From: Candidatus Latescibacterota bacterium
GTDB lineage: Bacteria > Latescibacterota > UBA2968
NCBI GenBank assembly: GCA_022821275.1
Contig: JAJEDY010000061.1
Location: 1 to 64,000 of the forward strand
DNA: 64,000 nt
Direction: 5' to 3'
Shown: piece by piece, positions 1 through 64,000 of the stretch
Numbering within the stretch: the stretch's first letter is position 1
Layout of the letters: each line of letters starts with the position of its first letter
The notes under the pieces: generated by a model
Seen by the model: the letters and a program-made list of their open reading frames with translations, nothing else
What the model was told of the DNA's origin: nothing
Database searches by the model: none
Position numbers and translations under genes: made by a program

Positions 1-289
1 GTTTGCAAATGTTTATCCGATTGAGTATCTTTTTTGCCAGTCCCATTGTGCCGTCTCACTCGTTTGGGTTGTCGTTGATTTGGACATCTTTGACTCCCAA
101 TTTGCGTGAACGGCACTTTTTTGTCTATCCTTTTTAAAAAATATGTCCGAAGTATTGTTTTGAAGATTACTTCAACTAAAAAGAGGACTTGCCCACAAGT
201 CCTCTTTGAAGGATTTCGCTCAATTGTAATACTTTGCCCTACGCAGATCCGAACAGGTCTGCGGTAGCAGTTCAACTTGTCCTCATAAT
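1..289. other. Intergenic start of window
   Basis: No convincing gene is visible here. A 24-codon minus-strand frame (87 to 13, beginning MSKSTTTQ) has GGGAG seven bases before its ATG but is too short to judge. It could be the stub of a decayed gene. The only clear element is the hairpin terminator at 172-208. Confidence 0.4.
172..208 (-). terminator. Rho-independent terminator
   Basis: A perfect 11-bp stem (AAGAGGACTTG / CAAGTCCTCTT, 181-191 and 196-206) closes a 4-base loop. On the minus strand it is followed by a run of T. It lies downstream of the minus-strand SLATT-like gene and probably ends its transcript. Confidence 0.8.
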
Positions 290-418
290 CTATTTTTCTT
301 GTTTATTATTTTCAGACGATTCCTTTTGCGGTTTTGGTCTTGGGGGTGGTGGCGGTGGTTTTGGTCTTGGCGGGCGTGCTGGTCTGGAATTAAAAATCTT
401 TTTTTCATACTGCTGCAT
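290..418 (-). other. Overlapping proline-rich frame (possible frameshifted tail)
   Basis: A 42-codon frame begins MQQYEKKIFNSR and continues into a PRPPRPKPPPPPPRPKPQ segment before a TAG. It lies in the +1 frame relative to the end of the SLATT-like gene and overlaps it by 14 bases. The strongly biased composition and the absence of stops suggest it is translated, either as the natural C-terminus after an indel or frameshift, or as a coupled small protein. No independent ribosome binding site is obvious. Confidence 0.4.
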
Positions 419-908
419 ATCGATCCTCTGCAACTTGATATGCCTGAGCAGCACATTTCTCATTCAACTTTTGATCTTCTGGAATATCAGCATAGCCCAC
501 GCCACCCGTCACGCTTGTCATTCTCTGAATCAATTGTCTATTTCTGTCTATAACCTCTTCATTTGTCATCGTCCCATTATCGACATCCATCCATAATTCT
601 TGCCATTCATTTTCCAATTCACCACATTGAAGACTAATTGCATGCAGAACCGCGGCTTTTCTCCCATAATCAGAGACAAAATCCCAGGTAATAATAAGGG
701 CAATCACCCCGCCCGATATGAGTTGTGCAATTGGCGGAAGCACATCTAAGAATGCGGCGATACCACTTGCTGCGGCGGCATAAAGCAAAAAGCGGATAAT
801 GGTATAATTGCGACGATAACGATCCGAAAGCACCGCGTAGTATCGGACAAGTCGCGCAATATCCAATAGACGTAGCCAAACTTCGTTTCTAACTTGATCG
901 GAAACCAT
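405..908 (-). CDS. Small two-helix membrane protein, SLATT-like
   Basis: A 167-residue protein with an N-terminal amphipathic stretch, two adjacent hydrophobic helices (about residues 36-76) and a charged cytoplasmic C-terminal half. This is the layout of SLATT-domain proteins, which are often linked to conflict or defence systems. The family call is by architecture only. The start at 908 is chosen because AGAGGTGG precedes it by a normal spacing; the longer frame to 965 has no such site. A good sigma-70 promoter lies at 1006-1034. The C-terminus may be frameshifted: another frame that begins inside the end of this gene (ATG at 418) encodes a Pro/Arg/Lys-rich tail of 42 residues ending at 290. 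Either the true product carries that tail or a short overlapping gene exists. Confidence 0.6.
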   Translation of the reverse strand: MVSDQVRNEVWLRLLDIARLVRYYAVLSDRYRRNYTIIRFLLYAAAASGIAAFLDVLPPIAQLISGGVIALIITWDFVSDYGRKAAVLHAISLQCGELENEWQELWMDVDNGTMTNEEVIDRNRQLIQRMTSVTGGVGYADIPEDQKLNEKCAAQAYQVAEDRYAAV

Positions 909-1005
909 TTTAATCCACCTCTTTGCAAGCAGTGTACAACGGCTCGACGACGTAACCGAACGCACCGAAAACTACAGCAGCAATTCAACCAAGTATCAAT
1001 TGTAA

Positions 1006-1034
1006 GTTATAACGAACAAACATACCAGTGTCAA
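1006..1034 (-). promoter_or_regulatory. Sigma-70 promoter for the SLATT-like gene
   Basis: On the minus strand TTGACA (1029-1034), a 17-base spacer and TATAAC (1006-1011) form a near-consensus promoter. Transcription would start near position 1000, about 90 bases before the chosen start codon at 908. Confidence 0.7.
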
Positions 1035-1094
1035 GCAGCAATCTTCTATTTTCATATCATCCTGCCTATCCTGATTCAGACAGTTTCTTACCCG

Positions 1095-2600
1095 TCATCT
1101 GAGGAGCATGAAAGTTGACAGGGGCATGCTAACAATTCGGGGGTCGTCAACTTCTTCGGAATCGTCCTGTGTGATCAGCAGGCCAAAAGCGGCATTGTTC
1201 ACTGATTTTTCCAAAAATGACCGAATGCCCAGCGTATCCCGTAAGGGATCTATCCTGCGTTGATATTTGATTTCTACCGGCACGCGTTGAGCACCGACGG
1301 TCAAAACGAAATCCACTTCACGGTCTATACCTCGTTCGGGAAAATGGGCGATGTCCAATCCGTGAATCGTAGAGGCAGTTGCGCCGAAAATACTCTCGGC
1401 GAGATGCCCGGCTAATGGGGTGAGTTCGGGACGCTCTGATAGGGCTTCCGACGTCAATGGAATCTGTTCTTGGAGCCAACTGGCTCGCAAGCCGTGATCA
1501 ACCAGACAAAGTTTGGAACTCCCTCGCTTTCTTTTAAGACGTATTTCAAGCGGAGGAATCAATCGAAGCAGAAGTGTCTCGCCGAGAAATCTCAAATAGT
1601 GCGTCACGCGCTGGCTACCGATATTTGCGCCGAGCGACAGGCGCGCCTCGTCCGCAAGCATTGAAACCGTGGGCGTCTGCCCAGCGTAGCGACAAGCCAG
1701 TCGAAAAAGTTCTTCAAGCAATTGAGGATCTCTCTTTCGCCCGCGATCGCCAACCCGAAGATCGTGTTGGATCACGCGCTGGATCACGGTTTCGTTCAAC
1801 TGATCTGCAAGCACGGCCCATTCAACATCCTTCTGTTTGTGGACGATGGGATAGCCTCCGCGCTCTGAAAAATGCCGAAACGCCTCATTTCGAAATCCCG
1901 TGTTATCCTCACCATGAGCACGCAGTTCCCGCCAGAAATTCTTGTCAATCAGAAACCGCAGGCCATTGTCCTGCAGGAATGGCTTCGGCGTTTCCAACTC
2001 GCGCAACGCCCCGATTTCGGTAAGCGAAAGCACCCCCGCCTCAATGGTGTTAATGCGTCCTGCCAGACTATCCCGTCCCCTTTCAATCCTCAGTGCCGAA
2101 CTTCCAGTAACGACAACTTTTACCGATGCATGATCTACAAGGGACTTCAGTTGTGCATGCCAGCCATCCAGATTCTGAATCTCATCAAAAAAGAGATATG
2201 CCTTCTGCCCATCTCGCGCTAACGCATTGAAACGCGCCCCTGTTATCTCTCGTTCAAACCAATCGGAAATGCGAAGTATCGGCTCCTCTATCCCTTGCAG
2301 CAATTCCAATTCATCAAACTGGACCCGCAGTATGCTTGTGGGAGGCACGCCTTCGTCGAGCAAATCCGCAATAATTTGAAACTGTGCCGTCGTCTTTCCT
2401 ACCTGGCGCGGGCCTCGTACCACGATGATCGGAGCTATCTCTGCATCCAGACGACGACGTATCTGCGCGACCAGATGGCGGCGCGTTTGAGGTTGCAGAG
2501 GCATGGAATCACCTTCCCACCAGGGATTAAACCGGCGCAAGTCAGCGACCAATTGCGGCGGGAGCCAGCTATCGGTAAAAAGTGAATCCTGACTGCTCAT
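1095..2600 (-). CDS. AAA-family ATPase with DUF4143 C-terminal domain
   Basis: A 501-residue ATPase. The Walker A motif GPRQVGKTT is at about residues 63-71 and the Walker B strand YLFFDE at 135-140, followed by a GSSALRI sensor-like motif. The C-terminal half resembles DUF4143, including a VEIKYQRR element like a degenerate PD-(D/E)xK nuclease core. Proteins of this pair of domains are common in bacteria and archaea; their cellular role is poorly known. The start at 2600 is preceded by GAGAGAGG, whereas the longer frame to 2666 is not. It stands alone between the SLATT-like gene and the first sulfatase. Confidence 0.85.
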   Translation of the reverse strand: MSSQDSLFTDSWLPPQLVADLRRFNPWWEGDSMPLQPQTRRHLVAQIRRRLDAEIAPIIVVRGPRQVGKTTAQFQIIADLLDEGVPPTSILRVQFDELELLQGIEEPILRISDWFEREITGARFNALARDGQKAYLFFDEIQNLDGWHAQLKSLVDHASVKVVVTGSSALRIERGRDSLAGRINTIEAGVLSLTEIGALRELETPKPFLQDNGLRFLIDKNFWRELRAHGEDNTGFRNEAFRHFSERGGYPIVHKQKDVEWAVLADQLNETVIQRVIQHDLRVGDRGRKRDPQLLEELFRLACRYAGQTPTVSMLADEARLSLGANIGSQRVTHYLRFLGETLLLRLIPPLEIRLKRKRGSSKLCLVDHGLRASWLQEQIPLTSEALSERPELTPLAGHLAESIFGATASTIHGLDIAHFPERGIDREVDFVLTVGAQRVPVEIKYQRRIDPLRDTLGIRSFLEKSVNNAAFGLLITQDDSEEVDDPRIVSMPLSTFMLLR

Positions 2601-2709
2601 GATCAATCCTCTCTCCAAAATCTTGCATTTTGACAACGCGAAACTCCGGTTAGCTCCACACCCCAATAATATACGGCATCAGTGCCAAATTCCCGCATAC
2701 CAATATCAG

Positions 2710-4035
2710 CTACTCAAAGTGTCTCCCTTGCTTCGCTGCTTGCCATTGGTCTTCTGTATCGATCTTCGCGCCGGGGTCGCCCTGTTGTTTCATCCAGCAA
2801 TCGAGTTCGGCAGACAGGCGTTTCTTCGCCTCTGCGTGTGCGGGATCATCGGCCAGATTATTCAACTCGCAGGGATCCTCATCCATGCGATACAACTGCT
2901 CGGGGGAACGGCGCATGTATCGATCCACCAAAAACCGCGTATGCTCATTAAACGTCGTATCAAAAACCCACGTCGGCCAGTACTGGTGCCATCGAAACTG
3001 CCCCATCAGATGCTTCTCAATATAGATCGCCTCGGGCGTCAGATTGCGAATATAGTGATACGTACCATCCGTCACCGCGCGGATCGGATAGGGCGGACCC
3101 TCGGGAATATTATTATGCATAAAATACGCGAACGCCCGATGATCCTCTGCCTCGCCCAAAAGCACAGACATAAAACTCGACCCATCGAAATCAATCGCAT
3201 CGGAATCACCGCCCGCAGCCTCAACCAGCGTAGGCGCGACATCCTCATACTGAATAACCGCATCGGTATATCCCGGCTTCACCACGCCGGGCCAGCGCAC
3301 AATAAAACCCGTATGAACACCCGTATTCCAATTCGTCCACTTGCACCCGGGAAACTGCGACCCCTGTTCAGACGTAAAAATCACCAGCGTATTATCCGCC
3401 TGCCCGGTCTCGTCCAGCACCGCCAGAATCTCACCCACCTCCTGATCCAGCACCTCAATCTCCGCCAAATACTTGGCATAATCACTCCGCGTCTCCTCCG
3501 TATCCGCCAGATACGGAGGCAACTTCAACGCATCCAGATCAAAATGCTCGGGATTGCCCAGCGTCCACGGCGCGTGCGGCTCAAAAAGCCCGGCCACAAG
3601 ACAAAAAGGCGCATCCCTATCTTGCGCCACAAACGCGCGAATACCCTCAACGCCAAACTCGGGATCGGGATGTGTGCATCCCCCCTCAATACCCGGCACA
3701 TATTCAAAAGGAAAACTCTTATTGGGACCCACGTGCTTCTTGCCACACAGCCCCACGCGATACCCCAGATACCCCAGAAAATGCGGAAGACTCCGCGTCC
3801 CTGGACGCGCAGCAGAATGATTCCAGCACGACCCATTGCGCGCCGGGTACAACCCCGTATAAAGTGCCGTACGGCACGGATTGCACATCGCCATAGGCAA
3901 ATACGCCCGATTAAAAACCAGACCATCTCGCGCCAACCCGTCGATATTCGGCGTATCCACATTCTGCCCACCGTAAAGCGACAAATCGAGATACGTCGCA
4001 TCATCTGCAATCATAATCAAAATATTCGGTTCCAT
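2710..4035 (-). CDS. Sulfatase (formylglycine type)
   Basis: A 441-residue member of the sulfatase / alkaline-phosphatase superfamily that would hydrolyse a sulfate ester, substrate unknown. The N-terminal strand NILIMIADD (Asp11, Asp12) supplies metal ligands. The catalytic signature is C-N-P-C-R followed by TG, with Cys51 as the residue to be oxidised to formylglycine. There is no signal peptide, so the enzyme should be cytoplasmic. A strong AAAGGAGGGG site precedes the ATG, and the start overlaps the end of the upstream sulfatase-like gene by 19 bases, which implies co-translation. Confidence 0.93.
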   Translation of the reverse strand: MEPNILIMIADDATYLDLSLYGGQNVDTPNIDGLARDGLVFNRAYLPMAMCNPCRTALYTGLYPARNGSCWNHSAARPGTRSLPHFLGYLGYRVGLCGKKHVGPNKSFPFEYVPGIEGGCTHPDPEFGVEGIRAFVAQDRDAPFCLVAGLFEPHAPWTLGNPEHFDLDALKLPPYLADTEETRSDYAKYLAEIEVLDQEVGEILAVLDETGQADNTLVIFTSEQGSQFPGCKWTNWNTGVHTGFIVRWPGVVKPGYTDAVIQYEDVAPTLVEAAGGDSDAIDFDGSSFMSVLLGEAEDHRAFAYFMHNNIPEGPPYPIRAVTDGTYHYIRNLTPEAIYIEKHLMGQFRWHQYWPTWVFDTTFNEHTRFLVDRYMRRSPEQLYRMDEDPCELNNLADDPAHAEAKKRLSAELDCWMKQQGDPGAKIDTEDQWQAAKQGRHFE

Positions 4036-5474
4036 AACCCCTCCTTTTGTAGCCCCAATCGCACCAGCAACTCTGGCGGCGCATCAATAGCGCGCAATTT
4101 CTCAACCATCAAACTCTGCATACGGACCAGCGCATCCGGTTCACTATCGGCGAGATCATTCTCCTGATCGGGATCCGAAGGCATGTGATACAACCGCGTC
4201 TTGTGCTTCTCGGGATGTCGCGCAGGCGTCTGCTTGCTCCGAAGCACATCGGCACCCCAATCAAACTGATTGCGATTCGCAATAATACTCGAATAAGCAT
4301 ACACCGGAGGATTGGCCTCATCCACCCCCTGCAACAGCACGTACTCCCCATCGGTAATATTGCACGTCCCAGAAAACTGACCGTACAAAATCGCATCGCG
4401 CCCGGGCGCATCCCCATCTCGCAGAAACGGAATCAAACTCTGCCCGTGCAAATTCACCCCATCGGGCACCGCCAACCCCATAGCCTCCACCACAGTCGGA
4501 AAATAATCAACCGGCTGCACAAACTGCACGGGATGCGCACCGTGACCAAACTCGGGATGCCAGACAATCATCGGAATCCGCGTAATCTCATTCCAGAGCA
4601 CCCAGTTTTTACCCGTACGCCCGTGATCGCCATTGTGCGTCCCGTGATCCGACGCGAGAATAATCATCGTATCATCCATCAACCCCATATTCTCAACCTG
4701 ATCGAGAAAATGCCCCACCCAGCGATCCACCATCGTCACCTCACCCGCATAAATCGCCTGCACCCGCTTCAACTCCGCCTCCGTCAAATTGCCATCCACC
4801 CAATCGTACGGCGCGACCGGATACTCCATCACATCGTCCTCCGAATCATCGTACAACTTCACATAGTGGCGTGGCGGATCCCATGGCTCGTGCGGATCAA
4901 AAGAATCGATCATCAAAAAAAATTCCCGATCCGCATTGTGCTGAAGCCACCGCGCCGCCCGTGAAAACAACTGCGGCGAAAACCAGTCGCGTTCTTCCTT
5001 GCGGATATATTGCGCATTGCGAAAATGCGGTTGCTCGGGCCTGTTATGCGGTGGATAATCCAGCGTCCGATTCTCAAAAACAATATCCGAATCCGTCACA
5101 TACCGGTCCCGCTCCTGCCCGCGCACAAAATCAAACCCCGAAAACGGACGCCAGTACCCACTGCCCGGATTGCTCGTCCAGTGGTGATACACATCCGTAA
5201 AAAAATAGGACACCTTACCCGCCTCGTGCACCGTGCCACCCAGCGTCACATCATCAGGCTCTATACCACCCCATCCCCGCCACGGAAACTCGTATCGCCC
5301 CGTCGCAATATCCCGGCGACACGGCAACGTGGGATACGAAGCCAAATACGCATTCTCAAAAACCGCTCCCCGCTCGGCAAAACGATCTATATTCGGCGTA
5401 TGAATCCGGGAATTGTCATAACACCCCACGTGATCTCGACGCCAGGTATCCAGCACAATCAGAATAACATTCAT
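4017..5474 (-). CDS. Sulfatase-fold hydrolase with Thr at the nucleophile position
   Basis: A 485-residue sulfatase-superfamily protein that begins VILIVLDTWRRDHVGCY, the DTxRxDH form of the metal site. Where other sulfatases have C/S-x-P-x-R-x4-TG, this one reads T-L-P-C-R-RDIA-TG, with Thr49 in the nucleophile slot. Threonine cannot become formylglycine. Related superfamily members (phosphodiesterases, nucleotide pyrophosphatases) use Thr directly, so this may be a phospho- or phosphonate-ester hydrolase, a Thr-dependent enzyme or a pseudo-sulfatase. The downstream metal motif ASDHGTHNGDHG is intact, which argues for activity. There is no signal peptide. GAGGAG precedes the ATG, and 10 bases separate it from the upstream isomerase gene. 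Confidence 0.88.
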   Translation of the reverse strand: MNVILIVLDTWRRDHVGCYDNSRIHTPNIDRFAERGAVFENAYLASYPTLPCRRDIATGRYEFPWRGWGGIEPDDVTLGGTVHEAGKVSYFFTDVYHHWTSNPGSGYWRPFSGFDFVRGQERDRYVTDSDIVFENRTLDYPPHNRPEQPHFRNAQYIRKEERDWFSPQLFSRAARWLQHNADREFFLMIDSFDPHEPWDPPRHYVKLYDDSEDDVMEYPVAPYDWVDGNLTEAELKRVQAIYAGEVTMVDRWVGHFLDQVENMGLMDDTMIILASDHGTHNGDHGRTGKNWVLWNEITRIPMIVWHPEFGHGAHPVQFVQPVDYFPTVVEAMGLAVPDGVNLHGQSLIPFLRDGDAPGRDAILYGQFSGTCNITDGEYVLLQGVDEANPPVYAYSSIIANRNQFDWGADVLRSKQTPARHPEKHKTRLYHMPSDPDQENDLADSEPDALVRMQSLMVEKLRAIDAPPELLVRLGLQKEGLWNRIF

Positions 5475-5484
5475 AAAAAACTCC

Positions 5485-6177
5485 TCATGTTAAAACCTCT
5501 TCAACGCTCACCCGCAGATCCGCCACAGAACCACCCGCGGCATTGAGCACCACAGGACCATCATAACCATTCGCCTTGAGCGCGCGGACCACATCCACAT
5601 CATCCTTCCCAATCGTCACCAGACCCATGCGTCCCACATACTTATCCACAATCCCCACAGCATTATCAACATCCATCGCATTGAGCCAGACATGCGCACG
5701 CTCGGGCAACTCGGGCATCAAAGCGTCAAAATCCGCTGCACTCTCCAAACACGTATCCACCCCATTACCCACATTCAGCGTCACATCGGGAATATTCTCG
5801 AGCAACGCCTGCACACCGCTCACCAGAGCCTCTCGCGTCTCCTGAGAACGCGCACCACTGAGAAAACTCGCACACCGCAGGCGAAGTGCCCGCGCCAGAT
5901 GAACATCCCACTCAACCTGCCGCAAATTAGAACCTGGATCAAACGCGCCCCTGCTATTCACCCCCGTCAAATCGCGCACATGTAACCCCATCAACGCCAC
6001 ACCTGCATCATCGAAATAATCGCGAATCATCCGCACCGAAGCATCGGGATGAAAAGGCGAACTCGCCGTAAACGCACAATGCAACACCATAGCATCAAAA
6101 CCCGCTGCCTTCGCAATCTTCAAGGCAGCGGGCAACACGGCTTTTGGACACATAACAGGATCAAAACACAAACGCAA
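5485..6177 (-). CDS. Sugar phosphate isomerase/epimerase-like TIM barrel
   Basis: About 230 residues of the AP-endonuclease-2 / xylose-isomerase-like TIM-barrel family. Visible features are an N-terminal LCFDPV strand, GLHVRDL, and a C-terminal YDGPVVLNAAGG strand. At 230 residues it is a little shorter than typical members (about 260-290), and metal ligands cannot be assigned with confidence. The best start is TTG at 6177 because AGGAGG lies six bases before it; the in-frame GTG at 6192 has no such site. It is followed closely by the Thr-type sulfatase, so the two are probably co-transcribed. It likely interconverts a sugar released by the neighbouring enzymes. Confidence 0.75.
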   Translation of the reverse strand: MRLCFDPVMCPKAVLPAALKIAKAAGFDAMVLHCAFTASSPFHPDASVRMIRDYFDDAGVALMGLHVRDLTGVNSRGAFDPGSNLRQVEWDVHLARALRLRCASFLSGARSQETREALVSGVQALLENIPDVTLNVGNGVDTCLESAADFDALMPELPERAHVWLNAMDVDNAVGIVDKYVGRMGLVTIGKDDVDVVRALKANGYDGPVVLNAAGGSVADLRVSVEEVLT

Positions 6178-6217
6178 AATAAGCCTCCTCACTTCTTAGC
6201 GATCAGCTAAAAACCTC

Positions 6218-6250
6218 CTGGATTGCGGCTTTAAGCATGCCGCAATGACA
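6218..6250. repeat. Dispersed palindrome, copy 1
   Basis: CTGGATTGCGGC, a 9-base loop and GCCGCAATGACA form an 8-bp stem (ATTGCGGC/GCCGCAAT) in the spacer between the isomerase and the PhyH gene. Two related copies occur at 53412 and 54775. Confidence 0.75.
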
Positions 6251-6272
6251 TCTTCCGTCTCACTTTACACTT

Positions 6273-7052
6273 CTACATCCCCTCCCAATACGCCCACATA
6301 TCATCCGGATCCTCAAACTTCAAATCATCCCAATTCGTCCACCGAAAACGCGTAATAATCGCCATGCGAATCTCATCGCTACAATTCATACTCGCACTGT
6401 GAACCAAATGACTGTGCCAGATCATGGCGGATCCCGCCGGCCCAGAAATCTCCTCGTAATCCGCATCATCCCAATCGAGAATCTCCAGCGGCCTCGTCGA
6501 ACGCGGCTCCCCCTCATAAATCGGCAAATCGTAAAACGTCTTACCCAGACTCACCCGCGAATGCGTTCTAAAATACTCCGCCATATGTTTATGCGTCCCC
6601 GGCCACACGCAGGTACCCCCGCCCTGGGGCTTCACATCATTGAGATACAGCGTAATCCCCACCGTCCAATTATTCACAACACCGCTGCCAAGCCCGTGAC
6701 CATCCATATGACTGCCTTTGGGACCTTTCCACTCGCCACCCTGTGGAAACCGCAAATTCGCCGACGTAATGGGTGGATGCAAAGGCGCCAGACGCCCCTT
6801 ACCAGCCAACTCTTCAACCATACTGTACAGCGGCGAATCGTAAATCAACGCGTGAAACGCCGCGTGCCCATCCATCCCTTGAGACCCCTCTTTCCCAACC
6901 CACGAAGAAGGATCATTGCGATCCACAGGCAGATGATCCCAGATCACATCTCGCGCGGCCTCCATTTGTTCGGGCGTCACCACATCGCGTTTAATCACAT
7001 AGCCCTGCTCCCGAAACACCGCTTTATCATCAACAGTCAAAAACGCCATCAT
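6273..7052 (-). CDS. PhyH-like Fe(II)/2-oxoglutarate dioxygenase
   Basis: A 259-residue oxygenase of the phytanoyl-CoA dioxygenase family. The facial triad is visible as H115-M-D117 (GSHMDGHG) and distal H218 (HLVHSASMN), with R229 as the likely 2-oxoglutarate anchor. These enzymes couple decarboxylation of 2-oxoglutarate to hydroxylation; the substrate is unknown. Two ATG codons stand in tandem (7052 and 7049), with AAGGAG just upstream. They overlap the TGA of the upstream sulfatase, so translation is coupled. Its pairing with a sulfatase suggests both act on one substrate. Confidence 0.9.
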   Translation of the reverse strand: MMAFLTVDDKAVFREQGYVIKRDVVTPEQMEAARDVIWDHLPVDRNDPSSWVGKEGSQGMDGHAAFHALIYDSPLYSMVEELAGKGRLAPLHPPITSANLRFPQGGEWKGPKGSHMDGHGLGSGVVNNWTVGITLYLNDVKPQGGGTCVWPGTHKHMAEYFRTHSRVSLGKTFYDLPIYEGEPRSTRPLEILDWDDADYEEISGPAGSAMIWHSHLVHSASMNCSDEIRMAIITRFRWTNWDDLKFEDPDDMWAYWEGM

Positions 7053-8503
7053 ACACTCCTTCCATCTGCTATATACCGCTCGACCATCTCCCTGAACTCG
7101 CGCACAATATCCGGTTTCCGATTAAACTGATTATACGACTCAAACGGATCATCTCCCATATGATACAACTGACCCCTTGACCCCGGCACAGGACCTGTGC
7201 CCACACACCCATCCACACCGCGCCCCATATCTCCGGAATTATCGCAATCGACAATCAACTTCCAATCCCCTCGCCGAATCGAAAACACCCCCATGCAGGA
7301 ATGGTGTATCAAATCATCCCGAACAAGCTTATTCTCACCCATCAACACAGGCAAAAAACTCGCACTATCTTCACCCGCATCCTCTGGAAGCGTCTCCCCC
7401 ACAATATCCGCCACAGTCGCCATAAAATCCTGCAATCCAACCAGCGCATCGCAAACCGAATTGGGCGCAACAACACCCGGCCAGCGCGCGATAAACGGCT
7501 CTCTGTGTCCCCCCTCCCAGATAAACCCCTTAAAACCGCGCCAATCACCGCAAGACTTGTGACCATACGTGCGCCCATTACAACCGGGCAACGCACCATT
7601 ATCACTCGTCACAATAATCAGCGTATTATCCGCCAGCCCACAGCGATCCAGCGCATCCATCACCTGCCCCACCATCCAGTCAAACAGCGCGACCATATCC
7701 CCCCGGGGACCCGCCTCACTCGCACCGCGCAAAAACTCCGGCACACATTCGACCGTACACGGTTCATGCGGCGCAGAAGCCGCCAGATAAAGAAAAAAGG
7801 GCGTATCTTCATCCCTTGCCCGCTCCTCAATATACGCCACAGCCTTCTCCGTAAAAGCCGGATCCGCTTCCTTGTGGTCCCAATCCGGAACCATCAACCC
7901 GCGCCGACCACCCGCCATCTCGACCGGCTTTTGCACACTCGGAATACCCACCGTCTGATCCTGATCGATAAAACAATAAGGCGGTTGCGCCGTCGAACAG
8001 CCCGACGTCCCGTAAAACCTGTCAAACCCCAGCTCAATCGGTCCCCCCGCAATCGGCTTTGAAAAATCGATCTTATCTTCCTCCACCGGATCGGGTGATC
8101 CACCCGGCCAGGGCAGGGGCTGATCAAAGTTAAACACCTCGCCATCCTTCACACCCCAACCCAAACCCAAATGCCACTTGCCAAAACACCCCGTGTGATA
8201 TCCACACCTTTTCAACAAAGAAGCCACCGTCAGGCGCTCGGGTTCAATCAACGGCCATTCGTAATTGAACAACACATGGCTCTTCAATTCGGTGCGCCAG
8301 CAATAACGCCCGGTCAAAATCCCATATCGCGTGGGCGTACACACCGCCGAAGGCGAATGCGCATCTGTAAACCGCATCCCCTCGCGCGCCAGCCGATCCA
8401 TATACGGCGTGGGGATCTTCGACTGCGGATTATAACACCCCACATCGCCATAGCCCATATCATCAGCCAGAATATAAACAATATTCGGACGTGTATTTGG
8501 CAT
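7049..8503 (-). CDS. Sulfatase (formylglycine type, arylsulfatase-like)
   Basis: A 484-residue cytosolic sulfatase. NIVYILADDMGYGDVGCY carries the first metal aspartates (Asp14, Asp15). The signature is C55-T-P-T-R followed by LTG. The later motifs TGCFGKWHLG and VTSDNGALPG, typical of arylsulfatase-like members, are present. The start is ATG at 8503, preceded by GAGAGG; a GTG start at 8527 in the same frame lacks a site. The ribosome binding site lies inside the stop region of the cupin gene, so cupin, sulfatase and PhyH appear translationally chained. No signal peptide is visible. Confidence 0.93.
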   Translation of the reverse strand: MPNTRPNIVYILADDMGYGDVGCYNPQSKIPTPYMDRLAREGMRFTDAHSPSAVCTPTRYGILTGRYCWRTELKSHVLFNYEWPLIEPERLTVASLLKRCGYHTGCFGKWHLGLGWGVKDGEVFNFDQPLPWPGGSPDPVEEDKIDFSKPIAGGPIELGFDRFYGTSGCSTAQPPYCFIDQDQTVGIPSVQKPVEMAGGRRGLMVPDWDHKEADPAFTEKAVAYIEERARDEDTPFFLYLAASAPHEPCTVECVPEFLRGASEAGPRGDMVALFDWMVGQVMDALDRCGLADNTLIIVTSDNGALPGCNGRTYGHKSCGDWRGFKGFIWEGGHREPFIARWPGVVAPNSVCDALVGLQDFMATVADIVGETLPEDAGEDSASFLPVLMGENKLVRDDLIHHSCMGVFSIRRGDWKLIVDCDNSGDMGRGVDGCVGTGPVPGSRGQLYHMGDDPFESYNQFNRKPDIVREFREMVERYIADGRSV

Positions 8504-8505
8504 CT

Positions 8506-8916
8506 CTAACCTCTCATATTGATCCACGGTTCATCCCCCGACACATCGACCAGTACCTCACCATCGAATTTAGCGGGAGACAAAATCGCCAGAAAAACCA
8601 GATCCTCATCCCCGGCATTATAAGTCCCATGCACCATATCCATCGGAATATGCGCCGCATCACCCGGACCCAGAATTTGCGAATCCCTATCCACCCACTG
8701 CTCTGCCGTTCCCGCAACCACATAAATAATCTCTTCCATACACGGATGGCGATGAAACGCGTGCGCCTTACCCGGCGGCATCGTCACCCGCACCAGCAAC
8801 AAATGATCCGCCTCGGTCAACCCCTCCCGACTGATCCACTCGTGCGGACCCCACGGCAACTCCTCCACCTGCACATCGGATTTTGTGATAAACCTCAACA
8901 CATCTGACTTTGACAT
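8506..8916 (-). CDS. Cupin-domain protein
   Basis: A 136-residue single-domain cupin. The metal-site pattern is seen as HRHPCMEEIIYV in motif 1 and the His of DMVHGTYN in motif 2. Small cupins like this serve as sugar isomerases, dioxygenases or binding proteins, and the sequence does not decide among them. CAGGAG precedes the ATG. It sits three bases after the stop of one sulfatase and runs into the next, so it belongs to the same transcript and probably handles a product of the desulfation pathway. Confidence 0.85.
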   Translation of the reverse strand: MSKSDVLRFITKSDVQVEELPWGPHEWISREGLTEADHLLLVRVTMPPGKAHAFHRHPCMEEIIYVVAGTAEQWVDRDSQILGPGDAAHIPMDMVHGTYNAGDEDLVFLAILSPAKFDGEVLVDVSGDEPWINMRG

Positions 8917-8919
8917 CGC

Positions 8920-10296
8920 TCACTCCTGCGGCAATTCCTCGGCACTGATATCGATCTCCTCGATCAACCGCGCCAGGTCTGCTTCCACCTCTGCCTGCAC
9001 ACCGGCATACGCTGGATCGCCGTACACACTCGTCATCTCCCAGGGATCCTTCTCCAAATCGAACAAATCGCGCTCACCGGTCCGATGTACTGCAAGCGTA
9101 TAATTTTGCGTACGCACGCCATAGTGCTTCGTCGGCCCATCCCAATACGCATAAAACGCCGACTGCCGCCAATCTTCGGGTGTCTCCCCCTCGCACAGCG
9201 CGCGAAAACTTCTGCCCTGCACCTCTGCATCGGGTTGCAACCCGGCAAAATCGAGATACGTCGCACCAAAATCCACATTCACCACAATATCCTCATTCAC
9301 CGAACCCGGCGCAATCGCCCTCGGATACCGCATCACATAAGGCATCAGAAGCGACTCCTCCAAAATCAAACGCTTATCAAAATACGAATGCTCGCCCAAA
9401 AACATACCCTGATCAGATGTATATACCACAATCGTATTCTCCGTCAACCCCTCCTCATCCAGAAAATCCAGCAACCGCCCCACACCCTCGTCAATCGCCG
9501 TAATACACCGCAAATAATCCTTCACATACTTCTGATAAGCCGCGTGAATCTTCTCCGTCGTATTCATCCCCGTCGTATCCAGCCGTCCGGTGGGCCACTC
9601 TCTTCCCCGGACGCCCTCATCCATCCGCTCTGCCTGCATAAGTATCGTGCGGTGGTGATCCTCCAACGCGCAGGACACCTTGTCAAACGGCTTATACAAA
9701 TTCGACGGCTCGGGCAAATCTCCATCCGTGAACAAATCCGCATGACGAGGCGCGAACTCCCACAACCCATGGGGTGCTTTGTGATGGCACAGCATCAAAA
9801 AAGGCTTATCCGGATCGCGCGCCTTCAACCAGTTGAGCGACAAATCAGTAATAATATCCGTCGCATACCCCTCGTACTGCGTCGGCTCGCCATTGCGCGT
9901 AAACGACGGATCAAAATAAGCCCCCTGCCCCGGCAACACCTCCCAATAATCAAACCCATCCGGCTCAGATCCCAGATGCCACTTACCCGCAATACCCGTT
10001 TGATATCCGGAAGCCTGCAACTGCCGCACGAAATTGGGGTGATCATCTCTCAGCGGTTGATTCAACCGCAACACCCCATTTTTATGGCTATATTGCCCCG
10101 TAATAATACTCGCCCTGCTCGGCGAACACAGCGCATTATTGCAAATACAATTATTAAACCGCATGCCCTCATTGGCAATGCGGTCAATATTCGGTGTATC
10201 CACCACCTCATTCAGCCATCCGTTATAACAACTAATGGCATTCACTGTGTGATCATCAGACATAATGTATAGAATATTCGGACGTGGATCAGACAT
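8920..10296 (-). CDS. Sulfatase (formylglycine type)
   Basis: A 458-residue sulfatase when started at its own ATG (10296), which has GGAGG at good spacing. NILYIMSDDHTVNAISCY gives the first metal residues (Asp14, Asp15). The signature is C57-S-P-S-R followed by ITG. IAGKWHLG and VYTSDQGMFLGEHS complete the active site. There is no signal peptide. The open frame does not begin here: it extends upstream through the whole HepT gene without a stop, so a HepT-sulfatase fusion of 583 residues is also encoded. The strong internal ribosome binding site makes the separate sulfatase the likelier main product. Confidence 0.9.
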   Translation of the reverse strand: MSDPRPNILYIMSDDHTVNAISCYNGWLNEVVDTPNIDRIANEGMRFNNCICNNALCSPSRASIITGQYSHKNGVLRLNQPLRDDHPNFVRQLQASGYQTGIAGKWHLGSEPDGFDYWEVLPGQGAYFDPSFTRNGEPTQYEGYATDIITDLSLNWLKARDPDKPFLMLCHHKAPHGLWEFAPRHADLFTDGDLPEPSNLYKPFDKVSCALEDHHRTILMQAERMDEGVRGREWPTGRLDTTGMNTTEKIHAAYQKYVKDYLRCITAIDEGVGRLLDFLDEEGLTENTIVVYTSDQGMFLGEHSYFDKRLILEESLLMPYVMRYPRAIAPGSVNEDIVVNVDFGATYLDFAGLQPDAEVQGRSFRALCEGETPEDWRQSAFYAYWDGPTKHYGVRTQNYTLAVHRTGERDLFDLEKDPWEMTSVYGDPAYAGVQAEVEADLARLIEEIDISAEELPQE

Positions 10297-10671
10297 TAAA
10301 ATTCCTCCAATGGTTAAGTGAAACACTCCCGATTCATTGCGTATGATTTCCTCAATTTGTAAGACAACGTCGGGCAACTCGACAATAACAATATTCCACA
10401 CAATATCAAAATTAACCCCAAAATAATGATGAATAAGCCTGTCCCTGACGCCCGCCATACTTTTCCAAGGGACATTTGGATATTTAGTGCGGAGTTCTGT
10501 AGATAGATTTTTAGTCGCTTCCCCAATAATTTCCAGATTGCGTATCACGGCATCCTGCGTCCTCGTATCCGTCAAAAATGTTTCATACGTCATGCCAGCC
10601 GTATAGACTTTTATCCGGCGTGCGGCTTCTCGAATATCGCTCAGAAAGTCTATATTTGTTCGATTAGACAT
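10297..10671 (-). CDS. HepT-like HEPN toxin, in frame with the sulfatase
   Basis: A 125-residue HEPN-family protein (DUF86/HepT) beginning MSNRTNIDFL. The RNase signature R-x4-H-x-Y is intact as RDRLIHHY. In the HepT/MntA system the toxin cleaves RNA and is neutralised when MntA adenylylates the Tyr of this motif. The start overlaps the last codons of the MNT gene by 8 bases, as is usual. It is odd in having no stop codon: after IEEIIRNESG the frame runs through the sulfatase ribosome binding site into the sulfatase. The listed end is the last base before the sulfatase ATG, not a real stop. Stop loss may have killed or modified the toxin. Confidence 0.82.
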
Positions 10672-10966
10672 ACACGATACTTTCTTTAATATTCTCAGCA
10701 ACGCGTGGAATCCGAATCCCTTGAATACCAGCATCTGTCAGAACATCTACCCGTTTGCCCAGGATAGCCTCGAGATATTCGCTAAACTCAATGAACCGAA
10801 GACCTATTGGATGTTCAAATTCCACAACAAGGTCAATGTCACTCGATTCAGTGGCCGTCCCTTTCGCATAAGACCCAAACAAACCAATTCTCTTAACCCC
10901 GTACTCAGACGCCAGATACGAGTCGTTTTCCGAGAGAATATCTGCGATTTTTTCTTTTGTCAACAT
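10664..10966 (-). CDS. MntA-like minimal nucleotidyltransferase antitoxin
   Basis: A 100-residue MNT-type nucleotidyltransferase. The active site GS-x10-DxD is perfect: GSYAKG, six more residues, then DID. It partners the HepT-like gene that follows. In the known HepT/MntA system it transfers AMP to the toxin. ATG at 10966 is preceded by GGGGAG; an upstream TTG at 10972 is less likely. The pair is inserted between two sulfatase genes of the same orientation. Confidence 0.88.
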   Translation of the reverse strand: MLTKEKIADILSENDSYLASEYGVKRIGLFGSYAKGTATESSDIDLVVEFEHPIGLRFIEFSEYLEAILGKRVDVLTDAGIQGIRIPRVAENIKESIVYV

Positions 10967-10996
10967 CGTCAATTTCTCCCCTAAATGGTTTCTTTT

Positions 10997-12259
10997 TTAC
11001 CGTTCTGGAACATAATCATCGACAAATTCCGGCATCATATCTAACACCTTCTGCAAGCGTTCATGCGCCTCTTCAGCATCGACATCGCCCTGCCCCAAAA
11101 CAATATCGTACTCTTCCATCCGATCTGCAGGCACATCGTAAAACCGCCCATCGTGGTAAATTTTAAACCGATGCTCCCGCGCAAACTGTCCCGCGTGATC
11201 TTGACCAAAACCAAAACGCGGATTGTAATGACAAAAAATCCAATCCCTCGGATTGCCTCGCTCACCCCGCAACTGAGGCAAAAAACTGCGCCCATCACAC
11301 GGCATCCCCTCTGGAATGGGCGCATCGGCCAAATCCATCAGCGTCGGCAAAAAATCGCTAAAATCCACCAGATCATCCAACACCACACCTTCTGGCGCCA
11401 CACCCTGCCAAAAAGCAATAAAAGGCACATGCGTCCCCGCATCGGGCATCGTACCCTTACCACCCACAATCTCGACACCGCCCTCAAGCTGGGACGTAAT
11501 CGTGCGATGCGTACCATTATCACTCGTAAACATCACCAGCGTATTATCGAGCAAATCGAGCGCCTCGAGCTTCTCTACAATCCGACCCACCAGCTTATCG
11601 GCATACGCCACCATATCGGCAAAATAGCGCGTATCCTGCTCATCCCTGCGATCTCTATCCCGCCATTCCGGGCTATCGGGCGTAGGAACAAAAGGCGCGT
11701 GAACCAGAATCATCGGATAATAGGCAAAAAAAGGCACATTTTGATGCCGCTCAATAAAATCCAGCAAATAATCACAACAAATATCGGGACCATACCGATC
11801 TTCGACATACTCGTCGGGTAACCACTCGCCATTGCATTCAATTTGCGGATGTGCATATCGTCTCTTACCCGCGCGCACACCATCTTCTGGCGGCGGCGTC
11901 ATATTCCACAAACAATGCTCATCAAACCCAAAATGCGCCGGCATCTTATTATCCTCACTCAACTGCCACTTGCCCGCAACACATGTCGCATACCCCGCAT
12001 CCTGTAACAAATTGCCAAACGTCTTTTCTTTTGGATTCAAATAGGCGAACCTGTCGTAATTCCGAAAATTGTACTGCCCCGTCATAATCTCCACGCGAGA
12101 AGGCGTACACAGCGGTGTCGAATAACAATGGGAAAAGCGAATCCCCCGCGATGCCAGATCATCCAACACCGGCGTCTCATACGTCGTACTCCCATAACAA
12201 CTCAAACACTCAAAACCCATGTCATCTGCCATAATCAACACAATATTCGGTCTTGACAT
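10997..12259 (-). CDS. Sulfatase (formylglycine type)
   Basis: A 420-residue sulfatase, short for the family. NIVLIMADDMGFECLSCYG carries the metal aspartates (Asp12, Asp13), and C51-T-P-S-R with MTG is the maturation signature. CVAGKWQLS and MFTSDNGTHR fit the remaining active site. No signal peptide is seen. The ATG at 12259 has TGGAGAAG before it; the longer frame to 12289 adds nothing conserved. A TTGATA-N17-TAAATT promoter lies at 12288-12316. This gene therefore starts a transcript that runs towards the MntA/HepT pair and the next sulfatases. Confidence 0.92.
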   Translation of the reverse strand: MSRPNIVLIMADDMGFECLSCYGSTTYETPVLDDLASRGIRFSHCYSTPLCTPSRVEIMTGQYNFRNYDRFAYLNPKEKTFGNLLQDAGYATCVAGKWQLSEDNKMPAHFGFDEHCLWNMTPPPEDGVRAGKRRYAHPQIECNGEWLPDEYVEDRYGPDICCDYLLDFIERHQNVPFFAYYPMILVHAPFVPTPDSPEWRDRDRRDEQDTRYFADMVAYADKLVGRIVEKLEALDLLDNTLVMFTSDNGTHRTITSQLEGGVEIVGGKGTMPDAGTHVPFIAFWQGVAPEGVVLDDLVDFSDFLPTLMDLADAPIPEGMPCDGRSFLPQLRGERGNPRDWIFCHYNPRFGFGQDHAGQFAREHRFKIYHDGRFYDVPADRMEEYDIVLGQGDVDAEEAHERLQKVLDMMPEFVDDYVPER

Positions 12260-12287
12260 ACGCTTCTCCAGTAAATAAACCTGAGCC

Positions 12288-12316
12288 AATTTAATGCGAC
12301 CACATCTCTATATCAA
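12288..12316 (-). promoter_or_regulatory. Sigma-70-like promoter, minus strand
   Basis: TTGATA (12311-12316), a 17-base spacer and TAAATT (12288-12293) on the minus strand precede the sulfatase starting at 12259. It is back to back with the plus-strand promoter at 12345-12374. Confidence 0.5.
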
Positions 12317-12344
12317 CTGTCTTCTGGCACCACTATGAATCTGG

Positions 12345-12374
12345 TTGACACACCAATGCCACAAATGATACAAT
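12345..12374 (+). promoter_or_regulatory. Sigma-70 promoter for the plus-strand PhyH gene
   Basis: A consensus TTGACA (12345-12350), an 18-base spacer and TACAAT (12369-12374) place transcription start near 12381. This rules out the in-frame ATG at 12335 and supports the start at 12419. Confidence 0.7.
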
Positions 12375-12418
12375 ATAGAAAACAGATCTATGATACAGAA
12401 CAAAGGGAAGGACGAAAA

Positions 12419-13267
12419 ATGAACATCTCGCTCACATCAACAGAACAAAGCGCTGGTGAACTGGCAAAAGACAAATTGGCAAATGCGATAGAGGCAATTC
12501 GACAAGACGGCTATGTCATCATTGAGCAGGTGGTGAATCACGCGATACTCGACGCCCTCAAAACGCGCATGGATGAAGACTCTGCAAAGCTGACTGAGGC
12601 ACAAAAATGGGGTGGCGCAGGTGGCGTCCAGGGTCATTTACAGCAAGGACCCCCACCATTTGACCCATTTCTATCCCCCGACATCCTCGTCAACCCTTAT
12701 GCCGTTCAGATCTCACGAGAAATGCTGGGTGCGGGATTTTACTGCTGCTTTTACAACGGCAACACAAACACGCCGAACAGCACCTTCCAACCCCTTCATG
12801 CCGACGGCGTTCACCTCTGGGGCGAACAGAACCGTCCCCATCCAGCAACCCAGCTCATTATCAACATCTTTCCCCAGGATACATCTGACAAAAACGGATC
12901 GACACAGATCTGGCCAGGTTCACACCTCGACATGCGCCCAGTAACAGACGAAACAGAAGCGGATCGCCGCTCCTTTTCTCCACCCATTCAGGCCACCCTG
13001 CAAAAAGGTGACATCTTGATTCGCGATTCACGCCTCTGGCATCGCGGCGTACCAAATCCCTCTGATCACAACCGCCACATGATCGCAGTTGTGTACAACA
13101 TCGGATGGCTGGTCAGACGGCGAACGCTCTTCTTCGATAAAAACAGTAAAAAAATATTCGAAGCAAGCGGCGTCGATCCCAATGCCCAATTCCTTGCCCC
13201 CCCGTTCGAATACCTGTTTGAAATGGCGTGCAGAAAAATAAAAAATGATCCCATGCGCGGCGTCTAA
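12419..13267 (+). CDS. PhyH-like Fe(II)/2-oxoglutarate dioxygenase
   Basis: A 282-residue oxygenase and the only plus-strand gene of the island. The iron triad is H127-A-D129 (PLHADGVH) with distal H208 (LWHRGVPN), and R219 is the likely 2-oxoglutarate ligand. GGAAGG precedes ATG 12419, which lies just after a strong promoter. The gene runs convergently into the next PhyH gene and their stop codons overlap by four bases. Its separate orientation and promoter mean it can be regulated apart from the sulfatases. The substrate is unknown. Confidence 0.9.
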   Translation: MNISLTSTEQSAGELAKDKLANAIEAIRQDGYVIIEQVVNHAILDALKTRMDEDSAKLTEAQKWGGAGGVQGHLQQGPPPFDPFLSPDILVNPYAVQISREMLGAGFYCCFYNGNTNTPNSTFQPLHADGVHLWGEQNRPHPATQLIINIFPQDTSDKNGSTQIWPGSHLDMRPVTDETEADRRSFSPPIQATLQKGDILIRDSRLWHRGVPNPSDHNRHMIAVVYNIGWLVRRRTLFFDKNSKKIFEASGVDPNAQFLAPPFEYLFEMACRKIKNDPMRGV

Positions 13268-14118
13268 ACCGCTTCGCTCTCGCTCGGCATCACTGCCCAA
13301 TCGGTACGCAGTTCAGCAGCGCATTCGGCCGGTGGTTGCATAAAACGCTTAACCCGGACACTCGCTTTGGCCTGAAACCTGGGTCCAGCCATTTCCCAGG
13401 CGTTGTAGTGAAATTTGCCTTCGGGTTGCATCACGCGGACATTCAACGTACGGCGAGGCTTCTGGGTCTGGTTCATACCGGCACAGTGCAGACAAGCCGC
13501 GTTGACCACCAACAGATCACCGGGATCGCCGATAACCTGGACCCTGTTGCCGTAGTGATTTGGGTTGGAATCCGGCACCCCGGGGTCTTCGTCAGCCTTA
13601 AAGCGATGGGTACCTGGTATCACCGAAGTCGCGCCGTTTTCAGCGGTGTACCCGTCAATCAAAAAAAAGAACCACAAGCCCCTGTGCTTGCCATTCGCGG
13701 TGAGGCCGGGGCGAAAATCGCGATGGATGCCTTCAGACTGCTCTCCGGGGTTGTAGCGTTGGGTATTGGCGACAAGGTCAGAGAAGTGGTAGGTACCCAG
13801 GGCAGGCTCGCAGATCGCGTGAACAGTGTCGTGGTCGAGCAATTCGATCGCCGCATCACCCCATAAGAAACAGGCACGGGCGTTGGGATTCAGGTCGAAT
13901 TTGCGGTTCCCGTACTTATCGCCGATATGCACGTCGGACAGCTTCATCCCGCCACGCCAGGCGGCAATATAGTCATCGGCGGCACGCTGGGCGATATCGC
14001 GCAAAGGATCGAGGTACTCAGGTGCGATCTGGTTCCTTATAATGGTATAGCCATCGCAGTCGAGATTGGCGAGATGCCCCTCCAATTCGCTGTCGCTAAG
14101 GGGATGGACGGGTCGCAT
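13264..14118 (-). CDS. PhyH-like Fe(II)/2-oxoglutarate dioxygenase
   Basis: A 284-residue member of the family with H132-R-D134 (GIHRDFRPG), distal H211 (CLHCAGMN) and an RR pair at 222-223 for 2-oxoglutarate. The PGT-H segment after the core strand is the usual VIPGTHR. AGGAGA before ATG 14118 fixes the start; the longer frame to 14229 overlaps the upstream gene by 95 bases. It lies 16 bases after the beta-helix gene, so the two are probably co-transcribed. Confidence 0.9.
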   Translation of the reverse strand: MRPVHPLSDSELEGHLANLDCDGYTIIRNQIAPEYLDPLRDIAQRAADDYIAAWRGGMKLSDVHIGDKYGNRKFDLNPNARACFLWGDAAIELLDHDTVHAICEPALGTYHFSDLVANTQRYNPGEQSEGIHRDFRPGLTANGKHRGLWFFFLIDGYTAENGATSVIPGTHRFKADEDPGVPDSNPNHYGNRVQVIGDPGDLLVVNAACLHCAGMNQTQKPRRTLNVRVMQPEGKFHYNAWEMAGPRFQAKASVRVKRFMQPPAECAAELRTDWAVMPSESEAV

Positions 14119-14134
14119 GGGCTGGTCTCCTATC

Positions 14135-15418
14135 TCATTCTTGCTGCTTTTGTTGATTTCGCAAAATCTCTTCAAGAAGCGGCAGTCCTTTGAGCCGCGC
14201 TTTCCAGTTTCGAGGCTGTTTTTCGGCAAGACTCATAATACCTTTATTGTATTTGAAACCCTCGCTGGTCACATTCTCAATAATCGGATGCCAACTATCC
14301 CCCGTGCGGTCTCTCACAACCCCGATTGAGGGACCTCTGACCCGTTTGATCTTCCTGTCATTCTCATCAAACCTGAGCGCTTTCAGGTATTCTTCCGGAA
14401 CATTCGCAAGTCCTTTGAGTGCAATGGCCGCGTTTGTCCCAAATATCGCATGGATATTCTTTACCGTAGTCCCATCTGAAAACACACCGGGTTTATAACG
14501 CTCGTCACTCTGATTCCGTTTCTCCACGTAACCAGGTCCCATCGTCACCGCGAAAGCACAGCTCTTCACAGTCACACCGTCGATCTTGACAACGCCATTT
14601 TGAGCTTTATGTGGCCCGAGCAACACAGCAGTACTGCCATTCTCGCAATACAGATTCTTTGCCGTAATATCATGCACCCCGCCATTATGCCCTCCAGCCC
14701 CCGTCTCCAGTCTAAAAGTCACCCCACCACCAATGGCTTCGAGATTCTCAAAATGGATGGTCTCCCCTGCATGCATCTGAACCAATCCATAACCCGGACT
14801 GGAATTCGTACTCCTGAGATTTCTCACCAGACCATCGGTGGGCCTGAAGACACCCCCACTTTCGACATCCTTATCCCTGGACGGCGTAAAGATAAATGCA
14901 GAATAGGTAGTAAAACTATCCTTAACGTCAATATCGGAGAGCATAAAATTTTTGACCTTTCTGCAGTTAATCGTCCGTATGCCCTCCCCCGCCACACTTC
15001 TGCGATCTGAATAATCGACAATAAACTTACCGCCCAGCCCGCGAATGCTGACATTCTCTATAGATTCGGCATTCCTCCCTGTACCCAATCCAAAAACAAT
15101 GGTCTTCGTACCTTTGGGCCAATAGGGTTTGATAACCGTATCTTTCTCGATCAGCAGGTGCACATTGGATCTCAAGTTGATACCCGCAAAACGATAGACC
15201 CCTTTCGGAACGATCAGGCGTCCGCCGCCTTTTGCCGAGACCTCATCTATCGCTTTTTGCAATCGCTCACTCTGATTGCTTTCAGCCCCATCATCCACCA
15301 GTCCGAAATCCGTCCTCAGGTTCATTGTCAACCCATTTGGATCCATGGTCTCCTCGTATGCCGCCTCCACTACCGCGGTCATTACAAACGCAGTCATCAC
15401 CAACAATACGGTCTTCAT
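14135..15418 (-). CDS. Exported right-handed parallel beta-helix protein (pectate-lyase/GH28-like)
   Basis: A 427-residue secreted protein with a clear signal peptide (hydrophobic residues 4-20, likely cleavage near the VEAA region). After an N-terminal DFGLVDDGAESNQSERLQKAI element, typical of pectate-lyase-superfamily or GH28-like helices, come repeated short strands such as VSIRGLGGKF and FMLSDIDVKD. The catalytic residues of a defined family cannot be assigned, so lyase or hydrolase activity is open. It is the only clearly exported enzyme-like protein of the island and may make the first cut in an extracellular or periplasmic glycan. GGGGAG precedes the ATG. Confidence 0.8.
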   Translation of the reverse strand: MKTVLLVMTAFVMTAVVEAAYEETMDPNGLTMNLRTDFGLVDDGAESNQSERLQKAIDEVSAKGGGRLIVPKGVYRFAGINLRSNVHLLIEKDTVIKPYWPKGTKTIVFGLGTGRNAESIENVSIRGLGGKFIVDYSDRRSVAGEGIRTINCRKVKNFMLSDIDVKDSFTTYSAFIFTPSRDKDVESGGVFRPTDGLVRNLRSTNSSPGYGLVQMHAGETIHFENLEAIGGGVTFRLETGAGGHNGGVHDITAKNLYCENGSTAVLLGPHKAQNGVVKIDGVTVKSCAFAVTMGPGYVEKRNQSDERYKPGVFSDGTTVKNIHAIFGTNAAIALKGLANVPEEYLKALRFDENDRKIKRVRGPSIGVVRDRTGDSWHPIIENVTSEGFKYNKGIMSLAEKQPRNWKARLKGLPLLEEILRNQQKQQE

Positions 15419-15430
15419 GGTTTTCTCCCC

Positions 15431-17197
15431 TCATTTACGTGCAACATAAACGTAGTAGGCACCGCAGATGGGCTGATTGCGCTCGTCGTCGAACCAGGTA
15501 TGCAAAAGCGTGGGACCCGGCTCCAGATCCACGGTAAACACAACACCCTGGTCGTCTGGCTCAACGGGCCTGGCATAGAAGCGTCCACCGATCAGCACAC
15601 GCGCTCGGGCAATCGGAAGCGCAATTCCCGCTTCCAGTTCGCCATCGGTCAATTGAACCGCCTGGCAAGCCTCTCTCAGCTTGAGGCCGCTCTCTCTCGG
15701 CCAGCGCTGCAGTTCAAAGGTGTACTTGCCAGCGGCTTCAACCAGCAAGTGCCAGTAACTGTTCTTCCGCGCAGCCGTCCTCACCTGCCGCTGCTGATCC
15801 ACAAAGACATCCCTCCACTCGCAGGCCGATAGCGTCATCGGATTCTCGGCCTCACTGCCGATGGTAATCCGCTGCACTTGATTGGCGACCGGTTCCACTT
15901 CTCGCCACCATGCATCCAGGTGATCCTGCATCTGCCGGACAATGTCAGGGTGCTGATCGGCAACATCGAGATTCTGTTCGGGATCGCTGTCCAGATCATA
16001 CAGTGCCGTTCCTTCAAGCAAGCGCCACCGTTTCCAGAGCACAGCAGCACCCTCGCGTCTTATGAACGAAGGACTATCAGGCGTCGGGTAGTCCAGCTGC
16101 CCAGGCATACGGCTGTAATTCACCGTCAACATGCGATCTTCCGGCACCTGCTCCGCACCCCGCAAAACCGGAGATAGGCTAATCCCATCCAAACGCAATT
16201 CGGCCGGCGGTTCCAGCCCACAAAACTCAATCAAAGTCGGCAAAATGTCCTGCACCTGAGTCAGTCCCTCAATCTCCCGGGGTTCGCCCAGATCACCATT
16301 TGGCCAATGCAAGAAAAACGGTACCCGGTGTCCTCCTTCCCATAGCTCACACTTTTTACCCCGCATCCCGGCATTGTAATAGACAGAACCAAAAGTACTG
16401 CCATTATCAGTCATAAAGATCAAAATTGTATCCCTATCTACGCCATGTTCTTGCAGAAAGCGTCGAAGCGAACCGACCTGAGTATCCAAATTTCGAATCA
16501 TAGCGAGAAAGCGAATGATATTCTCTCGCAAATTTTCGGGAAGTGCAGGCAACTGGTGTTCATCCTCTGCAAATGCCGCCTCAATGGCCTCGCGGTCTTC
16601 GGTTGGCACAAAAAGTGGGGCGTGAGGGGCATTGGTCGGCAGGAAAGTAAAAAAGGGTTCTGAAGCCGCGATTCGTGCTTGCATCCACGCTTTTGCCGCT
16701 TCGAAAAAGACCTCGGTACAGTATCCTTCCTGTCGTACGCGAGTGCCATTGTGACAATATATATCGTCGAAGTAATCGTTCTCCCAATAGTCGGGCACCG
16801 AACTAATGTGAGAGGATGGAAACCAGAGACTTTCCTCAAAACCGCGGTCCTGAGGACGGTACGGATAGTTATCGCCCAGATGCCATTTGCCAAACACACC
16901 CGTTCGGTAACCATTCGACCGGAAAATATCGGCCATAGTCGGCAAATCTGATCGCAGAAGCGAGCGTCCGCTGCTCACGTTTACAGCGCCATTGCGTGCC
17001 GCATCAAGTCCGCTCAGCAATTGGCCGCGAGTAGGCGTACACATGGGAGCGACGTGAAAATCCATCAGCCGAATACTTTCCCCGTGCAAGCTGTCCAGGT
17101 TCGGCGTCCGGGCAACGGGATTGCCATGACAGCCCAGATCGCCATACCCCTGGTCGTCGGTAATGATCAAAATTACATTGGGTTGTGAGGGTTTCAT
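15431..17197 (-). CDS. Sulfatase with C-terminal extension
   Basis: A 588-residue cytosolic sulfatase with NVILIITDDQGYGDLGCHG for the first metal site and C53-T-P-T-R as signature. TGVFGKWHLGDNYPYRPQDRG and FMTDNGSTFG are classic arylsulfatase motifs. It is about 130 residues longer than most neighbours. The extra C-terminal part, from about residue 455, contains strands such as YTFELQRWP and a final ICGAYYVYV, and looks like a beta-sandwich accessory domain that could bind carbohydrate. No signal peptide is visible. The gene follows GH127 and precedes the beta-helix gene on one strand. Confidence 0.92.
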   Translation of the reverse strand: MKPSQPNVILIITDDQGYGDLGCHGNPVARTPNLDSLHGESIRLMDFHVAPMCTPTRGQLLSGLDAARNGAVNVSSGRSLLRSDLPTMADIFRSNGYRTGVFGKWHLGDNYPYRPQDRGFEESLWFPSSHISSVPDYWENDYFDDIYCHNGTRVRQEGYCTEVFFEAAKAWMQARIAASEPFFTFLPTNAPHAPLFVPTEDREAIEAAFAEDEHQLPALPENLRENIIRFLAMIRNLDTQVGSLRRFLQEHGVDRDTILIFMTDNGSTFGSVYYNAGMRGKKCELWEGGHRVPFFLHWPNGDLGEPREIEGLTQVQDILPTLIEFCGLEPPAELRLDGISLSPVLRGAEQVPEDRMLTVNYSRMPGQLDYPTPDSPSFIRREGAAVLWKRWRLLEGTALYDLDSDPEQNLDVADQHPDIVRQMQDHLDAWWREVEPVANQVQRITIGSEAENPMTLSACEWRDVFVDQQRQVRTAARKNSYWHLLVEAAGKYTFELQRWPRESGLKLREACQAVQLTDGELEAGIALPIARARVLIGGRFYARPVEPDDQGVVFTVDLEPGPTLLHTWFDDERNQPICGAYYVYVARK

Positions 17198-17264
17198 GTG
17201 CCTGCCTCTTTCTTTATTAATCGGGTTTCACCAAACAGCTTGAATCCAAAATCGGACACCAGTT

Positions 17265-19226
17265 CTACTTCCACACAATGGGTATCCAAACTGTCATTTC
17301 ACTTTGCCCCCGATTGCACCATGAATAATAGGGAACGAATTGGGCTTGAATGGTTTCCCACTCTGGTTTGACCAGCGTCCGATACATGCCTTCTGTTTTA
17401 TTTTCGCGCAAGACAACATTACCGCTTATCGTCGTCAGACCGCCCAGCAATTTTGGCTGATATTCTGCTTTTAAGTCGGAAGGGACCGGCAAATACACGT
17501 CCAGAATACCCGTGTGTTCCGGAAGGTCAGGCGATTCAATGCAGTACACCACAGGGCCGCGTTTAATCGCTACCTGATTGCGGATTTCTTCAATACGCGG
17601 ATGACCTTCAATTAGCGCAATATCCATCGGCATTTCCAGTGCAACAACATCACCCGCTTTCCAGGCAAGTTCAATTCTGGCAAAAGTTCCAGGTGCGACA
17701 TCAACACCAGCATCTCTTCCGTTTACCGTAATTTTGGTGCCTACCGCCCATTGGGGAATGCGCAGCAACATCTCAAAGGGCTTGTCCTTGCATTCCTCTA
17801 TCGCAATTTTCACTGCGCCATCCCACGGATACTGGGAATCCTGTTTCAGCCTGATCTTCGATCCGTCCAGCATTTGGGTATCCAGCTTGTTCCCCCCGTA
17901 TAAATTTACCGCAATGCCGTTCTCCGTCAGGCTGTATGCCCATCCAGACGACTTGGCAATGGTTCGGACAAGGTTGGGCGGACAGCAAAAACACTTGATA
18001 TAGGGCAACCGAACAGCCGTCTCTGTAGGCGTCCTGGAATAATCACGTCCTTCGTGATTCATACGAAGCGGGTTGGCGTAGAAATAATGCTTGCCATCAC
18101 TGCTGATGCCAGAAAGCGCACTGTTATACAAAACCAACTCCATAACATCGGCATATTTGCTTTCGCCCTTCAAACTCAGCATACGCCAGTTGAACATGGC
18201 ATTGCCGACATTCGCACAGGTTTCATTATAAGCCGTCGAATTGGGCATCATATATTCGTCAATAAATGCCTCATGGACAAAATCCACCCGGGAAGATGCA
18301 CCGTGATGCGCCTGTCCGACAGCACCTGTTACATACATCTTCTTATCGACCACATTTGCCCAAAGCCGCTCAAGAGCGTCCAGCAGGGCCTTTTCTCCGG
18401 TTTCTGCATACACATCCGCAACACCGGCATAGAGGTACATGGCCAGGACTGCGTGACCAACGGCCTCTGTCTCCTCGCGAATGGGAACCCGATCCTGACA
18501 CATATCCCCTTCGAACTTCGGGTTGACAGTCGGAGCCTGTACGGGACCATCTCCTCTCATGTTGACAAATATCTCGGCCAACTCGAGATAACGCGCGTCT
18601 CTGGTCGTTCGATAAAGCTCTACCAACCCCATAATCTGAGAGGGATTAAAACCAAAACGCGCCAGTTCCTTTGGACGAGGTTGAAAAATCCCATACAGAT
18701 AGTCTGCGTGTTTAACAGCGATATCCAGAAAATTGGTTTTTCCAGTTACTCGACGATGAATACATGCACTGGTCAGCAAATGACCACTGTTGTAAAGTTC
18801 GTGGTACTGGCGGTTGGAAAACCGATCAAACCCATTGATGGTAACGTGGGTCGATAGATATCCATCGTCTTCCTGAGCCTTTCCGATGATCTCGATAATC
18901 TCATCCAGTTCCTCAACAATCTTCTCATCCTTATTGACCCCATAGACATACATGGCGGATTCCATCCACTTGTAAAAATCGCCATCATGCCACCAGTGGC
19001 CCTTATGCTCGCCCTCCTTGAGACCAGCAGCAATTTTAAAATTGTTATAGCCATGCCCGATATCGCCTTTGAGCAGTGTGCCCATATAGGGCACCATCAC
19101 CTCTTCACACAACCGATATTTGTCCGCCCAAAATCCATCCGTCCACTGGCAGTCGCCAATGTTGATACTCTTGAACACAACGTGTGGGCTTTCCGCATTA
19201 TTGACGATGCCATTTCGCTTTTTCAT
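17265..19226 (-). CDS. Glycoside hydrolase family 127-like (beta-L-arabinofuranosidase type)
   Basis: A 653-residue enzyme with the alpha/alpha-barrel motifs of GH127/DUF1680, including LYNSGHLLTSACIHRRVTGK. The metal-thiolate site is visible as ETCAN (Glu335, Cys337) and KCFCCPPN (Cys414, Cys415), which in characterised members carries zinc and the nucleophilic Cys. These enzymes remove beta-L-arabinofuranose or related sugars. There is no signal peptide, so it acts on imported oligosaccharides. ATG 19226 is preferred because AGGA lies about 11 bases upstream; another in-frame ATG is at 19238. It sits 43 bases after the sulfatase at 19270. Confidence 0.9.
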   Translation of the reverse strand: MKKRNGIVNNAESPHVVFKSINIGDCQWTDGFWADKYRLCEEVMVPYMGTLLKGDIGHGYNNFKIAAGLKEGEHKGHWWHDGDFYKWMESAMYVYGVNKDEKIVEELDEIIEIIGKAQEDDGYLSTHVTINGFDRFSNRQYHELYNSGHLLTSACIHRRVTGKTNFLDIAVKHADYLYGIFQPRPKELARFGFNPSQIMGLVELYRTTRDARYLELAEIFVNMRGDGPVQAPTVNPKFEGDMCQDRVPIREETEAVGHAVLAMYLYAGVADVYAETGEKALLDALERLWANVVDKKMYVTGAVGQAHHGASSRVDFVHEAFIDEYMMPNSTAYNETCANVGNAMFNWRMLSLKGESKYADVMELVLYNSALSGISSDGKHYFYANPLRMNHEGRDYSRTPTETAVRLPYIKCFCCPPNLVRTIAKSSGWAYSLTENGIAVNLYGGNKLDTQMLDGSKIRLKQDSQYPWDGAVKIAIEECKDKPFEMLLRIPQWAVGTKITVNGRDAGVDVAPGTFARIELAWKAGDVVALEMPMDIALIEGHPRIEEIRNQVAIKRGPVVYCIESPDLPEHTGILDVYLPVPSDLKAEYQPKLLGGLTTISGNVVLRENKTEGMYRTLVKPEWETIQAQFVPYYSWCNRGQSEMTVWIPIVWK

Positions 19227-19269
19227 AAAAATTATCATCCTGGCGTTAGTAAAACAATATTCCACACCC

Positions 19270-20721
19270 TCAATACGGATGCGTCCGCACTGGCAGAGGA
19301 TCGCGCGCTTTGATGATGCGTTCCATCAGTTCGTCTTTCAACTGGCGCTTGACCCGCTCCGTGCCAGCATCATCCCACAGATTGACGAATTCGTTAGGGT
19401 CAGATTCGAGGTCGTACAATTCGCCGTATTCCTGCCCAACGTAGTAGCTGTAGCACCATTTCAGCGATCGAAGTGTACATACACTGGGTTCTTGCGGGTT
19501 GCCGGTCTGGGCAATGTCCGGATTCTCTATCCCATCGACATACGAATCGATAAAAACCGCGTCGTACCCGGTAGCGGTGCTATCAGTAGTCAGCGCGGGC
19601 ACCTGGGACCGTCCCTGCACACCAGGCGGGAGTATTATACCGGCCAGGTCAGATAGTGTGGGGAAGATATCTATGGACTGCACAATATTGCCCAACCGCT
19701 TACCTTGCTGCAAACGAGAACCCCAGTTGTAAATCATCGGCACACTGGCACTTTGCTCATAATGCACAAAGCCTTTGTACCAATCGAAATGATCACCGAG
19801 CAGATCGCCGTGATCTGCAGTAAAGGCGATAATCGTATTTTCCCGGATTCCCAGATCATCGAGCACTTCGAGAATACGCCCCACCGAGTCATCAATCAAT
19901 GTCACCTCACCGTAGTACTGGGTCCGAGCGGCAGCCACGTTCTCATTCTGCTCACTACGGGCCAGCGCTCGTTTGCGAACAGGTTCTGGTTTGTCATCCA
20001 ATTCACCTTCTCGACAGATGGGCGCGGGCATGTCAGCCTCATTGTACATCTCCCTATAAGGTGAAGGTGGATTGTAACTGTGATGCGGATCGACAAAAGA
20101 GCAAAACGCAAAGAATGGATCACCGCTCTGGTGGCAGTCCTGAATAAATCGGATGGTATGGTCTGCCGACCAGGTGCTGTTGTGCAATTTCAACGGAATT
20201 TCATGATCCGGCTTGCCAGCATGTTCTGGATAATTCTCCTCAATCCAATACGCTTGTTCGCCACGGCGACCGTCATCTCCAATATGGAACTCCTGAAATC
20301 CATAATAAGGCTCAGACCGCGTGTCCATACGGGGTATCGTATGCACAAAAGGCGGCCGGTCAAAGTGACACTGAAAATGGAATTTCCCTGCGCCTCCCGT
20401 CCGATAGCCCTGCTCCATAAACGTCTGCGCCATAGTGATTTCATCCAGCGGCAGATCCACACCGCAATGGCGCACCCCATGTGCCTGTGGATACCGGCCC
20501 GTAAAGATCGACGCTCGGGCTGGCATACAGATCGGATGCTGGGTCCAGCACTGCTCACACAACACGCCTTCCTCCGCCAGACGGTCGATATTCGGCGTTT
20601 GAATAACCGGATCACCGTAACAACCAAGCGCAGCCTTGCGATGCTGATCGGTCATAATGAACAACACATTGGGGTGGGAATGTGATTCGGTGTACAGGCG
20701 CAATGATTCGCGTTCTTTCAA
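19270..20721 (-). CDS. Sulfatase (formylglycine type)
   Basis: A sulfatase of about 483 residues with NVLFIMTDQHRKAALGCYG at the first metal site (Asp25) and signature C65-M-P-A-R followed by FTG. GAGKFHFQ and FTADHGDLLGDH, followed by WYKG, are typical of the choline-sulfatase/heparan-type branch. No ATG occurs before the conserved core. TTG at 20721 is chosen because AAAGGTG lies seven bases upstream; TTG at 20739 is possible. The C-terminal ELYDLESDPNEF motif is normal. No signal peptide is present. Confidence 0.92.
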   Translation of the reverse strand: MKERESLRLYTESHSHPNVLFIMTDQHRKAALGCYGDPVIQTPNIDRLAEEGVLCEQCWTQHPICMPARASIFTGRYPQAHGVRHCGVDLPLDEITMAQTFMEQGYRTGGAGKFHFQCHFDRPPFVHTIPRMDTRSEPYYGFQEFHIGDDGRRGEQAYWIEENYPEHAGKPDHEIPLKLHNSTWSADHTIRFIQDCHQSGDPFFAFCSFVDPHHSYNPPSPYREMYNEADMPAPICREGELDDKPEPVRKRALARSEQNENVAAARTQYYGEVTLIDDSVGRILEVLDDLGIRENTIIAFTADHGDLLGDHFDWYKGFVHYEQSASVPMIYNWGSRLQQGKRLGNIVQSIDIFPTLSDLAGIILPPGVQGRSQVPALTTDSTATGYDAVFIDSYVDGIENPDIAQTGNPQEPSVCTLRSLKWCYSYYVGQEYGELYDLESDPNEFVNLWDDAGTERVKRQLKDELMERIIKARDPLPVRTHPY

Positions 20722-20748
20722 AACAATTTCACCTTTCAATGAACATAA

Positions 20749-21960
20749 TCAGATCTCTTTCAGATCTTCCCTGGCCATTTGCTCCCTCTCTCGACGCATC
20801 GCCTCACCCAATCCACTTTTGTAATAGTATTCCGGCGGCCACCAGTGCTCTGTCTGTCGCATATTTGGGGCATCCTCGTCCTGACTCAAGTCGCAGTCGA
20901 ATCGAGCCAGAATACTGTGCTTTCCAACACCTGTAAAGTGACAAAGCCCCCACGTAATCCCCTGTCCGTTATCGGTATTGGTAAACGCATCCGGCACGTA
21001 GGGGCCCGGGGCGATGGGCATCAGACTGACGGTAGAAGCGATCTCGAAATTGATACCGTCTGGGGCGAACTGAATCGTATTGTGCTCATTCCCATGTCGA
21101 ATCGCAAGCGCGGCAATCCCGTTCTTGAAGGGAAACAGACCCGTTTCATGTCCCGAATTCAACACGGGATTGAGTGGGCATTTCTCAAAAGGCCCCAGCG
21201 GATCGTCGGCAATGGCCAATCCCTGTAATCGGATGTTTTGCTTCCGTGCTGCGTTCATATCCGATTTATAGTACATGTAGATTTGATCTTTGTACACCAG
21301 TGGATAGGGGTCATGAATAGAGAACTGGTCCCAGGACCCTTCTGGACCATTCGGAATCACGACCTCGTGTGTCGGTGTCCAGGGCCCATTCGGCGAATCC
21401 GCACAGGAGACCGACACCGGGCAATCATCACCGCGCGTACCCGACATCTCCAGAAAACTCTGATAGTAGAGATAGTATCTGTCCTTCCAAACGAGAATGT
21501 CGGGGGTGGAAACAGACCGCCATCCGGGGTGCGGTTTGGCAGGTCGTGGCACCGCAACGCCCTGTTCTTCCCATACAAAACCATCTTCACTCGTAGCATA
21601 CCAGATTTCTGACAGATCCCAGTCGGTCGAAGGAATCGATTCCGCGCCTCTTCCCGGACCCTGCGGAGGCGCATCCGTACTGCGCCGCGTGTACCATACG
21701 TAATACTTGCCATCGGCTTTGATCACCTTGCTCGGATCGCGCCTCGTAAGCCTGCCATCTCCTCCCCGGTAATCCAGCCCTTCAAGCTCCGTATATCGAA
21801 ACTGGGAATACAGCTCATTCCACCAGGTAGAAGGCTCACTGTAGTTCGCAAAGAGCCGGTCCATAGCACGGCTCAAAGGCATATCCGGTCTTTCTCTTGG
21901 CATGACGTACGGAAAAAACGCCGCGCCCTTGTCCTTTCCATCGTTCACAGGTATCTCCAT
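20749..21960 (-). CDS. GH117/GH43-like five-bladed beta-propeller glycosidase
   Basis: A 403-residue beta-propeller enzyme. The segment RRDPSKVIKADGKYYVWYT, then WYATSEDGFVWEEQG and SVSTPDILVWKDRYYLYYQ, resembles GH117, whose known members remove 3,6-anhydro-L-galactose from agar oligosaccharides. GH43-type enzymes share the fold, so the family call is likely rather than certain. There is no signal peptide. The start is ATG 21960, although the ribosome binding site is weak. It is flanked by two sulfatases, which fits stepwise removal of sulfate and sugar from a galactan-like chain. Confidence 0.78.
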   Translation of the reverse strand: MEIPVNDGKDKGAAFFPYVMPRERPDMPLSRAMDRLFANYSEPSTWWNELYSQFRYTELEGLDYRGGDGRLTRRDPSKVIKADGKYYVWYTRRSTDAPPQGPGRGAESIPSTDWDLSEIWYATSEDGFVWEEQGVAVPRPAKPHPGWRSVSTPDILVWKDRYYLYYQSFLEMSGTRGDDCPVSVSCADSPNGPWTPTHEVVIPNGPEGSWDQFSIHDPYPLVYKDQIYMYYKSDMNAARKQNIRLQGLAIADDPLGPFEKCPLNPVLNSGHETGLFPFKNGIAALAIRHGNEHNTIQFAPDGINFEIASTVSLMPIAPGPYVPDAFTNTDNGQGITWGLCHFTGVGKHSILARFDCDLSQDEDAPNMRQTEHWWPPEYYYKSGLGEAMRREREQMAREDLKEI

Positions 21961-21986
21961 TTTGTTCAAATGCTGAGTAAACGACG

Positions 21987-23375
21987 TTAATAAATGAGCC
22001 GGCCTTTGCGTAATGCAGGCTCATTGTAGCGCGCCATCTGGGCAATCAACTCAGCCTTAAATTTCTCTGCAACCTCTTTGTATTCGGGATCGGAATATAC
22101 GTTGACCAACTCATCCGGGTCCTTATGCAGATCATACAACCAGGGATCGTCAGCCTGTGAGAGAACCAGTTTATAACGTCGGTTAACAGCCATAACGGTC
22201 TGCGATGTTGAAGTCGTCATATAGACAATGCGATCGTCATCTACCACCTTTTCATCACTGAGAAACGCCGCAGCATCATTGAACCCGTGGGCATTCGGAA
22301 TCTCCTCCTCAATCCCCATCATACCCAGAATCGTCGGACCGAAATCAACCGTCGTATAGGCGGTATTCACAACTTTCCCCGGAGCGATCTTCCCGGGCCA
22401 ACGAATCACAAACGGAATCTTGGCACTGCCTTCGTAGGGCATCCCTTTGTTGTGGCGTCTATGTTCGCCCATCAGGTCGCCATGATCGGCAGTAAAAATC
22501 ACGATCGTATTCTGATCCAGTCCCCCGGCTTCCAGATCTGCCAGAATGCGCCCCACATTATCGTCGATACACTTGACCATCCCAAAATACCTCTGCATCT
22601 GACCCTGCTTCAGTTCACGGGCCGTATTCCTATCTCCAAACCGGTGCCATTTCGGCATTTTCTCCACGGGAAAATCCATCGTGCGCGGGTTTTGAAAAAC
22701 CATGTCTTCATACATCGTATCATAAGGCGCGCGAACCGTATTTGGTCCGTGCGGATCCGGTATAGAAACCATAATGCAAAAGGGTTGATTCTGATCGCGC
22801 TCGATAATTTCCAGAGTGCGGGTCGTCAACCAATCAGTTGTAAACGATTTTTCGTCGGCACCATCTACCCTGCTGGCAGGCCCACCCCTGTTTTTCCTCG
22901 CCGCAACGTAGGGCGTGCCATCCTCTCTCAACCCGAGTTTCTTCCAGTGACCGCGGTTCCACATATACCGATTGTCCTCAAAACCGAATTTGTGCTCTGG
23001 CGCAAAGCCGGGCTTGGCTTCTCCACCCAGATGCCACTTGCCCAGATATGAGGTGGCATAGCCCTGATTTTTGAGCACCTCGGCAAAAGTAACCAATCCC
23101 TCTTTCAGGGGGATATCGTTTTTATACACATCGGTAGCAATCGGATAAAGACCGGAAACAAAAGAGGCACGCGAAGGCGAACAAACAGGCGACGACGAAT
23201 AATAACTGTCGCAAATAGCGCCGTCCCGGGCGAGCGAATCAATATGAGGCGTATCTACTTTAACACCCGGTCCCCAGACAAAAGCCTGATCCTCCTCCAT
23301 CAAATCGCGATAGCAACCCAATGTGCGAAAATTGTGTTCATCGGTGTGAATAATCAGCAGATTCGGCCTATTCAT
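21987..23375 (-). CDS. Sulfatase (formylglycine type)
   Basis: A 462-residue sulfatase with NLLIIHTDEHNFRTLGCY at the N-terminus and C65-S-P-S-R followed by VSG as signature. SYLGKWHLGG and IFTADHGDLMGEHRRHNKG complete the active site. An insertion near residues 25-40 before VDTPHID is longer than in the neighbours. AAGGAG stands well placed before the ATG. The protein has no signal peptide. It lies between the GH117-like gene and the Gfo/Idh/MocA gene. Confidence 0.93.
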   Translation of the reverse strand: MNRPNLLIIHTDEHNFRTLGCYRDLMEEDQAFVWGPGVKVDTPHIDSLARDGAICDSYYSSSPVCSPSRASFVSGLYPIATDVYKNDIPLKEGLVTFAEVLKNQGYATSYLGKWHLGGEAKPGFAPEHKFGFEDNRYMWNRGHWKKLGLREDGTPYVAARKNRGGPASRVDGADEKSFTTDWLTTRTLEIIERDQNQPFCIMVSIPDPHGPNTVRAPYDTMYEDMVFQNPRTMDFPVEKMPKWHRFGDRNTARELKQGQMQRYFGMVKCIDDNVGRILADLEAGGLDQNTIVIFTADHGDLMGEHRRHNKGMPYEGSAKIPFVIRWPGKIAPGKVVNTAYTTVDFGPTILGMMGIEEEIPNAHGFNDAAAFLSDEKVVDDDRIVYMTTSTSQTVMAVNRRYKLVLSQADDPWLYDLHKDPDELVNVYSDPEYKEVAEKFKAELIAQMARYNEPALRKGRLIY

Positions 23376-23422
23376 GTCGTTCTCCTTCTATTATTTTGTT
23401 CATCCCTGAATCAAACATCCGA

Positions 23423-24547
23423 CTATCCGATTGCCCAATTCGGATCGTTCACAGGCTCCAGCTTCCCGCTGTCAGCAGAACGGACTCCAGCATCTACAAT
23501 GGCCGTCACGTCGAGATTCATGCCCACCTGCAGCGTTTCATGCAGAGGCTCGCCTGTGTCCAGATGGTGAATCAACTCCTCGGATATCTGGCGACGTCCC
23601 TGGGGCAGTCTCTCGCTCGAATAGGTGGTACTCTCACCGGTCTCTACCTGGACAACAGCCGGCTTGCCCCTACCTCCCCCTACCACCAACGTGCCTTCCG
23701 TCCCATATACGATCGGACCGTTCGGTACTCCCTGATGCCTGGTAGTCCACGTCCCCTCAAACACGCCCATTGCACGCGAGAACCGGACGATCATCGCGCC
23801 GTTGTCGTCTGCATCACCCCACGGGCTATTCAAGTTCGCTCGCATTCCGATTGCCGACACGCCGGGTTCACCGATATACCAGCACGCGGCCAAGGCTCCG
23901 TAAGAGCAAAAATCCAGCATCGCACCCCCGCCATCCGACGCGCGATGCCACCACGTAGTGCCCAGTTCCCGCTCGGTCATCGCTTCCGCACCTCCGCTCA
24001 CGCCTGCGTGACTGACACCCGCCCCGAGCGGTCCGCGATGACCACCTCGCCAACGGACTTCGAGCACGCGGCCGATCATGCCCTGATCAATCAACTCTTT
24101 GGCCTTTCTCGCAGGAGGACGCCACGTAATCGGCCAATTCACCGCCATTGTCACCCCTGCAGCTTCGCAAGCGCGGGCCATCTGCAATGCGTCAGACATC
24201 GACATTGCCATCGGTTTCTCCACACATACATGGGCATTCGCCTGCGCGCAGGCGGCCACCACTTCAGGGTGGCGCGCATTTTCGGTCGTACAGATCGCGA
24301 TATCGAGTGCTTCCTTCGCCAGCATCTCCCGATAATCTTCGTACGCTTTCGGAATCCCTATCTGGTTCAGCGCATTTTTTATGTTCCACCCACGCGTGTA
24401 CGGCGCATCGCGCAGTTCGGGAATCGTCGGCACGGTATCCGCACACGCCACCAGATCAACCTGCGCGTGTTGTGCGAACAACGCGGCAACATTGTTGACG
24501 TGCATATGTGCAAAACCGATCACACCGACCCGGTATGTATGGCTCAT
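23423..24547 (-). CDS. Gfo/Idh/MocA-family oxidoreductase
   Basis: A 374-residue NAD(P)-dependent sugar dehydrogenase-like protein. The N-terminal Rossmann strand is RVGVIGFAHMHVNN; the second Gly of the usual GxGxxG is replaced, which is seen in some members. The EKP motif (E110-K111-P112) follows at the normal place, and the C-terminal alpha/beta domain has GTEGTLVVGGG. Such enzymes oxidise or epimerise sugars, often in glycan catabolism. GGAGGTGG before the ATG is a strong ribosome site. It follows a PhyH gene by 47 bases. Confidence 0.9.
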   Translation of the reverse strand: MSHTYRVGVIGFAHMHVNNVAALFAQHAQVDLVACADTVPTIPELRDAPYTRGWNIKNALNQIGIPKAYEDYREMLAKEALDIAICTTENARHPEVVAACAQANAHVCVEKPMAMSMSDALQMARACEAAGVTMAVNWPITWRPPARKAKELIDQGMIGRVLEVRWRGGHRGPLGAGVSHAGVSGGAEAMTERELGTTWWHRASDGGGAMLDFCSYGALAACWYIGEPGVSAIGMRANLNSPWGDADDNGAMIVRFSRAMGVFEGTWTTRHQGVPNGPIVYGTEGTLVVGGGRGKPAVVQVETGESTTYSSERLPQGRRQISEELIHHLDTGEPLHETLQVGMNLDVTAIVDAGVRSADSGKLEPVNDPNWAIG

Positions 24548-24594
24548 ATTCCACCTCCTGTCTTTGACCCATATTCAGGTCACAAAATTTTTCT

Positions 24595-25380
24595 TCACGA
24601 CACTCCGTCGAGATCCATCACTTCGCGGACACCGGAAAATTCTCGCCAGATATCAGTGAAGCAGTCGTTGCCGTTGCTTGCACAATCAACATGGCTCATG
24701 CGGGCAATTGTGGCATAGCGAATATTGGCCGAAGCGTTGGGGCTGGCGCAGTGATACACCAAAAAATGAGCGAGAATGAGATCCCCTGCCTGACCGGTGA
24801 TCATATCCGGTGGCCCCGGCTGGTCGATGTGTGGCTGTCCTTTGGAGAGAATCTCAATGCCTTCTCCTTTTAAATAGTCCTCATATACATGATGAGACCC
24901 GGGCCAGACCGTGAAATTTCCACTATAAGGCTCGGATACATCGGCGAGATAAATGATGCCAAAGCAGGTGAAGCCCCGATGATAGGTCCCTTTTGGTTTG
25001 CCGTTTCTCCCATTGCCCATATTATCGATGTGACCGGTCGGTTCGGGCGGGGCTTTGTCCAGGACGTTGGGAAAACGAGAAGCGGGCGTTGTCCTGCCAA
25101 TGGGAACTTTGAGATTCCCTTCGCCCAGTAGAGATTCTGTCAGAGACACGACAGGGCTTTTGTGGTACAGATCCTTGATCATCGGACTGCTATTGAGGTT
25201 ACTCATCACCTCACCGCCACCGTGGTGCTTTGCCAGATTCAGACCCTTCGGGCTGAGTGTTCCGATGGAATAGTTGATCGCTTGACGAGCCGTGTCAATC
25301 ATCTCATTTGAAATCACACCGGGAATTTTGACATAACCCCGATGGTAAAATTCACGGATTTGTTCGGTAGTGAGCTTCAT
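24595..25380 (-). CDS. PhyH-like Fe(II)/2-oxoglutarate dioxygenase
   Basis: A 261-residue oxygenase with H117-I-D119 (GHIDNMGNG), distal H210 (VYHCASPN) and R221. It has the WPGSHHVYEDY helix cap. The G-N-G-R-N-G-K-P-K stretch just after the HxD motif resembles the loop of the PhyH gene at 6273 only loosely. GGAGGAG precedes the ATG. It follows the sulfatase at 25413 by 32 bases and probably shares its transcript. Confidence 0.9.
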   Translation of the reverse strand: MKLTTEQIREFYHRGYVKIPGVISNEMIDTARQAINYSIGTLSPKGLNLAKHHGGGEVMSNLNSSPMIKDLYHKSPVVSLTESLLGEGNLKVPIGRTTPASRFPNVLDKAPPEPTGHIDNMGNGRNGKPKGTYHRGFTCFGIIYLADVSEPYSGNFTVWPGSHHVYEDYLKGEGIEILSKGQPHIDQPGPPDMITGQAGDLILAHFLVYHCASPNASANIRYATIARMSHVDCASNGNDCFTDIWREFSGVREVMDLDGVS

Positions 25381-25412
25381 GACATTCTCCTCCAGTTTTA
25401 TGAATCAGGACA

Positions 25413-26912
25413 CTACGCCCTTTGAAATTCCTTGGGATGGGCAGCGGGCAGATTTTTGCCTGCATCGTCGCGAAAGGCTTCTTTTGGACCCCAGGGCGCC
25501 GTATTCACCATGATGTACTGGGTGGAGCCAAGCCTATCCTGCTCCTGATAGGCAAATCGCCACATGCGCCTTACCAGGTCTCGTTTAATGTCGTTATAGG
25601 CGGAATCCTCATCGAGATTTTTCATCTCGTGCGGATCGTTGACCAGATCGTACAATTCATCGCGACCAAAGCCGTTGTACACATACTTATATTCTCTGGT
25701 AACCACCATGCGCTGGGTAAACATCTGTTCGGTACCTTCACATTGCGTACACATCTCCTCACGCCAATCCTCAGGCGTCGCATCGTTGAGAAAAGGCACG
25801 AGGCTGTTTCCAGTGAAGTAGCGGTCGGTCTCAACGCCAGCAAGATCGAGGAAGGTCGGCGCAAAATCGGCCAAGCTCACGAAGCGATCTTCCGTTCGAC
25901 CGGGATTCTTCAGGCCATTTGGCCAGCGGATAATAGCGGGCACCCTGTAAGCACCCAAAAACGCTGGAACTTGCTTATGGAACAGCCCGTGCTCACCAAC
26001 ATAGTCTCCGTGGTCCGAACAGAACAGGACCAGTGTGTCATCCACCTGTCCAGTATCGTCGAGCGCCGACATAATCAGGCCAAAGTTGTCATCGATCTTT
26101 GTGCATACAGCCCGGAAATGACGGATCGCCTCTTTTGCACCATTTTCGCCCAGTCTGTCGAACACATTCTGCCGCAGTTTGCGGTAGTAATCGGGTTTAT
26201 CGCTCATATCATCGTAATAACTTGGCGGTAACTCCGTATCCGTGGGATCATACATATCGAGGTACTCCTTCTCTGCACGGTATGGGGTATGCGGCGCATT
26301 CCATCCCACGAACAACACCCAGGACTTTTCACCTACCGCCAATTTGGGTATTTCTTCAAGCGCCAGACGGGTAGTCTGTTCATCACTGGCAAAACCTACT
26401 TCTGCCTCACCGTAGAGCGAATGTGAATCATAACCGGGCACATTGATCATATCCTCGCCATCCGGGTCGGGATCATCCGCAGTCGCTCTGATCCTTTCCC
26501 AACTGGATCCCCCACGTTTAAGCGTCCCTTTGTAGGGCGACAACTCTCGCCATCCGTAGTTCTTCGGCGTCTGATCATCCCGGGCACTCACATGCCATTT
26601 ACCACAGTAAGCAAGTTCGTAACCCGCTTCGCGCAAATCCTGGCTCCACGTTTTCACACCCTGATACATACCGTGATTAATCGCGTACTCGTTGCTCACA
26701 TTGTTCCAAACACCTGTACGCGTGGGATACAGCCCCGTCATAAAACTGGCTCTGGCAGGACTGCAATGAGCCATCGGCGGATAGACCTCGGTAAAAGAGA
26801 GGCCCTCCGTCGCCAGCTTCTTCACATTTGGCATGATACAGGGATTATCCGGCAGTACCGTGTCGGCGCGCTGATGATCAGTCATAACAATTAAAATATT
26901 GGGCTTTTTCAC
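25413..26912 (-). CDS. Sulfatase (formylglycine type)
   Basis: A 499-residue sulfatase with NILIVMTDHQRADTV at the first metal site and C50-S-P-A-R followed by MTG. LAYCGKWHVS and FCSDHGDYVGEHGLFHKQ are typical for the family. No ATG lies before the core. GTG at 26912 is chosen because AAGGAG is seven bases upstream, whereas the TTG at 26939 would overlap the PhyH stop. The ribosome site lies just after the end of the upstream PhyH gene, so coupling is likely. No signal peptide is seen. Confidence 0.92.
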   Translation of the reverse strand: MKKPNILIVMTDHQRADTVLPDNPCIMPNVKKLATEGLSFTEVYPPMAHCSPARASFMTGLYPTRTGVWNNVSNEYAINHGMYQGVKTWSQDLREAGYELAYCGKWHVSARDDQTPKNYGWRELSPYKGTLKRGGSSWERIRATADDPDPDGEDMINVPGYDSHSLYGEAEVGFASDEQTTRLALEEIPKLAVGEKSWVLFVGWNAPHTPYRAEKEYLDMYDPTDTELPPSYYDDMSDKPDYYRKLRQNVFDRLGENGAKEAIRHFRAVCTKIDDNFGLIMSALDDTGQVDDTLVLFCSDHGDYVGEHGLFHKQVPAFLGAYRVPAIIRWPNGLKNPGRTEDRFVSLADFAPTFLDLAGVETDRYFTGNSLVPFLNDATPEDWREEMCTQCEGTEQMFTQRMVVTREYKYVYNGFGRDELYDLVNDPHEMKNLDEDSAYNDIKRDLVRRMWRFAYQEQDRLGSTQYIMVNTAPWGPKEAFRDDAGKNLPAAHPKEFQRA

Positions 26913-26935
26913 ATAAGGCTCCTTAATCTCTTTGA

Positions 26936-27754
26936 TCAAACTGGTCTTGATGGCTCAATAGGTCGAATAATCTTTCTGCGTGCAGGCGTTAACCTTGCAA
27001 CCAACTCATCGGAGTATTCATACCCAAAACGATCTCGAGTCCAAAAAGAAGAATACCGATAAATCAATGCGCGGCGCTCCCCTTCATTGGTCCGCACGCT
27101 GGCACCGTGAATAAGCGCATCTGTAAACAGAACCGCATCGCCCGCCTTGAGATGCACCTCCTTGAGATACGGTGCCATATCACCAGGCTCGAGAACATAA
27201 TTCCTCCTACCCTGTCCCTTCTGGTGTACCAGCGGATTTGAAAAATTGGACTTATGGGACCCCGGAACGACCAGCGTACCACCATCCCCGGAACCAATAT
27301 CATTCAGCGCGAGAAAAATATTCAAATTGCCACAGAAAAATTTATTATTGTGATACCAAAAACTGGTGCGATACATCTTATTATGACCACCAGAATGCAA
27401 CCTCACATGGTTCCCCTGATGGATAATCGGAAGAAAATTCATCCAAATATGCAAACCGTGGTTATCCACATAGCACCTGACAAACTCGATCCAGTTGGGA
27501 TTGTCGATCAACGCCTCAAAACACGAACCACCTTCGATAACATTTCTAAAACTCACACTGTGACCACTGGTACTTTCATTCTTCACAACATGAACATTGC
27601 CCAGCCATTCCTCTCCCGCATCACTCAACGCAAGCCATTCATCGACCGTCTCATTAATCTCACCAATGAGTTCTGGAGAAACAGCATTCTCCAGAATGAG
27701 AAAGCCCTCAAGATCAAAACAATAATCATCCCATTTATCAGGCATAGGTGTCAT
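26936..27754 (-). CDS. PhyH-like oxygenase, LHSGG subfamily, with HNN in place of HND
   Basis: A 272-residue protein collinear with its neighbour at 27773 over its whole length. Shared landmarks are RLHSGG, YHNNKFFCGN, VPGSHKSNF, LIHGASVRTNEGERR and a C-terminal TPARRKIIRPI. H216 is the distal iron ligand and R227/228 the 2-oxoglutarate anchor. At the expected HxD site it reads H135-N-N137, while the paralogue has H-N-D. Either the enzyme lost an iron ligand or this subfamily uses another residue. The second ATG (27754) is preferred, since GAGG lies eight bases before it. Confidence 0.85.
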   Translation of the reverse strand: MTPMPDKWDDYCFDLEGFLILENAVSPELIGEINETVDEWLALSDAGEEWLGNVHVVKNESTSGHSVSFRNVIEGGSCFEALIDNPNWIEFVRCYVDNHGLHIWMNFLPIIHQGNHVRLHSGGHNKMYRTSFWYHNNKFFCGNLNIFLALNDIGSGDGGTLVVPGSHKSNFSNPLVHQKGQGRRNYVLEPGDMAPYLKEVHLKAGDAVLFTDALIHGASVRTNEGERRALIYRYSSFWTRDRFGYEYSDELVARLTPARRKIIRPIEPSRPV

Positions 27755-27772
27755 AGTCATATCCTCTAAAAA

Positions 27773-28609
27773 TCATGCAGTCACGGATCGAACAGGAGGT
27801 CTTATCGGCACAATAGGACGGATAATTTTTCTGCGCTCAGGTGTGAGTCTGGCGAGCAATTCTTCTGACGGCTCAAAACCGGTAGCATTTTTCATCCAAA
27901 ATGCGGTGTATCGATAGATCAGTATCCTCCGCTCGCCGTCATTGGTCCGCACACTGGCACCGTGTGTACAGGCATCTGTAAAAATAACAGCGTCGCCTGC
28001 ATTGAGATGCATCTCCTTTAAATAGGGCCTCAGTTTCGTCTCCTCAACCGCAGTCTTATGTCGCCCATTCTCCTCTTCAAAAACCAGAGGATTAACCACA
28101 TTGCATTTATGCGATCCAGGCACAATCATAGTACCGCCATCCCCTGGACCAATATCGTTCAGCGCAAGCAAAACATTGAAATTGCCACAATAGAAATTAT
28201 CGTTATGATATCGAAAGCTCGTGCGATACCCCCTGTTGTGCCCGCCAGAATGAACGGGCACATAACTACCTTTCCGACTCACAGACAAATGGTTAGCCCA
28301 GATGTACAACCCATCATTATCGACATAGCGCTTCACGTACTCAAGCCAGTTGGGATTATCGATCAACGCCTCAAAAGCTGGTCCACCCTCGATAATATTC
28401 GCAAACTTAATATCGGGCCCCTTTACGGGTTCGGGATCGCTACAGCGAACATAACCGATCCATTTGTGTCCGGCTTCATGCAGACTAACCCACTCATCGA
28501 CCGTCTCATTAATCTCCGCAATCAACTCTGGAGAAACAACATTCTCCAAAACGAGAAATCCCTGAAGATCAAAACGGTAATCATCCCATGCAGTAGGTGA
28601 AGGTACCAT
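27773..28609 (-). CDS. PhyH-like oxygenase, LHSGG subfamily (tandem paralogue)
   Basis: A 278-residue oxygenase that aligns without gaps to the next gene for most of its length, so the two arose by tandem duplication. It has H135-N-D137 (YHNDNFYCGN), distal H216 (THGASVRTNDGERR) and the C-terminal TPERRKIIRPI. It also shares PGSHK-type elements with the gene at 30814. GGAGAAAAG stands before the ATG. The gene lies just after the hairpin terminator at 28656-28702, so it probably needs its own promoter; none is obvious. Confidence 0.9.
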   Translation of the reverse strand: MVPSPTAWDDYRFDLQGFLVLENVVSPELIAEINETVDEWVSLHEAGHKWIGYVRCSDPEPVKGPDIKFANIIEGGPAFEALIDNPNWLEYVKRYVDNDGLYIWANHLSVSRKGSYVPVHSGGHNRGYRTSFRYHNDNFYCGNFNVLLALNDIGPGDGGTMIVPGSHKCNVVNPLVFEEENGRHKTAVEETKLRPYLKEMHLNAGDAVIFTDACTHGASVRTNDGERRILIYRYTAFWMKNATGFEPSEELLARLTPERRKIIRPIVPIRPPVRSVTA

Positions 28610-28655
28610 ATCTTTTCTCCTTATTCATTTTGCGCCACACAAACCCACATAAAAC

Positions 28656-28702
28656 ACTAAAAACCCCCAGTGTGCTCATATCCCAATCGAAACCACTGGG
28701 GG
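28656..28702 (-). terminator. Rho-independent terminator
   Basis: On the minus strand CCCCCAGTG and CACTGGGGG pair across a 21-base loop and are followed at once by TTTTT. It lies after the beta-propeller gene and separates the operon headed by the ExeA-like ATPase from the tandem PhyH genes. Confidence 0.8.
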
Positions 28703-28743
28703 CAATTGTACTGCTGCAAAGATTCCTAAATCGCACCATCGCA

Positions 28744-29826
28744 TCACTCACGGTATAGCTTCGCCACAGCAATCGCATCCTCTTCCCAGCAGGTATAAAA
28801 CAAATACAACTGACCATCTTCTTTAAACGCATAAGAATCGTGTACCACATCCCCCTCCCAATCCTCCTCGGCGCGAATCATATCTTCGGGGGGATAACTC
28901 GTCTGCCACGCCTGCCAATCGCCCGCGCTCAAATCCACAGTCGAACGCATAATATATTCTGGCTCCTCCCATTTCCGACTGTAAAACACCTCCAGCGTCT
29001 CGCCATCTTCCATCACCCGCACACATCCGTGGCGCAACCCCAAGCCCCCATTGGGAAGATGATCGCCAGCCAGCCCATCGGCGACGAGATCATCTTCAAT
29101 AGGCGACGACTCAGCAGACACCCACAGGGGATCGCTCGAATTCCAACCCTCTGGCGCATCCCACAGAAATTCGGGATTAGCTGGCTCTAAAAAAAATCCG
29201 CGCTGTGCAAAACCGTACCAACCACCCTTATAGGTAAACACCCGCAAATAATTTCGATCTGCAAATTTCAACCGCTTCAATCCATGGCCCTCTTCACCCC
29301 CCACCTCGGGACGGTTAAAATTCAACCCGGACTTCGACGTCGCCACAAATGAACGCTGACCATCATTGCTGCTCCCGTGAACCACCATAATAAAATGCCG
29401 ATTATCCTCATCTACAATCACCTCGGGAGACGACACATGCCCCTTTAACACAATCCCATCCACCACATCAATCGTCTCAGTCTCATTGCCCAGCCGCAAA
29501 TCAAACACCCCGCGCCCTGGAAAACGCGGATCATCCAACCTGCCAGCATTAAAAAGCGTCCAATCCGCCGAATCCACCCGATCTGACCACGCCATGTGAA
29601 TACTCGTCCCGTGATGCGACGCACAATAGAGATAATAATTCGCACTCGGATGTGCCCGATCTTCCGCAGGCACCCAGTCGGGTATCCGAACCACCGCGGG
29701 AAACATCGCATCGCCGCGCAACCTCGACCGATTGGGATCCGCCCCAATCCTGAGCCGCCGCACATCACTTCCATCGACAATCGGCCTGCCGTGCAATTTT
29801 TCAACCCGATAAGTTACTTCACTCAT
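28744..29826 (-). CDS. Beta-propeller protein, glycosidase-like
   Basis: A 360-residue protein with repeated propeller-blade elements such as NYYLYCASHHGTSIHMAWS, HFIMVVHGSSNDGQRSF, YLRVFTYKGGWYGF and LYLFYTCWEEDAIAVAKLY. The fold resembles GH43/GH32-type five-bladed propellers, but no catalytic residues can be assigned, so an enzyme role is a guess. It has no signal peptide. CGGAGA precedes the ATG. It is the last gene before a strong terminator, in one transcript with two PhyH genes and the ExeA-like ATPase. Confidence 0.7.
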   Translation of the reverse strand: MSEVTYRVEKLHGRPIVDGSDVRRLRIGADPNRSRLRGDAMFPAVVRIPDWVPAEDRAHPSANYYLYCASHHGTSIHMAWSDRVDSADWTLFNAGRLDDPRFPGRGVFDLRLGNETETIDVVDGIVLKGHVSSPEVIVDEDNRHFIMVVHGSSNDGQRSFVATSKSGLNFNRPEVGGEEGHGLKRLKFADRNYLRVFTYKGGWYGFAQRGFFLEPANPEFLWDAPEGWNSSDPLWVSAESSPIEDDLVADGLAGDHLPNGGLGLRHGCVRVMEDGETLEVFYSRKWEEPEYIMRSTVDLSAGDWQAWQTSYPPEDMIRAEEDWEGDVVHDSYAFKEDGQLYLFYTCWEEDAIAVAKLYRE

Positions 29827-29840
29827 ATAATTCTCCGTGT

Positions 29841-30797
29841 TTAATGGCGTTCATTCAACGGCGTCCAACCGCGCCCGGGGGCGTGAACCTTCTTTCTATC
29901 CCATGCTCTTCGCAACGCAGCAAATTCCCCGGGATCTCGCATCTCCCGCCCGGGATTCTGCGTATCCTGAATCACGAAATACGCCTCGCCCGGATGGCAC
30001 GCCATCGTCACTGGCTCGCGCTCTGGCGTATAATCTTCGGGCACCTCACCAAAATTGCTCGGCACGCTAAAATCCTGATATCGCAAATCCATACTCCACC
30101 GCACAACATCCGTCTTATTTTCAAACGAAGCATGCGGCGTCAAATTCGTCAAAAACAAAACCGACCCCGCCGACATCTCCACTGGTATCGCGCCCTCGGG
30201 AACATTTTCAGGTGCAATTTCCAAAAAGCCCGCATGACCCCCTGTATAATGTCGGATAATCCCCTTATCCTGCACCTTTGGAATCACCCACAAACACCCA
30301 TTATCCAGCGTCGCATCCACCAGCGGTACCCAGCACGTCACCATCAAATACTCATAACAATGCGCCATTGAATAGCCCGCATCCTGATGCCAGGGCACTT
30401 CCCCCCGCGAATAGCCCGGCACCTTGGGGCGTATGCGATAAATCGACGTACCCATAATATCGGGACCAATAATATCCTCAATACATGCAATCAAAGGACG
30501 ATGTCGCAACGCCTTCAAAATCCCCGGCCCGTGAAACCTGCCCGACCAGATCGACATCAACACCTTGTGAGCGGCCTCCGGATTGTATCGGTGGAGCCTG
30601 GTCAGCCGCGTCTCAAATGGCTCCTCAGAAAAATCGCGATCCAACTCACCCTCGACAATCAACGCATCGCACTTCTCCTGAACCGCGCCCGTCAACCCAT
30701 CTTTCAAAAGTTGCAAATCGTCCGCAGAATAAATGGATTCCTTAACGACATAACCCAACTCTTTGAACTGCAGAACTTCCTTTTCTGTAAGCCCCAT
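29841..30797 (-). CDS. PhyH-like Fe(II)/2-oxoglutarate dioxygenase
   Basis: A 318-residue, canonical family member: H137-Q-D139 in PWHQDAGY, distal H222 in TPHASFEN and R233 in VVRWSMDLRY. The N-terminal FKELGYVV start is typical of the family. A tail of about 60 residues after the core (VPEDYTPEREP onward) is longer than in the other oxygenases here. AAAGGA precedes ATG 30797. It lies 14 bases before the beta-propeller gene. Confidence 0.93.
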   Translation of the reverse strand: MGLTEKEVLQFKELGYVVKESIYSADDLQLLKDGLTGAVQEKCDALIVEGELDRDFSEEPFETRLTRLHRYNPEAAHKVLMSIWSGRFHGPGILKALRHRPLIACIEDIIGPDIMGTSIYRIRPKVPGYSRGEVPWHQDAGYSMAHCYEYLMVTCWVPLVDATLDNGCLWVIPKVQDKGIIRHYTGGHAGFLEIAPENVPEGAIPVEMSAGSVLFLTNLTPHASFENKTDVVRWSMDLRYQDFSVPSNFGEVPEDYTPEREPVTMACHPGEAYFVIQDTQNPGREMRDPGEFAALRRAWDRKKVHAPGRGWTPLNERH

Positions 30798-30813
30798 AAC
30801 ATGTCCTTTCCGA

Positions 30814-31566
30814 TCACATCACGACTTTTTCCCGCCCGCCAATCGATGGCGGCTCCATAATCCGTCGCTGCTGATCTGTCACATTGGGATAATCGTCGGG
30901 ATCGTAATAATTCTGCGACCACGCCGAATGCCCCGGACTGAACTTATACAGCAATGCGCGGCGCTCATGCTCGCCTTCCCAGGGCATTGTTCCGTGCACC
31001 AGTGCCTCCGTAAAAATGATCATATCCCCGGCTTCTGCTTCGGGCTGATTTACATAGTGCGCCGGTCGCTCAAAATTGCGCACATCGCTGGGAATATTGA
31101 CAAAATTGCTCTTATGCGATCCGGGAACACATGCAAAGCCGCCATCCCCTTTGCGCGCGGGCGCAAGATTATACGTAAACACCGTCAACCCATTGCGCAT
31201 CACGCCATCGTGGTATTTGTACCAATGATCGCCCGGCACACCCGCCTGCAATGATGGCCCACCGTGCAATCGCCCGCGCCTCGCGCCCTTCTTCATAAAA
31301 ATGCAATAATCGTGATCCACGCGAAATGTTGGCCCCAACAACTCAACCATATACGGCAACGCCTTGGGGTGATCGAATAACGCCTGCGTCTCGGGACCCC
31401 ACATTGAAACGCGACTCGTGCGGCGGTGCCCATCGTTTTCGTCGGCAGGAGCGGCCCATACCTCATCGGCCAACTTATTCAGCGCATCCACCTCATCTGC
31501 GCTCAATACATTTTTGACAACCAAAAACCCCTGCAAATCAAATCGAAACTTCTCTTCCGGTGTCAT
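30814..31566 (-). CDS. PhyH-like oxygenase, LHGG/YHDG subfamily
   Basis: A 250-residue oxygenase of the same branch as the tandem pair at 26936 and 27773: RLHGG (H101), KYHDG (H119-D120), VPGSHKSNF, LVHGTMPW (distal H191) and ERR. The His and Asp of the first motif are adjacent, not spaced as HxD, so the iron ligands of this branch need structural confirmation; H101 or H85-D86 are alternatives. GGAGGGGG just before ATG 31566 decides the start over the ATG at 31584. The start overlaps the stop region of the ExeA-like gene by one codon step, so translation is coupled. Confidence 0.87.
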   Translation of the reverse strand: MTPEEKFRFDLQGFLVVKNVLSADEVDALNKLADEVWAAPADENDGHRRTSRVSMWGPETQALFDHPKALPYMVELLGPTFRVDHDYCIFMKKGARRGRLHGGPSLQAGVPGDHWYKYHDGVMRNGLTVFTYNLAPARKGDGGFACVPGSHKSNFVNIPSDVRNFERPAHYVNQPEAEAGDMIIFTEALVHGTMPWEGEHERRALLYKFSPGHSAWSQNYYDPDDYPNVTDQQRRIMEPPSIGGREKVVM

Positions 31567-31583
31567 AACCCCCTCCGTTTTCA

Positions 31584-32381
31584 TTACATATTATTAACTG
31601 CATAAACAGCTTTCTCTATCTGTTCTTCTCCGACGGTTTTGACCTTAGCATCAAAACCGAGCAACAGAGCAATATCGCAAATATTATTTATATCTCGTGG
31701 AACACCATTGGACGCTTGACAGAGCGCGTCGAGCGCGTCCTCGTCGAACAGGAATCGATCGGCCCCCGCTTTTTCCAAACGCGTTTGCACATAAGATAGG
31801 ATTTCTTCGCGCTTGAGCGGCGCGAGATGATATTGCCGCGCGACCTGTTGCCCCAATACCTCAACGCCCGCGATCCGTTCCTTTAGTTCTGCATGTCCAA
31901 CGAGGAGAAGGGTAAGAAAAAAACGCCCATTGCGTTGAAAGCTAAACAGAGATTGCAACGCTTCAAACGTATTGTCATCTTCTATTGCGTGGGCATCATC
32001 GACAATGACAATCGTATATTTGCCCGCATTGGCACTCTTGACAGCCTGAACCTCAAGTGCGCGTTGCAATTTTCCGTTCGATTGGTCCTCAATGCCCAAT
32101 TGCCCGAGCATATCCCGCAGAAAGTCTTCCGGCGAAAGACCGGGCCTATTCATAAGCGCGATTTCATATCTATCAGATGACAGTTCATGGATGAGCATGC
32201 GACTCACAGTGGTTTTGCCACAGCCCACATCGCCCGTGAGCACGGCAGCTCCCCTGCGCGTATTGATCGCGTAAAACATTTGCAACAGTGCTCTCTGGTG
32301 ATCTCTCGAAGAATAAAAAAAACGCGGATCCGGCACATTTTCAAACGGCAATTCTGTCAGATCCCAATATTTATCGTACAC
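31584..32381 (-). CDS. ExeA/GspA-like AAA ATPase
   Basis: A 265-residue P-loop ATPase. It opens with YWDLTELPFENVPDPRFFY, a hallmark of ExeA/GspA-type proteins. Walker A is GDVGCGKTT near residue 50 and Walker B is IVIVDDAHAI, with later VPRDINNICDIALLL. Family members assist secretin assembly or, as TniB, transposition; no transposase or secretin is nearby. The peptidoglycan-binding C-terminal part of full ExeA is missing. It starts with GTG (32381), AAGG upstream, about 75 bases after a strong promoter. As first gene of the PhyH operon its role there is unclear. Confidence 0.88.
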   Translation of the reverse strand: MYDKYWDLTELPFENVPDPRFFYSSRDHQRALLQMFYAINTRRGAAVLTGDVGCGKTTVSRMLIHELSSDRYEIALMNRPGLSPEDFLRDMLGQLGIEDQSNGKLQRALEVQAVKSANAGKYTIVIVDDAHAIEDDNTFEALQSLFSFQRNGRFFLTLLLVGHAELKERIAGVEVLGQQVARQYHLAPLKREEILSYVQTRLEKAGADRFLFDEDALDALCQASNGVPRDINNICDIALLLGFDAKVKTVGEEQIEKAVYAVNNM

Positions 32382-32466
32382 GGCCTTAATCCTTTATTTT
32401 AAGTCCGACCATAGATTTTATAAACCTATCGGAATAGTGGTTTAACGCTATTTTTTATCGCAATTC

Positions 32467-32496
32467 AATATAGTTATCTCAAACGGTCTGTGTCAA
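32467..32496 (-). promoter_or_regulatory. Sigma-70 promoter, minus strand
   Basis: TTGACA (32491-32496), an 18-base spacer and TATATT (32467-32472) on the minus strand precede the ExeA-like ATPase. It drives the operon that ends at the terminator near 28656. Confidence 0.7.
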
Positions 32497-32565
32497 GTAA
32501 TCGGCAAAGCGACCTGAGGGTTTCCCGATGTTTTATACAACACAGAGACATTGGCACAAAATACT

Positions 32566-32593
32566 TTGACGGAACGTATCCAAACCCTATATT
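32566..32593 (+). promoter_or_regulatory. Sigma-70 promoter, plus strand
   Basis: TTGACG (32566-32571), 16 bases and TATATT (32588-32593) lie 55 bases before the glycosyltransferase start. It is divergent from the promoter at 32467-32496. Confidence 0.6.
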
Positions 32594-32647
32594 TTGCTGC
32601 ACTGTGCTGATGATACATCTGTTTTGACTTTCATTTTGGAGATCTGT

Positions 32648-34144
32648 ATGGCCTGGTGGCAATCCGTTTTGCTGGCCACTTACAGCCTGGTGTTCGCATT
32701 GTTGATGCTCGTAAGCCTGCATCGACACCTGATGGTACACCTCTATTACAAGCACCGTCGCAAACAACCCATTCCCCGCGACACCTTTGATGAATTACCC
32801 GTTGTGACAGTGCAATTGCCCGTATTTAACGAACGCTATGTGGTCGAACGACTGATTCGCGCGGTCGCCGAAATGGACTATCCAACCGACCGCCTCGAAA
32901 TTCAGGTTTTAGACGACTCGACCGATGAAACCACCGCCATTGCCAGACAGTGCGTTGATGAACTTCGACATTCGGGAATAGATATCGCGCTGATACACCG
33001 CAAAACGCGCACCGGATATAAAGCTGGTGCTCTCGCAGAGGGATTGCGGGTTGCACGGGGTGAATTGATCGCAATATTTGACGCCGATTTTCTCCCGCCA
33101 CCAGACTTTTTGAACAAAACCATCCCGCATTTCGTCGAACCGCAGGTCGGCATGGTTCAGACGCGCTGGGGACATCTGAATCGGGACTACTCCATTTTGA
33201 CACGCGTACAGGCCATCTATCTCGACGGCCATTTTGTCATGGAACACGGTGCGCGTAGCCGCTCGGGTTTGTTCTTCAATTTCAACGGCACAGCGGGCGT
33301 CTGGCGTCGCGCCTGTATCGAGGAAGCCGGCGGTTGGCAGCACGACACCTTGACCGAAGACCTCGATTTGAGCTACCGCGCGCAATTGGCGGGCTGGCGA
33401 TTTGTCTATCTCGCGGATACCGTAACACCGGCGGAAATCCCCGTGGAAGTAAATGCCTGGAAGTCACAGCAATTTCGGTGGGCAAAAGGCTCCGTTCAAA
33501 CCGCAAAAAAAACGCTAAAGACCCTGTTGCAAAGCCATCTCCCCTGGCGCGTGAAGGGCGAAGCCGCTTTTCATCTGGTAACCAATTTTGCATATTGTTT
33601 GATGGCAATGATCGCCATTCTCATTTTTCCCGCAATTGTTCTGCGAGAAGACCTGGGATGGGTTAGAGTACTGATAATCGATTTTCCCCTCTTCGTAGGG
33701 GCAACAGGCGTAATATCGAGGTACTACATCCACTCGCAGCGAGAAATATATTCGGACTGGAAATCCCGCATCCTGTATTTGCCATTTGTACTCGCCCTGG
33801 GCATGGGGATTTCATTGAACAACGCGCGCGGAGTAATTCAGGCTCTGCGAGGGCATGAGACCGCATTTAACCGCACCCCTAAATATCGCGTTATCGGACG
33901 GAATGGAAATTGGTATCGCAAAAATTACGCCCTGAAAAAAAATATAACTGCATTTTTGGAAATTGGACTCGGTCTTTATTTACTCATCGCCATGGCGTAT
34001 TCGATTGCGAAAGGACTGTATTTCCCCGTGCCATTCCTGATTTTATTTGCTTCTGGTTTTTTTTACATAGGAGGAATGTCTCTATTCCAGGGCATTTGGG
34101 CAAAGGTGCATTCGCAAGCAATTGAAATCGCCGAAGCAAACTAA
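32648..34144 (+). CDS. Membrane glycosyltransferase family 2 (processive, cellulose-synthase-like)
   Basis: A 498-residue integral membrane GT2. One N-terminal helix (about 5-25) precedes the catalytic domain with D90 (VLDDSTDE), DAD at 145-147, TED at 236-238 and QxxRW (QQFRW, 274-278). This set marks processive beta-glycosyltransferases such as CslA/BcsA types. Several helices follow in the C-terminal third. GGAG lies seven bases before ATG 32648; the longer frame to 32594 begins inside the promoter zone. It probably makes an exported polysaccharide. The following genes encode TonB/ExbBD components. Confidence 0.92.
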   Translation: MAWWQSVLLATYSLVFALLMLVSLHRHLMVHLYYKHRRKQPIPRDTFDELPVVTVQLPVFNERYVVERLIRAVAEMDYPTDRLEIQVLDDSTDETTAIARQCVDELRHSGIDIALIHRKTRTGYKAGALAEGLRVARGELIAIFDADFLPPPDFLNKTIPHFVEPQVGMVQTRWGHLNRDYSILTRVQAIYLDGHFVMEHGARSRSGLFFNFNGTAGVWRRACIEEAGGWQHDTLTEDLDLSYRAQLAGWRFVYLADTVTPAEIPVEVNAWKSQQFRWAKGSVQTAKKTLKTLLQSHLPWRVKGEAAFHLVTNFAYCLMAMIAILIFPAIVLREDLGWVRVLIIDFPLFVGATGVISRYYIHSQREIYSDWKSRILYLPFVLALGMGISLNNARGVIQALRGHETAFNRTPKYRVIGRNGNWYRKNYALKKNITAFLEIGLGLYLLIAMAYSIAKGLYFPVPFLILFASGFFYIGGMSLFQGIWAKVHSQAIEIAEAN

Positions 34145-34164
34145 AACAAAGGCGGAATGGGTAT

Positions 34165-35013
34165 ATGGCAACGCGACTCAACAATCCATACCTGTGGGCT
34201 TATACCGCAGCCATTCTGCTACACATTCTGTTCCTGCTCATGGAGAACCCGCTGTGGCGGGCTGCGATTATCGTGCCGCAGACAGAAAAAATACCCACAT
34301 CACCGCCCCTGACATTTGAATTTGTCGATGTGCCTCAAAATCGAGACGACGCACCGCCCGAAGAAACCCCGTTGCTCGCAGAGCGCGATAACATCTCTCG
34401 CGATCGACAAACGGCCCCCTTGCCCGAAAGCCACTTGCCATTTTCCGATGGCATATCGCGAGCAAAAAATATAGAGACACCTGCGCCGGGCAAGCGTGAG
34501 ACACAAAGCGCAGACCGCACGCGGGAAACCACCGACAATCCCTTTAGCTTTGTAGATGTATTGCAAAAAAATCCCGAGGAAGCGCGAAAAGAGCGAGAAC
34601 GCGCAGTGCTGGGCGGAGAATTGCCCCAACCGCGCATAGATATGGACAATAGCAAAACCCGCGCACTCGAACGCGGGGGATTGCAACTGAGCACCTATGC
34701 CTGGAATTTCGCGCCCTATATGCAATATCTCAAGCGACATATTGACCGTCATATATACCCGCCCCGCGCATTCGAGTTGGGTATGATCGACGGCATGACC
34801 AGAGTGAAATTCAGAATCTGGCGCGACGGTCGGCTCGAAGGACCCGAGTTGATCGACTATGAGGGCAGTGACTTGTTGCGCGATACGAGCCTGGAGGCCG
34901 TAAAACTCTCAGCACCATTCAAGCCATTACCCCCAGATTTCCCGGATGAGTACCTCGACATTACGGGTACTTTTGAATATTTAATTTTTGGAAAAGGACA
35001 AAGGCGACAATAA
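34165..35013 (+). CDS. TonB-like energy transducer
   Basis: A 282-residue protein with one N-terminal membrane anchor (about 11-27), a proline- and charge-rich periplasmic linker (roughly 40-175) and a C-terminal TonB-like domain with KRHIDRHIYPPRA and VKFRIWRDGRLEGPELIDY. It would pass the energy of the ExbB/ExbD proton channel to the outer membrane. Its place directly before exbB and exbD supports this. It starts 20 bases after the glycosyltransferase. Confidence 0.83.
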   Translation: MATRLNNPYLWAYTAAILLHILFLLMENPLWRAAIIVPQTEKIPTSPPLTFEFVDVPQNRDDAPPEETPLLAERDNISRDRQTAPLPESHLPFSDGISRAKNIETPAPGKRETQSADRTRETTDNPFSFVDVLQKNPEEARKERERAVLGGELPQPRIDMDNSKTRALERGGLQLSTYAWNFAPYMQYLKRHIDRHIYPPRAFELGMIDGMTRVKFRIWRDGRLEGPELIDYEGSDLLRDTSLEAVKLSAPFKPLPPDFPDEYLDITGTFEYLIFGKGQRRQ

Positions 35014-35014
35014 C

Positions 35015-35638
35015 ATGGGCTGGGCACTATTTGAACAGGGTGGTCTCATGATGTATCCTCTGACCTTGTGCTCAGTACTGGCTTTGGGCATTGCAATTGA
35101 GCGCGGGTTTGCACTGCGCCGTCGCGCCATCATCCGGCCCGAAATTGTCAGTGTAATCGACAATATTCAAGGACCGGATGACATAGGGTTGGCGCTGAAT
35201 GTCTGCCGACAGCACAAAGGACCTTTCTCCGCGGTAATGCGCGCGGGGTTAGACAACCGCCATTTGTCCTTAGAAGAGGTCCGGGAAAGCATTCTGGATC
35301 AAGGTCGTCAGGAGACGGGCGTACTGCAAAAGGGACTGGTAGTACTGGAGACCGTAGCGGGGGTTTCGCCACTTTTGGGACTTTTGGGCACTGTTCTGGG
35401 CATGATTAAAGTTTTTCAACAGGTCTCAGAAGTGGGCGTAGGACAGGCCAATCTTCTGGCAGGGGGTATTTCCGAAGCTATTCTAACGACTGCTGCTGGA
35501 CTTTTTATTGCGATCCCATCACTCGTATTTTACAATTTATACAGCAGTCGGGCAGAAAGCCTCATCCTGGAAATTGAGAAATACGCAAATACCCTTCTGA
35601 AAAAGCTCCGGGGGTTTCAAGACACTGAAGGTGAATAG
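35015..35638 (+). CDS. exbB: MotA/TolQ/ExbB proton channel subunit
   Basis: A 207-residue inner-membrane protein with three predicted helices and the family core LETVAGVSPLLGLLGTVLGM followed by GGISEAILTTAAGLFIAIPSL. It forms the ExbB/ExbD channel that energises the TonB-like protein. ATG 35015 follows AAAGGCG and lies just after the tonB stop; the longer frame uses TTG and is rejected. TolQ or MotA-like alternatives are less likely given the neighbours. Confidence 0.9.
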   Translation: MGWALFEQGGLMMYPLTLCSVLALGIAIERGFALRRRAIIRPEIVSVIDNIQGPDDIGLALNVCRQHKGPFSAVMRAGLDNRHLSLEEVRESILDQGRQETGVLQKGLVVLETVAGVSPLLGLLGTVLGMIKVFQQVSEVGVGQANLLAGGISEAILTTAAGLFIAIPSLVFYNLYSSRAESLILEIEKYANTLLKKLRGFQDTEGE

Positions 35639-35640
35639 TT

Positions 35641-36051
35641 ATGCGATTGCAAATGCCCCTCAAGCGTCGCCCAGCCATCAACGTAACCTCTTTAATCGAC
35701 GTCCTGTTTTTATTACTTACATTTTTTCTCGTAACCACGCAATTTATCGATCAATCCGCGCTCAAAGTCGAACTGCCCGCCATGGAACACGCGGAAAAAA
35801 CGCAACACGCGAGGCGTTATATACTCAACATATCGGCAGATGGTCAAATGGCATTAGATGATCAGATCGTCGATCAACCGACATTGCGGGAATTATTAAA
35901 ACAGCACGCGGTGGAAATCGATGAGAGTGGAGGCCTGATTTTGCGAGCAGACCGCCAATTGCCTTATGGCGATGTGATGTCGATTCTGGACCTCGTCAGA
36001 GGTGTGGGAATCAGACGGATTACCAATGCCACAGCGGAACCCAATAAATAG
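35641..36051 (+). CDS. exbD: ExbD/TolR-family protein
   Basis: A 136-residue protein with a short cytoplasmic start, one helix containing the conserved Asp of the proton path (INVTSLIDVLFLLLTFFLV) and a small periplasmic domain. It starts two bases after the exbB stop, which implies coupled translation. It partners ExbB. Confidence 0.92.
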   Translation: MRLQMPLKRRPAINVTSLIDVLFLLLTFFLVTTQFIDQSALKVELPAMEHAEKTQHARRYILNISADGQMALDDQIVDQPTLRELLKQHAVEIDESGGLILRADRQLPYGDVMSILDLVRGVGIRRITNATAEPNK

Positions 36052-36065
36052 CAAGAGTCGGAACA

Positions 36066-36674
36066 ATGCGCGATTCCAAATCGTCCAATTTTTCACATAT
36101 AGAAGATATCCAAATCGTTGCCCGGGTTTTAGAAGGCAACACAGAGGCTTTTTCCGTGTTGGTTCAGCGACACCATGAACGCGTGTACAATGCGGTTTAC
36201 AGCCTTATTGGCGATCTCGACGAAGCCGATGACCTGGCGCAAGAAGCATTTCTCAAGGCATTTCGTGCCCTGAAGCGATTTCGAGGACAATCGCTATTTT
36301 CAACATGGTTGCACCGCATCGCTGTCAACTGCTGCTTAGACCATCTCAAATCCAGACATCGGCGTAGCTTTGTTTCTCTGGATGAACATCGAGAAACATG
36401 GGACGCACCGCGCATCTGGACGGGTCAGCCCCAAAATGCAGATATGCGCGTTGAACGGCGGGAACTTCAAGAAATCCTCGAACGCGCCCTAAGCGATCTA
36501 TCGGAAGAATACCGCGTGACCTTCGTTTTGAGAGAAATTGAAGGTCTGACTTATGAAGAAATTGCCGAATTGCTCAAATGCTCAATAGGAACCGTTAAGT
36601 CTCGTCTGTTTCGAGGACGAACAAAACTCCGCGAAATTTTGCAGGTGCAATACGACAACTGGATTGAGGCGTGA
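36066..36674 (+). CDS. ECF-type RNA polymerase sigma factor
   Basis: A 202-residue sigma-70 family ECF factor. Region 2 (about 12-90) holds LIGDLDEADDLAQEAFLKAF and region 4 (about 135-195) holds the helix-turn-helix EGLTYEEIAELLKCSIGTVKSRLFRGR. It should direct RNA polymerase to envelope-stress or transport promoters. Its stop overlaps the anti-sigma gene region. It lies in the envelope operon between exbD and the anti-sigma factor. Confidence 0.93.
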   Translation: MRDSKSSNFSHIEDIQIVARVLEGNTEAFSVLVQRHHERVYNAVYSLIGDLDEADDLAQEAFLKAFRALKRFRGQSLFSTWLHRIAVNCCLDHLKSRHRRSFVSLDEHRETWDAPRIWTGQPQNADMRVERRELQEILERALSDLSEEYRVTFVLREIEGLTYEEIAELLKCSIGTVKSRLFRGRTKLREILQVQYDNWIEA

Positions 36675-36676
36675 AT

Positions 36677-37150
36677 ATGGACGCAGACAACACCGTTGAC
36701 ATCAACCGCGAATTATTGTCGGCTTATCTCGACGATGCGCTGACAGAAGAAGAGCGAGATAGAGTTGAGATGCTATTGCGCGTGTCTGACAGTCTCAGGC
36801 GCGAACTGGCCGAGATGGTGCGGGTGCGCCAACTATTTGCCGCCTGGTCTCCACCTGCGCCCGACCGATTTTTTGTGCGGCGTATAGATATAAAAGTCCA
36901 GGCAGAAATGGCGCGAATGAAGAACCGATGGGGATTTCAAAAATTCGCTACTGCCGCAATGTTGCTGATCTCCATTGGCTCTCTGGCATTTTTGACCCAG
37001 CGCCTGGACAGACATGTTGAACCTGTCACGCTGGATGCTTTTTTACAGGGTTCGCTCGACAGCGAAGTTCGAGAAGTTGCGAGTTTGACCGAAGATGATT
37101 TCTCCAAAGATCGCGTACTCGACCTCGTCTTATCCGACAACGCGCGTTAG
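36677..37150 (+). CDS. Membrane anti-sigma factor
   Basis: A 157-residue protein. The N-terminal helical part (LLSAYLDDALTEEERDRVEMLL) resembles anti-sigma domains but lacks the zinc-binding HxxxCxxC. One membrane helix lies at about 95-112 (AAMLLISIGSLAFL), followed by a short periplasmic tail. It is placed directly after the ECF gene, so it probably holds that factor inactive. ATG 36677 has GAGG at good spacing; a GTG at 36671 overlaps the sigma stop. Confidence 0.85.
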   Translation: MDADNTVDINRELLSAYLDDALTEEERDRVEMLLRVSDSLRRELAEMVRVRQLFAAWSPPAPDRFFVRRIDIKVQAEMARMKNRWGFQKFATAAMLLISIGSLAFLTQRLDRHVEPVTLDAFLQGSLDSEVREVASLTEDDFSKDRVLDLVLSDNAR

Positions 37151-37162
37151 AAGGTTTTTATC

Positions 37163-37549
37163 ATGTTTATTTCGCGTTTCCGCTTTATATGCCTACTCGT
37201 TTTGTGTCTCTTACTCGGCGCAGTGATAGGGACTGTTTACGAAAGTCTCGCATCTGGTGATTCTGGAAAAAGACGGGTACGCATGTCTGAAATGATGACA
37301 AAACTCGACCTGTCAGATGGTCAGAAAGCGCAACTGGACACAATCCTCGAACAAGGGCGCAAATGCATGGTCGATATCAACACAGCCTATCGCTCAGAGT
37401 TTGGAAAAGTGAGAAACACAACCCGCACTCAAATTCGGGAAATTTTGACGCCTGACCAACAAAAAGAATTTGATGAGATGATGGTCGAACAAGATGCTCG
37501 GCGGCGTCACCTGCGCAGAAACAAGACCCACAGCAATCAGACCGAATAA
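37163..37549 (+). CDS. Spy/CpxP-like periplasmic stress protein
   Basis: A 128-residue protein with an N-terminal membrane or signal segment (about 9-27) and a helical body with two LT/LS-x-x-Q-type motifs: LDLSDGQKAQLDTIL and REILTPDQQKEFDEMM. This is the layout of Spy/CpxP/heavy-metal-resistance chaperones. Its position after the sigma/anti-sigma pair suggests it is part of the same stress circuit, as sensor or chaperone. A charged His/Arg-rich tail ends the protein. Confidence 0.8.
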   Translation: MFISRFRFICLLVLCLLLGAVIGTVYESLASGDSGKRRVRMSEMMTKLDLSDGQKAQLDTILEQGRKCMVDINTAYRSEFGKVRNTTRTQIREILTPDQQKEFDEMMVEQDARRRHLRRNKTHSNQTE

Positions 37550-37620
37550 AAATGTTATGCAAAAATAAGTGAGTAATTATTTACTTTCTTTTAATCTTTA
37601 AGTTTTGAGAAGACGGAGGG

Positions 37621-39237
37621 ATGATGCAAAAAATAGCTAATTGCCGATGGTTCGTACTGCTTTTTCTCGCACTCTTTGCCTGTGGCGAAGAAGAAGCACA
37701 ACAGACACAGGGCGGACGTGCTGGACGCGGTGGACGCGGTGGTGCGGCTGCTGCGCCCGTCAAGGTCGAGGCTGTAAAACGAGGGGATATTTCCGCATAT
37801 ATTCTCAAAAACACGACACTCGAAGCCGAAAGATGGGTTGACGTTCGAGCGCGCAGAGCCGGACAGGTCATCGCATTACTAAAAGAAGAAGGCGACCCCG
37901 TACGCGCGGGTACAGTCATGGCGCGGCTCGACGCCGACGCTGCCCAAATCAGCGTCGCGCAGCGAGAAGTTGCCCATCAAGAGGCCAAACAGCGATATGA
38001 ACGCGAAGATGCCTTATTTCAGCGCAATCTGGGTAGCAAACAATCTTATGAAAATGCCAAGACCCAATTCGAATCGTCCAAAGCACAACTCGAACAGGCC
38101 AAACTCGATTTGAGTTATACGGCGATTAGATCACCCATTGAAGGCATCATGACGCTGAGAAATATCGAGGTGGGCAATATGGTCACCAACAATCAGGTTG
38201 TGGCCTCTGTAGCCAAATTTGATCCCCTGCTCGCACGCATCCAGGTAACGGAAAAGGACTTTGGCAAAATCACCGTAGGACAGACTGCGCGCATTACGGT
38301 TGAAGCCGCACCTGAAAGAGAATTTACGGGCACAGTCAAAATGATCAGCCCCGTGGTAGATCCCGAAAGCGGCACGGTCAAAGTAACCGTTGAAGTACCT
38401 CGAACAGATACAAGTCTGTTGCGTCCCGGAATGTTTGCCTCGGTTTACATTATCACGGAAACCCGAAGAAACACCATGGTCATCCCCAAAAAAGCCCTCG
38501 TACTCGAAGGAGAAGGCAACCAGGTATTTACCTTTGAAACCGATCCCGAAACAGGGCGCGGGCAGGCGCAACGCAAACGCATCGAGATCGGCTTTACAGA
38601 TAGCGATCGCTTAGAAATTCTCAATGGCCTTTCTCAGGGAGAGCAAGTCATTACCGTAGGACAGGAAGGATTGAGGCCAGGTTCTCCCGTGCGCCTCGTA
38701 GGAGAAGCCACACCTCCCGCATTTGCCGGACGCGGTGGACAGGGTCGCGCTGGACGTGGGCAAATGGGACAGGGAGGACAGGGAAGACAGGGACGCGGGC
38801 AGATGGGTGAAGGCGGACAACGAGGTCGTGGAGCAAGTGGTCAAATGGGTGAAGGCGGACGACGTGGACGCGGTGGAAGTGATCAGATGGGTCAAGGGGG
38901 ACAACGTGGACGCGGTGGTACTATGGCAGGTGATGAAGCCAATACCGGTCAAATGGGTCAGAGAGGACAACGCGGTGGAGGGCAACAGGGACGTGGACAA
39001 ATGGGACAGGGTGGACAACGAGGTGGCGGTTTTGCCGGAGGGCAAGGTCGCGGTGGCGGTGATCTCACAGACCGCATGAAACGCATGATCGAGCGCTTTC
39101 CCGAAGTCAAAGCCGAATACGAAAAACGCGTAAAAGACGACCCCGAACTCGCAACAAATATGGAAAAACTCCGCGCGTTTGTAAATGAAATGCGAGAAAA
39201 AGGATTGATACCAGCACGAGGCGGACGAGGTAACTAA
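37621..39237 (+). CDS. RND efflux periplasmic adaptor (membrane fusion protein), lipoprotein
   Basis: A 538-residue HlyD/AcrA-type adaptor. A lipobox ending in Cys21 (LALFAC) indicates a lipoprotein. The barrel-sandwich halves (VDVRARRAGQVIALLKEEGD and LDLSYTAIRSPIEGIM), the alpha hairpin between and the beta-barrel (FDPLLARIQVTEKDF) are all visible. Residues about 368-480 are an unusual Gly/Arg/Gln repeat (GQMGQGGQRGRG-type), followed by a helical tail. A shorter Gly/Arg stretch follows the lipobox. Adaptors normally lack such repeats. It is followed after five bases by the pump gene. Confidence 0.92.
   Translation: MMQKIANCRWFVLLFLALFACGEEEAQQTQGGRAGRGGRGGAAAAPVKVEAVKRGDISAYILKNTTLEAERWVDVRARRAGQVIALLKEEGDPVRAGTVMARLDADAAQISVAQREVAHQEAKQRYEREDALFQRNLGSKQSYENAKTQFESSKAQLEQAKLDLSYTAIRSPIEGIMTLRNIEVGNMVTNNQVVASVAKFDPLLARIQVTEKDFGKITVGQTARITVEAAPEREFTGTVKMISPVVDPESGTVKVTVEVPRTDTSLLRPGMFASVYIITETRRNTMVIPKKALVLEGEGNQVFTFETDPETGRGQAQRKRIEIGFTDSDRLEILNGLSQGEQVITVGQEGLRPGSPVRLVGEATPPAFAGRGGQGRAGRGQMGQGGQGRQGRGQMGEGGQRGRGASGQMGEGGRRGRGGSDQMGQGGQRGRGGTMAGDEANTGQMGQRGQRGGGQQGRGQMGQGGQRGGGFAGGQGRGGGDLTDRMKRMIERFPEVKAEYEKRVKDDPELATNMEKLRAFVNEMREKGLIPARGGRGN
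38730..39065 (+). repeat. Gly/Arg/Gln-rich coding repeat in the RND adaptor
   Basis: Imperfect tandem units of about 30-40 bases encode GQMGQGGQRGRGG-like blocks, more than eight in a row. The repetitive DNA suggests growth by slippage. The protein stretch is probably disordered and extends from the membrane-proximal domain of the adaptor. Confidence 0.8.
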
Positions 39238-39242
39238 AACTT

Positions 39243-42200
39243 ATGAAACTCATTGAATTTTCGACCCGACGACGGGTAACAGTAACGATGTTTGTGGCTG
39301 CGGCAGTGCTATTTGGCATGGTTGCTTTTCAGCGCCTATCGATCAACCTGCTCCCCGACATCACCTATCCCACCCTGACGGTACGCACAGAATACGAAGG
39401 CACAGCACCCTCGGAGATGGAACGCTTAATCACCGAACCTATTGAGGGGTCTGTGGGTGTGGTAAACGGAGTTATTCGGGTAACCTCGGCCTCGCGCCCT
39501 GGCATATCGGATGTGGTAGTGGAATTCGCCTGGGGCACGGACATGGATTTTGCTTCACTCGATATACGAGAAAAGCTCGATCAAGTGCGCCTGCCGCAGG
39601 ACGTGAGAAAACCCGTACTGCTGAGATTTGACCCTTCGCTGGATCCGATCATGCGTATCGGACTCTACGGCGAAGAAAGCCTGATTTCGCTGCGCCTCCT
39701 GGCCGAAGAAGAAATTAAGCCAGAGATGGAAAGCCTCGAAGGAGTCGCATCGGTGCGCGTCAATGGCGGGCTGGAAGAAGAAATTCAAGTTGAGATCGAC
39801 CAGCCCAAACTGGCTGCACTGCGCATTCCACTGGCTCAAGTCGTCAACCGCTTAGCCCAGGAAAATGTGAACTTAACGGGCGGAGAACTCAAAGATGGCG
39901 AGGCGGAATACCTGGTTCGCACATTCAACGAATTCAAAACAATAGAAGAAATTCAGGATATTGTGGTGGGCCAGCGGCAGGGCACAATTATCACATTAGC
40001 CGATGTAGGACTGGTAACCCGAGGACATCGCGAACGCACGGTAATCACGCGTATTGACGGGCAAGAAAGCGTCGAACTGGCCATATACAAAGAGGGCGAC
40101 GCCAATACCGTAACAGTTGCACAAGCCGTTAAAGAAGCCCTGGAGCAATTTCGCCGCACATCCGGCGATTTGCTGGGCAATTCGCGTATGGAGGTCGTCT
40201 CGGATCAATCGACATTCATTCGAGACTCGGTCTCCGAGGTCCTCAACACCGCTATTTTGGGCGGTTTTTTGGCCATTATCGTTCTCTATTTGTTTTTGCA
40301 AAGCCCCAAAAGCACGGGCATCATCAGCGTATCTATTCCCATTTCAGTTGTTGCGACATTTTTCCTCATGTACGCATCTGATGTAAGCCTCAATATCATG
40401 TCACTGGGTGGACTCGCCCTGGGAATTGGCATGCTGGTTGACAACTCAATTGTCGTACTCGAAAGCGTACAGCGCTACCAGGACAGCGGCCTGAGTCCGC
40501 GTGAAGCGACCAATAAAGGGGGGTCTGAAGTGGGGCAAGCCGTAGTGGCTTCTACAATGACGACAATTTGCGTCTTTGTCCCCATAGTTTTTGTAGAAGG
40601 CATTGCCGGGCAACTCTTCCGCGATCAGGCACTCACCGTGACCTATTCGCTCGTCGCCTCCCTCCTTGTCGCACTCACGGTCATACCTATGCTGGCTTCG
40701 CTGGAATTTTCATGGATTGGCGAATTTGCCGCCGTAGAGAAACGAAAAAAGGAAAGCGGACACAGGGGTGGTGTAGAAGCGCCAGCCCGTGCTATGGGGG
40801 TATTGGGCACGGTTGTAGGATTTCTGGGACGCGGTATTCTGACCTGCCTGACTCCTTTATTCTGGATTTTTGACAGAGTGATTGGACGCGCTTATCTCGT
40901 CTATCCGCACATTATCAGGTGGGCGCTCAGGCATCGCCTGTATGTAATTGGGTTGGCAATAGCCCTCCTGGGCGGCACTATGACACTTGGCAACAGATTG
41001 GGCAGTGAACTGATCCCTGAAATGAGCCAGGGAGCATTCTCAATTGCAGTCGAAATGCCGCTGGGCACACCTCTTGCCGCCACCACACAAACCATTCAAG
41101 CCATTGAGAGAATTGTTCGCAGTCAACCCGAAGTGCGCCTGGTTTACAGCATCGTCGGTACGCAATCCGCATCTGGGGGCAGCGGTGGAGAAGAAAGAGA
41201 AAATGTAGGTGAGGTCAATGTCGTACTCCACGAGGGCATTATTCGAGATCGCGAAATTGCCGTGATGGATCGCTTGCGCCAGATGATTTTGGAAATTCCC
41301 GCCGTGGATACAAAATTTGCCCGCCCATCTCTATTTTCGTCCCGCACGCCAATCGAAGTGGAAGTCGCCGGTTATAATCTGCTGTCGCTACAGATGATCG
41401 CCGGAGAAATGATGGCGCGCATGCAAACCATTCCGGGACTGACAGATATTAAAACAACGAGCGAGGGCGGCACACCTGAAGTGCAAATACGGTTTGACCG
41501 CAAGCGCGTGGCGCAACTGGGCACGACGATTAACGCCATTGGCGAGATTATTCGCAATCAGGTTCAAGGAGAGGTTGCCACACAATTTACCCGAGGAGAT
41601 CGGCGGGTCGATATTCGCGTCCGCGCCGAAGAGGAACACCGAAGCACTGTAGATGATCTGAGGCGATTAATCGTCAGCCCCAACAATGCCCCATCGCCGG
41701 TGCCTTTGAGTGTGGTCGCCGATTTACAGGTGGAAATGGGGCCTGCTGAAATTCGCAGAATTGACCAGGAGCGCGTGGCATTGATTTCGGCCAACCTGGT
41801 GGGTCGGAGTCTGAGTGCTGTCGTCGCAGACCTCGAACGCGAAATTGATCGGATGGAATTGCCCGCCGACTTTTCGATCAAAGTGGGTGGACAGAATGAA
41901 GAGCAACAGCGGTCGTTTGAAAGTATGCAATTGGCGATTGGATTGGCAATTTTTCTCGTTTATCTGGTGATGGCATCTCAGTTTGAATCGCTCGTTCATC
42001 CTTTTGTGATCATGTTTGCCATACCTTTTGCGCTGGTAGGCGTTTTTGCCTTACTCCTCATAACCGGACAGACCATCAGTGTGGTCGTGCTCATAGGTTT
42101 GATTATGCTGGCTGGCATCGTCGTCAACAATGCCATCGTGCTCATCGATTATATCAACACGCTCCGAAGAGATGAAGGCATGCCCAAAATGGAAGCAATT

Positions 42201-42518
42201 GCACAAGGGGGTAGAGTGCGCCTGCGGCCCATTTTGATGACCACCTCGACAACCGTACTCGGTTTGTTGCCCATGGCACTGGGCATTTTCAACTTTCAGC
42301 CCCTTGTCAAAAGCATCGAAGGCGCGTTGGACGGCATATTATCCGGGCAGGTATTCACCGTGGTCATGACTGTAGTGGGTATGATATTCCCGGTGGGACA
42401 GGGCGCCGAGATACGCGCGCCTATGGCCATTACCGTCATTGGCGGCCTGGTCGTATCAACACTGGTAACCCTGGTACTGATCCCAACGCTGTATTCGCTA
42501 ACCGACCGCAAGGAGTAG
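39243..42518 (+). CDS. RND-family efflux pump (HAE/AcrB-like)
   Basis: A 1091-residue inner-membrane transporter of full length, with twelve helices and two large periplasmic loops. The N-terminus STRRRVTVTMFVAAAVLFGM begins helix 1, and LPDITYPTLTVRTEYEGTAP is the usual porter entry. Helix 4 contains LALGIGMLVDNSIVVLES, with one acidic residue of the proton relay. The late loop has GIVVNNAIVLIDYIN. It pairs with the adaptor just upstream; no outer-membrane TolC-type gene is in the window. The substrate is unknown. Confidence 0.94.
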   Translation: MKLIEFSTRRRVTVTMFVAAAVLFGMVAFQRLSINLLPDITYPTLTVRTEYEGTAPSEMERLITEPIEGSVGVVNGVIRVTSASRPGISDVVVEFAWGTDMDFASLDIREKLDQVRLPQDVRKPVLLRFDPSLDPIMRIGLYGEESLISLRLLAEEEIKPEMESLEGVASVRVNGGLEEEIQVEIDQPKLAALRIPLAQVVNRLAQENVNLTGGELKDGEAEYLVRTFNEFKTIEEIQDIVVGQRQGTIITLADVGLVTRGHRERTVITRIDGQESVELAIYKEGDANTVTVAQAVKEALEQFRRTSGDLLGNSRMEVVSDQSTFIRDSVSEVLNTAILGGFLAIIVLYLFLQSPKSTGIISVSIPISVVATFFLMYASDVSLNIMSLGGLALGIGMLVDNSIVVLESVQRYQDSGLSPREATNKGGSEVGQAVVASTMTTICVFVPIVFVEGIAGQLFRDQALTVTYSLVASLLVALTVIPMLASLEFSWIGEFAAVEKRKKESGHRGGVEAPARAMGVLGTVVGFLGRGILTCLTPLFWIFDRVIGRAYLVYPHIIRWALRHRLYVIGLAIALLGGTMTLGNRLGSELIPEMSQGAFSIAVEMPLGTPLAATTQTIQAIERIVRSQPEVRLVYSIVGTQSASGGSGGEERENVGEVNVVLHEGIIRDREIAVMDRLRQMILEIPAVDTKFARPSLFSSRTPIEVEVAGYNLLSLQMIAGEMMARMQTIPGLTDIKTTSEGGTPEVQIRFDRKRVAQLGTTINAIGEIIRNQVQGEVATQFTRGDRRVDIRVRAEEEHRSTVDDLRRLIVSPNNAPSPVPLSVVADLQVEMGPAEIRRIDQERVALISANLVGRSLSAVVADLEREIDRMELPADFSIKVGGQNEEQQRSFESMQLAIGLAIFLVYLVMASQFESLVHPFVIMFAIPFALVGVFALLLITGQTISVVVLIGLIMLAGIVVNNAIVLIDYINTLRRDEGMPKMEAIAQGGRVRLRPILMTTSTTVLGLLPMALGIFNFQPLVKSIEGALDGILSGQVFTVVMTVVGMIFPVGQGAEIRAPMAITVIGGLVVSTLVTLVLIPTLYSLTDRKE

Positions 42519-42519
42519 C

Positions 42520-43344
42520 ATGGAGCAAAGCCGTAATGAAGCATTTGTCGAATCGCTTCAGAACTATTCGCTTTCAGAACTCGAAGATATTTATGCACAT
42601 CTGGACCGCGACCTGTTTCCAGAGCGATACGACCAGGTCAGGACGGAAATCGAAGCGCGCTTAAAAGACTTTGATCCAAAATCTATGGACACAAGTACGC
42701 TGACGGATCCACCCGGGATCTTGCGGCGCCTTGCGTCGAGTGCGATTGATTTCTCCATGCAAGTACTCGTTCCTTTTTTAATTTTTTTTCTCCTCAAAAG
42801 CGTTCTTTTTCCAACCGCCCCAACCGCAAGTGCTGGCGGCGGACGAGGTGGCGGCGGACGAGGCGGCGGACGAGGCGGCGGACGAGGTGGCGGTGGCGGC
42901 AATCAATCCGATGATCTCTGGTCAGACATCTCGGGTTTCGTAGGGGGTGCGAAGGATATCGCCGTTGGATTGATTGAGGGAGACCCCGCAGCGCAGAGCA
43001 GAGCGACGATTATCTGGAATGATTTTGGAATCATCCTGATCATTCTGCTCGTTCTTCGAATTTTCATGACTTTATCGGGATGGGCGCGTTCTGGATTTAC
43101 CCCGGGAATGCGCGAATTGGGCATTCGCGTCGAACGCGTTGGGGGAGGTATTCCAACCTGGTCGCAGGCGATAGGCAGATTTGTTCTACAGCCTCTGCTT
43201 TTTATCGCAACACTGGGACTCAGTGGATTCTGGATGCTGTGGGATCCCGACAGCCGAGCACTTCACGATAGAATTCTCGGCACAAAGCTCGTTCGCATGG
43301 TGCGTACCTGGGAAAAGACAGAAACTGAGAGAAGATTTGAATAG
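42520..43344 (+). CDS. RDD-family membrane protein with Gly/Arg-rich insert
   Basis: A 274-residue protein. The N-terminal 60 residues form a soluble helical part (LSELEDIYAHLDRDLFPERY). An RDD-type membrane domain follows (LRRLASSAIDFSMQVLVPF, later GFTPGMRELGIRVER and DRILGTKLVR). Between its first and second helices lies an insert of about 24 residues made almost only of Gly and Arg (105-128). RDD proteins are poorly characterised; some act in ion homeostasis. It starts one base after the pump stop. Confidence 0.85.
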   Translation: MEQSRNEAFVESLQNYSLSELEDIYAHLDRDLFPERYDQVRTEIEARLKDFDPKSMDTSTLTDPPGILRRLASSAIDFSMQVLVPFLIFFLLKSVLFPTAPTASAGGGRGGGGRGGGRGGGRGGGGGNQSDDLWSDISGFVGGAKDIAVGLIEGDPAAQSRATIIWNDFGIILIILLVLRIFMTLSGWARSGFTPGMRELGIRVERVGGGIPTWSQAIGRFVLQPLLFIATLGLSGFWMLWDPDSRALHDRILGTKLVRMVRTWEKTETERRFE

Positions 43345-43421
43345 AATATTCAGTTATCCGAAACTTTTAATCATGTACTCTCGTCTAAATCCTCGAAATA
43401 TCAGGGAAGGAGTGAGTAAGT

Positions 43422-43859
43422 ATGCACAGACGGATGTATAAAATATGTTGTGTCGTGCTGGCAACCGCATTTTTTTGGGGATGTTTGGCTCCCGTTGCCG
43501 AAGCGCGGTCGTTTTTTACTGCACGGCGCACATTTGGTGTCTTGTTTCTCGGTGGTAGTGCTTATATGGCCAAGCGCGCCATTGACTATAAGCGCGATGC
43601 AAACGACATTTACGAAGCCTACAAAGCGGCTAAAGACACCCGAGAAGCCGAACAGCTTTTTAACCGCACAAGCGATCGAGATACCAAGAGCATGATGAGT
43701 GTCGGATTTTCCGCAATTTTGTTGATCAGTGGTTTGCGTTTGCTCATGCACAGCGGCGTGGATGATAAAATGCCCAAAATTGATCGACGAATCAAAATAG
43801 ATCTCAACAGTGATATTCGCAAAAAATCTGTTGGAATTGTGTTGAAGAAAAAATTTTAA
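43422..43859 (+). CDS. Small exported or membrane protein of unknown function
   Basis: A 145-residue protein with an N-terminal hydrophobic segment containing Cys21 (LATAFFWGC), which could be a lipobox or a signal peptide cleaved at VAEA. A Lys/Asp-rich middle (YKRDANDIYEAYKAAKD) and a second hydrophobic helix (about 95-108) follow. No family is recognised. GGGAAGGAG lies upstream of the start. It sits between the RDD gene and the fibronectin lipoprotein and may be an envelope component. Confidence 0.65.
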   Translation: MHRRMYKICCVVLATAFFWGCLAPVAEARSFFTARRTFGVLFLGGSAYMAKRAIDYKRDANDIYEAYKAAKDTREAEQLFNRTSDRDTKSMMSVGFSAILLISGLRLLMHSGVDDKMPKIDRRIKIDLNSDIRKKSVGIVLKKKF

Positions 43860-43889
43860 TCAACAGTAATGGGCAATGAGGAGATTATT

Positions 43890-46800
43890 ATGAAGCACTG
43901 GTGGACGCGCCGACTACAACTCGGCCTTTTGGGGATTGCGATAATTTTAATAGCTATGTGGGGATGCGGACGCGAGCGCGTAAATCCGGTTGACTCACAA
44001 TTTGAAGGAACCACGACAGCTTTGAATCCGCCGGGCAATATTCGCGCACAGGGCGGTATAGGACAGATCACTTTGAACTGGAATCCCGTGAGCAGCACCA
44101 ACCTCGCGGGATATGGGATATGGCGGTCAACATCGGCTACGGGAAACTTTGATCTATTGCGCGGCGAATCATCCGTTCCCGACGTGACGACAGCACGCAC
44201 GACATTTGTGGATTCGACAATAGATGTCAGCGTATCAAAAATATACTTTTACAAACTCAGCACCGTAGATGTAGAGGGACAATCGAGCGAATTATCTACA
44301 TTTGTAAGTGCAGAAGTCCTCGATGACACGCGCGCGCCAGCTATGCCGACAAATCTCGTCGCCATCACCGATGCCGATGGCAAACAGGTGACACTGGGCT
44401 GGTCAGCGCCAGAAACGGATGTGGGCAATCAGGAATTGACCGGCTTGTCCGGGTACAGAGTTTTCAGAATCAAAGATTCGCAGGGCAAACTCCAGATACA
44501 GGGTTCGCAGGCAGCTCTGGTCCAACTCGCGACAGAACTGGGCATTGACCTCGATAATCTGGGAGAAATATCCGACGATTTGAAGGATATTTTTGTTGAA
44601 CTTGGAACCGTGCCAGCCGGCCAAACTTATTTTCTCGATACCGATGGACTCGAAGCTGGTGTGCTTCACGTTTATGTGGTCATCGCCGTCGATCCAGATG
44701 GCAACACAGGGCCTCCAGCACTTGCTTTAGTAACCATAAGCGCACCAGGCGCGAACGTACCAGTGCCTGCTGGCTTGCGCGCGACAAAAAATGAACAGTC
44801 GCGCATTGTCATATCCTGGAATCCCGTAAACGATCCCAATTTGCTGGGCTATCTGGTCTCGCGGTCACAATCGACACAAGGTCCCTTCACACCCGTAACA
44901 AGCGACACCCTCTTTACCACGGGGCAGACGACCTATGTCGATTCGCTTGTCGCGACCGATCAAGTGTACTACTACAAAGTTCAAACCGTTGTACAAGACC
45001 CCCAGCTTGGGTTATTGCACAGTGATACTTCCACTTTCATTGACGGACAGGCACTTGCCGATCAGAGTGCTCCTGCCGCGCCCTCAGATCTCATCGTCAG
45101 CCTGGACGATGAGAATTTCCAGCGCGTGATGCTGAGCTGGACTGCACCTGTCACAGACAGAAATGGCAATGAATTGACCGGATTGGCCTCCTTCGAGATA
45201 TACCGGTCACGCGATAACAATACATCCTTTGCGCTTATCGCCACAGTATCCAGCGATCAGGTGAGTTTTGTGGATACTTCTGTCGAATTGCTCACCACGT
45301 ATTTCTATGCGGTCAGGGCATTGGATCAAGCCAGCAATGCCGGACCCCGATCTCAGTCGGTATCTGTCACGACCAAAGGCTTTGCCATTCCACGCAACGT
45401 GCGGGCGATTGCTGGCGAGCAGAAAATCACCCTGACGTGGACGGCAAATACCGAGCCTGAATTGACCGGATATGAAATCTTGCGCTTTGCAGATCCCACA
45501 CACGAAACACCTGACAAAACCTTCTCTTCTTTGTTAACGACCTATGTGGATACCCCTGTCACAGCAGATCAACCCTTTGTCTATCGGGTGCGTGCGGTTG
45601 GCACCGCCAATGTGAAGAGCGAATTGTCGCCCCCCGTCTCTGCACAAGCCACTGCGCCCGCGCCAGTTCTGGCAGCACCGCGTAACGTGAGCGCAAGTGG
45701 TGGGATTGGTCACATTACCATTACCTGGTCTGCCAATACAGAAATAGAACTAACCGGGTATCGCGTCATGCGCTATACGGACCCGGCACAAACCCAGGCC
45801 GAAGCGACCTTCACGACCGTGCAGACGACTTATGTCGATTCGCCACTGGTATCGGGACAGACCTATGTCTATCGCGTACAGGCGGTTGGTACCAATAACG
45901 AAGAAAGCGAACCATCGCTCTATGCCTCCGCAACCGTCTCAGCCGATCAGAGCCCTCCCGGCGCGCCCTCGGATATCATCGCCAACCTGGACGATGATAA
46001 TTTCCAGCGCGTGATGCTGAGTTGGACGGCTCCCACAAGGGACAGCAACAACAATGAATTGACCGGATTGACCTCCTTTGAGATATACCGGTCACGCGAC
46101 AACAACACATCATTTGCACTGATCGCCACAGTATCCAGCGATCAGGTGAGTTATGAAGACACATCTGTTGAATTGTTGACGCGATACTTTTATGCAATCA
46201 GAGCATTGGATCAAGCCGGCAATGCCGGACCCCGATCTCAGCCAGTATCTGTGACCACCAAAGGATTTGCCATCCCGCGCAACGTGCAGGCGACTGGTGG
46301 TGAGTTGAAAATCACCTTGACCTGGGCGGCAAACACCGAGCCTGAATTGACCGGATACGAGATACTCCGCTTTACAGACCCCACAGATGAAACACCTGAC
46401 AGGATCTTCTCTTCTGTGTTGACGACTTATGTGGATACCCCTGTCACAGCCGGACAGACCTTTGTCTATCGGGTGCGGGCAGTTGGTGCCGCCAATGAGA
46501 AGAGCGAACTATCGGTCTTTGTCTCTGCACAGGCCGTCGAGCCGCCTCCGGTTCTGGCAGCACCGCGCAATGTGCGAGCCACTGGTGGGATTGAGTATAT
46601 CGCCATCACATGGTCTGCCAACACAGAACCAGAACTGACCGGGTATCGCGTCATGCGCTATACAGATCCGGCACAGACAGTGGCCGAAGCGACCTTCACA
46701 ACTGTGCAGACGACTTATGTCGATTCGCCGCTGGTAGCGGAGCAGACCTATGTATATCGCGTGCAGGCGGTTGGTGTAAATAACACAGAAAGCGAACCAT

Positions 46801-47468
46801 CGCTATTTGCCTCTGCAACGGTACTGATCGATGATATTCCACCTGCTACCCCCGACAATTTTATCGCTGCTTTGGAAAGTAGTGGCGTAGCGATCGAGTT
46901 GAGCTGGGACGCCCCCACAAGGGATGCAAATGGCGGCGACCTGACCGGACTTGCCAGCTTTGTAATTTATCGCGCGGAATTCCCGAATAATGTGCCGACC
47001 GCTCTAGACACTGTAGATGCGTCAGCTCGAGAATATCGCGATACCGACCTGCTAAACCGCACGACTTACAGGTATCAGATTTCTGCCATTGACAACGAAG
47101 GTAATGAGAGCGCGCGATCACCCCTCAGTACAGTGACCACAACTGATATAGTCCCCGTGCCTCCAACGGACCTGACGGTTACTTATAATCCCAGTGTTCC
47201 CGAAATTAATCTGGCCTGGACACCCCCTGATAAGTATGACCATTTCATCGTCCAACGGGCAGCAATCGCCGGAGCTGCTTCCGGTGCTGCTATTCGAAAT
47301 TTAACAGACGGAGATTATACGACTTTGGAAACTGAGGATCCGATCACGACCACTTCTTATAGCGATAGAGATATTAAAAGTGGTTTCACCTATGTTTACC
47401 GGATCCGCACATCTCTTTCTGGACGGATCAGCGCTCCTTCAGAGACTGATTTTGATTTTTCCCCATAG
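43890..47468 (+). CDS. Large lipoprotein with fibronectin type III repeats
   Basis: A 1192-residue surface or periplasmic protein. A lipobox (IAMWGC, Cys26) anchors it. The rest is about nine fibronectin-III domains with repeated motifs such as LTWSANTEPELTGYEILR, TTYVDTPV and FVYRVRAVG. Residues from about 391 form two near-identical blocks of 295 residues, each of three domains. Only the region near residues 200-280, between the second and third domains, contains a longer insert. It probably serves adhesion or glycan binding. GAGGAG precedes ATG 43890. A terminator follows directly. Confidence 0.9.
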   Translation: MKHWWTRRLQLGLLGIAIILIAMWGCGRERVNPVDSQFEGTTTALNPPGNIRAQGGIGQITLNWNPVSSTNLAGYGIWRSTSATGNFDLLRGESSVPDVTTARTTFVDSTIDVSVSKIYFYKLSTVDVEGQSSELSTFVSAEVLDDTRAPAMPTNLVAITDADGKQVTLGWSAPETDVGNQELTGLSGYRVFRIKDSQGKLQIQGSQAALVQLATELGIDLDNLGEISDDLKDIFVELGTVPAGQTYFLDTDGLEAGVLHVYVVIAVDPDGNTGPPALALVTISAPGANVPVPAGLRATKNEQSRIVISWNPVNDPNLLGYLVSRSQSTQGPFTPVTSDTLFTTGQTTYVDSLVATDQVYYYKVQTVVQDPQLGLLHSDTSTFIDGQALADQSAPAAPSDLIVSLDDENFQRVMLSWTAPVTDRNGNELTGLASFEIYRSRDNNTSFALIATVSSDQVSFVDTSVELLTTYFYAVRALDQASNAGPRSQSVSVTTKGFAIPRNVRAIAGEQKITLTWTANTEPELTGYEILRFADPTHETPDKTFSSLLTTYVDTPVTADQPFVYRVRAVGTANVKSELSPPVSAQATAPAPVLAAPRNVSASGGIGHITITWSANTEIELTGYRVMRYTDPAQTQAEATFTTVQTTYVDSPLVSGQTYVYRVQAVGTNNEESEPSLYASATVSADQSPPGAPSDIIANLDDDNFQRVMLSWTAPTRDSNNNELTGLTSFEIYRSRDNNTSFALIATVSSDQVSYEDTSVELLTRYFYAIRALDQAGNAGPRSQPVSVTTKGFAIPRNVQATGGELKITLTWAANTEPELTGYEILRFTDPTDETPDRIFSSVLTTYVDTPVTAGQTFVYRVRAVGAANEKSELSVFVSAQAVEPPPVLAAPRNVRATGGIEYIAITWSANTEPELTGYRVMRYTDPAQTVAEATFTTVQTTYVDSPLVAEQTYVYRVQAVGVNNTESEPSLFASATVLIDDIPPATPDNFIAALESSGVAIELSWDAPTRDANGGDLTGLASFVIYRAEFPNNVPTALDTVDASAREYRDTDLLNRTTYRYQISAIDNEGNESARSPLSTVTTTDIVPVPPTDLTVTYNPSVPEINLAWTPPDKYDHFIVQRAAIAGAASGAAIRNLTDGDYTTLETEDPITTTSYSDRDIKSGFTYVYRIRTSLSGRISAPSETDFDFSP
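45060..45944 (+). repeat. 885-bp in-gene direct repeat, unit 1
   Basis: Encodes three fibronectin-III domains, from ADQSAPAAPSD to SLYASATVS. It is very similar at base level to the unit at 45945-46829, with an exact 885-base (295-codon) offset. Confidence 0.85.
45945..46829 (+). repeat. 885-bp in-gene direct repeat, unit 2
   Basis: Second copy of the three-domain block. Long identical runs such as the codons for FQRVMLSWTAP remain, so the duplication is fairly recent or maintained by gene conversion. Confidence 0.85.
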
Positions 47469-47485
47469 AGAGCCAGCAAGAAAGG

Positions 47486-47528
47486 AAAAAATGGCGTCCT
47501 TCTCTTTTGAAGGACGCCATTTTTTTTA
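47486..47528 (+). terminator. Rho-independent terminator
   Basis: A 12-bp perfect stem (ATGGCGTCCTTC / GAAGGACGCCAT) with a 6-base loop, preceded by A and followed by eight T. It ends the long envelope operon. Confidence 0.92.
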
Positions 47529-47635
47529 TAAATAGGAGCCAACTGTCGCATTTTATGCGTCAGATGTACGAGTCGAAAATCTCCGCAATCTCTTTAAATA
47601 ATTATTTATCAACATGTTATAAAATTTTCTGCCTC

Positions 47636-47651
47636 TGGCACAAAATATGCA
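47636..47651 (+). promoter_or_regulatory. Sigma-54 (-24/-12) promoter
   Basis: TGGCACAAAATATGCA matches the TGGCAC-N5-TTGCA consensus at all positions but one, with GG and GC at the required spacing. It lies about 37 bases before the start of a sigma-54-dependent activator gene, which suggests autoregulation. Confidence 0.65.
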
Positions 47652-47687
47652 TGATGTATCTCGTAAAACTTACACATTGGAGGTTTT

Positions 47688-49025
47688 ATGGGAGACATAT
47701 TAGTTGTTGATGGAAACCCGCAACGCGCAATACAATTGGCGCAACTGACAGAAAAACTGGGCGCAAACGCGCGCATAGCGGGTTCTTTTTATCACTGCTT
47801 GAAACGCATTGAAGAAAAAATTCCCGATCTCGCCCTTGTCGCAGAAATGCTCCCCGATGGACGGGGATTAAAACTACTGCCCATCTTTAATGATCTATGT
47901 CCCGTCGTGATCGTGGGAGAATATATGGCATCTGATAGAATACTCGAAGCTTTGTCGTCGGGAGCGCGCGATTTTCTCGTACACCCCATTGAACGGCAGA
48001 CTCTGGATATTCTAATTTCCAAATTGCAGGTCGAGGGTAAAGGCGTGCTACACCATCTGTCTCACAATCCCTGGGGCGAGTCACCCACGGGGATGGTGAT
48101 TGGGTCGTGTCCAGACATGTTACTCGCACTCAAGCGCGCGGGCCTATCAGCGCGAACATCGGCTTCGGTCCTGATTTATGGCGAAAGTGGAACGGGAAAA
48201 GAACTGATGGCGCGGGAAATACATCGGGCTTCGGGGCGGTCGGGGGCATTTATAGCACTCAATTGTGCGGCAATAGCAGAAGGCATTGCCGAAAGTGAAC
48301 TCTTTGGGCATGAGCGAGGCGCTTTTACCGGTGCCATAACCCGTCGGGCAGGATGTTTTGAACAGGCCGATGGCGGCACGCTTTTTCTCGACGAAATTGG
48401 TGAGGCTTCGCCTGCATTTCAAGCCAAGCTGTTGCGAGTCTTAGACCGCGGTGAATTTGTCAGAGTTGGTGGGCAATCCCCCATACAAACGCAGGTTCGG
48501 ATCATTGCTGCCACCAACCGCGACCTCAATGCCATGATTGAACAAGGCGAATTCCGCCTGGACTTGTTTTACAGGCTCAGCGCCGTGACCATATCCCTCC
48601 CCCCACTGCGAGAGCGCAGCGAAGATATTCCACACATTGTTCAAGCAATGCTGACGCGAATGAAAGCCGATACAGGTGTGGAGGTTCAAGGGGTTTCTGA
48701 AGCGGCGGTTGCGTATCTGGCAGGATGTGAATGGCCGGGTAATTTAAGAGAATTGCAACACGCCATTTATCGCGCAGCCCTGGCCTGTCAGAAAGGAGTC
48801 ATTCGCCCCGAACATCTGGATGTGCTCAAACCCACACAGTCCAGTGCGCCAGACAAAATTGAAACCCTGTATGAAATCGAGCAGGCGCATATTGAGCGGG
48901 TAATGCTCGCCACTGGTGGCAATCAGGGAAGAGCCTGTGAGTTGCTCGGGATATCGAGACCAACATTGAGACGAAAAATACGCCGATACGCGGTTGAAAG
49001 AATGAAAGACGAACAGATGTGTTAG
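47688..49025 (+). CDS. Sigma-54-dependent transcriptional activator with degenerate receiver domain
   Basis: A 445-residue NtrC-type regulator. The AAA+ core has Walker A GESGTGKE (165-172), the sigma-54 contact GAFTGA (211-216) and Walker B LFLDEI (232-237). The C-terminus has a Fis-type helix-turn-helix ([21 protein letters not shown]). The N-terminal receiver is not functional in the usual way: the acidic pair is D8-G9, the phospho-acceptor site is Ala52 ([10 protein letters not shown]) and the conserved Lys is His99. It probably answers to a signal other than phosphorylation. GGAGG precedes the ATG. No histidine kinase is nearby. Confidence 0.93.
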
Positions 49026-49028
49026 ACC

Positions 49029-49059
49029 TTGACTAAAAAAAAAGTACGACCCATACTAT
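49029..49059 (+). promoter_or_regulatory. Possible sigma-70 promoter for threonine synthase
   Basis: TTGACT (49029-49034) and TACTAT (49054-49059) or the overlapping CATACT lie upstream of the gene with spacings of 19 or 17 bases. The match is moderate. Confidence 0.35.
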
Positions 49060-49094
49060 GATGCGCTTTCAACTTTTTTCATAGAGAGGTAATT

Positions 49095-50261
49095 ATGGGA
49101 TTTCTCATTGATCTGGTCTGCACAAAAACGGGAAAATCGTATTCAAAAGATCAGCTCTGGAATCTGAGCTCAGAAGCAGATGCGCCGTTATTTGCCCGAT
49201 ATGATCTCGATGCGGTTGCAAAAACCATGCGCCGAGAAAAACTCACAGAACGCGTGCCAACAATGTGGCGTTATACCGAAGTTTTGCCGGTCGAAAACGA
49301 TCAATTTCAGGTGAGTCTCGGCGAAGGGTTCACCCCACTGTTACAGGCAACAACATTGGGACAAAAAATTGGCGTACCGGCGTTGTACATAAAAGACGAA
49401 GGGTTAAATCCGACAGGGTCATTTAAAGCGCGCGGCATGTCGGCGGCAATTTCAAGAGCTGCGGAATTGGGTGCTCAGGCCATTGCCATACCCTCGGCCG
49501 GCAATGCAGGTGGCGCAACAGCCGCATATGCTGCGCGAGCGGGCTTGCCAGCGCATATTTTTATGCCCAAAGACGTGCCACAGGCCAATTACATCGAATG
49601 CAAGGTCCTGGGCGCACATGTTGAATTGATCGATGGTCTGATTTCAGATTGCGGAAAAATTGTCGCATCGCGCAAAGAAACCGAGGGCTGGTTTGACATC
49701 TCTACATTGAAAGAGCCATACCGCGTGGAAGGCAAAAAAACGATGGGCTATGAATTGGCCGAACAATTTGATTGGGAATTGCCAGAAGTCGTCATCTATC
49801 CAACCGGGGGTGGCACGGGATTAATTGGCATGTGGAAGGCATTTGACGAAATGGAACAAATGGGATGGATTGGCTCAGAACGCCCCCGCATGATTTCCGT
49901 ACAGGCGGCGGGATGCGCGCCCATTGTTCGGGCTTATCACACGGGAGATGAACACGCCGAACCGTGGATCGATGCAGAAACAATTGCGGCAGGTCTGCGC
50001 GTCCCCGCTGCTGTCGGCGATTTTTTGATGCTAAAAGCCATTCGCGACAGCGGTGGATGCGCGCTTTCCGTCACAGATGAAGAACTGATGGCATCCGCAT
50101 CAAAAATGGCTGCCGCCATAGGTTCATTTCCCGCGCCCGAAGGCGCAGCCACCCTCTCCGCCCTCGAAAAACTCATAGCACAAAACCTGGTCAGCGAGCG
50201 CGACCGCGTCGTATTATTCAACACGGGAACGGGCTTAAAATACATCGAACTATTTGAGTAA
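49095..50261 (+). CDS. thrC: Threonine synthase
   Basis: A 388-residue PLP-dependent enzyme converting O-phosphohomoserine to threonine. The PLP lysine is K111 in NPTGSFKARG. AGNAGGATAAYAARAG follows for phosphate binding, and the YPTGGGTGLIGMWKAF loop is typical of the class. The N-terminal LVCTKTGKSYSKDQLW resembles the header of threonine synthases. AGAGAGG precedes the ATG. Its end overlaps the end of hpnE on the other strand by 12 bases. Related PLP lyases such as threonine dehydratase are less likely given the N-terminal part. Confidence 0.88.
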   Translation: MGFLIDLVCTKTGKSYSKDQLWNLSSEADAPLFARYDLDAVAKTMRREKLTERVPTMWRYTEVLPVENDQFQVSLGEGFTPLLQATTLGQKIGVPALYIKDEGLNPTGSFKARGMSAAISRAAELGAQAIAIPSAGNAGGATAAYAARAGLPAHIFMPKDVPQANYIECKVLGAHVELIDGLISDCGKIVASRKETEGWFDISTLKEPYRVEGKKTMGYELAEQFDWELPEVVIYPTGGGTGLIGMWKAFDEMEQMGWIGSERPRMISVQAAGCAPIVRAYHTGDEHAEPWIDAETIAAGLRVPAAVGDFLMLKAIRDSGGCALSVTDEELMASASKMAAAIGSFPAPEGAATLSALEKLIAQNLVSERDRVVLFNTGTGLKYIELFE

Positions 50262-51563
50262 GACAGCATCTGCCGCTGCGTACCCGCTCCTGACAGCACC
50301 TTCGATGGTCGGCGGCAATCCAGTATCTGTCCAATCGCCCGCGAGAAACAAACCGGGATGTGACGTCCGGTTTTCAGGTATCGAACGAGAAAGCGGCAAT
50401 GCACAAGTCGCCGCGTGTTCGCATATCACTCTGGCGTGTAATACCTCGGCACGCCTACTTTCGGGAAAGACCTGATGAAGCTCTTTGCAAGATAGGTCAA
50501 TGAGTTCATCATTTGACATATGTAAAAGATGATGCGCCGCAGATGCAACCAGGGTGATATAGCCCTCAGAAGCGCGGTCGTAGTCGCCATAGAGCGCGGG
50601 CTTGTTAAAAACCCATTCCATTGTCGTACCGAGCAAACCGCACATAGGTTCACGCATAATGGACCGATCAAACCACAAGTTTACAGAAAAAATCGGCGAC
50701 GGCTCGTATTGACAAAGCGTGTGATGGAGTTCGGCGAAAGTATGTACACAAATCATCCTGGCGAGCTGCAAGGGAGGAACCGCTGCAATACACACATCTG
50801 TGTCTATCACATCTCCCGAGCGGGTATGGATGCGAACGCCTGAAGAAACGGGCACAATAGACGTCACAGCTTTTCCACACAGAACTTCGCCACCCCGTTT
50901 TGAGATGTATTCCCGTGCGCGATTCTCAAACAAACCACTCAAACCCGTCCGCGCATATCCCAAACACATGCCATCCGATTCGCCCCAAAAAGCCTCTCGC
51001 AACACAGCCTGAAGGTATCGCGCACTGGCATTTTGTGATCGCTGGTTAAGAGCGGCAATACAAAGCGGATCCCAGAAAGCCCTCCGCATGCGCGGTTTCT
51101 GGCCGCAATGGTCGAGCCAGGCATCCACCGTAAGACCGGTATCGAGATCTTTGGACAACTCCGCCTCAATTTTTCTCAACGGTGGAATATCTGTCCAGCG
51201 AACCGCGCCAAATCGCAAAAAGCCCAATAGCAGATTCAGCGGCACGGGCAAAAAGGATGGGAACCTCAAAGTGTACGCGCCATCAACGGCGTGGCGAAAA
51301 TCTATTCTAAACTGAGGTTGAAACACCACATCGTCGCGCGCACCAATCCGATCGAGAAAATCGAGCGTCTCCCGATAGCACTTCATCAACAGATGCTGCC
51401 CATTGTCAACCGTATCGCCCGTAACCGGATCTGTAAACGAAAAGGTGCGCCCCCCCAGTTGCTGCCGCCGCTCCAAAAGCGTAACGGGATACCCAGCATC
51501 GCAAAGGCGGACAGCTGCTGCAAGGCCTGCAAACCCTCCCCCGATTATGGTCACGCGATTCAC
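50250..51563 (-). CDS. hpnE: Hydroxysqualene dehydroxylase HpnE
   Basis: A 437-residue FAD-dependent amine-oxidase-like enzyme. The dinucleotide motif IIGGGFAGLAAAVRL is at the N-terminus, RRQQLGGRTFSF follows, and FLAGDWTDTGLPPTIEGAVRSG near the end closes the FAD site. With HpnC and HpnD it makes squalene from farnesyl diphosphate, reducing hydroxysqualene. It directly follows hpnD on the same strand. Confidence 0.92.
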   Translation of the reverse strand: MNRVTIIGGGFAGLAAAVRLCDAGYPVTLLERRQQLGGRTFSFTDPVTGDTVDNGQHLLMKCYRETLDFLDRIGARDDVVFQPQFRIDFRHAVDGAYTLRFPSFLPVPLNLLLGFLRFGAVRWTDIPPLRKIEAELSKDLDTGLTVDAWLDHCGQKPRMRRAFWDPLCIAALNQRSQNASARYLQAVLREAFWGESDGMCLGYARTGLSGLFENRAREYISKRGGEVLCGKAVTSIVPVSSGVRIHTRSGDVIDTDVCIAAVPPLQLARMICVHTFAELHHTLCQYEPSPIFSVNLWFDRSIMREPMCGLLGTTMEWVFNKPALYGDYDRASEGYITLVASAAHHLLHMSNDELIDLSCKELHQVFPESRRAEVLHARVICEHAATCALPLSRSIPENRTSHPGLFLAGDWTDTGLPPTIEGAVRSGYAAADAVLLK

Positions 51564-51565
51564 AA

Positions 51566-52414
51566 TTACCCCCGGACGAAACGACTACCCAACCAATAGC
51601 GAAGCGCAATGCCCAGTTTGTGCAAATTGTTGATGCGAATAGATGCGCCAAAAACATCGTAGTTGGCGTGCTGGATCTCCACGAGCAACCGGGCATAAAT
51701 TTTACCCATAATCTGCGCCGAAAACATGGCGGACCGGTCCTCGGCGGGAAGCAATTCTTCGGCTGTTTGATAATAGGTCCACGCGCGTTGCGTTTGAAAC
51801 GCCATCAAATCGATAAACACCGCATTGTAATCACCCCGTGCGAGAGCCTGTTCCGTATAACCAAATCGCGCCATCTCTTCCCGTGGAAGATAAATGCGAT
51901 CTTGTTGCCAATCCGTATGCACATCTCTCAGAATATTGGTCAGTTGAAGTGCGAGACCCAGATTGACGGCGTACTCGCGGGTCTGCGGATTGCGGTACCC
52001 AAAAATTTCAATACAAATTAACCCCACAATCGATGCGACCCGGTAGCAGTACTCGCGCAACTCGTCAAACGTATCATACCGGTTCTTTGTCAAATCCATC
52101 TCAACACCCTCAATAAGCGATAGAAAATGCGCTTTGGGAATGGGAAAATCCCGCAAAACAGCCTGCAAATTCTGCGCGATTGGATGTGTAGCACTGCCCT
52201 CATAACAAGCGTGGAGTTGCTCGCGCCAGGCATCGAGATGGCACCGTGCCTCTTCTGGCGAAGCCGCGTCATCCACTATATCATCGGTATGCCGGCTAAA
52301 CGCATACGCCGAAAAAATGGCCTCGCGTTTTTTGCGCGGCAAAAAAACAAACGCGTAAAAAAAATTCGTTCGAGCGCCCCGCACAATTTTGGCAACGTGT
52401 CTTTTGAGGTTCAT
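51566..52414 (-). CDS. hpnD: Presqualene diphosphate synthase HpnD
   Basis: A 282-residue squalene/phytoene-synthase-type enzyme. The two Asp-rich motifs are SRHTDDIVDD and LRDVHTDWQQDRIYLP. HpnD joins two farnesyl diphosphates to presqualene diphosphate. ATG 52414 overlaps the hpnC stop as ATGA, so translation is coupled; the longer frame to 52498 lies inside hpnC and is rejected. Assignment as D rather than C rests on gene order and on the motif forms. Confidence 0.9.
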   Translation of the reverse strand: MNLKRHVAKIVRGARTNFFYAFVFLPRKKREAIFSAYAFSRHTDDIVDDAASPEEARCHLDAWREQLHACYEGSATHPIAQNLQAVLRDFPIPKAHFLSLIEGVEMDLTKNRYDTFDELREYCYRVASIVGLICIEIFGYRNPQTREYAVNLGLALQLTNILRDVHTDWQQDRIYLPREEMARFGYTEQALARGDYNAVFIDLMAFQTQRAWTYYQTAEELLPAEDRSAMFSAQIMGKIYARLLVEIQHANYDVFGASIRINNLHKLGIALRYWLGSRFVRG

Positions 52415-53289
52415 GGTCGGAAGGAAAAAAAAGTCTTGAACAAAAGCGCGGGCAAATCGCGTTTTGTAACCGTGGGCCGTCGATGAAAAACATCGCAATC
52501 ATTATCGCGAATCTTCTTTAGAATATGCATGCCACCCAGACAGGTCAATCGCAGTTCAAAACGCAATCGCCCCTTCACCATATCCAGCAAGGGATAACCC
52601 TCTGCAAAAAGAGCCTGTGTACGATTGATAAGATGATCCAGAAGCTCACAAAATTCCGGCGTAACGCGCTGATCGCGCAAATCAGAAATCCCCACGCCAA
52701 ACCGTTTGAGATCCTCCTGTGGGAGATACATGCGACCGCGCGAAAAATCAATCGCAATATCCTGCCAGAAATTGGCGAGTTGCAGCGCGCTACATATCGC
52801 GTCGGAATGCCGCGCATAGCGCTCGCCGCGATACCCAAACAAATGGAGAATAAGCCGCCCCACGGGATTGGCGGAAAAAGCGCAATACGCCAGCAAGTCC
52901 TCGTACGTCTGATGCCGTTGCGTCGTCACATCCATGCGAAAAGCCGCGAGCAAATCCCTGAGCAACTGCACGGGCAGGTCATGCACGCGAATCGTTTCTG
53001 CAAGCGCCGTAAATATCGGACCAACCGGATCTGAAAGACACGCATCGAGCCGCGCTTCCCACTCAGCCAAATGATCGAGCCGCTCCTGCGCCGTCAAACC
53101 CGGCTCATCGGCAAAATCATCCGCCGTACGCGCAAACGCATAGATACTATACACATGGGGCCGCACCCGTTTTGGAATCAGCACCGAACCAACCGGAAAA
53201 TTCTCATAATGCGCGCGGGTAAGCGCCTCGCAATGGGCATAAGCCTCTGCAATCGCAATCCCGCGGGTCTTGTATGCAGTCTGTGACAT
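52411..53289 (-). CDS. hpnC: Hydroxysqualene synthase HpnC
   Basis: A 292-residue squalene/phytoene-synthase family protein with ARTADDFADEPG and FWQDIAIDFSRGRMYLP as the metal-binding motifs. HpnC converts presqualene diphosphate to hydroxysqualene. The start at 53289 (MSQTAYKTRG) matches the family N-terminus; the open frame continues upstream into repeat-containing spacer and that part is not credible. No clear ribosome binding site is seen. It is the first gene of hpnC-hpnD-hpnE. Confidence 0.9.
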   Translation of the reverse strand: MSQTAYKTRGIAIAEAYAHCEALTRAHYENFPVGSVLIPKRVRPHVYSIYAFARTADDFADEPGLTAQERLDHLAEWEARLDACLSDPVGPIFTALAETIRVHDLPVQLLRDLLAAFRMDVTTQRHQTYEDLLAYCAFSANPVGRLILHLFGYRGERYARHSDAICSALQLANFWQDIAIDFSRGRMYLPQEDLKRFGVGISDLRDQRVTPEFCELLDHLINRTQALFAEGYPLLDMVKGRLRFELRLTCLGGMHILKKIRDNDCDVFHRRPTVTKRDLPALLFKTFFSFRP

Positions 53290-53362
53290 AAGATGAAGAT
53301 ACGACAGGGGGGTGAGAAAATCAAATTGGGATGGATGGATGGGCAGGATACACCTCGCGTGG

Positions 53363-53400
53363 ACTTGCGTTTTATGGGGTGTATATGTATCTTTGCCCGC
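53363..53400. repeat. Dispersed repeat, family B copy 1
   Basis: ACTTGCGTTTTATGGGGT, then GTATATGTATCTTTGCCCGC, in the spacer before hpnC. It resembles the spacer stretch at 58153-58185. Confidence 0.55.
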
Positions 53401-53411
53401 GAGAAAAACCA

Positions 53412-53445
53412 CTGGATCGCGGCTCGAAACCCTGCCGCGATGACA
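53412..53445. repeat. Dispersed palindrome, copy 2
   Basis: CTGGATCGCGGC, a 10-base loop, then GCCGCGATGACA. The stem ATCGCGGC/GCCGCGAT carries a T-A to C-G exchange on both arms compared with the copy at 6218. Confidence 0.75.
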
Positions 53446-53450
53446 CAGGC

Positions 53451-53472
53451 GGGACGGCACAGGGGCCGTCCC
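53451..53472. repeat. GGGACGGC hairpin
   Basis: An 8-bp inverted repeat, GGGACGGC and GCCGTCCC, with a 6-base loop, directly after the palindrome copy at 53412. No T-run follows, so it is not a typical terminator; it looks like part of a composite intergenic repeat. Confidence 0.65.
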
Positions 53473-53518
53473 CTACAACACCATACCGCAATGACAACTA
53501 CAACCAAAGGAAAAAATA

Positions 53519-54718
53519 ATGTTTGAAACGCTGACAATGGCGCCTGCAGATCCCATTATAGGATTGACCGAAGCATTCAAAAATGACCCAAATCCCAACA
53601 AAATAAACCTCGGCGTTGGCGTGTACAAAGACGGTGACGGCAACACGCCAATATTCGCCTCTGTGAAAACGGCAGAAGAACGCCTTTTAACACACGAAGA
53701 CACCAAAAATTATCTGGGCATAGAAGGCGACGAAGCGTATAACAAAGCCGTCCAGGAACTCCTCTGGGGAACAGATCACGAAATACTCACCAGTGGACGC
53801 GCGGGAACAGCTCAGGCACCGGGCGGCACGGGCGCATTGCGCATTGCCGGTGACTTTATTCATCAGCACTTCCCCAATGCCCGCATATGGTTAAGCGACC
53901 CCACCTGGGCAAACCACCCCAAAATATTTGAATCTGCCGGCGTACCCACAGCGACCTATCGCTATTACAACCCCGCGTCTTTCGGCCTGGACTTTGACGC
54001 ATTTATCCAGGACCTCGGACAAATCCCCGCTGGCGATGTCGTATTACTACACGGATGTTGTCACAACCCGACCGGCGTCGATCCCTCCGCCGAACAATGG
54101 ACGCAAATAGCCGATGTCGTTGCAGACCGCGGCATCATCCCACTCGTTGACTTTGCCTATCAGGGCCTGGGCAATGGCCTTGTAGAAGACGCCATCGGAC
54201 TCCAATCACTCAGCCGCCCCGGCTGCGAACTCCTCGTTGCCAGTTCCTTCTCCAAAAACTTTGGCCTGTACCGCGAACGCACGGGCGCGTTAACCATCGT
54301 GAGCAAAAACGCCACCACCGTTGAAAAAGCGATGAGCCACATCAAAATCTGCATCCGCACAAATTACTCCAACCCGCCATCGCACGGCGCACAGGCAGTC
54401 GCAACAGTACTCAACGACCCCGACCTGAGGGCACAATGGGACGGCGAAGTAAAAGCCATGCGCGACCGCATCAACAACATGCGCACTCTATTTGTAGATA
54501 CCCTCGAAACAAAAGGCGTACGGCGCGACTTTTCGTTTATCGCGCACCAGAGAGGAATGTTCTCATTCTCCGGACTAACCCCCGAGCAAGTAGAAGCATT
54601 GCGCGAACGATATTCGATATACATCGTCAGTTCGGGACGGATCAACGTGGCGGGCATGACAAAGGACAACATCGGACCGTTGTGTGAAGCGATAGCAGAA
54701 GTATTGGGGGATAAATAA
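53519..54718 (+). CDS. Aspartate/aromatic aminotransferase (class I)
   Basis: A 399-residue PLP aminotransferase of the AspC/TyrB type, starting FETLTMAPADPIIGLTEAF. Key sites: HNPTG (Asn183), DFAYQG (Asp211), SSFSKNFGLYRER (PLP Lys246) and a late SSGRINVAG with the substrate-binding Arg. It would interconvert aspartate or aromatic amino acids with their oxoacids; sequence alone does not separate the two. AAAGGA precedes the ATG. It stands alone between repeat-containing spacers. Confidence 0.93.
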   Translation: MFETLTMAPADPIIGLTEAFKNDPNPNKINLGVGVYKDGDGNTPIFASVKTAEERLLTHEDTKNYLGIEGDEAYNKAVQELLWGTDHEILTSGRAGTAQAPGGTGALRIAGDFIHQHFPNARIWLSDPTWANHPKIFESAGVPTATYRYYNPASFGLDFDAFIQDLGQIPAGDVVLLHGCCHNPTGVDPSAEQWTQIADVVADRGIIPLVDFAYQGLGNGLVEDAIGLQSLSRPGCELLVASSFSKNFGLYRERTGALTIVSKNATTVEKAMSHIKICIRTNYSNPPSHGAQAVATVLNDPDLRAQWDGEVKAMRDRINNMRTLFVDTLETKGVRRDFSFIAHQRGMFSFSGLTPEQVEALRERYSIYIVSSGRINVAGMTKDNIGPLCEAIAEVLGDK

Positions 54719-54724
54719 AAAGCA

Positions 54725-54756
54725 ACCACAGATGAACACGGATAAACACAGATGAA
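54725..54756. repeat. Short A/C/G-rich intergenic repeat
   Basis: CCACAGATGAACACGGATAA followed by ACACAGATGAA: an internally repetitive spacer element (ACAGATGAA twice). Similar elements are known from spacers of many bacterial genomes. It precedes palindrome copy 3. Confidence 0.55.
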
Positions 54757-54774
54757 AGGCAAAAGGCAACACCT

Positions 54775-54807
54775 CTGGATCGCGGCTCAAAAACACACCG
54801 CGATGAC
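54775..54807. repeat. Dispersed palindrome, copy 3
   Basis: CTGGATCGCGG, a loop, then CCGCGATGAC. It shares its outer sequence and stem with copies 1 and 2. The inner stem base pair is lost. Confidence 0.7.
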
Positions 54808-54844
54808 GGCTCTATAGCGCATGAAGCCCTTCCAAGGAGAAATC

Positions 54845-55618
54845 ATGACACTCAAAGACCGCGTAGCAATCGTCACTGGCGCAAGCTCTGGCATTGGGCG
54901 GGGCATTGCATTGGCACTCGCAGGAGAAGGCGCACATGTAGCAGTAGCCGATATTCGGAAAACGCCCAAAAAGGGCATCTATCACGACACTGACCTGACC
55001 ACTTCTACAGTAGAGGAAATAGAAAAACGCGGCGGGAAAGGGATCTTCGTGCAAACCGACGTATCGAATGACGAAGCAGTGAAAACGCTAATTGATCGGA
55101 CCGTCTCTGAATTTGGCACATTGGATATCCTAATAAACAACGCCGGCATCACAATACCCGGCGGCATTGAAGAAACAACCATAGCCGACTACGACACCGT
55201 AATGGGCGTAAACCTTCGGGCACTATATGTAGCCAGCAAACTCGCCATGCCACACCTGAAAAAGCCATCCGGCAGAATCATCCACATCGCATCTGTACAG
55301 TCATTTGGCGGTGGCGGCGGACCCGCGTATGCCGCATCAAAAGCGGGCGTCGTCAACCTCACGCGAGACACCGCCCTGGAACTGGCCCCTTTTGGCGCAA
55401 CCGTCAACGCAATATGCCCGGGCTACATCGAAACGCCCATACAGGATTATCTCACACCGCAGGAAATTGAAGACTGCAAAGTAAAAACCCCACTACCCCG
55501 CCTGGGATTGCCATCGGACATCGGCAACGCCGCGGTATTCTTCGCATCAGACGCCGCCGCCTGGATCACCGGCACAGCCCTGCCCGTGGATGGCGGATGG
55601 ATGGCGTCTATTTTTTAA
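54845..55618 (+). CDS. Short-chain dehydrogenase/reductase
   Basis: A 257-residue classical SDR. The cofactor motif TGASSGIG (11-18), NNAG (98-101) and the catalytic S150, Y162 and K166 (YAASK) are all present, as is the C-terminal GTALPVDGGW. It oxidises or reduces a hydroxy compound with NAD(P); the substrate is unknown. AAGGAGA before ATG 54845 decides the start over 54821. It converges with the CehA/McbA-type gene with six bases between stops. Confidence 0.92.
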   Translation: MTLKDRVAIVTGASSGIGRGIALALAGEGAHVAVADIRKTPKKGIYHDTDLTTSTVEEIEKRGGKGIFVQTDVSNDEAVKTLIDRTVSEFGTLDILINNAGITIPGGIEETTIADYDTVMGVNLRALYVASKLAMPHLKKPSGRIIHIASVQSFGGGGGPAYAASKAGVVNLTRDTALELAPFGATVNAICPGYIETPIQDYLTPQEIEDCKVKTPLPRLGLPSDIGNAAVFFASDAAAWITGTALPVDGGWMASIF

Positions 55619-55624
55619 TTCGCA

Positions 55625-58099
55625 TCAATGCGGTATCCCCAACTGATGCATCCGCCGATGAATCGCTGCACGGGCTTCGACAAAGGGACGTTCCAGGTAT
55701 GCGAGATGGTCCAACTCGCCGTGATGGTGCGTCGCCGTGCCGGGATCGTGTCGGGCAGCGGTTTGGCGGATATACGCCAGATCGCCATCGATAAGCGTCA
55801 GCATATACTGGGCGGCTTCCAGATCGAACATCCACCACTCGCCACCGCAGGCGATATAAATCGGCGACGTATGGGCGAATATCCCTCGTCCCCAGCCATC
55901 GTGATGGGGAACACTCGTATAATTGGGACCGGCACATCGGGCGGCAATCCAGGTATGCCCATCCACCTTCACCTTCGCCTTCAGTTCCAATCGCCGCGCA
56001 CCCTTGTTGTCTTCCGTCGAAGCAACGACGCGCCCCGCCTGCACGATCTCGAGCGTATGAATCGGGAAAATACTCTCTGCCCACGCTTCGACCTCCACCG
56101 TACCTGCCCCTGACAACTGCATCGTATCGCCAACCTGGTGCCCATCTGCGGTAAGGTGAATAATGGGACCTCCGCTGTGAAATGTTCGCCCCTGCGACAC
56201 ACTCTTGCACCAATTATCGTACGTAAATTCCCCATCGGGCAAATAGGCATACGTGCGGTAAATACCAACGGGCACATCGCTACTCATCTTATCCGTTCCG
56301 CCAACCAGCGGCAAGCGGTAACCGCAGTTGAGATAGCGGTAGTATTCCAGATGATTGAACGGCGCATGACGCAGCATCTCCACGCCATCCACGCGACCCG
56401 TGGCAATCAGCGCCGCAGGCTCCCCATTCGGATTCGGGAGATGCGGGACAATAACCGAACCGCCCTGCGCATGACACTGATCTGCCCAATCGCTCATCGT
56501 GATCTCCAGCGTACCACCCAACTCGGACTCACCCGGACCGTCACTACACCACGGCATCACCGGCTCCTTGAGACCCCACAGAATGAGATGCCCTAAAAAG
56601 TGCTGCCTATTCTCCTGGCCCACATAGACGATATTATTCCCATCTTGCGAGATACTCGGTCGTCCCGTAAAATCCTCCGTATTGGTAAAAAGATTGCCCC
56701 ACTGCGACGGAAGCAAATTAACGATATTGAGATCCTCCCCCTGGGACTCCGTATGACTGCCCTGTGTCGAGAGAAAATGAACGTGCGAATCCCCGCTATA
56801 CCATCCCTCTCCATTCATATGAATCCACCGCTTGAGACGCAAAGTCAGTTCACGTTGTCCCGGTTCGATCTTCACCCGCGTCCGCATCGGCTCATACTCA
56901 AATCCCCGGGCGACATCCACAATGACCTCACCGCGCGGCAGCCACCCCTGGCAACGACCGTCAATGTACGCGTAGGTAATTTGCCCAAGTCGAAGATCCC
57001 CGCCGATATCAATATGCCAGCTATCGAGATTGGAATTGACCTGATTGTGATGCCCGTAAGGCTGGTAGGGAATCCCCTCCGGCGAGCGGAAGTGGACGCG
57101 GCATGGAATGGGCTTGTCCGTATCGTCGTCGAGAACCGTAACGTGAACCCAGTTCCGCCCCCGGTCCAGGAGTTCCACGCGCATTCGCGGGGTCTCCACC
57201 ACCTTCTTCTCTTCGACATCACCCCACTTGACCTCGCCCACCTTTTCCTCGCCCTGCTTCACCGTCATCGTAGCCGAAGGCGTGGCAGCGACCTCGACAT
57301 AAGCCGGGCTTGATTTGGAATTCTGCGCTTCTCCCCAACCGGCAAAATCATCATTGACAAAATCATCGGCTGACGCTTCGGGCAGTGGATGCACATAAGT
57401 AGCCGTCCCCCGATCCACCTCCACGCTGAGATCAAACGGTTTTTCCGCATCTTCGGGATGGGTCAGAATCAGACGCGCTTCCCGCTTCCCGTGTCGCACA
57501 AAAGGATGCTCTTCGAGATGCGAAAGCGTAACACCCGCGATAATAAAACGCGGACCACCCGGGATAATCTCCAGCGACTCGACCACGTGATCCAGCAAAG
57601 GATTCTCCCAGACCCACAAAAAATAACCGCGGGACGTACCGCGCGACACCTCGGTCTGACGTCGCCCCATATCCTGCCATCTTCCTTCGTAACGCGGCAA
57701 CAACCGGTCGTTCTGGTCCGGGAGCGCGACAAAGGGCGCGCCGCCGCTGGATAAATGTGCAATTTCAAACCGCTCGCGGATGGGAATGCGGAATGCTTCG
57801 CCATCCGCCATCCGGAACAAATAATCCGCCACGTTCTCCCCCAACGGACCACCCTCCATCAGATCGGAATCCAGCAAGCGATGGGCAATAATCACGCGGC
57901 GTGCCGACTCGTTGATTGGAATGGTCACGCTACCAGAAGCCTCATCCAACGCGATAAAACAATTCGAACCATCGTCATGTACCAAAAATGGCAAACCGCG
58001 GAATAATTGTTTGCCTATGGGGGCATTCGCATTTGCGCCCAAAACTTCAAGCCCCGCATTGCACAACGCCGACAAATCGAGAGGTTGATAGTCTGCCAT
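55625..58099 (-). CDS. CehA/McbA-type PHP-domain metallohydrolase
   Basis: An 824-residue protein. The N-terminal half contains beta-rich segments without a recognised family. The PHP-like metallohydrolase domain begins near residue 440 with GEGWYSGDSHVHFLS (the HxH metal motif) and continues through VIVPHLPNPNGEP and LVGGTDKMSSDVPVG. A C-terminal helical part ends in a His/Arg-rich stretch. Known CehA and McbA enzymes hydrolyse carbamate or ester bonds; this one is far longer. AAAGGA precedes ATG 58099, and the longer frame to 58369 overlaps the dehydratase. No signal peptide is visible. Confidence 0.82.
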   Translation of the reverse strand: MADYQPLDLSALCNAGLEVLGANANAPIGKQLFRGLPFLVHDDGSNCFIALDEASGSVTIPINESARRVIIAHRLLDSDLMEGGPLGENVADYLFRMADGEAFRIPIRERFEIAHLSSGGAPFVALPDQNDRLLPRYEGRWQDMGRRQTEVSRGTSRGYFLWVWENPLLDHVVESLEIIPGGPRFIIAGVTLSHLEEHPFVRHGKREARLILTHPEDAEKPFDLSVEVDRGTATYVHPLPEASADDFVNDDFAGWGEAQNSKSSPAYVEVAATPSATMTVKQGEEKVGEVKWGDVEEKKVVETPRMRVELLDRGRNWVHVTVLDDDTDKPIPCRVHFRSPEGIPYQPYGHHNQVNSNLDSWHIDIGGDLRLGQITYAYIDGRCQGWLPRGEVIVDVARGFEYEPMRTRVKIEPGQRELTLRLKRWIHMNGEGWYSGDSHVHFLSTQGSHTESQGEDLNIVNLLPSQWGNLFTNTEDFTGRPSISQDGNNIVYVGQENRQHFLGHLILWGLKEPVMPWCSDGPGESELGGTLEITMSDWADQCHAQGGSVIVPHLPNPNGEPAALIATGRVDGVEMLRHAPFNHLEYYRYLNCGYRLPLVGGTDKMSSDVPVGIYRTYAYLPDGEFTYDNWCKSVSQGRTFHSGGPIIHLTADGHQVGDTMQLSGAGTVEVEAWAESIFPIHTLEIVQAGRVVASTEDNKGARRLELKAKVKVDGHTWIAARCAGPNYTSVPHHDGWGRGIFAHTSPIYIACGGEWWMFDLEAAQYMLTLIDGDLAYIRQTAARHDPGTATHHHGELDHLAYLERPFVEARAAIHRRMHQLGIPH

Positions 58100-58152
58100 G
58101 ACAGGTATCCTTTCTATTGAGAGACTCGGTGATAGGGTCTGAAGGTGTGCAC

Positions 58153-58185
58153 GCTTACATTTTATAGAGTGTATATATTGCCCGC
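58153..58185. repeat. Dispersed repeat, family B copy 2
   Basis: GCTTACATTTTATAGAGT, then GTATATATTGCCCGC, related to the element at 53363-53400. It lies between the dehydratase stop and the start of the PHP-domain gene and may hold that gene's promoter, given the AT-rich core. Confidence 0.55.
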
Positions 58186-58208
58186 AAACAATAAAATAAC
58201 TGCTGACC

Positions 58209-59897
58209 TCACAAAAAATCCAGATCTGCGCCGAGATGAGCGGGCAAAACGCATTTGGCATACAGGTGTCGCCATCCGCGCTCTGGAATTGGCGAAGGAA
58301 CAAAAGCCTCGCGGCGACGCGCAAGCTCCGCCTCATTGACCAGCAAATCAATACGGCGTTCTCCTGCATTCAACTCAACCATATCGCCATCGCGCACAAA
58401 AGCAAGAGGACCCCCTGTCGCCGCCTCGGGAGAACAGTGCAACACCACCGTACCATAAGACGTCCCACTCATACGCGCATCGGAAATCCGCACCATATCT
58501 TTAACCCCTTTTTGCGCCAGATACTTGGGAATGGGCAGAGATCCCGCCTCCGGGAACCCATCGCCCACGGGACCGGCATTCCGCAAAATCATCACATGAT
58601 CCGGCGTAATATTAAGAGCGGGATCATCAATCCGCGCGGATGCATCCTCAGCAGAATCAAAAACAACCGCAGGACCCCGGTGCGCGAGCAATTCCGGAGA
58701 CGCCGCTGCAACCTTCATCACAGCCCCATCTGGCGCCAGATTCCCGCGAACCACAATCAGCGCGCCCGTCTCCCCGAGAGGATCGTCCAGCGTGCGAATC
58801 GTCGTTTGCCAGGACTGAGGGGGTTGAACCGTCTTCAAAAAATCGCCCAGTGTTTGTCCCGTAATCGTCGGCACAGAACAATCCAGCAGAGACGCCAGCG
58901 CCTTGAGCAACGCGGGAACACCACCCGCCTCGTGAAAATCCTCCATATAACCCACACCTGCGGGCTTGCAATCCACGAGCAAAGGCACCCGTTGCGACAC
59001 ATCGTGCATATCCTCCAGAGTGAGCCGAGTCCCCGCCCGCCGCGCAATCGCCAGAAGATGAACAATCGCATTGGTCGAACCACCCAGCGCATGAAGCACC
59101 GCGAGCGCATTGAGAAAAGACGCCCGCGTGAGCAACTGTTCAGGAAGGCGTTCTGCGCGAGCTATTGCAACCGCCATGCGTCCCGACCGCACACCCACGC
59201 GCAGGCGATCCCCCGTACCCGAAAGCGGTGTCGCCCCACCAGAAACCATCAAACCCAGCGTCTCCACCACACTGGCCATCGTCGAAGCAGTCCCCATAAC
59301 CATACACGTCCCCGGCGTACTGCAAAGCGACTGGGTCACACCTTCGATCTGCTGCTCGCTCAATTCACCAGCGCGAAATTGCGCCCAATAGCGGCGACAA
59401 TCCGTACACGCACCCAATCTTTCACCATGCCACGAACCGGTTCGCATCGCGCCAGATACCACCTGAACAGCGGGAATATTAGCCGAAGCAGCCGCCATCA
59501 ACTGCGCTGGCACAGTCTTATCGCAGCCTCCCATCAGCACCACCGCATCCATAGGTTGCGCCGTAATCAACTCTTCGGTCTCCATAGACAGCAGATTCCG
59601 AAAAAGCATCGTCGTAGGCGAAAAGAAAATCTCATTCAGCGAAATCGTGGGAAACACAAAAGGCAGGCCACCGCCTTCGAGAACCCCGCGTTTAACCGCC
59701 TCGATCAAATCCGGCATATGCCCGTGGCAGGGGTTGTAATCAGAAACCGTCGAAGCAATCCCAATAATGGGACGATCCACATCCTCGCCATCATATCCCG
59801 CAGCAGCGAGAAAAGCCCTGCGAATATACTTGCTAAATTCCGGATCGCCGTAGCTGGTCAAATTCCGGTTGATACCTGTATCTGCCGATTGGGTCAT
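58209..59897 (-). CDS. IlvD/Edd-family dehydratase
   Basis: A 562-residue iron-sulfur dehydratase. The cluster cysteines are C57 (NPCH), C125 (GGCDKTVP) and C198 (TPGTCMVMGTAST). The C-terminal ISDARMSGTSYGTVVLHCSPEAA is the usual substrate loop. The family includes dihydroxy-acid dehydratase and sugar-acid (arabonate, xylonate, gluconate) dehydratases; the sugar-acid type is favoured here by the neighbouring mutase and the nearby glycan island, but not proven. It overlaps the mutase stop as ATGA. Confidence 0.9.
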   Translation of the reverse strand: MTQSADTGINRNLTSYGDPEFSKYIRRAFLAAAGYDGEDVDRPIIGIASTVSDYNPCHGHMPDLIEAVKRGVLEGGGLPFVFPTISLNEIFFSPTTMLFRNLLSMETEELITAQPMDAVVLMGGCDKTVPAQLMAAASANIPAVQVVSGAMRTGSWHGERLGACTDCRRYWAQFRAGELSEQQIEGVTQSLCSTPGTCMVMGTASTMASVVETLGLMVSGGATPLSGTGDRLRVGVRSGRMAVAIARAERLPEQLLTRASFLNALAVLHALGGSTNAIVHLLAIARRAGTRLTLEDMHDVSQRVPLLVDCKPAGVGYMEDFHEAGGVPALLKALASLLDCSVPTITGQTLGDFLKTVQPPQSWQTTIRTLDDPLGETGALIVVRGNLAPDGAVMKVAAASPELLAHRGPAVVFDSAEDASARIDDPALNITPDHVMILRNAGPVGDGFPEAGSLPIPKYLAQKGVKDMVRISDARMSGTSYGTVVLHCSPEAATGGPLAFVRDGDMVELNAGERRIDLLVNEAELARRREAFVPSPIPERGWRHLYAKCVLPAHLGADLDFL

Positions 59898-61738
59898 AAC
59901 GCCACCGCTTTCAGCGCTTGCTCTGCTGAATCGAACATGCCATTGACAATCTCATAGGCGAACTGATCGACATTTTGCCGTGTCTGAGCCAGATCTTCCC
60001 CAGCCAGATCTGCGCGATCAGCCGAAGACGCCGAAACATAATACTTGATCTTGGGTTCTGTACCAGAAGGCCGGGCCGTAACCCGCGTATGCCCTTCTTC
60101 CGTAAAAGTAAAAGCGAGAACATTGCCCGTAGCACCCTGAATCGCACGCGTAGTACCCGTCTGAACATTGCGCACAGTATTGGTCTGGCGATCAACGACC
60201 TCAACCACCTTGCATCCCCCAATTTCAGCAGGGGGATTTTGGCGCAGACCAGTCATAATCTGGGCGATCTCCTCATTGCCCTGCGCGCCTTCCCGATACG
60301 TCGATTTCTGCACCTCGCAAAAATATCCAAACGCGCGATAAATATCATCCAGATAATCCCGCAGCGTGCGACCTTGCCTCTTGAGTTTAGCCGCGCACTC
60401 CGCGAGCAAAACCGCAGCAACAGCCGCATCCTTATCGCGTACAAAATCCGTAAACAAATAACCGTGACTCTCTTCCGTACCAAACACAAAGGTCTCATCA
60501 TCTGACAAATTATTGATCACATCGCCAATATATTTGAACCCAACGAGAAGATTGTCAACAGATATCAGACCAAAATCCCTCGCAATAAGACTGATCAGGT
60601 CCGTCGTAACAATCGTCTTGCACACAACCCCCCTATCGGGCAATCTCCCCCGATTCTCAAGCGCGGCCAAAATATAATAACACAAAACAGCGCCAATCTG
60701 ATTGCCATTAATCGCAAGCTCTTCGGGAGCGGCATCCCAGCCCTTCTGCGGATGGGGCAGCGCACAACCCAGACGATCGGCATCTGGATCGCTCGCCAGA
60801 ACAATATCAGCCCGAACCTGTCTCGCATCTTCAATAGCCAGAGAAAGCGCGCCCGGATCTTCGGGATTTGCCACGCCGCCTGCCACCGTCGGAAAATTGC
60901 CATCTGGAACATCTTGCGCCTCAACAACGCGCAAATGGGAATACCCCAGCCTCTGAAGCGCGGGCACAACACTCGTTGAACCAACGCCGTGCAGCGGCGT
61001 ATAAACGACACGTATATCGCGGGCATCGCAAAGAGAGAGATCGACCAGCTTCTCAACATATTGCGCGTCGAGCTTCTCTTCGAGCACCTCAATCAACCCC
61101 CTTTCAACCCCCTCCGCATAGTCAATTCTATTGAGACGCTTAACAGCACCAACCTCGGCAATAATATTCTTATCGTGTGGTGGAACAACCTGCCCACCAT
61201 CGATCCAGCACGCCTTAAAACCATTATCAGAAGGCGGATTGTGACTCGCGCTAATCACCACACCAGCAACAGCACCCGTCTGGCGCAGCGCAAAAGAAAG
61301 ATGCGGCGTTGCGCGGGGACCATCAAACAGACGCGCAACAATACCATTACCCGCAATAATCGCAGCCGTCTCCCGCGCAAAAACATCCGAATTGTTCCGC
61401 GTATCGTAAGCGATCACCACACCCTTACCCCTGGCATCTTCAATACCCGACTTGAGTATATACTGCGCCAAACCCTGCGCCGCCTCTCCAATCGTCCTCA
61501 AATTGATCCGATTGGGACCCGGTCCCATCTTGCCTCGAATACCGCCCGTACCAAACTCGATATGGATGCGAAAAGCATCTTCAAGCTCGTCTATATCTTC
61601 ATTCTCAACGAGCAATTGAATTTCCGGTACAAAATCGGCAAATACTGAATCAGTAAGCCATTGCGAAAGCGCTCGAAATGCCTCGGCAGAAAGCCTGTTC
61701 TCTGTCACCCAGTCTTTGATCTGCTGATGTATCGTCAT
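59894..61738 (-). CDS. Phosphohexomutase (phosphoglucomutase/phosphomannomutase)
   Basis: A 614-residue member of the alpha-D-phosphohexomutase family. The catalytic Ser165 lies in SASHNPPSDNGFK, the metal loop is DPDADRLG, the sugar loop is GTEESHGY and the phosphate-binding loop is RPSGTEPKIKYY. It would convert hexose-1-phosphates and hexose-6-phosphates. The longer form, about 600 residues, matches PGM2-like enzymes. AGGAG precedes the ATG. It is the first gene of a two-gene operon with the dehydratase. Confidence 0.93.
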   Translation of the reverse strand: MTIHQQIKDWVTENRLSAEAFRALSQWLTDSVFADFVPEIQLLVENEDIDELEDAFRIHIEFGTGGIRGKMGPGPNRINLRTIGEAAQGLAQYILKSGIEDARGKGVVIAYDTRNNSDVFARETAAIIAGNGIVARLFDGPRATPHLSFALRQTGAVAGVVISASHNPPSDNGFKACWIDGGQVVPPHDKNIIAEVGAVKRLNRIDYAEGVERGLIEVLEEKLDAQYVEKLVDLSLCDARDIRVVYTPLHGVGSTSVVPALQRLGYSHLRVVEAQDVPDGNFPTVAGGVANPEDPGALSLAIEDARQVRADIVLASDPDADRLGCALPHPQKGWDAAPEELAINGNQIGAVLCYYILAALENRGRLPDRGVVCKTIVTTDLISLIARDFGLISVDNLLVGFKYIGDVINNLSDDETFVFGTEESHGYLFTDFVRDKDAAVAAVLLAECAAKLKRQGRTLRDYLDDIYRAFGYFCEVQKSTYREGAQGNEEIAQIMTGLRQNPPAEIGGCKVVEVVDRQTNTVRNVQTGTTRAIQGATGNVLAFTFTEEGHTRVTARPSGTEPKIKYYVSASSADRADLAGEDLAQTRQNVDQFAYEIVNGMFDSAEQALKAVAL

Positions 61739-61766
61739 AAATGCTCCTATTTACATTTGTACGCCA

Positions 61767-61796
61767 TATATTGCCATCTACAGACCACCGTGTCAA
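61767..61796 (-). promoter_or_regulatory. Possible promoter for the mutase operon
   Basis: A perfect TTGACA (minus strand, 61791-61796) lies upstream of the mutase. The matching -10 box is weak: CAATAT or the TATATG just after it, at 17 or 20 bases. Confidence 0.35.
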
Positions 61797-61849
61797 GCCC
61801 AGAACCAAAACTACTTGACTTTAGCACTCATTTTTGCCCTATTTTGAAA

Positions 61850-62596
61850 ATGCTCACATCAATCCTCATCGCCATTGGCCTTGTACTGGGTATCCCCCTC
61901 GCAATACTGGCACTCTTCATATTCTTGCCAATCCGCGCAGGCGCAACGGGATACTACCGCGAAAATGACTACAGCATATCCGGTTTTGCGCGTGGCTGTG
62001 CCGGGCTATGTGGTATTATCTGCGACATTGACAAAAAGGGATTGCAACTGCGCGTCGTTATCGGACGCTGGACCGCGTGGCGCCCCGGGGAAAAACCGCC
62101 ATCAGCAACAGCACCCCCCGAAAAAGATACCTCCCCCGAACCAAAACGGGACAGACCTGAAAAAAAATCACATCCGACAGCAAAACCCTCCTATTGGTCG
62201 CGGCTGCAGGCCTTGCACGCAAAAGTGGAACAATATCTTAAAGATGCGCGCCCCATCCTGACGCGATTCGTGAAACGGTTATCAAAAACAATAGCATTTC
62301 AGCACCTGAAATTGAATCTGGAATTAGGGACAGATGATCCTGCCCTCACCGGGCGTCTATTTGGATATATCGAAGCATTCAAACGCATCTTTGGCAAACG
62401 CATCCACATCTCAATCACCCCTGATTTTCTCCAACCGCGCTTTGCCGGATCGGGATACTTGAGACTCTCCATATATCTTCACCGTTTGATATTCGCCGCA
62501 CTCGCCCTTGCTGTGCGCGGCGGACTCTGGCGCGCAAAAATCTGGTGGACAAAACGCAAAAACAGGCGCAAAATTCCTCTAACTGCTGGGGGATAG
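61850..62596 (+). CDS. DUF2953-like membrane protein
   Basis: A 248-residue protein with an N-terminal hydrophobic helix (ILIAIGLVLGIPLAILALF), a charged Pro/Lys-rich middle and a C-terminal half (FQHLKLNLELGTDDPALTGRLFGYIEAF) that resembles DUF2953/YtfI-type proteins. In spore formers such a gene sits next to ytfJ, and the same order occurs here, which supports the call. The function is not known. ATG 61850 starts the hydrophobic helix; the upstream extension overlaps the mutase and is rejected. Confidence 0.75.
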   Translation: MLTSILIAIGLVLGIPLAILALFIFLPIRAGATGYYRENDYSISGFARGCAGLCGIICDIDKKGLQLRVVIGRWTAWRPGEKPPSATAPPEKDTSPEPKRDRPEKKSHPTAKPSYWSRLQALHAKVEQYLKDARPILTRFVKRLSKTIAFQHLKLNLELGTDDPALTGRLFGYIEAFKRIFGKRIHISITPDFLQPRFAGSGYLRLSIYLHRLIFAALALAVRGGLWRAKIWWTKRKNRRKIPLTAGG

Positions 62597-62640
62597 GGCT
62601 AACTACTGATTATTATGACTATACTTTTTCGGGAGGAAAC

Positions 62641-63030
62641 ATGGCCATTGAAGACATGGTGCGAACGATGTTAAATGAACTGCGTGAAATCGTAAAAACC
62701 GAAACCGTAGTAGGCGAACCCCTTGTCCTGGGCGACGTCACCATCATACCCGTATCCAAAATATCCTTTGGATTTGGCGCAGGTGGTGGACAGGGCGAAA
62801 AAGACGACGGAAGCAGTGGCACGGGCGGAGGCGGCTCTGTGCAACCCGTGGCATTCATCGTCATACAAAAAGGCAAAGCACAGCTTCTACCCATAGAAGA
62901 CAAAAGCATGTCCATCGCCGACTTGCTAAAATACGCGCCCGATGTAATAGAAAAAATCAAAGCAATTAAAGACAAACGCAAAAAACAGAAAGACGGTGAG
63001 GAAGGCGACAGCGAAGAAGAAAAACAATAA
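62641..63030 (+). CDS. GerW/YtfJ-family protein
   Basis: A 129-residue protein with the family core VVGEPLVLGDVTIIPVSKIS, a Gly-rich loop (FGFGAGGGQGEK) and VAFIVIQKGKAQLLPI. In Bacillus, YtfJ/GerW acts in spores, but homologues occur widely in bacteria that do not sporulate. A charged Lys/Glu/Asp tail ends the protein. GGGAGG precedes ATG 62641. It follows the DUF2953-like gene and precedes recG by six bases. Confidence 0.88.
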   Translation: MAIEDMVRTMLNELREIVKTETVVGEPLVLGDVTIIPVSKISFGFGAGGGQGEKDDGSSGTGGGGSVQPVAFIVIQKGKAQLLPIEDKSMSIADLLKYAPDVIEKIKAIKDKRKKQKDGEEGDSEEEKQ

Positions 63031-63036
63031 ACCGAT

Positions 63037-64000
63037 ATGCTCTCAAACTTAAACCAACCCCTGAGAACCCTGCCGGGCATTGGGCTGAAACGCGAAAAAG
63101 TATTGGAAAACGCAGGCATCGCCACCGTGGGCGACCTGCTATTGTATTTGCCCTATCGGTACATAGATCGATCCACCGAAGTCGGAATCGCACACCTGCC
63201 ACTCGACCGGGAAGTCACTGCAGTAGGCGAAATCGTGAGCATGCAAACAATCCCCGGCAAGCGTCGGCGCTTCGTCATGACAGTCGAAGACCAGACCGGA
63301 TCGGTCGCCTGTACGTGGTTCGGAGGCATACAATACCTCAAAAACGCATATCGCGCAGGCGACATCGTGGCACTCGGCGGAAAATTGACGCGATTCGGGC
63401 GCACCCTGCAAATAGTACACCCCGAAATAGAAGTTCTCGCAAACGAAGACGACGACAATCAACGGTTGCATACCGGACGCATCATCCCCCTGTACTCGAC
63501 CACATCAAAAATGAAATCAGACCGCCTCACAGCTCGCGCGCTCCGCCGCTTATTATTCGCCGCGCTGCAAGCTGTTGGGGATCAGATCGAAGACCCATTA
63601 GACGAAAACATACGCAAACGCTGTAGCCTGATGCGCCTGCGAGACGCAATAGAAAAAATTCACTTTCCAGACACAACAACGGACATAGACACTGCGCGGC
63701 AACGGTTGGCTTTTGACGAAATCTTCTATATCCAGCTTCACCTCGGACACGCAAAAAAACTGCGCCAAAGCACCCCCGGACGCGTACTGACATCCAGTGG
63801 CCCCCTGACGCGACAACTCGTGGCGCATCTGCCCTTTGAACTCACACAGGCGCAAACGCGCGCCAATAAAGAAATCGGTCACGACTTACAGAAACCCGTA
63901 GCCATGCACCGCCTGTTACAGGGCGACGTGGGATCCGGCAAAACCCTCGTCGCCCTCCACGCCATGTTATGTGCAGCAGACAGCGGCACGCAAGCCGCCT
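63037..64000 (+). CDS. recG: ATP-dependent DNA helicase RecG, 5' part
   Basis: The first 321 codons of RecG, cut by the end of the window. The wedge (OB-fold) domain appears with LRTLPGIGLKREKVLENAGI, DLLLYLPYRYIDRS and VEDQTGSVACTWFG. The helicase core begins at the right edge with the Walker A motif GDVGSGKT. RecG drives branch migration and restarts stalled replication forks. The ATG lies just after the ytfJ stop. The helicase motifs II to VI must lie beyond the window. Confidence 0.93.
   Translation, partial: MLSNLNQPLRTLPGIGLKREKVLENAGIATVGDLLLYLPYRYIDRSTEVGIAHLPLDREVTAVGEIVSMQTIPGKRRRFVMTVEDQTGSVACTWFGGIQYLKNAYRAGDIVALGGKLTRFGRTLQIVHPEIEVLANEDDDNQRLHTGRIIPLYSTTSKMKSDRLTARALRRLLFAALQAVGDQIEDPLDENIRKRCSLMRLRDAIEKIHFPDTTTDIDTARQRLAFDEIFYIQLHLGHAKKLRQSTPGRVLTSSGPLTRQLVAHLPFELTQAQTRANKEIGHDLQKPVAMHRLLQGDVGSGKTLVALHAMLCAADSGTQAA

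What the first reader, a model, noticed from the sequence alone, without database searches (positions are those of the whole stretch)
8920..10671. HepT toxin frame runs without a stop into a sulfatase
The HepT-like gene has an intact R-x4-H-x-Y site but no stop codon before the sulfatase ATG 125 codons later. The same frame continues to give a 583-residue HepT-sulfatase fusion, while GGAGG before the internal ATG allows separate sulfatase. Stop loss may tie the toxin to a metabolic enzyme, making cells dependent on the operon, or may be a step in domestication of the toxin.
Basis: seen in the sequence. Interest (0 to 1): 0.6.

Follow-up and report, generated by a model that had tools for sequence, protein, structure and literature searches.

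The report
Toxin gene fused in-frame to sulfatase
In two related uncultured bacteria, a toxin-antitoxin pair sits directly in front of a sulfatase gene and the toxin gene has no stop codon of its own, so any toxin made should carry a sulfatase on its tail while the sulfatase can still be made alone; this is real and inherited, but probably an accident of insertion.

Summary
HepT (R-x4-H-x-Y intact) has no stop and runs in frame through 12 leader codons into a complete sulfatase: 583 residues, window 8920-10671, minus strand. It is not an assembly error: a second species (G005) has the same stop-less junction, with HepT 96% identical. HepT ends about where relatives put their stop; the extra codons are the sulfatase leader, whose GGAGG is read as Gly-Gly. 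Of 11 genus genomes, six run straight from the upstream sulfatase into this one with no module; G007 keeps the antitoxin but lost HepT by a deletion between AATCG repeats; outgroup G008 has a different upstream region; G004 is cut off by a contig end. Between the two fused copies HepT shows purifying selection (10 synonymous, 4 nonsynonymous changes; p = 1.6e-4), which argues against decay. Clean HepT loss in G007 argues against dependence on the operon. One independent parallel exists in the phylum: HepT running into a nitroreductase through its GGAGG. None was found among about 330 listed HepT hits from other groups. Best reading: the junction removed the HepT stop, giving one gene with two products. 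Whether the tether has a function is unknown.

The parts
10664..10966 (-). MntA-like antitoxin (minimal nucleotidyltransferase), 100 aa; its end overlaps the HepT start
   Evidence: PF01909 E 6.4e-17; GS-x10-D-x-D present
10333..10671 (-). HepT toxin domain, 113 codons, no stop codon
   Evidence: PF01934, profile 1-120 of 120; RDRLIHHY at residue 76; relatives end about here
10297..10332 (-). 12-codon linker SGVFHLTIGGIL, mostly the sulfatase leader
   Evidence: Resembles the leader of outgroup G008; predicted coil
10304..10308 (-). Shine-Dalgarno GGAGG of the sulfatase, read as Gly-Gly in the HepT frame
   Evidence: Sequence; conserved in the relatives whose leader is held
8920..10296 (-). 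Sulfatase, 458 aa, own ATG, motif CSPSR; the sulfatase domain begins within a few residues of the start
   Evidence: PF00884 and PF16347; orthologue in all 11 genus genomes
8920..10671 (-). HepT-sulfatase fusion frame, 583 aa
   Evidence: No stop; same in G005
10997..12289 (-). Upstream sulfatase, same direction; the module sits between it and the fused sulfatase
   Evidence: PF00884; directly upstream of the orthologue in species without the module

Best explanation
A mobile MntA-HepT toxin-antitoxin pair lies between two sulfatase genes that point the same way. Its right-hand junction joined the last HepT codons to the sulfatase leader and lost the HepT stop. The leader happens to be open in that frame, so one gene can give two products: sulfatase alone from its own GGAGG-ATG, and, whenever HepT is translated, a HepT-sulfatase fusion. 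Shown: the missing stop, its sharing by two species, the empty sites in relatives, the intact motifs and the purifying selection on HepT. Inferred: HepT still works as an MntA-controlled RNase with a sulfatase on its C-terminus, and the fusion itself is a by-product of insertion rather than something selected.
For: Two species share the identical stop-less junction, while six relatives run straight from one sulfatase to the other. HepT is full length: relatives end within a few residues of ...IEEIIRNE, and the model ends the last HepT helix at residue 113 and makes 114-131 coil (HepT part low confidence). The linker resembles the leader of outgroup G008. HepT changes between the two species: 10 synonymous, 4 nonsynonymous, p = 1.6e-4; dN/dS about 0.10 against 0.07 for the sulfatase. 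A C-terminal FLAG tag did not stop MntA from modifying HepT in Shewanella (PMC7641770). The parallel HepT-nitroreductase case shows the same anatomy.
Against: No expression data. Only two genomes carry the fusion, so a weak advantage of the tether cannot be excluded. No insertion intermediate and no close donor is known (nearest other HepT 63% identical), so loss of the stop after insertion is equally possible. Module carriers do not form a well-supported clade, so gain, loss and recombination cannot be told apart. The HepT fold was modelled from two sequences.
Confidence: 0.72

Rival explanations
1. The tether is selected: fusing HepT to an enzyme of a neighbouring gene couples toxin to enzyme, or makes toxin loss costly.
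For: Found twice independently in the phylum, each time through the GGAGG of the next gene; kept in two species; HepT under purifying selection.
Against: G007 lost HepT by a short deletion and kept sulfatase and leader. Keeping 12 open codons over a dS of about 0.15 is expected without selection. The separate sulfatase start is conserved.
Confidence: 0.12
2. HepT is being tamed or is decaying: the extension inactivates it.
For: HepT was deleted in G007, so it is not indispensable.
Against: Motifs intact in both fused copies and in the antitoxin, and HepT under purifying selection since the fusion.
Confidence: 0.12
3. Assembly or sequencing error at the junction.
For: The window comes from a draft assembly in 101 contigs.
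Against: The same junction is in a separate genome, G005 (JAJEHL010000008.1), with ordinary divergence around it.
Confidence: 0.02

Closest known systems
HepT/MntA toxin-antitoxin (HEPN/MNT; Shewanella SO_3166/SO_3165)
   Same: MntA then HepT side by side; R-x4-H-x-Y and GS-x10-D-x-D present
   Different: HepT has no stop of its own and continues into a sulfatase
HEPN-M (DUF86/PF01934) fusion proteins
   Same: The HEPN survey PMC3710099 lists occasional fusions of this family to MNT, a REase-like domain and methylases
   Different: The partners listed there are nucleic-acid or toxin-antitoxin domains; the words sulfatase and nitroreductase do not occur in that paper's main text
S1-type sulfatases (closest solved: N-acetylglucosamine-6-sulfatase 5g2v)
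   Same: Sulfatase domain with CSPSR; best solved relative E 1.4e-122
   Different: Here a HepT domain stands in front in the same frame

Membership tests
HepT/MntA toxin-antitoxin | PF01934 domain with R-x4-H-x-Y | tested here: met
HepT/MntA toxin-antitoxin | Adjacent MNT with GS-x10-D-x-D | tested here: met
HepT/MntA toxin-antitoxin | HepT as a separate small protein (usual, not strictly required) | tested here: not met
   No stop; frame of 583 aa
HepT/MntA toxin-antitoxin | RNase toxicity blocked by adenylylation of the tyrosine | not testable with these tools
   needs bench work
Sulfatase (PF00884) | Complete domain and the C-x-P-x-R modification motif | tested here: met

The most novel reading that the evidence does not exclude
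A working HepT toxin that exists in the cell only as the N-terminal domain of a metabolic enzyme, an arrangement that arose more than once by insertion of MntA-HepT directly in front of a ribosome-binding site and is kept because it ties toxin to enzyme.
Probability: 0.12. Interest if true: 0.65.

Novelty: new variant of a known kind. Interest (0 to 1): 0.42.

Why it matters
If the frame is used as read, selection on HepT acts on a protein with a 458-residue enzyme on its end, a natural test of how much a HEPN toxin and its adenylylating antitoxin tolerate. The empty sites, the stop-less fusion and the HepT deletion in sister species show the gain and loss of a toxin-antitoxin pair between two working genes. 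The parallel nitroreductase case makes it possible to ask whether such insertions in front of ribosome-binding sites recur.

Tried and rejected
Selection on the linker itself: only one change in 36 bases between the two species, too little to test. Relaxed constraint on the orphan antitoxin in G007: too few changes. Tree of the locus: the species form a poorly resolved radiation, so insertion and loss could not be ordered. RNA structure over the junction: not more stable than shuffles, z 0.98. Promoter scan: 9 sites against 6.3 expected, not informative. Long HepT frames in other phyla: those fetched were extended upstream, with at most 61 residues after HepT and no downstream gene. An alignment of the fusion with lone HepTs and sulfatases placed the HepTs wrongly and was dropped. 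Papers on toxin fusions by stop loss: nothing on point among the ten listed of one search.

Full report
Observation. On the minus strand, window 8920-10734 is one open frame of 604 aa; from the HepT ATG at 10671 it is 583 aa. Pfam finds a complete HepT-like domain and then a complete sulfatase in that frame. HepT carries RDRLIHHY (R-x4-H-x-Y), the MNT upstream carries GS-x10-D-x-D, and the sulfatase carries CSPSR. The sulfatase has its own ATG (10296) behind GGAGG (10304-10308).

Not an artefact.

What the junction is. Other HepTs of the phylum end within a few residues of the point where this one reaches ...IEEIIRNE; the closest outside the genus (63%) ends ...ILERKTEGDNG and a stop. The further 12 codons, SGVFHLTIGGIL, resemble the sulfatase leader of outgroup G008. 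So HepT is complete or nearly so and reads on through the leader, where GGAGG becomes Gly-Gly. The structure model ends the last HepT helix at residue 113, makes 114-131 coil, and gives a confident sulfatase after that; its HepT part is low in confidence because only two sequences cover it.

Relatives. All 11 genus genomes have the sulfatase. Two carry the fusion (G000, G005). G007 carries the antitoxin, but HepT is missing between two AATCG copies, and the remnant of the HepT start now meets a stop before the leader. In six (G001, G002, G003, G006, G009, G010) the upstream sulfatase runs straight into the leader. In the outgroup G008 the upstream region differs. G004's contig begins inside the sulfatase, so its junction is not held. 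Module carriers do not form a well-supported clade.

Selection. Between G000 and G005 HepT has 10 synonymous and 4 nonsynonymous codon changes (p = 1.6e-4 for so few nonsynonymous), dN/dS about 0.10; the sulfatase about 0.07. As both copies lack the stop, their common ancestor most simply lacked it too, so this constraint acted on the fused frame. The linker has one change, too few to test.

Parallel case. In G054, of another family of the phylum, MNT-HepT runs with no stop through CAAGGAGGTCACATG into a nitroreductase, 285 aa in all; Pfam finds both domains and both toxin-antitoxin motifs are present. Sister genomes G050 and G057 have that nitroreductase without HepT directly in front.

How rare. 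About 80 HepT hits in the phylum give these two events. About 330 listed hits elsewhere (33 in 50 mixed genomes, roughly 150 each in the phyla of G068 and G106) gave none; of those, the longest frames were fetched and read, not all.

Reading. A toxin-antitoxin pair lies between two sulfatase genes with its HepT stop lost at the junction, so one gene can give two products. C-terminal FLAG tagging left HepT open to MntA modification in Shewanella (PMC7641770), so a C-terminal tether need not abolish control. The HEPN survey PMC3710099 records occasional fusions of this family, with nucleic-acid or toxin-antitoxin partners. Domestication and dependence on the operon are not supported; selected tethering is possible but not shown.

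Noticed in passing
L147:867-1721 (G054:C45:4666-5520): Independent HepT frame without a stop running through GGAGG into a nitroreductase; two sister genomes have the nitroreductase without HepT in front.
   Followed up: partly
L150 about 2434-2779 (G007:C1): HepT deleted between AATCG repeats, leaving an intact MNT antitoxin without its toxin.
   Followed up: partly
window 4017-17197: Five sulfatases, three PhyH-like dioxygenases and a cupin protein crowd this region, nearly all on the minus strand.
   Followed up: no
L148 (G034:C152:1991-2296 and upstream): MNT and HepT in one open frame, apparently a single-chain antitoxin-toxin.
   Followed up: no
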